DNA of 28,003 nt from a virus (IMGVR_UViG_3300033153_012017:1-28003); one strand, 5' to 3'. Counted from the first letter of the stretch, positions 1-28,003 are shown. Numbers and translations are program-made. The notes: a model not told the origin generated them from the letters alone.

Positions 1-1308
1 TCTTGTTATTTCTACTACATTTGAATCAGAAACAGGATCAAATGTACCTGACGTAGTTCCACTAAATAATGCCCAAGTACTAATTGTATTTGCATCTACT
101 TCACTTTTTGAATAGACATCTAATGAAGTTCTAAATCCAGATGCTGAGTTCTTTCTTAAAAATGTATCATCTGATGAATAAAAAGTAGTATCACTATTTC
201 TAGTTGTCTGCCCATGATTGATATTAAGGTAAGTAGCATAAACATACTTCCAACGATATGTATCAGTACCAAGATTATGAATACCATTACTAGCAGACCT
301 AAAAATATTATTAGATATAGTTTCGGCTGGTGTTATAGTAAGAGGAGTCCTCCATATGGGTGTTTCATCTACAGCTTGTGATGCAGTAGTTACATTAAAA
401 TCCCAATTACCATCAGCTTGGCTAAATGCCCAATGACTAGCATAACCCTCTTCTGTTATACCAGTAGAGTAATCATTGCCAACTCGAATATTAAAGTTTC
501 CTCCCCCATCATTAGAATTAATAGCATGCTTTCCTCCTTCAATTTTTAAGCTTCCATCTCTTCCGCCAAGTAATCTAATGCCACCATTTATATCAATACC
601 TTCTGAATGAGAATATAATTTTGCTACATTATTATGGTAGAGTATAACTTGACCACCTCTATCAAATCTAGCCCATTGAGCACCGTAAGTACCAGAACTA
701 TTTGTTTGAGCTATTACACCTTGACCAGTAGTAGCGTCTACATATAATTTTATACCGCCAATTGAATTATAAGCTGTAAGAGCAGATATAGCATTTATAG
801 TTTTTCCTATATTAAAATCCTGATTAACTGTTTGTGATACATCAGTTATATCAGTTATATTAGTTACCCAAGCTCCCCATGCGCTACCGGCTTTAGCTCT
901 AAATTTCATACGCATAACACTAGAATTAATATTTTCTATAACTATTTGTGTAGAGTAATCAATAGTATCGCCAAGACCTGTATTATGATATAACGTGAAA
1001 GCCCCAGCTCCAGTAGGATAAGGATTATCTCCAGAAGTAGCTGAGGCATGAGCCCCAGAATAGCCAAAAAAGAAACCACTTAAATAATGAGTATCAATAT
1101 TATTATTAGTAATTTGTTCTCCTGTATTTTTTACAAATATAGCTGGGTCTATCCCACCTGCTGTTAAATCAATAATAGAGTCAGTTTGGTCTTTTGTATA
1201 AATCTTCTTATCAGCGAGATTTATTGCTAATTCACCACGCTCCAAATCAGAAGGTACTGGAACTTCTGAAGCTGTTTCTGATTTTTTATGTATAAATTTC
1301 TTAGCCAT
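1..1308 (-). CDS. Tail fibre protein, 3' end beyond window
   Basis: The minus-strand frame is open from the ATG at 1308 to the left edge (436 codons, no stop), so this is the N-terminal part of a longer protein. It begins MAKKFIHKKSETASEVP and continues with GELAINLADKKIYTKD, the short N-terminal motif common in phage tail fibre and collar proteins. The rest is rich in Asn, Gly, Ser and Thr with beta-type repeats (for example GGIRLLGGRDGSLKIEGG), as expected for a trimeric receptor-binding shaft. It is the last gene of the tail operon, 35 bases after the preceding fibre gene, with a weak ribosome site (TTGGAAA). By position it should act at the distal tail in host recognition. The receptor cannot be inferred. 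A C-terminal chaperone or adhesin tip may lie outside the window. Confidence 0.85.
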   Translation of the reverse strand, partial: MAKKFIHKKSETASEVPVPSDLERGELAINLADKKIYTKDQTDSIIDLTAGGIDPAIFVKNTGEQITNNNIDTHYLSGFFFGYSGAHASATSGDNPYPTGAGAFTLYHNTGLGDTIDYSTQIVIENINSSVMRMKFRAKAGSAWGAWVTNITDITDVSQTVNQDFNIGKTINAISALTAYNSIGGIKLYVDATTGQGVIAQTNSSGTYGAQWARFDRGGQVILYHNNVAKLYSHSEGIDINGGIRLLGGRDGSLKIEGGKHAINSNDGGGNFNIRVGNDYSTGITEEGYASHWAFSQADGNWDFNVTTASQAVDETPIWRTPLTITPAETISNNIFRSASNGIHNLGTDTYRWKYVYATYLNINHGQTTRNSDTTFYSSDDTFLRKNSASGFRTSLDVYSKSEVDANTISTWALFSGTTSGTFDPVSDSNVVEITR

Positions 1309-1343
1309 AATTTTCCAATGATTCTAATCTTTTAAGTAATATG

Positions 1344-2300
1344 TTATGAAATTGCGGTTATTAAACCATCTACGACAGTTATTGATGTAGGGTTAGAGAA
1401 TGTGCCTGAGACTCCAGCTGAGAATTTACCATCTACATAATCCTTACGGGTTAGATTAGAATCTATTGACGGAGCTGAACCATTAACTGACACATTGCCA
1501 TCATCTTGTAAATGTAGATAAGACTCTGTAGCACCTGCATCATCATATCGTCTAAGAAGGACATCTCCTGTTGAATCAGAGAATGTTAGAGTAGCTCTAT
1601 TATGCCCAGCATGATCAACTACCCCTAATAAACCTGTTCCTTCTTCATCTTCTACTTGAGCTAGCACATAAGTATTTGTCCCATCTTGTACCAATAAACT
1701 CCCAGTTAATGTGCCGCCAGTTTTATCTAACTTCAAATCATCAGCATCATCTACATAATCCTTACGGGTTAAATCTTCATCATTCGATGGCGGGCTAGAA
1801 CAAGCTACGGCTGTTTGAAATGTAAACTTATCGTTAATTATATCTAAATCAAGAAGTAAAATACCACTAGCACCATCATGACCTGAGAATTTAAAGTGTC
1901 CACTATCAACCTGAAGATTAATACTCTTACCTGCTGGGTAATCTCCAATCTTTATATCAGGACTAATAGTAGTACCATTATTAATAATTAAATCCCCAGC
2001 AACTGTACCTCCGTTTGCTTCAAATGAAGTATTTGATAACTCTATTTTATGAGTAGATATATTTATTTGAGCTATTTCTAAACTTTGTGCGCCATCATAA
2101 ATCATAATTTTTTGAACATTTGCATCTGGAGTTTCTGACGTATCTAACCATAGAGTACCTAGCGCAATATCTTGTGGAGCTGTAGGGCCACTACGTAATG
2201 AGGTTAATACTTCATTAAATCTATTTAAAATTCCAGCTAATTCAATACCACTATCTGTAGCCGGATTAATATTAAAATCATCTGTTGGTTGTTGTGACAT
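1344..2300 (-). CDS. Tail fibre protein, paralogue of its upstream neighbour
   Basis: A 318-residue structural protein. Its first 70 or so residues (MSQQPTDDFNINPATDSGIEL, then LRSGPTAP, GTLWLDTSE and a YDG) match the N-terminus of the next fibre gene upstream. The two therefore share an anchor domain that probably attaches to the same tail tip site. The body has the fibre-type repeat LTRKDYVD twice, the first followed by LKLDKTGGTLTGSL, a classic tail fibre motif. The C-terminus is short (SNPTSITVVDGLITAIS) with no S74 chaperone. The ATG overlaps the upstream stop as TAATG, so translation is probably coupled. Role: host recognition or tail side fibre (inferred from context and composition). 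Confidence 0.85.
   Translation of the reverse strand: MSQQPTDDFNINPATDSGIELAGILNRFNEVLTSLRSGPTAPQDIALGTLWLDTSETPDANVQKIMIYDGAQSLEIAQINISTHKIELSNTSFEANGGTVAGDLIINNGTTISPDIKIGDYPAGKSINLQVDSGHFKFSGHDGASGILLLDLDIINDKFTFQTAVACSSPPSNDEDLTRKDYVDDADDLKLDKTGGTLTGSLLVQDGTNTYVLAQVEDEEGTGLLGVVDHAGHNRATLTFSDSTGDVLLRRYDDAGATESYLHLQDDGNVSVNGSAPSIDSNLTRKDYVDGKFSAGVSGTFSNPTSITVVDGLITAIS
1430..1453. repeat. 24-base direct repeat within fibre gene, copy 1
   Basis: Exact 24-base match with 1748-1771; both encode the peptide LTRKDYVD in the same fibre gene. It may promote domain duplication or loss by recombination. Confidence 0.85.
1748..1771. repeat. 24-base direct repeat within fibre gene, copy 2
   Basis: Second copy of the repeat at 1430-1453, 318 bases away, which equals exactly 106 codons, so the frame is kept. 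Confidence 0.85.
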
Positions 2301-3619
2301 TATTTATTCTCCAATACTTCTATACGAGCTAGTAAATCTTTATTTATATCTGATAGTTCTTGAACTGCTTTAACTAAAGGTGCTACAAATTCTGTATAAG
2401 CTAAATTCTGCATACCAAATTCATCACTTTCTATTTGGTGCATATATCGTTTTTTATTACCTACTTGCTCTTTTAATGTTGCCTTAACTTGTTGTGCTGA
2501 AAAGCCATAATTAATTGATTCTTGATCGTTTCCACTGTTCCAAGTAAATTTCTTTGGCTCAATAGCATTAATAAAATCTAATCCTAAATCCATTTCTTGA
2601 AAAGTTTTCTTTCTCTCATCTGATAATGTTGTCCATGCTACGGCAACCTTTGCCGAGGTATGAACTAAATTACTACCCATTACAATCTGATAAGATGTTG
2701 TTGCATAAGAATCTCTACCGATACAAACAGTATCACTATATGTTGTTATATATGTAGTTTTTGCTGAATTAGAATAGTGTCCGGCCTCAAGTCCAATAGC
2801 AACATTGTTACTACCTGTCGTTAATCTTAAAGAAGCATATTTCCCTATTGCTATATTATCATCACCGCTAGTTAAGGCACTCATAGTTTCATAACCAGAA
2901 GCAAAATTTCTATCCCCAGTTACATCGTTAGAGTATCCACTACGAAGAGAATTATATCCAAGAGCAACATTATACCCACCAGATGTTATTGCCCTACCTG
3001 CATAATGACCAATACAATAATTAGCACCTCCGCCTTCTATAATTGCTCCAGCCTCATTGCCTATCATAATATTAGCTGAACCATAAGTTGAATATTCACC
3101 GGCACCTTTACCAATTGCAATATTACCACTCCCTACACTTAAAGGTAATGCACTTTTTCCAATTGCTACAGTACCAGATGCAGTTGTAAGTGCGTTACCA
3201 GCATTATCTCCTAGTAATATATTATCAAATCCTGATGTAATAGAAGCTCCAGCATTCGGTCCAATAGCAATATTTGTATTGTCTGTCCCATCATCATTAG
3301 CTAATGCCGATCCATCTTCACTTATAGCTAGTGATGAGTCTTTAAAAGTGATGTAATTATCTTCAAAAACAATAGTATTTGAAGCAGTTACTACAGTAAA
3401 CATTTTTATATCTATAGTACCATCATAATAATAACAAATATGATTTGCTGAATCAGTTGTTTTTAACCATACTGTCCCTGCTACTGCTGAAGGTGGTGTA
3501 CTATCTCCACTACGCATACTTAATAAAGCATCGTTTAAGTTATTCAAATAGGTAGTAAGTTGTATACCTGACGTTGTATATGGGTCAATATCAAAATCTT
3601 CATCTGGTTGTTGTGACAT
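2300..3619 (-). CDS. Tail fibre/tailspike with C-terminal S74 intramolecular chaperone
   Basis: A 439-residue fibre. Residues 1-75 are the anchor shared with the following fibre gene. Residues about 115-305 are a ladder of NIAIG/AGxxxTSG repeats (NIAIGPNAGASITSG, NIAIGKGAGEYSTYG, NVAIGLEAGHYSNS), like the YadA-type trimeric beta-roll seen in adhesins and phage fibres. From about residue 330 comes a peptidase S74 (endosialidase-type) chaperone: the SDERKK motif with candidate nucleophile Ser333, then FINAIEPKKFTW, YGFSAQQVK and a C-terminal coiled coil (LSDINKDLLARIEVLENK). Members of that family trimerise the fibre and then cleave themselves just before the Ser. Start: ATG at 3619, 10 bases from the J-like gene. 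Function in receptor binding is inferred. Confidence 0.9.
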   Translation of the reverse strand: MSQQPDEDFDIDPYTTSGIQLTTYLNNLNDALLSMRSGDSTPPSAVAGTVWLKTTDSANHICYYYDGTIDIKMFTVVTASNTIVFEDNYITFKDSSLAISEDGSALANDDGTDNTNIAIGPNAGASITSGFDNILLGDNAGNALTTASGTVAIGKSALPLSVGSGNIAIGKGAGEYSTYGSANIMIGNEAGAIIEGGGANYCIGHYAGRAITSGGYNVALGYNSLRSGYSNDVTGDRNFASGYETMSALTSGDDNIAIGKYASLRLTTGSNNVAIGLEAGHYSNSAKTTYITTYSDTVCIGRDSYATTSYQIVMGSNLVHTSAKVAVAWTTLSDERKKTFQEMDLGLDFINAIEPKKFTWNSGNDQESINYGFSAQQVKATLKEQVGNKKRYMHQIESDEFGMQNLAYTEFVAPLVKAVQELSDINKDLLARIEVLENK

Positions 3620-3629
3620 TATCTTATCC

Positions 3630-6600
3630 TTATAATAATAAATAGGTTGTTATTGCAGTTGGTAGTTGAGATATATCATCATCTTCTCCAGCTTCAACCG
3701 CATTATAAAAAGTAGTTTCTTGTTCGCCATAACCTTTTGCTATAAAATCGAATTGAACTCCATCTAATACATCATCTGAAAACCCTACAGCTAGATCTGA
3801 AGTATAAAACTCAATATCAAACCCAGTATTAGTAATATTACCGAGTACATAATACTGCCCCGCTATTACATTATCTTCTGTTATTGCAATAACTGGTTTT
3901 ACTCCGACTGTATTAGTGAAAGGTTTAGAAAACACTACACGTTTACCTATACCAATAGCTGGGTCTAAACTGTCATGGTCGATGTCATTTCCATATTCAG
4001 TTCTATCAGGCATATCAACAATTACTTTTAACTTATTAATATGAGGTGACATATATGGACAGCAAGTTATAAGAACTACTCTAAAATAAAAGTAATGTCC
4101 AGTATAAAATCCTGCTGTTAAATTTTGCCAACCACCCCAATCGCTTTCTTGTTCTAAAGTAGTAGCATCTTCTAATAATACCCAGTCTGACATTGAACCA
4201 TTTAGAGAAGCTGTTTTTACTTGAACGACAGCATTCCATTCTCCTATTTTTGACTGAGTTAAATCTTGTAAGTCTGATAATAATTCCCAATTAGATACTG
4301 GATAATCTTCAACAGTATGTCCTTCTAATTGTGCAGTAAGGTAGCATCTGTAAATTGCACCTACATCGAATAATGTTGTTAAGTCATAAGTACCGTAAGA
4401 AACATAAGTACCATAACCACCAGTCTTAGCTAATTCAAGCCCTTCATCGACTAATTCAACATTTGTCATAGTTCCGGTAAAAGTTGGATCTTCTATAGAT
4501 TCTTGGAATAAGTTCATTCCAGTTATTTCAGGAATTGTTGTCCTTACTAATCCAAATTCATCTGAAAGATTACCTGACGTATCTAGCGTTTTTATCATAT
4601 ACGCACCAACACGAGCATTAACATCTATAGTTGTTGCACTAAATGGTATTAAATTACCTTCTGATGTAGCATTATCCCAATTAGGATCATCTCGATTAGG
4701 GGTATACTTTAAAATATATCCAGCTATATCATTATCATCAGGTGGTAGCCAAGTAAATGACATAGTTTGTTCAGTTATATTTCCTGCAAAGAATAATGGT
4801 TTTGAAGGTTTAGTTGTATCGTAAGGCGGAATTACTGAAATATAATCACATGACTCTATTGGAGATTTATAACCAAATGCATTAACAGGGATTACTTTTA
4901 CTAAAATATTTTTATTTTTAAGATAATCAAAATCTAATGCACTTTTTGCTTCGTATAGTTTATATTCACATAATTCTGAAGTAACTTTACTTATAATTTC
5001 AAAATCAAAATTATCTTCATTACTAATCCATATCTCATACGATACTGCTGTCCCCATAGAAAACCAAGTTATTGTAATATCAACAAGAGGTATCCTGTTA
5101 ATATGATATAATTCAGATTCATATGATACCCCAAATGCACATGAAGGATATATCATATTATTTTCAACTATTAGAGGTATATAGTCTGGTATTGGTCCGG
5201 TATCTGCATTTTTAATTTCTGGAGAATATGGAACTAACGTAAATGAAGCTGTTAAATCACTTGATGGTGAAATAGATTTAACTAAAAAATCATCAGTTAT
5301 TTTTTCTAACTCACCAAATACACATAAGTCACCAACTGTAACGCCAAACTGAGTAGGTTCTACGTCTAATGTAATTTCATATGCTCCGCCAGAAACAGTA
5401 TCAACTGAATAATCCTCCATTGTTCCAATATTATCGCCAGATCCTAATCGTATACGAAGCGCATAATCATTCTCTGGAGCATAAAGAACAGGTTCACGCA
5501 ATGTTACAGTATTTCCAGTTATTGCAATTATTCTTGAAGATTCTCCACCAGTATAAGATACGTCATGTTGTATGCTAACTAAATCTCCTCTTTCACATAC
5601 TAAATTTTCTATATCTGTTGTAAGTGTAAAAGTTTCATTTCTAAGTTTTCCTTGAGCTAGAAAATATCTTCCATCTCTATAAACTTGTCTAGGATTAGTT
5701 GTATTTGTCATAGACAAATCTTCAAAATAAGTTGCCGCTAAACAAGCTATAGGTACTTCTTCTGAATCAAAACAATTTGTAGCTATACCACCTTCAAAAT
5801 ATGCGTAATCGCCAAGATAAGCATTATCATAATCATAGTATTCACTAATATTATTACCGCCTACCTGCAATATTATTCTTAATGAAGTATGGATTGCAGT
5901 AAATATATAATCTTCTACTGTATCACTAGCGTATTCACTATAATTTATTGGTGTACCGAGTAATATATAACCAGACCCAGTTCCACCAATTCTATCAACA
6001 TGAAAATGATATGTTTTGCCAATCTCAACAGCTATAAAATGTTCAGCACCGCCATAATTTTCTATGCTTACGTGATTGGTAACTCTTAATGTTTGAGTTG
6101 GGTTTGTTATTGTAGAATCATTTGTTTCAGCCCACCCATCAGTATTAGAATCAAATGTACCGTTTGTAAGAAAATTAATTAAATCAGCAATTTCAGCATA
6201 CTCATCATTATAAACTATAACTTCAGAAGCTTGCCATTCACTTAAAGGGTCAATGAAAGTACATCTTAATCCATGAGGTTCTTTTGTAAATGTTTTACTA
6301 CCTGAGAAGTTCCAAGAGTTTTTATTAGTAAACATTTGTGTATATACTGGCACATCAAGAAACTCTTCCCAAATGACAGCATATTTATTTTCACGCATTG
6401 TTAATGTAGCTCTACCAGTAGATAGTACATCTTTTAATTTTTCGTATACTGTAGAGTTTGAATCCATATTTGCATTAAAAGTATGTTTATTATGAGTTCC
6501 TTCGTTTCCATCATCTACTTGAGTATCACAAAATATAGACCAATCATAAAAAGAATTAAAATCAATTCTTGAATCTGGTATTGGGTCAATATTAGCTATT

Positions 6601-8426
6601 CCACGTAAAATATCTAATGCAATCCAAGCGTTATTAGAAGTATAATTAAATGTCCAATTATCTATTACTGATGGATCACCGCTCCCGTCCCAAATCCATA
6701 ATTGCCTTTGGCACATTGCAGTTAAATTATCAATCATTCCACTTAACTGGTCAGTAGCTGTTACTTGTAAAGATAAAACTGTATGCGGTACATTAAATCT
6801 TAGTGGTGGTATATTTGTTGATGAAATAGAACTTACTAAAACAGTCTTATCATATCTTTGGGTATCATGATTTATATTATCTAAATATGCAACGGTATCC
6901 GTTCTTATAATACGAATATCCCATTCACTAATATAAGGAAAAGTCATACTAGTAGATAAATAAAATGGCTCAATTTTTGTAAAATTTAAACCAAATCTAT
7001 CAAATGTAGACATTGGTAATGATATAGGTGACGTTAAAGTTGCTGGAGGGACATATGCTAAAACTAATACTTCGACCCAACAATAATCACCATCACCACT
7101 ACAATCTTGGAGTTCTAATACTGTTATATGTCCTAGAATATCAAGGATAACTGGTAAATCATCTGGCATTGGTGGATCTATAGTTATAGTATAATCTGGA
7201 GATATTCCAGTTACATTAGTAATTGTAAATGTTATACCAAAATAATAAAAAGTATCACCAATAATAGGAGTCGATGTACTAGTTATATCATATGTGTCTT
7301 TTGGGATTATTGTATGTGTTTGTCTGCATTGTGTATAATGAGGGCGTATATCACAAATTGATGGTTTTGGGTCAGGAGTGCTAGTTACTAAATCTGAAAA
7401 CACAAAAGTAAAATCTCTAAGTACAATACCTGTAAGGTCTACAGGTCTTGAATGTATAGGAGATAAAGTACTATAATTTTTCCAATTATCTTCTATATCT
7501 TCTTCAGAATGATTTTTATAATGAATTCTAAAATATGCACTTTCTGACTCTTTATCGCCTGCATCATCTCCATGACCATCTATTCTATATAACCCCATTG
7601 GGAGACTTATAGTAAGTGTTAACATATTACAATTACTAACAGCAGTTGTTCTTTTTATAAAAGACTTTAAAATTGTAGTTGAAAAATTTTCTGTTACGTT
7701 ATCGTTACTATAATATGGTAATGATCCTGTAGTATAATTTGTATCAATATGCCAAAGTGCTTTTGTATAAGCACCTATTTCAGTATTACCAAGGCGAATA
7801 TCAGTTACTTTTACATTTCCATATCCAAAATCAAATATAGAATGCAACGTTTGAGTATTCCAAGATGTTGTTATATAAGGTTCTACTGCAATATCTGGAG
7901 CAACTTTAAATTCGCCATAAACGTTTCTTACAGCTTGATATACTCTTCCTTTATTTCTAATTCCTTCTATACCATAAAACCCTGCAGAATCGTCATCTGA
8001 AGATGGAGATGATATTTTTGGAGGAAATAGTGCATTTATTAATAATGCCCCAACGAACATTATTCCAGCTTGAGCCATACCAGCAGTAATTCCAGTACCA
8101 GCTAATGCACCACCAACTCCAGTTAATAATGGTGCCGCCCATGCGGCGAAAGCTACTAACGCTATAGTAGCTATAATAGCTAAAGGATTTTTGCCACCTC
8201 CGCCTTTAGGTACTACTGCTAAAAAAACTACATTATTTTCTCTAACATAAGTATTTGACCAATTAACTTTATCTATTTCTACGCCATCTATAGTTACACA
8301 AAGATAATCATGTAAAATCTCAGGCATTTCTAATCTTGAAACTAAATTAAATAAAGAAGTTTTTTTATTTATTTTAAATTTTTCAACATTACTAGATACT
8401 AATTTTCTTTTTACGTAAACTGACAT
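3630..8426 (-). CDS. Tail tip / host specificity protein (lambda J-like)
   Basis: At 1598 residues this is the largest protein of the window. The N-terminus resembles the tip attachment family: a short ubiquitin-like start, the glycine stretch VPKGGGGKNP, then a hydrophobic Ala/Gly segment (about residues 80-135) that in this family goes with membrane contact or insertion. The middle corresponds to the gp27-like ring domains. Around residues 850-970 there is a lectin-like beta-sandwich (LTNGTFDSNTDGW ... VEIGKTYHFHVD). Around 1240-1330 is a fibronectin III-like unit (TKPSKPLFFAGNITEQTMSFTWLPPDDNDIAGY). It follows the NlpC/P60 gene with a TAATG overlap, as J follows the K/I genes in lambda. 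Role: central tip, fibre attachment and receptor contact, established for the family; domain borders are my estimates. Confidence 0.85.
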   Translation of the reverse strand: MSVYVKRKLVSSNVEKFKINKKTSLFNLVSRLEMPEILHDYLCVTIDGVEIDKVNWSNTYVRENNVVFLAVVPKGGGGKNPLAIIATIALVAFAAWAAPLLTGVGGALAGTGITAGMAQAGIMFVGALLINALFPPKISSPSSDDDSAGFYGIEGIRNKGRVYQAVRNVYGEFKVAPDIAVEPYITTSWNTQTLHSIFDFGYGNVKVTDIRLGNTEIGAYTKALWHIDTNYTTGSLPYYSNDNVTENFSTTILKSFIKRTTAVSNCNMLTLTISLPMGLYRIDGHGDDAGDKESESAYFRIHYKNHSEEDIEDNWKNYSTLSPIHSRPVDLTGIVLRDFTFVFSDLVTSTPDPKPSICDIRPHYTQCRQTHTIIPKDTYDITSTSTPIIGDTFYYFGITFTITNVTGISPDYTITIDPPMPDDLPVILDILGHITVLELQDCSGDGDYCWVEVLVLAYVPPATLTSPISLPMSTFDRFGLNFTKIEPFYLSTSMTFPYISEWDIRIIRTDTVAYLDNINHDTQRYDKTVLVSSISSTNIPPLRFNVPHTVLSLQVTATDQLSGMIDNLTAMCQRQLWIWDGSGDPSVIDNWTFNYTSNNAWIALDILRGIANIDPIPDSRIDFNSFYDWSIFCDTQVDDGNEGTHNKHTFNANMDSNSTVYEKLKDVLSTGRATLTMRENKYAVIWEEFLDVPVYTQMFTNKNSWNFSGSKTFTKEPHGLRCTFIDPLSEWQASEVIVYNDEYAEIADLINFLTNGTFDSNTDGWAETNDSTITNPTQTLRVTNHVSIENYGGAEHFIAVEIGKTYHFHVDRIGGTGSGYILLGTPINYSEYASDTVEDYIFTAIHTSLRIILQVGGNNISEYYDYDNAYLGDYAYFEGGIATNCFDSEEVPIACLAATYFEDLSMTNTTNPRQVYRDGRYFLAQGKLRNETFTLTTDIENLVCERGDLVSIQHDVSYTGGESSRIIAITGNTVTLREPVLYAPENDYALRIRLGSGDNIGTMEDYSVDTVSGGAYEITLDVEPTQFGVTVGDLCVFGELEKITDDFLVKSISPSSDLTASFTLVPYSPEIKNADTGPIPDYIPLIVENNMIYPSCAFGVSYESELYHINRIPLVDITITWFSMGTAVSYEIWISNEDNFDFEIISKVTSELCEYKLYEAKSALDFDYLKNKNILVKVIPVNAFGYKSPIESCDYISVIPPYDTTKPSKPLFFAGNITEQTMSFTWLPPDDNDIAGYILKYTPNRDDPNWDNATSEGNLIPFSATTIDVNARVGAYMIKTLDTSGNLSDEFGLVRTTIPEITGMNLFQESIEDPTFTGTMTNVELVDEGLELAKTGGYGTYVSYGTYDLTTLFDVGAIYRCYLTAQLEGHTVEDYPVSNWELLSDLQDLTQSKIGEWNAVVQVKTASLNGSMSDWVLLEDATTLEQESDWGGWQNLTAGFYTGHYFYFRVVLITCCPYMSPHINKLKVIVDMPDRTEYGNDIDHDSLDPAIGIGKRVVFSKPFTNTVGVKPVIAITEDNVIAGQYYVLGNITNTGFDIEFYTSDLAVGFSDDVLDGVQFDFIAKGYGEQETTFYNAVEAGEDDDISQLPTAITTYLLL

Positions 8427-8827
8427 TATTGAACTCTTAATTTATGATTATAAAAACCTTCAATTCTCTTTTTCCACTTAAAGCTATTGTATCGCTCTAT
8501 AGCTGAGTTATGCCCTTTTAACGTATGAATCATATAAGTTTCATCTAAATACATACCAAGATGTATAGGATGTCCCATAATATTCATTAGGATTAAACTA
8601 AAAAGTTCTGGGTTTTGTATTTTTTCCCAATTTTCTTTATCATGCTCAATTGCTAATTCTACTGAAGCTATATGATCGGCATTGACATAAAAATCATTCT
8701 TTGGCAAAATTATACCTTTTTCGTTTTTATATATTTCTCTATAAATTCCCCAACAATCAAAACCATTACTATCTTTTTCAATTGAATAAGGAAGGCCAAT
8801 ATATTTTTTAATCCATACTGGCATCAT
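8426..8827 (-). CDS. NlpC/P60 cysteine peptidase, tail assembly protein K-like
   Basis: A 133-residue protein with the NlpC/P60 signature. FDCWG (about residues 23-27) supplies the catalytic Cys, and HLGMYL (about residue 88) supplies the catalytic His. In siphoviruses this enzyme is part of the tail tip and is thought to process tip proteins or cut peptidoglycan peptides during entry. It lies between the L-like and J-like genes, the normal place. Two ATG codons stand at 8827 and 8824. The first overlaps the upstream stop (ATGATG) and is used here; the second would also work. The N-terminal metalloprotease half seen in lambda K is absent, so this is a stand-alone NlpC form. The third polar residue of the triad is not obvious. 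Confidence 0.87.
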   Translation of the reverse strand: MMPVWIKKYIGLPYSIEKDSNGFDCWGIYREIYKNEKGIILPKNDFYVNADHIASVELAIEHDKENWEKIQNPELFSLILMNIMGHPIHLGMYLDETYMIHTLKGHNSAIERYNSFKWKKRIEGFYNHKLRVQ

Positions 8828-9312
8828 TTAAATAATCCTAAATAACCTGCCGCTTTAGATACAACATCTTTTGGCCATTTTTGATTTAATATATCATCAG
8901 CATAAAGTATTCCTGATATTTTATACATATCATATGTTATCTCTCTTAATTTTAGATCAGATATTTCTATTTCAACTTCTTCAGGCTGACTGGCTAATAC
9001 AAGTTTTATTGTAATATCTGGTGAATCACTTATACTTCGGATTGTCTCTATTAATAATCTATCAACATTATCAAATTCAATATTTACAGTTGGTAGCTTT
9101 TCTCCGTCATCATTTCCTAAAATGACACTAAATGGATAAGCTAAGTAGTCTATATCCGGTGTGCCTGTAACAGTAATTTTCTCAGAATTATTAACTAAAT
9201 AAAATGGTTCAGCTAATGACGAATGGTCAATCTCCATTAATATTAACCATATCTCTCGAGTTTCAACATCTTGGGTAGACCGTCTAGCTATACTTGTAAT
9301 TGCTCTTGGCAT
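8824..9312 (-). CDS. Minor tail protein, DUF1833/gpL-like
   Basis: A protein of 162 residues from MPRAITSIARRS. It has the pattern of the DUF1833 tail family: EIWLILMEIDH near the start, a middle with LPTVNIEFDNVDR, and a C-terminal ITYDMYKISG segment. It sits between the M-like and NlpC/P60 genes, so it should be a tail tip hub component like lambda gpL. I chose the ATG at 9312 because it overlaps the preceding stop as TAATG, the coupling used repeatedly in this operon. An in-frame ATG at 9336 would add 8 residues (MGKVAKTI) but lacks a Shine-Dalgarno site. The lambda L iron-sulfur cysteines are not seen, so this is the shorter type. Confidence 0.75.
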   Translation of the reverse strand: MPRAITSIARRSTQDVETREIWLILMEIDHSSLAEPFYLVNNSEKITVTGTPDIDYLAYPFSVILGNDDGEKLPTVNIEFDNVDRLLIETIRSISDSPDITIKLVLASQPEEVEIEISDLKLREITYDMYKISGILYADDILNQKWPKDVVSKAAGYLGLFK

Positions 9313-9683
9313 TATAGTTTTTGCAACCTTTCCCATTCAAAGGATACAGTATAATATAACCCTCCTAACGCTGAATATGAGGGTGGTGATACAAAACGAT
9401 ATTCATACGTATCTGTTGGCACCGCTGGATCTTTATAATCAAATCTATCAACTCCACCATGAAGAGTATTATTATAAAAATCTTCAAAAATTATATATTG
9501 AGCATGCGTTATCCACATACTTCCTTTCACAATAATAATAGGAGTTGTATATCTCCGTCTTAATTTATCGACACCAGCTTCAATATTTGTCCTAATGGCA
9601 TTAGGATTTTGTTTTTGAGAAAACCCATTTTGCAATATATCTTGTGGCAAAAAAGCTTCACTCGGCCATGCTTCATCTGCCAT
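9312..9683 (-). CDS. Minor tail protein, gpM-like
   Basis: A 123-residue protein placed directly after the tape measure. WPSEAFLPQDILQNGF and then NIEAGVDKLRRRYT form the opening typical of the small tail tip proteins found at this position (lambda M-like). WERLQKL at the C-terminus follows a beta-rich stretch (YEYRFVSPPSY). By position and size it forms part of the distal tail ring below the tape measure. It starts with ATG two bases from the tape measure stop and ends by overlapping the next gene (TAATG). The family assignment rests on gene order and the WP...G...RRR pattern, so it is less certain than its neighbours. Confidence 0.7.
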   Translation of the reverse strand: MADEAWPSEAFLPQDILQNGFSQKQNPNAIRTNIEAGVDKLRRRYTTPIIIVKGSMWITHAQYIIFEDFYNNTLHGGVDRFDYKDPAVPTDTYEYRFVSPPSYSALGGLYYTVSFEWERLQKL

Positions 9684-9684
9684 A

Positions 9685-12549
9685 TTAGAATCCTCTCCGT
9701 TTTACGCCATAAGTAGAGCCCATCTGTTTATCTAAAGACCCATTTTGAATTGCTGAATTTATTTTTTCTTCAATCATAACGTCAATAGTTTTATTCCCTT
9801 GACTATCCGTAGTTTCTTTAGTTGTAGATTCGGAATTACTTGAATTATTATATACGTTAACTATAGTTTTATTTCCACCGCCGGACGCCTGAACCCCAAG
9901 TTTCCCATCTGATCCCCGAGTTAAAGGCATGATAGCTTCGGGACCTTCTTCAGCAAATAAGCCAACTGCTCCATTTGCCATAGGGAAAACGTGAGGTGTA
10001 TTGAAAATATCGCCGTTAGCAAATTTCTGCAAAGACCCATTGTCAAAAACATCACCATTAGCTGACATTGCGCCTATTGTCGGACTTATGTAATTCCCCA
10101 TGGATACAGTAGTTGGGCTTATTGCAGAAGCTCCGCCAAATAAACTAGGCAATGAACTAAACAACGCATTGGCTAATGGTTCGGTTATTGCTTTCTGTAT
10201 TGCAATTCGTGCTAAATCGGCAAGGATACTATCCACTAGATCACTAAAATCAAGTTTGCCAGTAGTAACAAAATCAGCTAACGCATCAGTCATACCATCG
10301 AATGCACCTACCGTCGCATCGCTCATTAACTCAAATGTACTCTCAGACTCTTCTCCAATTTCAAATAAACCGCTACGAATGCCTTCGTACACCTGTTCAC
10401 TTTCGGTGAGCTCATCATTCGCCGCTTTTACTTTTAATAAATTCTGAGCAATTTTAATTAACTCTTCATTGTAAAGTTTCGAATCAATTGTGGTTGTTTC
10501 GAATAATTTTTTCAATTTTGCGGTAGCTAAGTTAGCATCGTATGTCGCTTCGGCAACTTCATCGAATTCGTAAGATAGTTCTCTTAAAAAATCAACTTTA
10601 GTGGCTTTGACTAGATCGTTATACAATTGAGTTGCTTCGCGCACCTTTGCGCTGTTTTCTTCAATAGAAATACTACCCAATTTCCGTAAATCATTTAATT
10701 TTTCAAGTTGATCAATATATTCTTTGCTAACTTTTGATGTATCTATTTTCAATTCAAATGCAATTGGATCTTGAAGATCTTTCAAATCATTCATCATTTT
10801 AATGGCAGATTTTCCATAATCTGACATTAATTTTGTTGATTTTTTTAATGCTGTGTCTGCTTTTTTCTTTTCAGCTTGTAACTTTGCCTCGGCATCCAAT
10901 TCAATTTTTAATGCGGCTTTTCTTTCTAAATCTAATTTTTGTTGTTCTTTTCGAAACATTTTATCGATACGGGCTTCTTGTTCTCGATATTCTTTTTTTA
11001 TTTTAAATTCTTCTTCCGCAGATTTTAAAACAGCTAACGTAGCCGTGTTTTGAGCTAAAGCACTCGCAATCGCTTCGGCTCTCGCTTTCTTTTCAACTTC
11101 GATCCGATCTTTAAATTCTTGTTTAGCTGTTTCTGAAAGTTTTGCTCCGCGTTCCACTTCTTCATTGATTAATCTGATATCCCGAGTAGCTCTGGCCGCC
11201 ATTGTTGTTTCATCAAACAATTCATGCCATTGTTTTTTTAACCAAAGTAACGTGAGGCTCACATCGGTCATCTTTGCTGAAAAGTTTTCTTTTATCCCAG
11301 ATACCCATTTATCCCAATTAATGGCCACCGTATTAAAGAAAAATTTAAAATGGGCAATTAAAATTCCAAGTGAAGCTTCCAAATTTGCTGGGAGTTCTTT
11401 AAATGACCGTTTCAATAAACTAATAAAGCTATCGTCGTCGGAGACAAGTTGCGTTAATTGATCGAATCCATCCATTATAAATGCTGGAATGTATTTGAAT
11501 TGAGAAAGAGTTCCCATTGTATCCCCAAGAACAAGGTCCCATTGTTCTAGGTGATTTTTAGAAAAGCTTAAAGATTCCGCAAAAAAATCAACAGCCTCGC
11601 CACTTTCTCGCAATTCTTTTAACCACGCCGCAGTTGAATCGGCTAAATTGGTGAATATACTTTCGCCTGAATATAAATCAGCAACTAACAACGCCCATTG
11701 ATCATTCATACGAGTGGTTGCAGATTCAAGAGTAGTGGTTAATCCTTCGAATTGAGCAACTCTGTCGCCTAATCTATCTAACGCCTTAACCATCATGTCG
11801 GTGCCTAATAGACCTTTGGCTCCCATTTCTTTAATGGTTATCCCTGTATGACCGGCTTCATCGGCAATAGCACGTAATGATTCAAGATATAGTGGTGCAT
11901 TTTCACGGATGGCTCTCAGTTCCTCGCCCTGTAAAGCGTTTGCTGAAAAGGCTTGTGATAACTGCAGTAAGGTGGAATCAATTTCTTTCGCAGTAGTACC
12001 TGCGGCTCGACCAGCCAGTACAAGATTCTCAGCCCATGTCCCCATGACATCCACTGAGAAAGCCCCTTTGGTGGCCACAGAGAACCGTCCTACGACCGAT
12101 CCCAATGTGTCCATTGCGATACCAGACTCATAGGCCTTTTCAATGAGGATCTCAAAGCCTAAGGTTTCTTTTGTTAGGACTTTCATCTTTTTCGATAAAA
12201 GTTCAACCTTTTGAGCTGTCCTTTCAATAGCGGCGGCGGACTTTAATAGGTTTTTAGCAATTTGGTATCCTAAAATGATACGCCAAATATTAGATACTGC
12301 TTTAGAAGCAATCTCTAACCCGACTAACGCTGAGTTTGTAGTTCTGGCATGACGTTCAATATTAGAAAGCGTACGACTATATTTATCGCCGGCATTTTGT
12401 GCTTTTCGAGTGTAGGACGATGATTTATTCATCGTTTGATTAAGTTTATCGAGACTTGATTGAGACTTACGTAATGCTCGATCTAACTTATCAAAGTCAG
12501 ATTGTGCCTTTGTTGAATCAACTTTGATATTCGTATTAATATCAACCAT
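9685..12549 (-). CDS. Tail tape measure protein
   Basis: A 954-residue protein. Residues about 1-60 are charged and helical. Residues about 80-290 match the tape measure N-terminal domain, with the motif ALQGEELRAIRENAPLYLES and a LGTDMMVKALDRLG stretch. A long coiled-coil centre (about 460-580) is rich in Lys, Glu and Ala. Near residues 735-800, GEESESTFELMSDATVGAF and DFSDLVDSILADLARIAIQ match the lambda tape measure C-terminal region. In this class the protein fixes tail length and travels into the host envelope. At roughly 1.5 angstrom per residue the tail would be about 140 nm (general rule, not measured). It follows the frameshifted chaperone genes, which confirms the role. No hydrolase domain is seen. 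Confidence 0.95.
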   Translation of the reverse strand: MVDINTNIKVDSTKAQSDFDKLDRALRKSQSSLDKLNQTMNKSSSYTRKAQNAGDKYSRTLSNIERHARTTNSALVGLEIASKAVSNIWRIILGYQIAKNLLKSAAAIERTAQKVELLSKKMKVLTKETLGFEILIEKAYESGIAMDTLGSVVGRFSVATKGAFSVDVMGTWAENLVLAGRAAGTTAKEIDSTLLQLSQAFSANALQGEELRAIRENAPLYLESLRAIADEAGHTGITIKEMGAKGLLGTDMMVKALDRLGDRVAQFEGLTTTLESATTRMNDQWALLVADLYSGESIFTNLADSTAAWLKELRESGEAVDFFAESLSFSKNHLEQWDLVLGDTMGTLSQFKYIPAFIMDGFDQLTQLVSDDDSFISLLKRSFKELPANLEASLGILIAHFKFFFNTVAINWDKWVSGIKENFSAKMTDVSLTLLWLKKQWHELFDETTMAARATRDIRLINEEVERGAKLSETAKQEFKDRIEVEKKARAEAIASALAQNTATLAVLKSAEEEFKIKKEYREQEARIDKMFRKEQQKLDLERKAALKIELDAEAKLQAEKKKADTALKKSTKLMSDYGKSAIKMMNDLKDLQDPIAFELKIDTSKVSKEYIDQLEKLNDLRKLGSISIEENSAKVREATQLYNDLVKATKVDFLRELSYEFDEVAEATYDANLATAKLKKLFETTTIDSKLYNEELIKIAQNLLKVKAANDELTESEQVYEGIRSGLFEIGEESESTFELMSDATVGAFDGMTDALADFVTTGKLDFSDLVDSILADLARIAIQKAITEPLANALFSSLPSLFGGASAISPTTVSMGNYISPTIGAMSANGDVFDNGSLQKFANGDIFNTPHVFPMANGAVGLFAEEGPEAIMPLTRGSDGKLGVQASGGGNKTIVNVYNNSSNSESTTKETTDSQGNKTIDVMIEEKINSAIQNGSLDKQMGSTYGVKRRGF

Positions 12550-12563
12550 TACGTTACCCTATT

Positions 12564-12881
12564 TTATTGATTAATCTTTTCCGGTTTTCTACTTGATAAT
12601 TTTTGTTTAAACACTAATACTTCGTGGTCAATTATCATTAAGATGTCAAGTAAAGTATAAACGTTAATGGGGGACGGGTACACTTCAAAATAACTTTTAT
12701 AATCACTAACTGCGATATAATCGTCAATTCGACTCATCCTTTTGAGTCGATTAAAGGTACTGTAAACCCATTCCTCCAGATCATCTAGTTCTGGAAACGT
12801 GTCAAGTGGCGTTTCTTGTCCCTGCTCATGTAATTGAATAAAGGTTTTGACATGTTCAAGATATTCAAGATTCCACTTCAC
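12564..12881 (-). CDS. Tail assembly chaperone, T-like part of a -1 frameshift fusion
   Basis: This frame encodes about 105 residues beginning at a GTG (VKWNLEYLEHVKTF). It has no good ribosome site and is probably not made alone. Its frame continues upstream without a stop (VIAR before VKWN) to the slippery heptamer at the end of the preceding gene. A -1 shift there gives a fusion of about 245 residues spanning 13300 to 12564. This is the lambda G/GT arrangement: the T domain recruits the major tail protein while the G domain coats the tape measure. The position just before the tape measure gene is the expected one. The protein is helical and acidic to mixed, ending in SSRKPEKINQ. Confidence 0.85.
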   Translation of the reverse strand: MKWNLEYLEHVKTFIQLHEQGQETPLDTFPELDDLEEWVYSTFNRLKRMSRIDDYIAVSDYKSYFEVYPSPINVYTLLDILMIIDHEVLVFKQKLSSRKPEKINQ

Positions 12882-12889
12882 ACGAGCTA

Positions 12890-13300
12890 TTACTTTCCCG
12901 AAGTCTCCCCAACATTAATGTAGTTATTCATATTGGCTGAAAAATCTTCAACATATTCTCGCAAATCGCCATCATTCGTCAACAGTTCAATGGCATTACT
13001 CACGCTATACTTAACAGGTGAACCCTCATCATCCAACAGTGTAGCTTCATCCCAATCTAGTAGGATCTCTTCAGCATACGTTTGGATCAATACCCGTTTA
13101 GCAACATCGTTACTAATATCTTTACCTTTCTTACGTTGCTGTCTGTACGGCTCCATTAATCGAGTAAGTTTGGATTCGTAATGAGGATTATTCGAGGTAC
13201 GGGCAATTGTCAACGTTAATGTATTACCACAACCATCGTCATACTCAGTAACCACACCTTCCAGTTCCGATGTGCGTGACGTTTTTGTAAATTTAAGCAT
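12890..13300 (-). CDS. Tail assembly chaperone, G-like
   Basis: A 136-residue protein starting MLKFTKTSRTSELEG. The ATG at 13300 is chosen because an ACACACAGGA ribosome site ends 7 bases before it. An in-frame ATG at 13333 lies upstream of this site and would give 11 extra residues (MGLITYTQEIQ) with no ribosome site. The protein is the tape measure chaperone by context: it lies between the tail tube and tape measure genes and ends in the slippery sequence G GGA AAG immediately before its UAA stop. Most ribosomes should stop here, and a minority should shift to -1 to make the longer GT-like product. Confidence 0.85.
   Translation of the reverse strand: MLKFTKTSRTSELEGVVTEYDDGCGNTLTLTIARTSNNPHYESKLTRLMEPYRQQRKKGKDISNDVAKRVLIQTYAEEILLDWDEATLLDDEGSPVKYSVSNAIELLTNDGDLREYVEDFSANMNNYINVGETSGK
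12893..12899 (-). other. -1 programmed ribosomal frameshift site GGGAAAG
   Basis: On the minus strand the end of the G-like gene reads TCG GGA AAG TAA, so the heptamer G GGA AAG is in exact X XXY YYZ phase. It is the same heptamer used in phage lambda G/GT. After a -1 slip the next codons are GTA ATA GCT CGT GTG AAG TGG, which enter the downstream frame with no stop. A downstream stimulatory structure is not obvious by eye. Confidence 0.9.
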
Positions 13301-13307
13301 TTGTATT

Positions 13308-13317
13308 TCCTGTGTGT
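13308..13317 (-). promoter_or_regulatory. Extended ribosome-binding leader ACACACAGGA
   Basis: A perfect copy of the 10-base leader, 7 bases before the ATG at 13300. It decides the start of the G-like chaperone gene. Four other genes in the window carry the same sequence. Confidence 0.8.
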
Positions 13318-13340
13318 ATGTTATTAGTCCCATGTGTGTT

Positions 13341-13392
13341 TTTAATTATAAAAATGAGCCTAAACCACACACAGGACAGGGCTTTGGCTCAT
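13341..13392 (-). terminator. Intrinsic terminator after the tail tube gene
   Basis: On the minus strand the arms ATGAGCC and GGCTCAT (13386-13392 and 13354-13360) pair, extended inward by AAA/TTT and GG/CC pairs with small bulges, and are followed by TTTTTATAATT. It lies 33 bases after the tail tube stop and should separate abundant tail tube mRNA from the tape measure operon. The loop reads CTGTCCTGTGTGT, which is complementary to the ACACACAGGA leader used elsewhere. Confidence 0.8.
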
Positions 13393-13425
13393 AGTCTCCG
13401 AACTTACGTTCAAAGTTGGTTAGAA

Positions 13426-14622
13426 TTAAGCCTTATCGACAAAACTCATTTTAAACATATAATCGTCGGTTTCATCCCGTAATGCTCTAAACGTACCAGT
13501 TTGAACCAAAAATGAATCTTTTCCGTCAATCGGAGTATCTAATGTTTCAAATTTACACTTAGGCATATTAATACCGATTGATTGAGTAGCGGTAGCACCA
13601 TTGGTAGCATCATTTAAAATAATAGTAACCCCGAAACTCTCAGCATTCACAAACTTGTTATAAAGAGCCAAGTCTTTAAAGAACACCTGTACATTACCGG
13701 TAATACTAAGTGAAAACGATGCAGTTGCACAAGCTCCCAGTACACCAATGGATTTTGCTTCATTGGTTTGATTATCATAAGTCAAATCTAAAGAGCTAAA
13801 GGAACAAGTCCCCAAAGTAACCCCTTCCAGATAAATTTTACCAACAGAAGTTACACTGTTCATAATATTGTAAGCTGGAATTTCTACATCGGTCCCTTCA
13901 TTGGTTAATAGTGAAGTGCCTGTTGTTTCAGTTCGACCCACCACCCCAATTGAACCATTTAAAATAGAACCGGTTGCAATGTTCAGATTTAGAGTATTGA
14001 CACGACAACCGTAGTAATACCATCTATACGTTGTGGCGCCTTCAATGGCGGTCTTACGAATAGTGTAAGACTTAGGCGTATCCGCACCGTTCTTGATAAT
14101 AGTCGTGGTTGTCGCAACACCATCCGTAATTCCTGTCAAAGGAGTTGGCATTGCAGGCTCAATACTGATTTCACCACTTGAAGAATTATCTGTACAAGTA
14201 TACGTACCGTTTACGGTTGGATCATCGGAAGCGGATACCAATTGAAATACATCACCAATCTCAATTGCCGTATCAATGCCAGCAACTGCCAATGTATTCG
14301 CATCGGCTCCGTCGGTGGTAATTGATGATACCGCAATTGCACCGGTAGTATCTTGTTGCAACAGTGCTTTTAACCAAGGTGAGTACGGGTCATGGCTGAG
14401 TTCAAAATTAATATCGCCTGAGACTGAAGCATCGACCGGTGTCAAGTCATCAGTTTGTCTATCATCTCGAATGACTTCCGAAACTGCAGTGGTGATGTTT
14501 CGAACTGGCGATCCGCCGGTAGTCGGTAATAGTTGAAATTGAAAAGGCGCTTCAATGGGAGCTTCGCCTTCTGTAGTTTCAAGCACGTATGCTAATGAGG
14601 TGTAGTTAGTGGAAGTACTCAT
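13426..14622 (-). CDS. Major tail tube protein
   Basis: A 398-residue protein that is Thr/Ser/Gly-rich and beta-rich, with the features of the siphovirus tail tube families. LETTEGEAP comes near the start, then VSEVIRDDRQTDDLTPVDASVSGDINFELS, and SFLVQTGTFRALRD near the end. A middle insertion (about residues 95-150) with VFQLVSASDDPTVNGTYTC looks like an added surface beta-domain. It has the best ribosome site of the window (AGGAGG) and is followed by a terminator, consistent with very high expression. The neighbours (tail terminator upstream, tail chaperones downstream) are as expected. Exact Pfam family not certain; Phage_tube-type is my best guess. Confidence 0.88.
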   Translation of the reverse strand: MSTSTNYTSLAYVLETTEGEAPIEAPFQFQLLPTTGGSPVRNITTAVSEVIRDDRQTDDLTPVDASVSGDINFELSHDPYSPWLKALLQQDTTGAIAVSSITTDGADANTLAVAGIDTAIEIGDVFQLVSASDDPTVNGTYTCTDNSSSGEISIEPAMPTPLTGITDGVATTTTIIKNGADTPKSYTIRKTAIEGATTYRWYYYGCRVNTLNLNIATGSILNGSIGVVGRTETTGTSLLTNEGTDVEIPAYNIMNSVTSVGKIYLEGVTLGTCSFSSLDLTYDNQTNEAKSIGVLGACATASFSLSITGNVQVFFKDLALYNKFVNAESFGVTIILNDATNGATATQSIGINMPKCKFETLDTPIDGKDSFLVQTGTFRALRDETDDYMFKMSFVDKA

Positions 14623-14659
14623 TTCAAATTCCTCCTATAAGGAACATTATTTAATTTAA

Positions 14660-14685
14660 AAATGTCCTACAAAAAAGGACTTAAT
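14660..14685 (-). terminator. Possible weak terminator/attenuator before tail tube gene
   Basis: A short hairpin GTCCT/AGGAC (14664-14668 and 14676-14680) is followed, on the minus strand, by ATTTTTAAATT. The stem is only 5 pairs, so termination would be partial at best. It lies in the 73-base gap between the tail terminator and tail tube genes, and would partly insulate the tail tube mRNA. Confidence 0.35.
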
Positions 14686-14695
14686 TTTTCCTGTG

Positions 14696-15109
14696 CTATT
14701 GCTCGTCACTCGTAAAATCAGTAAAGCAGATAATGGAATAATATCCATCCACCTGCTCTCCAGAACGCCTAACGTCAGACGTGCTAGTAAATAAATTACT
14801 CACCACCTCTTTGTTGTCCATTATACCTTTATATGTATCGGCAAGGCTATACGCTTCACCAGAACCTTTATTAATTGGTGTATAAATTGTTAACTTAACG
14901 AAGCCACTGTGACGTTGTTTAGTCATACCAACTAACGCCGCGCCTATGTTTACATTTTCAGACAATACAAATTCAACATCCACTCGCACATAAGCTTCTC
15001 CAACTTCACCACGGTAAGGTGTGTTGTCATAATTAATTGGCGTTGTCGTACCCCAACCTGCAATGAAAGCTTGTTCTAATTCTGATCGAGTATCGTTTAA
15101 ATTCGGCAT
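14696..15109 (-). CDS. Tail terminator protein
   Basis: A 137-residue protein starting MPNLNDTRSELEQAFIAGW. The pattern of N-terminal helix, beta strands (AYVRVDVEFVL, GFVKLTIYTPI) and a helix before the C-terminal strand (YYSIICFTDF) fits the tail terminator fold of siphoviruses (DUF4128-like, lambda gpU-like). Members cap the tail tube to stop its growth and join it to the head. It lies between the tail completion and tail tube genes. It begins with a TAATG overlap with the upstream stop. Family assignment combines size, order and the strand pattern. Confidence 0.75.
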   Translation of the reverse strand: MPNLNDTRSELEQAFIAGWGTTTPINYDNTPYRGEVGEAYVRVDVEFVLSENVNIGAALVGMTKQRHSGFVKLTIYTPINKGSGEAYSLADTYKGIMDNKEVVSNLFTSTSDVRRSGEQVDGYYSIICFTDFTSDEQ

Positions 15110-15501
15110 TATTTACTCTTTGCCACGGCACGTCGATATCCTGCGTCGATCCAACCGGTGTAAGGTTTATTAGGTAAATCGTTTACGCGCATCAAATACG
15201 GTTGATTATTAAATAAAATCCACGAACGCCATTGGCGTTTATATTGACTAAAATCAGGTCTTGTGGCTGGGGAATTGTATTCTTGAATTGACGGATGGAA
15301 GGTATCTCCCGCCGCGCCTTGCCCTCCACCCATATAAGGAATTGCTTTCCAGCTAAATTGTAATGTTCCAGTATCCCGAGGATGGAGTGGGTTTAAGACC
15401 ACTTCATCCCATACATTTTCTACAAATTCAGTAATGCTGGTTTGAATTTCAGTTTCAATTAATTTGCTAAGTTGAGTAAAACTATTAGCGGTCTGGCTCA
15501 T
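15109..15501 (-). CDS. Tail completion / neck protein, HK97 gp10-like
   Basis: A protein of 130 residues from MSQTANSFTQLSKLIETEI. The ATG at 15501 overlaps the upstream TGA as ATGA and has GGGAG upstream, so it is preferred over the in-frame ATG five codons earlier (15516). The motif HPRDTGTLQFSWK and the C-terminal PYTGWIDAGYRRAV resemble the minor capsid/neck proteins (gp10-like) that link the head-closure ring to the tail. It is basic near the C-terminus (AVAKSK). Position between head closure and tail terminator supports this. Confidence 0.72.
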   Translation of the reverse strand: MSQTANSFTQLSKLIETEIQTSITEFVENVWDEVVLNPLHPRDTGTLQFSWKAIPYMGGGQGAAGDTFHPSIQEYNSPATRPDFSQYKRQWRSWILFNNQPYLMRVNDLPNKPYTGWIDAGYRRAVAKSK

Positions 15502-15875
15502 GACCATCTCCCGCAAGTTAAGGAATGCGTTACGTTAGCAGGGTCGGTATCTGTAGCTACCAACTTATAGGTTTGGGGATCATTTTCAATAATTAATTTC
15601 ATCCCAACTTCAAACTTCGCCACACTTTTTTCAGTATCTAATATTAAAATACCGACGCCGTTAATCAATGTTGAGTCTGATCTGACTTGTTCTTCACTTA
15701 AAGAAGTGACTACTCCACGTATAACCCGATTTGTTTTAACAGACGTATTTGTACCTGCAACTGGATCGTAAGTAGAATCATTAAATTCAATAACCGTAAT
15801 TGTTTTGACAGCATCAGCAAGATCGCCATCAAAAGCTTCGGCTATATCAGCGGATATGTCTGCGTATAATCCCAT
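15498..15875 (-). CDS. Head closure / head-tail adaptor protein
   Basis: A 125-residue protein with an N-terminal helix (DISADIAEAFDGDLA) followed by a beta-barrel-like region (TITVIEFNDSTYD, VIRGVVTSLSEEQVRSDSTLI, GMKLIIENDPQTYKLV). This architecture fits the small head-completion proteins at the connector. It lies between the connector and gp10-like genes and starts one base after the connector stop. Its role in sealing the portal before tail joining is known for such families; the individual assignment is an inference from order and fold pattern. Confidence 0.68.
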   Translation of the reverse strand: MGLYADISADIAEAFDGDLADAVKTITVIEFNDSTYDPVAGTNTSVKTNRVIRGVVTSLSEEQVRSDSTLINGVGILILDTEKSVAKFEVGMKLIIENDPQTYKLVATDTDPANVTHSLTCGRWS

Positions 15876-15876
15876 A

Positions 15877-16314
15877 TCACACTCTCACCAATTGGCCGTG
15901 CGAACCTCTAGTGCAATACACTGAGAGTAATGCTGTAACTTCTGGGTATTTATCACCTTTTTTAACGGGACCACTCATGAATCCTGAGTAATTGGTTTCG
16001 ACCTCAACTTTATCGGCCTTGACTCGCTTGGCCACAACCGCCTGCCCGCCTAACGCATCGTACTCAAATAAGGTACCCAAAATATATTCATAAGCCAATA
16101 GGGAATTAGCTACTTGAAATTCATCGGGGACAGTTGTTAAATCATCCACATCCATATCGTCAACGGCGACACAGGTGTATTTTGAATCGATAAAGTATCT
16201 CGCTTGCACCAATGCGTTATTTTTTTGAGAGTCGCTGGCGTTTTCCCACTCAAGTTTACCCACGTTAATCGTGTTTGCGTAAGCTAAGTCTGTATAGGGA
16301 GATAATAACGCCAT
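15877..16314 (-). CDS. Head-tail connector protein, DnaT-like family
   Basis: A 145-residue protein. ASDSQKNNALVQARYFID, then PDEFQVANSLLAYEYILGTLF, then VKADKVEVETNYSG match the putative DnaT-like head-tail connector family often encoded just after the capsid gene. The helical N-terminal half probably docks onto the portal. It starts two bases after the preceding small gene. No link to DNA replication is implied by the old family name. Confidence 0.75.
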   Translation of the reverse strand: MALLSPYTDLAYANTINVGKLEWENASDSQKNNALVQARYFIDSKYTCVAVDDMDVDDLTTVPDEFQVANSLLAYEYILGTLFEYDALGGQAVVAKRVKADKVEVETNYSGFMSGPVKKGDKYPEVTALLSVYCTRGSHGQLVRV

Positions 16315-16316
16315 GA

Positions 16317-16550
16317 TTAGTCTTCAGTCTTGGTACTAGTGACTTTTTCTACAGGAGATTCAGATTTTACTTTTTCATTACGGAATTCAGCTTGTTCCGC
16401 TTTTAACTTGGCCTGCTCAACTTTCAAAGCGTCGGCTCGTTGCTTTAACTCAATTCTACGTTGATTTTCATCAATGATCTTATTGGTTGCTCTTATCTCT
16501 TCAATCGTTACTTTACGAGTAAATAAAGGGATATCTGTTTTAGTAGCCAT
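16317..16550 (-). CDS. Small charged coiled-coil protein of unknown function
   Basis: A 77-residue protein. Its centre is a single long charged helix rich in Lys, Glu, Arg, Gln and Ala (RIELKQRADALKVEQAKLKA). It has a CACAGGA ribosome site 8 bases before the ATG. It lies between the capsid gene terminator and the connector gene. Small coiled-coil proteins at this place can act in capsid assembly or as linkers, but I do not recognise a family. No membrane segment or signal peptide. Confidence 0.7.
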   Translation of the reverse strand: MATKTDIPLFTRKVTIEEIRATNKIIDENQRRIELKQRADALKVEQAKLKAEQAEFRNEKVKSESPVEKVTSTKTED

Positions 16551-16591
16551 AATTATTCCTGTGAAATTAAATAAATGCGTGGGAAATCATG

Positions 16592-16628
16592 TATAAAAAA
16601 ATAGTAGCCTATTTCTAGGCTACTATTT
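16592..16628 (-). terminator. Intrinsic terminator after the major capsid gene
   Basis: A perfect 13-base inverted repeat (AAATAGTAGCCTA at 16599-16611 and its complement at 16616-16628) has a 4-base loop and is followed on the minus strand by a T-run. It starts 10 bases after the capsid stop codon. It is a textbook strong terminator and should give the capsid gene its own abundant transcript. Confidence 0.92.
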
Positions 16629-16638
16629 CCACTAACTC

Positions 16639-17661
16639 TTAGTTACAAGTTAGGAATGCCATTTTCACATTCTTTCGAGTAGCATAAACGCGATTCCAGT
16701 TAGCCGCCGCTTCAAGTTCAGCGTGAGTGGCAGATTGACCCGCAACACTGGCAGACAGGAATTCAAAGCCAGTTGGATGGATAATTTCAGTAACACGGGA
16801 GTAAATTACTTCTTCACCACCACCATTACCTGCCGCTTCGTTACGATCAACCGCAGACGCATTAACAGGTTGTGCAGTACCGTAACCAAATGCACCAGCC
16901 GCAAACAACATGACTGTGTAAACGACCCCGTCAGTGGTACCTGCGCGAGATGGCATGGCATCATCAACAATGACACGATAACCCAGATAAGTAGGAATGC
17001 TCACTTCGCCACGTGCATCAGGAATGTAGGCAATCAAATTCAACTTCTGCAGTTGTGTATACTGAACAGAGTGCATAGCGATCATAGTGACATCGCCTGC
17101 TAAATCACCCAGAGTAGCCGCCGCATCAATTACCGCATCAGCATGGATTCGAGTAGTCGCAGACGCACCTGCCGCAGTTTCACTGTGAATAGCAGTGGTC
17201 ATTAAACCACCGTCAGAAAGATCATCCAGCAAAATACCAGTAGAAGAGCTTAAAATACGGTTTTGAGTATCCGTAGCCCAGTATTTACCAATACGATTTG
17301 CGATTGCACCCAGTGGGTCACCGTTGCGAATTGATAACTCACGAGCAAGATCCATAATAGACCAAGACTGGTTCTTCATCGCTTTACGATAAATCTGCTT
17401 ACCATCGGTGATTTTGTTAGGCTCGGAATCAGTTGCCTGAACGTCGCTAGAATAGTTTGGCTCAATTGTATTATCTAAACCAAGGAAGAATGGGATTTCT
17501 CCAATAAAACCACCTGCGGCGGCCATTTCATTCAACATGGGGTTATCTTGAATAACACCGGCTTGTAGGAAGTTGTTTTGCTCGGCCGCCGCTTCTTGAA
17601 CTGCTTGCTCAAACGGGGTGGCGTCGTAAATATCGGAAAGTGTGACTGTTGCATAGGCCAT
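16639..17661 (-). CDS. Major capsid protein
   Basis: A 340-residue protein starting MAYATVTLSDIYDATPFEQAV. The features fit an HK97-fold coat protein: an N-terminal arm, GGFIGEIPFFLG, a spine-helix region (AMKNQSWSIMDLARELS, GDPLGAIANRIGKYWATDTQNRIL), and an A-domain with DAVIDAAATLGD, MIAMHSVQYTQLQKLNLI and GYRVIVDDAMP. The C-terminus (LEAAANWNRVYATRKNVKMAFL) is also typical of one common coat family. It has its own promoter region and terminator, good ribosome spacing (GGAG), and noticeably higher GC than the fibre genes. Structural identity is clear; the exact family name is not. Confidence 0.92.
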   Translation of the reverse strand: MAYATVTLSDIYDATPFEQAVQEAAAEQNNFLQAGVIQDNPMLNEMAAAGGFIGEIPFFLGLDNTIEPNYSSDVQATDSEPNKITDGKQIYRKAMKNQSWSIMDLARELSIRNGDPLGAIANRIGKYWATDTQNRILSSSTGILLDDLSDGGLMTTAIHSETAAGASATTRIHADAVIDAAATLGDLAGDVTMIAMHSVQYTQLQKLNLIAYIPDARGEVSIPTYLGYRVIVDDAMPSRAGTTDGVVYTVMLFAAGAFGYGTAQPVNASAVDRNEAAGNGGGEEVIYSRVTEIIHPTGFEFLSASVAGQSATHAELEAAANWNRVYATRKNVKMAFLTCN

Positions 17662-17962
17662 AGTAGTATCTCCATAGTAATATAATGACTCTTAGCTGAG
17701 AAATTATATTAATGAAGACAGCTAAGAAATTTAAAATAAATTTTAAAGTGTCCTTAGCTAAACTTTCCCTAAAGGAATTCAGAACAGATTGGTATACCCC
17801 AAAAGGAATATATCTATTACCGTAAGTGTATGATATAGCATTTAAAAAAGCAATGTTTTATTTAACAAGTTAGCTTTTTAAAAGGCATATACATTTATAG
17901 GTATATACTTTGTTATACAACTCTATATAATGGGTTATACAAATACAGCACAGGACGTATAA
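17662..17962. promoter_or_regulatory. Divergent control region between capsid gene and accessory island
   Basis: Both flanking genes start here and read outward, so this 301-base gap must hold promoters for both. On the minus strand TATAAT (17703-17708) lies about 40 bases before the capsid ATG. On the plus strand TATAAT (17926-17931) lies about 30 bases before the J-domain kinase ATG, flanked by two GTTATACAA repeats (17912-17920 and 17935-17943). Neither has a good -35 box, which suggests activator or phage-factor dependence. TTAGCT motifs recur: CTTAGCTG at 17691, its complement CAGCTAAG at 17719, CTTAGCTA at 17753, and TTAGCT at 17870. The copies at 17691 and 17719 flank the minus-strand -10 box, so they could be operators. 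Confidence 0.5.
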
Positions 17963-19027
17963 ATGGAACAATTCATATTAATTAATAATGCCAAATTGCC
18001 AGAAGATGTATTTGGTACCGATCCGGATACCATTACTAAAGTATATAAAAAATTGGTGATGCTGGTGCATCCAGATAAGCATGCGCTTAAAGATCAAACC
18101 GAGCAGGATAAATACAGTCAATTATTTCAAAAACTTCAGAAATTAAAACTCGAAGCGGATATTCGAGTGAATTTATCGATTTACGGCACGACCAAGAAAA
18201 CAAAAATTGATTTTGAACCATTTACTATCAAAACGAAACGTCACGAATATACGTTAACGGAATTGTTGGAGCATGGGGACATTTCTAATGTTTGGCGTTG
18301 CCAAAATGAACTCGGTGATCAATTGATTTTGAAGTCCGTTAAAAATCCAGTGAATAATGATCTGGTTAAAAACGAAATCAATATGATTAAAAAAATTAAT
18401 CCTGAAGGTGATGATAAATTATACGCTGAATTTTTCCCTGACGTCATTGATTCATTTGTCATGATGGACGCTACCAAGAAAAAATCACAAGTCATTGTTC
18501 AATCGGATTATAACGCAAAAGGTTATGTTGATTTATTTACGGTTAAGGAAGTTTTTAAAAATAACCCAGATGATGAAATTGTTAGCCGGCATCTGGTTTG
18601 GATCTTCAAACGATTGTTGATGACGGTAGGTTATTTACATAATCGTAGTTTAGTACATGGCTCGGTCATACCTCCCCATGTGCTCGTTCATCCCGTTGAT
18701 CATTCTATTAAATTACTGGACTGGTCATACATGGTGAAAGGTAGTGATAAAATTAAAGCAATTTCCAATGCGTACGTTGATTTTTATCCAGTTGAAGTGA
18801 TGAATAAAGGGGGTATTTCAGGCGTAACGGATATTTACATGATCGTTCATACTATTCAATGGCTACTTCCAGAAGATCGGATGCCGTTATTTATGAAACG
18901 GTTTTTCAAAGGTTGTTTATCTCACAGGCATTACGATGCGTGGGGATTACATGCCGAGTTCGACGGAATTGTTGAAGCACATTACGGCGAACCAAAATAC
19001 ATAAAATTAGACACACAGGAGAATTAA
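17963..19027 (+). CDS. J-domain fused to a degenerate protein kinase domain
   Basis: A 354-residue protein. Residues about 1-70 form a J-domain with the HPDK motif at 36-39, which in DnaJ proteins stimulates Hsp70 ATPase. Residues about 95-340 resemble a protein kinase: LILKSV with the ATP-binding Lys124, a helix C Glu138 (NEINMI), and a DFG-like DWS with Asp253. The catalytic loop reads HGSVIPPHVLV (232-242): the HRD aspartate is Ser234 and the catalytic Asn is His239. This predicts a pseudokinase or an atypical kinase. It opens the plus-strand island, has a GCACAGGA ribosome site, and is followed by an unknown gene and a vWA gene. Function unknown: possibly a chaperone-recruiting scaffold that senses nucleotide. 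Confidence 0.8.
   Translation: MEQFILINNAKLPEDVFGTDPDTITKVYKKLVMLVHPDKHALKDQTEQDKYSQLFQKLQKLKLEADIRVNLSIYGTTKKTKIDFEPFTIKTKRHEYTLTELLEHGDISNVWRCQNELGDQLILKSVKNPVNNDLVKNEINMIKKINPEGDDKLYAEFFPDVIDSFVMMDATKKKSQVIVQSDYNAKGYVDLFTVKEVFKNNPDDEIVSRHLVWIFKRLLMTVGYLHNRSLVHGSVIPPHVLVHPVDHSIKLLDWSYMVKGSDKIKAISNAYVDFYPVEVMNKGGISGVTDIYMIVHTIQWLLPEDRMPLFMKRFFKGCLSHRHYDAWGLHAEFDGIVEAHYGEPKYIKLDTQEN
19011..19020 (+). promoter_or_regulatory. Extended ribosome-binding leader ACACACAGGA
   Basis: A perfect 10-base leader overlapping the end of the kinase gene, 8 bases before the ATG of the 110-residue gene. GAGAATTAACATG, covering the last bases of the leader and the start codon, is repeated exactly before the vWA gene. 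Confidence 0.8.
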
Positions 19028-19028
19028 C

Positions 19029-19361
19029 ATGTATTTTGAGGTGGATGGATGGAATAATTTTTGTCGGATTTTTGAATTACCAGCGGCCTACCCAAGTGAT
19101 TTTTGCATGCCGGCTATACCAGTGAACTTTAATATGGTTGATTGGTTTAATCCAATCCAAGATCTTCCAGTCCCCGCTGTGAGCAAGGAACTTTGGGTAG
19201 AAAAGGTTGGTGAAATTGAAGTTAAGAAAATTGACATAAAAACACTACAGATAAGTCTATTGTCATTTTTAAAAGGCAAGCAATACGTTAAACAAGGAAG
19301 ACAATATCTTGTATTAACTGATTTCGGAGCAAGCTTCACCTTTGAAGCTGATCCACAATAA
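19029..19361 (+). CDS. Unknown protein between kinase-like and vWA genes
   Basis: A 110-residue protein that I do not recognise. It starts MYFEVDGWNNFCRIFELP, has a Pro- and aromatic-rich middle (FNMVDWFNPIQDLPVPAV), and ends in a beta-rich part (YVKQGRQYLVLTDFGASFTF). No signal peptide or membrane segment. The C-terminal QYLVLTDFG is reminiscent of a small beta-barrel but not assignable. It has the strong ACACACAGGA leader and sits one base after the kinase gene stop, so it is co-transcribed and probably translated with its neighbours. A role as an adaptor between the kinase-like and vWA proteins is only a guess. Confidence 0.75.
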   Translation: MYFEVDGWNNFCRIFELPAAYPSDFCMPAIPVNFNMVDWFNPIQDLPVPAVSKELWVEKVGEIEVKKIDIKTLQISLLSFLKGKQYVKQGRQYLVLTDFGASFTFEADPQ

Positions 19362-19367
19362 CATTAA

Positions 19368-19377
19368 ACACACAGGA
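19368..19377 (+). promoter_or_regulatory. Extended ribosome-binding leader ACACACAGGA
   Basis: A perfect copy, 8 bases before the ATG of the vWA gene, in the same context as the copy at 19011. Confidence 0.8.
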
Positions 19378-19385
19378 GAATTAAC

Positions 19386-20363
19386 ATGGGCGGTTCAAGT
19401 TGGAACGACGCATTTTATGCAACACGAGCAACATCACGAGTAGATGCAGGTGTATCTGCATTTGCTTACAGTGATTCAGTTAAATCAGGATCAATCAGTG
19501 CTAAAACACATGAAGATCTCGATCCCAAAGGCGTGATCCGAGAATCACGTGATAGTGAAGATCATCCTAACTCCAATGCTATTGGGGTAATGTTCGATGT
19601 AACGGGCTCAATGGGCGGAATTCCTGTTGAATTACAGAAAAAATTACCCAGTTTATTGGGCGTATTGACTCGAAAAGGCTATATCCCTGATCCCCAGATT
19701 TTATTCGGTGCTATCGGGGATTATCGGGCTCGTGATGTTTCGCCATTACAGGTAGGTCAATTTGAATCCGGTAATGAAATGGAAGATGATCTGGAAAAAG
19801 TGTATCTGGAAGGTTCTGGCGGTGGCAATATGGGTGAATCGTATGATTTGGCCATGTGGTTCTTTGCCAATAAAACCAAGATAGATTGTCTGGAAAAACG
19901 AGGTGATAAAGGTTATCTCTTCACCATTGGCGATGAGCCTTTCTTTGATACGGTGCGTAAAGTCGATGTTAAGGCGGTATTTGGTGATGATCTGCAGGCA
20001 GATATCCCATTAAAGGAAGTGGTTGAACAACTGCAGGAAAAATATCATTATTTTCATATTATTCCTTCCGGTGGTTATCGCAGTTCTAGTTCCAAAGACG
20101 GTTGGACTAAATTATTGGGTCAAAATGTATTAATACTGGATGATAGCAATGCCGTTTGTGAAACCATTGCGATGGCAATTGGTGTTAATGAAGATTCCAT
20201 CGACATTGACAATGCTGTAGTGGACTTGGCGGCGGAAGGTTATGATGCCCACGCCATCGCTTCAGCCACTCGTGCAGTAGCGACTATCGCGGGTAATCGC
20301 CCTGCAGTAGTTAGTGGTCAATTGCCAGCTGGCGATAGTGAAGATGATGTCGCTCGTTTGTAA
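19386..20363 (+). CDS. von Willebrand factor A domain protein
   Basis: A 325-residue protein. The vWA fold covers residues about 64-270. The metal site (MIDAS) begins with DVTGSMG at 71-77 (DxTGS in place of DxSxS). Its likely second loop is in GSGGGNMGES (143-152) and the third is Asp183 in FTIGDEPF. These proteins bind a divalent metal and a partner acidic residue, usually as part of a protein complex, often with kinases, chaperones or AAA ATPases. The C-terminal tail is Ala/Asp-rich. No signal peptide or membrane segment, so cytoplasmic. It shares its leader with the preceding gene. Context suggests a vWA/kinase-like/J-domain complex; partner and target unknown. Confidence 0.85.
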   Translation: MGGSSWNDAFYATRATSRVDAGVSAFAYSDSVKSGSISAKTHEDLDPKGVIRESRDSEDHPNSNAIGVMFDVTGSMGGIPVELQKKLPSLLGVLTRKGYIPDPQILFGAIGDYRARDVSPLQVGQFESGNEMEDDLEKVYLEGSGGGNMGESYDLAMWFFANKTKIDCLEKRGDKGYLFTIGDEPFFDTVRKVDVKAVFGDDLQADIPLKEVVEQLQEKYHYFHIIPSGGYRSSSSKDGWTKLLGQNVLILDDSNAVCETIAMAIGVNEDSIDIDNAVVDLAAEGYDAHAIASATRAVATIAGNRPAVVSGQLPAGDSEDDVARL

Positions 20364-20517
20364 AAAGTTTAGCGGTTCGGATGACATACCCTATAGTCGT
20401 TAAATTTCGCTTTCCTCTGATGAATGAACTAACGAAGAGGCGTTGAGTCGGTAACGTAATGAAGATGGACGTGAGGCCAAGAGACTACCGGCAACCTCAC
20501 ACACTTAAATTAAAATT
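20364..20517 (+). ncRNA. Candidate structured RNA / 5' leader element
   Basis: This 154-base gap is richer in GC than the AT-rich gene that follows and is full of complementary segments. TCGTTA (20397-20402) pairs with TAACGA (20430-20435). CCTCT (20414-20418) pairs with AGAGG (20436-20440). GAGG, TTG and CGGTA (20437-20453) pair in order with TACCG, CAA and CCTC (20486-20498). GTGAGG (20471-20476) can instead pair with CCTCAC (20495-20500), so the last segment has two mutually exclusive partners. That is the pattern of a switching leader. No T-run follows, so control would be on translation or processing rather than termination. I do not recognise a known riboswitch, ribozyme or tRNA. Confidence 0.45.
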
Positions 20518-20685
20518 ATGAACAAAGAGTATACTCGTTTAATTTATGAATTGAATAAAACATACCGTATTGAATTAGCGGTTAATTCTCTTAAATTATT
20601 AAACGATTATAAAAAGAAAGAATTTGATCCCAATCGAATTAGAAAAGCAATAAATATTGCTATACAGAACCAAAGTTATTTTTAA
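20518..20685 (+). CDS. Small basic helical protein of unknown function
   Basis: A 55-residue reading frame, MNKEYTRLIYELNKTYRIEL and so on, ending AIQNQSYF. It is Lys/Asn/Ile-rich, predicted helical, with a basic patch (DYKKKEF, NRIRKA). It fills the space between the structured segment and the aldolase-like gene and ends 16 bases before the next ATG, so its stop is well placed for an operon gene. Against it: no Shine-Dalgarno sequence precedes the ATG (CTTAAATTAAAATT), unlike every other gene of the island. It may be translated only when the leader refolds, or be a decayed gene. Confidence 0.5.
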   Translation: MNKEYTRLIYELNKTYRIELAVNSLKLLNDYKKKEFDPNRIRKAINIAIQNQSYF

Positions 20686-20701
20686 AATTAAAGGAATTGA
20701 A

Positions 20702-21742
20702 ATGAATATGTACATTGTGGGTGGTACGTTCGATGTTGGACGAGGTAAATTCTCGCATTTTATAGAAGTTATGGGCAATTACTTTCCTAAGGCTATTACC
20801 ATCAACGGGGGTAACATTAACGATTTATATTTATTCAGGCCACATGATATCGACGTGTTAATTTGGATGCCTAACGTTGATAACGCTGAAGATAAGATCT
20901 TACCCAGACTCAAAGTTATGAATCCTAAAATGGTACTTGTTTCCAGCAAACGGGTCATTGAAAAGAAGTACAGTAATTATGATCTGGTTAATCGCCTGAT
21001 TAATACTCGATCTAATTTAGGAATTATTATTGATAAAATGAGATTTAATTATTGGTTTTCACTCATCGATCCATTGGGTAATATTTTTTGTAGAAGTTTT
21101 CAATTAAAATCAATGCTCCCTGTTTTATCTCAACGTATTGATGAATTAATGGAAGTAAAACGAATAAGTTCTCAACAACTGGAATTTGATATCGATCCTG
21201 ATTCATCTCCACCTTCAGCTGATTTTTTAGAGGCGGTGCGTTGTTACGGCACCGAATTTAGCTCATATGTTCAGGCAAATAACCCTGATCGATTTTTAGG
21301 CAATGCTTCTACTCGATGTGAATGGGGATTTCCAGCAGAACGTCGAACTGACCATATCTGGGTCAGTCGTCGTAATGTTAATAAGGAAAGTGTATCAGCT
21401 GATGACTTTGTTAAGGTTTACTTGTGTGCCGGTAAAGTTCGATACCTTGGTGCAAATAAACCTTCTGTTGATTCAGCAATTCAAATTGAATTATTTGAAC
21501 GGTTCAAAAATATTAATTACATTATCCATGGTCACTGTTACGTAGATGGTGCAAAGTTTACCGAGAGTAAATTGCCTTGTGGCGATTTGAATGAGTTGCA
21601 TGAAATAAATAAGTTAGCGCCTGATCAGAACAGTACGTTCGTAGTAATAAATTTGCTGGGACATGGTTGTTTGATTATGTCTAAAACTGTTGAAAATTTA
21701 TATAAAGTAAAACTGCAAAGCAGACCTTTGCTGGAAGATTAA
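20702..21742 (+). CDS. Rossmann-like domain fused to class II aldolase/adducin-like domain
   Basis: A 346-residue protein from MNMYIVGGTF; the ATG at 20702 has AAGGA six bases upstream. An in-frame ATG at 20657 overlaps the small gene and has no ribosome site. Residues 1-150 look like a Rossmann-type nucleotide-binding or flavoprotein-like domain (VGGTFDVGRGKF, DIDVLIWMP, KMVLVSSK). Residues about 175-330 match class II aldolases: GNASTR at 200-205, KPSVD at 253-257, the metal-binding HGH at 276-278, and LLGHGCLI with His321 as the third ligand. The usual catalytic Glu is Asp257. The zinc site looks intact, so a real lyase, epimerase or related reaction is possible. It sits directly before the adenylosuccinate synthetase-like gene and probably acts with it. 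Substrate unknown. Confidence 0.72.
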   Translation: MNMYIVGGTFDVGRGKFSHFIEVMGNYFPKAITINGGNINDLYLFRPHDIDVLIWMPNVDNAEDKILPRLKVMNPKMVLVSSKRVIEKKYSNYDLVNRLINTRSNLGIIIDKMRFNYWFSLIDPLGNIFCRSFQLKSMLPVLSQRIDELMEVKRISSQQLEFDIDPDSSPPSADFLEAVRCYGTEFSSYVQANNPDRFLGNASTRCEWGFPAERRTDHIWVSRRNVNKESVSADDFVKVYLCAGKVRYLGANKPSVDSAIQIELFERFKNINYIIHGHCYVDGAKFTESKLPCGDLNELHEINKLAPDQNSTFVVINLLGHGCLIMSKTVENLYKVKLQSRPLLED

Positions 21743-21780
21743 CTACCAATTTGGTAATTATTGGTAGTTAATTGGTAGTT
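21741..21780 (+). repeat. Alternative hairpins from three copies of AACTACCAAT/ATTGGTAGTT
   Basis: AACTACCAAT (21741-21750) is followed by two copies of its exact complement, ATTGGTAGTT (21760-21769 and 21771-21780). The left arm can pair with either, giving loops of 9 or 20 bases. The element fills the gap to the ribosome site of the synthetase-like gene. It may be an operator, an mRNA stability or processing element, or a translational control. It lacks a T-run. Confidence 0.6.
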
Positions 21781-21799
21781 AAAACTTAAAGGAATTAAA

Positions 21800-23065
21800 A
21801 TGAAAAAAGCATTTATTGTCACCGACCTGATGTTCGGTGATAGCGGTAAAGGTACCATTACGGATTATCTGGCAAAAACTCACGATGCCAGCTTAGTAGT
21901 TAAATTCAACGGTGGTTCGCAGGCGGCGCATAACGTAGTGCTACCGAATGGTACCCACTTCACGTTCTCTCAGTTTGGTAGTGGCTCCTTCCAAGGTGCA
22001 AACACTTACTTATCTGAATATGTGTCGGTTGATCCACTGGCCATGTTGGCTGAAGGTGATGCTTTATCTGGGATTATGGATACGAATGCATTTACACTTA
22101 TGGGTGTTAATGCGAAATGCCCAATAATTACCCCGTATCATAAAGCGTATAATCGTGCTCTGGAAGAACATCGAGGTGATAGTCGGCATGGTAGTTGTGG
22201 TGTAGGACATGGTATTTGTGTTGAGATGCAAAAAGATGGAACTGCTCCTACTCTTTACTTCGGTGAATTACGGTCATCATCTATTGTATGGCGTAAATTA
22301 CGTGAGATCTGCGAACACTTAGTCAAAAAAGCATGGAGTTCTGGATTTTCTATCAGTGGTTTGGATCATTACGAGATCAATAACGACTTCAAAAAGTTGT
22401 ATGACTTAGTTACTGAAGTTTATAACCCAAACCCCATGTTGAATAATTGCCAAACCGTTATTTTCGAAGGCGCCCAAGGTGCATTGTTGGATGAATGGCA
22501 TGGATTCAATCCCCATACTACGTGGAGTACCACTACTCGTAAGAATGCGGATTCTATTATCAAGAAATACACACAGGAATTTGGACTTATCAACGATGAG
22601 GTAAAAGTGCATAATTACGGTGTTATGCGTACTTACATGACCCGTCATGGAGCAGGACCATTTCCTTCGGAAACTAAAGAGCCAATGAAAGGTTGGATCT
22701 TCGATGATCATAACAGTACGGGAGACTGGCAGGGTACGTTTCGTACGGGATTTCTGGATTTACCGTTGTTGAAATACGCTTTAAGTTTTGCGGGTGTGAA
22801 TAGTATTGCGTTGACTCACTGGGACACGATGTCTGCTTACTTTTCATACGTAAAGTCTTATGAAGATGGTGATACTTTTTTAAAAAGAAACGGGACTCCA
22901 AATTTATTTCAATCTGAAGATATGATGTGGCACTTAAAGGATTCCAAACCAGTATATACTCAATACAAAGGTAATATCAGGGAATTGATCGATGATCAAT
23001 TCCCCGATACACCAGTATCTATTATTTCCAGTGGCCAGACATGGGAAGACAAAATAGAAGTTTAA
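21800..23065 (+). CDS. Adenylosuccinate synthetase paralogue (PurA/PurZ superfamily)
   Basis: A 421-residue enzyme of near normal length. PurA enzymes join L-aspartate to IMP using GTP; phage PurZ does so on dGMP on the route to 2-aminoadenine. Conserved here: GDSGKG (13-18, the GDEGKG loop, catalytic Asp14 kept), His44 (PurA His41), FEGAQG (222-227), TRHGAGPFPSE (281-291), and the C-terminal IISSGQTWED. Changed: Glu after the Asp is Ser15, the IMP-contact GTTGRG reads GSCGVG (131-136), the arginine-rich aspartate loop GRRRRTG is replaced by GDWQGTFRTG (308-317), and the guanine-recognising KLD is HWD (340-342). Substrate or cofactor therefore probably differs from PurA. No dATP hydrolase or DNA polymerase is in the window, so a Z-genome is unproven. 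AAGGA precedes the ATG. Confidence 0.85.
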   Translation: MKKAFIVTDLMFGDSGKGTITDYLAKTHDASLVVKFNGGSQAAHNVVLPNGTHFTFSQFGSGSFQGANTYLSEYVSVDPLAMLAEGDALSGIMDTNAFTLMGVNAKCPIITPYHKAYNRALEEHRGDSRHGSCGVGHGICVEMQKDGTAPTLYFGELRSSSIVWRKLREICEHLVKKAWSSGFSISGLDHYEINNDFKKLYDLVTEVYNPNPMLNNCQTVIFEGAQGALLDEWHGFNPHTTWSTTTRKNADSIIKKYTQEFGLINDEVKVHNYGVMRTYMTRHGAGPFPSETKEPMKGWIFDDHNSTGDWQGTFRTGFLDLPLLKYALSFAGVNSIALTHWDTMSAYFSYVKSYEDGDTFLKRNGTPNLFQSEDMMWHLKDSKPVYTQYKGNIRELIDDQFPDTPVSIISSGQTWEDKIEV

Positions 23066-23541
23066 CTAGTTGGATAAATAACAATGTTGTCCACTGAACC
23101 TACAAAGTTCAAGTCAGCCCGAAATGTTATATCATTGGTACCGGTACAGAGAATATTCTCTTCAAATGTGCCGGTTGCCGCTCGAAGTGTACCAAACTCG
23201 GTACCTAATCCGATTGAAACATTCCCAGCGGTGTACGCCGTAACTTCAAACACCACTCGATATGTTTCGCCGACGATTAATAAAGATGCGTCACTTAAAT
23301 CACTATTACCAACTTGAGTGCCATCGGAAGTTGCTACGCCAGAACCAATGAGCCAGCCGGTGCCACATATCCAGTTCACACCACATACTGTGTCAAAGAC
23401 AGGATCAGTGAGCACACTCAATGGCGTATCTAAATATCGAGCGTAGATGATTGCCTCACGACGCAGGCGGTCGTAGTGGATCGCCGCCTGCCATGCTCGT
23501 TTCAGCTTTGCTGTGGTGTACTTACCAATTCGTCTTAACAT
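23062..23541 (-). CDS. Small head-region protein with C-terminal lectin-like beta-sandwich
   Basis: A 159-residue protein. Residues 1-40 are a basic helix (MLRRIGKYTTAKLKRAW). Residues about 45-158 form a jelly-roll, carbohydrate-binding-like domain: GTGWLIGSGVATSDG, VGETYRVVFEVTAY, NVSIGLGTEFG, and the closing SVDNIVIYP, the usual last strand. A similar unit lies in the J-like tip protein. Position between the scaffold and capsid genes suggests a head decoration or fibre protein that could bind host surface glycans; this is inference. It ends tail-to-tail with the synthetase-like gene, the two stop codons overlapping. I cannot name a family. Confidence 0.72.
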   Translation of the reverse strand: MLRRIGKYTTAKLKRAWQAAIHYDRLRREAIIYARYLDTPLSVLTDPVFDTVCGVNWICGTGWLIGSGVATSDGTQVGNSDLSDASLLIVGETYRVVFEVTAYTAGNVSIGLGTEFGTLRAATGTFEENILCTGTNDITFRADLNFVGSVDNIVIYPTS

Positions 23542-23552
23542 TATTGTACCTT

Positions 23553-24353
23553 TTAGGTTGTGATCCCTGCTGATTTCTGCATTTGTGCCGCCAACACAGG
23601 GTTGGTGCGCGTCAATTTAGCCTGAAGCGTAATATTCTTGGTATCCGCTTTCCAAGGATTCACTTGATTACCACCCTTACCTCCGGAATTCGGAGGAATA
23701 CCACTACCACTATTCTGCATTGGAAATGCGCCAGAGAACGTTTCATTCGCTTTTAATTCGGCCACTAAGTCATTGATCGTAAACACTTCACCGTTAGTTG
23801 AGTTGATCCGCTGATTACCTTCAGCATCTACCACTTGAGTCGTGTAGTCACCGGCTTCAGATTTGACGGTCTTCAGATTAGGCTTAATGTGAGGTAGTAA
23901 CAATGTGGCGTTACCATGCTCTTTGTCAATTGCCTTGACTGCTACGTTCTCAATCAGTTCTTTGTCCAAAGCACTTTGCAGGCCGGTCAGCTTAGTTGTA
24001 TAGTCATTGGTTAATGTCGTGATCTCAACGGAGTGAGCATCGGTCATACTGCCTTTGAGAGTATCCCATTCGCCGGCGGCGGCTAAAGCATCTTCTTTGG
24101 CTTTCGCTTTTTGTGTTTCCAGTTCGTCTTTTTCAGTGAGGAATGTATTGTAAGCATCCATATCCACATTGTCGGGCATCTGGTTCTTTTTCAGCTTATT
24201 GATCTGATCCAGTAACTTGGTTTTGTTAGTGGTCAGGCCAGTAATTTTACTGTCCACCAGTGCATCTGCTTCAGACTGCGCGGCGGATAGGAAATTACTT
24301 AGATCAACGTCGGTACCGAGTTTTTCTGCCAATAATTCTTGTAATGTTGCCAT
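23553..24353 (-). CDS. Head scaffolding protein (putative)
   Basis: A 266-residue protein. Residues about 40-150 are a long coiled coil (LLDQINKLKK, FLTEKDELETQKAKAKEDAL). Residues about 150-215 contain IENVAVKAIDKEHGNATLLLPHI and VFTINDLVAELKANETF. A Gly/Ser/Asn-rich linker (GSGIPPNSGGKGG) and a basic C-terminal helix complete it. This layout is common in phage scaffolding proteins, whose C-terminus contacts the coat shell. It lies between portal and capsid genes as expected. There is no protease motif, so head maturation cleavage is not suggested here. It has the ACACACAGGA leader. Confidence 0.78.
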   Translation of the reverse strand: MATLQELLAEKLGTDVDLSNFLSAAQSEADALVDSKITGLTTNKTKLLDQINKLKKNQMPDNVDMDAYNTFLTEKDELETQKAKAKEDALAAAGEWDTLKGSMTDAHSVEITTLTNDYTTKLTGLQSALDKELIENVAVKAIDKEHGNATLLLPHIKPNLKTVKSEAGDYTTQVVDAEGNQRINSTNGEVFTINDLVAELKANETFSGAFPMQNSGSGIPPNSGGKGGNQVNPWKADTKNITLQAKLTRTNPVLAAQMQKSAGITT

Positions 24354-24362
24354 GGTATTATG

Positions 24363-24372
24363 TCCTGTGTGT
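24363..24372 (-). promoter_or_regulatory. Extended ribosome-binding leader ACACACAGGA
   Basis: A perfect copy, 9 bases before the ATG of the scaffold gene on the minus strand. Confidence 0.8.
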
Positions 24373-24385
24373 TTTGGTTATGGTG

Positions 24386-25915
24386 TTATACGGGTTGTGC
24401 TGGGTTGTCAATTTCATTTCCTGTTTCTAAACTATTTCCGGTGGTGTTATTTTTAGCGGGCTGATTGTTGGCACCACCTTCATTCTCTTTCACTGCCAAC
24501 TCTGACTGCAGATTCTCTTTGAAAAACGGAGGTGGATTTTCCTTGATCAGCTCCAGTTCTTCTTCCATTGTACGGGTAGAGGTAATGATCTCCCCCTCTT
24601 TCATCTTGGTAAACATGGTATCAAAACTGATAGCTCCATCTAACCATGATTTGACCAGCGCAATTTGCTCGTTAGCTGGAAGTTCAACAATTATGAAATC
24701 TCGATTTAAGGTAAACGTCATGTCTTCTGAATAGGTATCGTTGTCCCAGTCCATTTTCATCTGGATCAATTCTTTCATCTGAGAAGACAGATTGTCCACA
24801 ATCGTTGCAATGAGCGATGTTTGCGCACTGGTTCTGATGATCACACTGGAGGCGGTTTCACGTGAAACAGCCTGAGGTGATAATATCTGGGCACCAATAG
24901 TTGCCATGGTGTTTTCTAGTTTGCTAATGTAGTTAATATGAGCCTCATAACTCTTGCCGCTGAACTCCATCATACCCACTTTCGCCGCATCATTGGCAAT
25001 CAACCATGCTTGGGTGGGACCAATACTACTGGGCGCATTTTCGTCACTGGGGTCAACACCGGTCGCCCATGGTGTGGGTAACGCTGTCCAGTGAAGCAGG
25101 TAAACCAAGTCAATTACACGCTGGTCTACCGCGATATTCAAGTCAGAAATATCCTGAAGCGGTGATTTCTCAACGGTAAAGTTGTTGGGTTTAATGCTGT
25201 GGATGATCAAAGGGAGTTTCGTTAAAAAGTCACCGTTCTTAGTCGGAAGACTGGTTGAGACCAGTTCCTCGTTTTCATCACCGTCATCGTGAAGGGTGAG
25301 ATAACGACGCAGGCGTACCACTCGCTTCGACTCACCTTGATCGTTACTAATTGTGGTGAAGTCAATAACCGTATGATACTGCACATCGGCGGTGCTAAAT
25401 TCATCATCGATTGATTGTTCTTCTACCATTTCTTTAAAAATAAACCGTGATAACTCAGGATACCCTTTGGAATTATCCGTTAAGAACGATACAAATTGTT
25501 CTGGCTTGACCAATTTGTAGAACGAACGATTGAGTACGTTACTCCAGTCAAGCATTGTGGCGCAAAACCCGTCTTCAAAGACAAATTGTGTTATTTGTTG
25601 GCAGTACTCTTGTAATGTATTGCCTAACAAGTCAACATTCTTCTGATCAAAACTGTCAGCACCGGTCAAAATTATCGGCTTGCGAAAAATAGTCCCCGTA
25701 AACCCATCAACCACTTTCGGATACAGTGTATAGACTTGAGCCATATCAATCATGGTGTCATAGTCATCGTCACTTTGACCACTTAATCTGCGGAAATACG
25801 TTTCTCGATTCGCAAACATCGCCGCTTTACCACCACGAATGTCTCGATTTTGTCGTAAAATCGCTTGCATATTCGTTATTTCTGCAGACATTGGGAAGGT
25901 TGTACTAGTTGACAT
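24386..25915 (-). CDS. Portal protein, DUF4055-type
   Basis: A 509-residue protein. The N-terminal part has NRETYFRRLSGQSDDDYDTMI and YPKVVDGFTGTIFRKP, the opening of the DUF4055 portal family. The core has WTALPTPWATGVDP and the wing/crown part has SAQTSLIATIVDNLSSQMKELI. An Asn/Glu-rich disordered tail ends the protein. As the portal, it forms the dodecameric ring at one capsid vertex through which DNA is packaged by the terminase. It lies directly after the terminase gene and before the scaffold gene. A GTTATACAAA motif lies in the 71-base gap before it. Confidence 0.88.
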   Translation of the reverse strand: MSTSTTFPMSAEITNMQAILRQNRDIRGGKAAMFANRETYFRRLSGQSDDDYDTMIDMAQVYTLYPKVVDGFTGTIFRKPIILTGADSFDQKNVDLLGNTLQEYCQQITQFVFEDGFCATMLDWSNVLNRSFYKLVKPEQFVSFLTDNSKGYPELSRFIFKEMVEEQSIDDEFSTADVQYHTVIDFTTISNDQGESKRVVRLRRYLTLHDDGDENEELVSTSLPTKNGDFLTKLPLIIHSIKPNNFTVEKSPLQDISDLNIAVDQRVIDLVYLLHWTALPTPWATGVDPSDENAPSSIGPTQAWLIANDAAKVGMMEFSGKSYEAHINYISKLENTMATIGAQILSPQAVSRETASSVIIRTSAQTSLIATIVDNLSSQMKELIQMKMDWDNDTYSEDMTFTLNRDFIIVELPANEQIALVKSWLDGAISFDTMFTKMKEGEIITSTRTMEEELELIKENPPPFFKENLQSELAVKENEGGANNQPAKNNTTGNSLETGNEIDNPAQPV

Positions 25916-25986
25916 GGTCTAACGTCCTAAATTAGTGATTTGTAACGGTAATTGTAATATAAGTGGGTATGTTATACAAATATCCA

Positions 25987-27279
25987 TCAAAACCCACCCA
26001 GTTTCTTTGCACGAGAGTCCAATTTCCTGACCGGATAGAGGAAATACACCATATACCCAAACGAATCATTAATATCGTCAATGGAACTATTCACCAGCTT
26101 CTCCGGCTGACCAGTGTTCGCTGAATACACGTGTTGCTCTAACGATTCACACAGTGATTTGACCAATAGCTTGTTCACGCGCACGGTGTGGTGCTCAAAG
26201 GCGGCGTTCACAGACATGACTCTGTCTTTTATCAATGGATTCTTAGAATGCGACTTAATGTGAAACCCCGCCTTCCTCAAGATCGTAAAGTCCGATTGAC
26301 TGGCTGACTTGGAGCTGGTCGAACGGCCACTGGAGTCTGGGTAGATGTATATCGGTGAGCGCGGGTACTTATTACGCAATACCTCAACAATCTCGTTGGT
26401 ATCGTTGAGATGATACAGCCCGTCAATAATGTGAAGCTCGGTTACGGGTTTGGCTTGCGGATCATTGTTGTTTAATGGTCGGGGTCGTTTCACCGCCACG
26501 GTGATGGAACAGTCCAGTACGTTAAAGTCAACGCCACAGTGTATTTCTTCACCTTCACGATACACGGAGTCTGTGTGCTGGTCGTCACGGTCAAACGCAT
26601 AATAGACGGTTCCAGACTGCAGGTTTGTAAAAATACCGTTAACGTATGCCTCAAACAAGTTGGATGGATAGGTAGACTTCATGGTCTCAATATAACCATC
26701 AGCCAGATTATGTTCATTGGTGTACGTGGAGGCAATGATGAGCTCACTGTCTTTTAACGGGGTTTGTTTCCAGTTAATGTAGGAAAACTTATAGCCCTCA
26801 GGTGTTGAAAATACAAATACCTGATTCTTGGTGCCGGACGGTGCGCTTTGGCGCATACGTCCAATGGCTTTTTTCAATACCAGTTCGGCTTTTTCCGTGG
26901 GGATCGTATCAATTTCATCCAGAAATACAGATAGTACATTCAGACCAATTAAGGTGGTCGGGTCGGTCATACTGCGACAATAAATATTACCATGCCCTTT
27001 AATGGCAATTACCGAATCTGATTTATTCAGTGTGTACTCTAATCCCATCTCTTTCATCATTTCTTCGATGAGCGGATAGAAAATACTTTTAATCAGACTA
27101 TGCGTGGGTGCCATGTACAATAAATTGCAAGTGGGGTTACTGATTATGGTGGAAAGCAAACGTACCGTACCCACATGGGATTTTCCAGAGCCCATCCCCG
27201 CACAAAAGTTGACAAACTTAGCCTGTGATACGAAGAACTTGGACTGGGGTACCGATAATTTGATTTTAAGTTCAGGCAT
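25987..27279 (-). CDS. terL: Terminase large subunit
   Basis: A 430-residue packaging motor. The ATPase domain has the Walker A motif GMGSGKSH (about residues 29-36), YMAPTHSLIKSIFYPL, and Walker B VFLDEIDTIP (about 138). FVFSTPEGY is the coupling motif. The nuclease domain has the acidic HCGVDFN (about 250) and IYPDSSGRS (about 311), which supply metal ligands of the RNase H-like fold. It cuts and pumps DNA through the portal. It begins 3 bases after the ribbon-helix-helix gene. The packaging type (cos or pac) cannot be decided by eye. Confidence 0.95.
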   Translation of the reverse strand: MPELKIKLSVPQSKFFVSQAKFVNFCAGMGSGKSHVGTVRLLSTIISNPTCNLLYMAPTHSLIKSIFYPLIEEMMKEMGLEYTLNKSDSVIAIKGHGNIYCRSMTDPTTLIGLNVLSVFLDEIDTIPTEKAELVLKKAIGRMRQSAPSGTKNQVFVFSTPEGYKFSYINWKQTPLKDSELIIASTYTNEHNLADGYIETMKSTYPSNLFEAYVNGIFTNLQSGTVYYAFDRDDQHTDSVYREGEEIHCGVDFNVLDCSITVAVKRPRPLNNNDPQAKPVTELHIIDGLYHLNDTNEIVEVLRNKYPRSPIYIYPDSSGRSTSSKSASQSDFTILRKAGFHIKSHSKNPLIKDRVMSVNAAFEHHTVRVNKLLVKSLCESLEQHVYSANTGQPEKLVNSSIDDINDSFGYMVYFLYPVRKLDSRAKKLGGF

Positions 27280-27282
27280 GGA

Positions 27283-27687
27283 TTAGTAAGACGGCTCTTT
27301 TACCACGCGGCTTGTGGTGAATTGCGGTTGGGCTTTGGCTATTGGGTCGGGTGATTCAGGTGGAGATTGTTCAGTTTCATCTTGGATATCAATGTTAATA
27401 ATTTTGTTTGTTAAATTTTTAACACTTACTTGTGGTTGCACCCGTTTTTCTTCAATATGGGAAGTTGAAGTTGCCATATCCCCTACCGTTACCGTTTCGG
27501 TTTTGGTTACATATGTCGCGTCTTTCATAGCCATGCGATTATTTCCATTGAGATGTTCAATCAGTACGGTTCTCACGTAATTCGATAAGGTGCGATTGTC
27601 ATCTTCAGCCAGTGTCTGGAGTTGTGTTTTTTCATCACTCGTCAGCCGTACTGGTGGTAACTGCTGGTCTAAGGTTTGTTTGCTCAT
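27283..27687 (-). CDS. Ribbon-helix-helix protein, candidate small terminase or regulator
   Basis: A 134-residue protein from MSKQTLDQQLPP. The ATG at 27687 is chosen for its ACACACAGGA leader; an in-frame ATG at 27756 would precede the leader. Residues about 10-45 (PPVRLTSDEKTQLQTLAEDD and NRTLSNYVRTVLIEHL) fit a ribbon-helix-helix DNA-binding domain. The rest is Thr/Glu/Pro-rich and probably disordered. Genes just before terL usually encode the small terminase, so that is the first guess, but the protein lacks its usual oligomer domain. It could equally be a late-gene regulator. A palindrome at 27717-27731 could be its own operator. Confidence 0.7.
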   Translation of the reverse strand: MSKQTLDQQLPPVRLTSDEKTQLQTLAEDDNRTLSNYVRTVLIEHLNGNNRMAMKDATYVTKTETVTVGDMATSTSHIEEKRVQPQVSVKNLTNKIINIDIQDETEQSPPESPDPIAKAQPQFTTSRVVKEPSY

Positions 27688-27699
27688 TAGTAATAAGTG

Positions 27700-27709
27700 T
27701 CCTGTGTGT
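27700..27709 (-). promoter_or_regulatory. Extended ribosome-binding leader ACACACAGGA
   Basis: A perfect copy, 12 bases before the ATG at 27687. It decides the start of the ribbon-helix-helix gene. Confidence 0.7.
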
Positions 27710-27716
27710 TGTAAAC

Positions 27717-27731
27717 GTATGCTTCGCATAC
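27717..27731. repeat. Short palindrome upstream of the ribbon-helix-helix gene
   Basis: GTATGC-TTC-GCATAC is a perfect 6-base inverted repeat with a 3-base spacer, 30 bases before the start of a DNA-binding protein gene. It could be an operator for autoregulation. Confidence 0.4.
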
Positions 27732-28003
27732 TAACATGGCACTTTTGAGATGACAAGTGTTACGTTACTATGGTGATGTTTTTAAAATTTTGATAGGGTG
27801 GAATGATATCAGGTTGGATTTGGGGTTGTGGGGCGGGTATTTATTATTAGCGTATAACATTGTGTATCACTTTGTTATACATTGTGATATGTTTTTGGAG
27901 TATTTTGTTAGGGTCATCGCCCACATGCGACGTTCGAGGGGACAACATGCCCCCACCCCAAGAACGCACCCCACCACAAAATGTCCCTGTTAAAATCACA
28001 CCT

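Follow-up and report, generated by a model that had tools for sequence, protein, structure and literature searches.

The plus-strand island at positions 17963-23065 of the window, by which we mean the whole stretch of viral DNA that was analysed (a 28-kb virus record of 28,003 nt), is almost certainly a mobile copy of a conserved cassette that encodes a J-domain pseudokinase, a von Willebrand A (vWA) protein and a PurA-like homologue of adenylosuccinate synthetase. We are just as confident that this three-gene module is a functional unit. Its constant pair in viruses is the vWA protein and the PurA-like enzyme.

The window has no close DNA relatives among 50,697 phage records. Its minus strand carries a typical tailed-phage module, with the genes for the large terminase (25987-27279), the portal (24386-25915), the head scaffolding protein (23553-24353; phrog_206, 2e-29), a 159-aa protein (23062-23541; phrog_30593, 8e-5) and the major capsid protein (16639-17661; phrog_247, 6e-94), together with tail terminator, minor tail protein, tail chaperone, tape measure and tail spike genes. 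Between the scaffold and capsid genes, five genes run on the plus strand: the J-domain pseudokinase (354 aa, 17963-19027; phrog_3043, 5e-40), an orphan ORF (110 aa, 19029-19361) beginning 1 bp past it, the vWA protein (325 aa, 19386-20363; phrog_2971, 7e-73), a fusion of a CoaB-like Rossmann domain with a class II aldolase (20702-21742) and the PurA-like enzyme (421 aa, 21800-23065), the end of which overlaps the 159-aa gene by 4 bp. The J-domain, kinase-like, aldolase-like and synthetase-like assignments of an earlier sequence-only reading were borne out by Pfam matches to DnaJ (4e-5; score 24, below the cut-off of 27.8), Pkinase (2e-4, also below cut-off), Aldolase_II (4e-8) and PF00709 (1e-52). 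GC skew shifts to positive over the plus-strand block. A short self-complementary stretch (22975-23009; a minus-strand self-match of 86%) lies near the 3' end of the PurA-like gene.

The scaffold and capsid genes are ~5.9 kb apart in the window. In 40 viral capsid relatives, collected independently of the island, they lie on the same strand with a gap of 13-218 bp and no cassette, and the gap is 43 bp in the nearest relative (L289, with a 52% identical capsid). The vWA gene was also absent from 15 of 15 whole records of capsid relatives that were checked, although such records may be fragments. Because the relatives' gaps are so much shorter, the block must have entered the window's lineage as an insertion into the head-gene module, in agreement with the earlier description of a plus-strand island between minus-strand scaffold and capsid genes. 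This position, together with the proposal that MoxR-vWA pairs serve virion assembly in jumbo phages (PMC7824862), would fit a set of capsid assembly chaperones built from the J-domain and vWA proteins. We consider this highly improbable, since the cassette runs antisense to the head genes, is missing from that site in the 40 head-module relatives, has other positions in other phages and also occurs in bacteria. Another cassette (L031, 7294-8699) is likewise antisense and adjoins a head-tail adaptor gene, much as in the window.

Linkage of the cassette genes was analysed in vWA-anchored scans of IMG/VR (80 loci) and GTDB (80 loci), to which annotated phage loci were added to give 86 viral loci. 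A scan of viral contigs with the single vWA protein returned no matches; the alignment-based scan did find loci. The PurA-like gene was found downstream of the vWA gene in 83/86 viral and 77/80 bacterial loci. A reciprocal scan starting from the PurA-like enzyme, run to avoid anchoring bias, yielded 76 new viral loci, 73 of which had a vWA gene within 6 kb upstream; the three exceptions have <0.8 kb of flank, so that all 73 with enough flank carry it. Bacterial and viral loci share the gene order and strand, the median gaps being no more than 67 bp, and divergence of the vWA and PurA-like proteins is congruent (Mantel r of 0.78 in viruses and 0.84 in bacteria; 0/2000 permutations). Among annotated phages, ~190 mycobacteriophages keep all three genes (J-kinase, vWA, PurA-like) in this order within ~4 kb; in the Rhizobium Cuauhnahuacvirus and Vibrio Va1-like phages the vWA and PurA-like genes are neighbours and the kinase is missing. 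Unrelated accessory genes that came together by chance would be a fair description of the orphan ORF and probably of the aldolase-like gene; for the three core genes this reading is refuted by the linkage counts and the congruent divergence, and as an explanation of the island it has next to no probability. The outcome that would have refuted the earlier reading, genes that never co-occur elsewhere or that separate freely, is clearly contradicted for the core genes, which occur together well beyond the window in a conserved order; the aldolase-like gene does not travel with them. Eleven viral loci (L004, L007, L021, L041, L042, L049, L057-L059, L073 and L084) have a TROVE (Ro60-like) gene no more than ~6.5 kb from the cassette.

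To characterise the PurA-like enzyme, we aligned 155 members to E. coli PurA and read residue roles off the alignment, the roles of residues other than Asp13 and R303 being those in PurA structures. Asp13 occupies its column in all 149 members that have a residue there, His41 is likewise present in every lettered row, and D333 in 152/155; Lys16, Gln224, Thr239 and the GDxGKG loop are also kept. By comparison with PurA, N38 is replaced by Gln in 147/149 members, T129 by Cys or Val, and the TTGRRR aspartate loop (T300-R305) by the motif [WFY]QGxF, which is one residue shorter and has its Gln in 153/155; the R143 column is poorly aligned. In PurA, R303 of this loop contacts aspartate (PMC8342488). 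A set of 105 cassette members forms one clade (SH-aLRT 99) apart from PurA and PurZ, as obtained by a quick method with long outgroup branches. The PurA-like enzyme scores well below the cut-offs of the PurA equivalog models (NF002223, 146 bits against 402; TIGR00184, 126 bits against 396). Retention of Asp13 and His41 with an altered aspartate loop and IMP-phosphate pocket indicates that the enzyme is neither housekeeping PurA nor PurZ; ordinary adenylosuccinate synthetase activity is unlikely for the clade.

The name '2-aminooxy adenylosuccinate synthetase', carried by phrog_1211 and by RefSeq mycobacteriophage records for genes of this clade, would place the enzyme in the PurZ-type 2-aminoadenine (Z-DNA) pathway. 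That reading is scarcely credible: replacement of Asp13 by Ser is the mark of phage PurZ, found in all phage members (PMC12884076), and the PurZ of both phiVC8 and S-2L has Ser at this position in our alignment, whereas the cassette clade keeps Asp13 and groups apart from PurZ, and the PurA-like enzyme reaches 32.8 bits against the cut-off of 300 of the NCBIfam PurZ model NF038379. PurZ identity was rejected on these grounds and the PurZ-type naming is likely a misannotation, so that the database name pointing to Z-DNA is corrected here. The retained Asp13 and separate ancestry also contradict the earlier suggestion of phage DNA base modification where this is taken as the 2-aminoadenine route. 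A modified purine precursor of another kind for phage DNA or RNA, carrying an N6-adduct, would suit PurA chemistry, which places a group at C6, and has a precedent in PurZ as a PurA fold recruited for base modification (PMC8342488). It is nonetheless unlikely, as bacteria carry the same cassette on their chromosomes together with a Nudix regulator, and no modification-specific polymerase, kinase or hydrolase is linked to it.

The vWA protein has no match in Pfam and no sequence relative in the PDB. Its AlphaFold2 model (pLDDT 91.7) matched integrin and von Willebrand A domains in Foldseek, which upholds the original vWA call. The MIDAS residues D71, T73 and D183 are present in 60/60 relatives and S75 in 59/60, and the metal site, judged by these residues, is intact.

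Scores of the vWA protein and the J-pseudokinase stay below every curated cut-off of Pfam and NCBIfam. In the J-pseudokinase family the HPD motif of the J-domain is retained in 112/116 members, and the catalytic Asp of the HRD motif is replaced by Ala, Gly or Ser in 116/116 (HGS in the window). An active protein kinase was thus rejected, as the term pseudokinase had anticipated, and because HPD is retained while the catalytic Asp is lost, the protein is predicted to be an Hsp70-docking pseudokinase. The kinase gene is present in 72/80 bacterial and 43/86 viral vWA loci. In viruses, the slot upstream of the vWA gene holds the J-pseudokinase (44 loci), a coiled-coil protein of ~120 aa (29 loci) or a Met-rich protein (7 loci), and never two of the three. 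Both replacements are unannotated (for example, L090, 9570-9914, for the coiled-coil protein and L004, 8222-8935, for the Met-rich one).

Bacterial cassettes, which occur in soil bacteria, are patchily spread over Actinomycetota, Planctomycetota, Chloroflexota and Myxococcota, being found in 14/61 genomes of the Actinomadura family, 9/149 Planctomycetota and 1/198 evenly drawn Actinomycetota. This patchiness in the Actinomadura family and the Planctomycetota and the interchangeable partner upstream of the vWA gene are what a conflict module would be expected to show, in which the vWA protein and the pseudokinase would gate the PurA-like protein, itself acting as a switch or effector that depends on NTP; phages would carry such a module against competing phages or as captured host defence. 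In keeping with this, a large clostripain-family (C11) protease gene lies immediately ahead of the vWA and PurA-like genes in a Chloroflexota genome (L103, 3930-6488), a visibly similar gene does so in a second (L130, 324-2885; only the L103 gene was profiled), and the pseudokinase faintly resembles the MAD6 and MkoA kinases. PADLOC matches for the kinase are weak, however; the vWA, PurA-like and aldolase-like proteins match none of the PADLOC models, the catalytic residues appear enzymatically constrained and no constant nuclease or toxin partner was seen. We therefore regard a conflict module as somewhat unlikely.

The remaining parts of the island do not belong to the cassette. The aldolase-like ORF as listed opens at TTG 20657, and ATG 20702 is its likely start. 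Its product scores 33.9 bits against PF00596 (cut-off 22.2), matches CoaB (2gk4/1u7u) and fuculose-1-phosphate aldolase in Foldseek and has an HxH...H metal site (H276, H278 and H321) that is invariant in seven sequences. Besides the window, only L086 has the cassette near this gene, and the aldolase was rejected as a core member on that basis; it is best described as an optional rider. The other relatives, from Lak and other huge phages, have no adjacent cassette, and a PurA homologue is absent from Lak and other phages with the aldolase-like gene. Two records with this gene (G413 and G414) have PurZ-type enzymes instead of the cassette PurA-like enzyme. PurZ-type (Ser13) PurA homologues were seen in phages with the CoaB-aldolase gene at L091 (15316-16734; the same as L199) and at L198 (1465-2664), the 472-aa one of the two being very divergent; the L198 phage also has a vWA match, broken into three pieces. 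No relatives of the 110-aa orphan ORF were detectable, and a possible 55-aa ORF (20518-20685, plus strand) has one weak match (E=0.03). The intergenic stretch at 20364-20517 on the plus strand had been proposed to encode an RNA, for which no support was found: it contains no tRNA, Rfam gave no match with the threshold relaxed to E=5, and its folding is no more favourable than that of shuffled sequence (z=+1.1). A structured RNA was hence rejected, and of the seven plus-strand genes or elements first described the five genes stand and the RNA element does not.

The neighbours of the cassette point in a further direction. Of the 80 bacterial loci, 68 encode a Nudix protein with an NrtR-type winged-helix regulator domain, usually right next to the kinase gene; regulators of this architecture can also sense ligands other than NAD, such as arabinose. 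In phages, NADAR, NadV or NadM genes adjoin some cassettes or lie inside them. In a 416-kb phage contig (L012, 9243-15611) the cassette is interleaved with NAD genes in a run of NrtR-like Nudix-HTH, vWA, NMN-adenylyltransferase/Nudix-like, NadV, PurA-like and a pseudokinase without the J-domain, and overlapping or abutting genes for NADAR (L020, L039 and L066/L068) or NadV (L081) occur elsewhere. Most viral cassettes, including those of the window and the mycobacteriophages, have no NAD genes in the examined stretch. NadV and NADAR are common in large phages (PMC9503650). The control comprised nine loci anchored on nrdD and thyX, too few for a background rate, one of which also had NADAR. None of the conserved neighbour clusters, examined without an ARG profile, was identified as an ADP-ribosylglycohydrolase. 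This context is suggestive of NAD+/ADP-ribose biology, which the earlier reading had not mentioned; its suggestions of altered host purine pools and of nucleotide-sensing defence may still apply.

Our preferred mechanism, to which we give a probability of roughly 0.4, is that the vWA protein and J-pseudokinase control a PurA-like enzyme that modifies a purine nucleotide tied to NAD+ or ADP-ribose. Since Asp13, His41, Lys16 and Asp333 are kept, the enzyme would be active and GTP-dependent, activating the C6 oxygen of a purine; since the whole clade has other residues in place of the PurA aspartate loop and 5'-phosphate contacts, it would act on a substrate other than free IMP and aspartate. The NrtR-like Nudix regulator in bacteria and the NADAR, NadV and NadM genes beside phage cassettes make a nucleotide derived from NAD+ or ADP-ribose, or an otherwise 5'-extended purine nucleotide, the likeliest substrate class. 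From the chemistry of their domains, the vWA protein may bind the enzyme or a client through its metal site and so control the enzyme, and the J-pseudokinase may carry the complex to the Hsp70 of the cell. In phages, the set could act on purine and NAD+ pools to aid host takeover or counter-defence. The proposed coupling of a protein-regulatory to a nucleotide arm thus survives in the linkage of vWA and PurA-like genes, often with the J-pseudokinase, and the aldolase drops out of it. In a very unlikely variant, the vWA protein and J-pseudokinase would present a client protein and the PurA-like enzyme would couple a purine nucleotide through C6 to a protein amine or an ADP-ribose adduct; if true, this would be an unknown ligation of nucleotide to protein, or a reversal of ADP-ribose edits, in both phages and bacteria.

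Known systems share single features with the cassette. The PurZ/PurZ0 2-aminoadenine pathway (S-2L, phiVC8 and Wayne) likewise has a phage-borne PurA homologue, but with Ser13 and without a vWA or J-pseudokinase partner, whereas the cassette enzyme has Asp13 and a replaced aspartate loop. Housekeeping PurA (PF00709) shares the fold, GDxGKG, Asp13, His41, Lys16, Gln224, Thr239 and Asp333; the cassette enzyme differs in its aspartate loop and IMP-phosphate contacts and in having a vWA neighbour in all testable viral loci. ARG-centred systems regulated by Nudix or WYL proteins also combine a Nudix-HTH regulator with vWA in actinobacterial and planctomycete operons, but their core is an ADP-ribosylglycohydrolase and a phosphatase, and adenylosuccinate synthetase is unmentioned in their description (PMC9503650). 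MoxR-vWA and vWA-centred conflict systems (PMC7824862, PMC7159879) pair vWA with an NTP-using partner, as does the cassette, in which this partner is PurA-like rather than an AAA+ ATPase and the J-pseudokinase replaces the described adaptors. The phage NAD+ biosynthesis genes NadV and NadM (PMC9503650) lie inside or beside some cassettes and are not a constant part. We found no account of the J-pseudokinase, vWA and PurA-like set in the open-licence literature, though subscription journals could hold one; genome announcements merely list the genes.

Because the ~190 sequenced mycobacteriophages that carry the cassette infect M. smegmatis mc2 155, a common laboratory strain, it is directly testable. 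An ordered three-gene set with a substrate pocket rebuilt clade-wide, kept across hundreds of diverged phages and four bacterial phyla, would be expected to have a specific role, and may link a purine enzyme to the NAD+/ADP-ribose biology of phages and bacteria.
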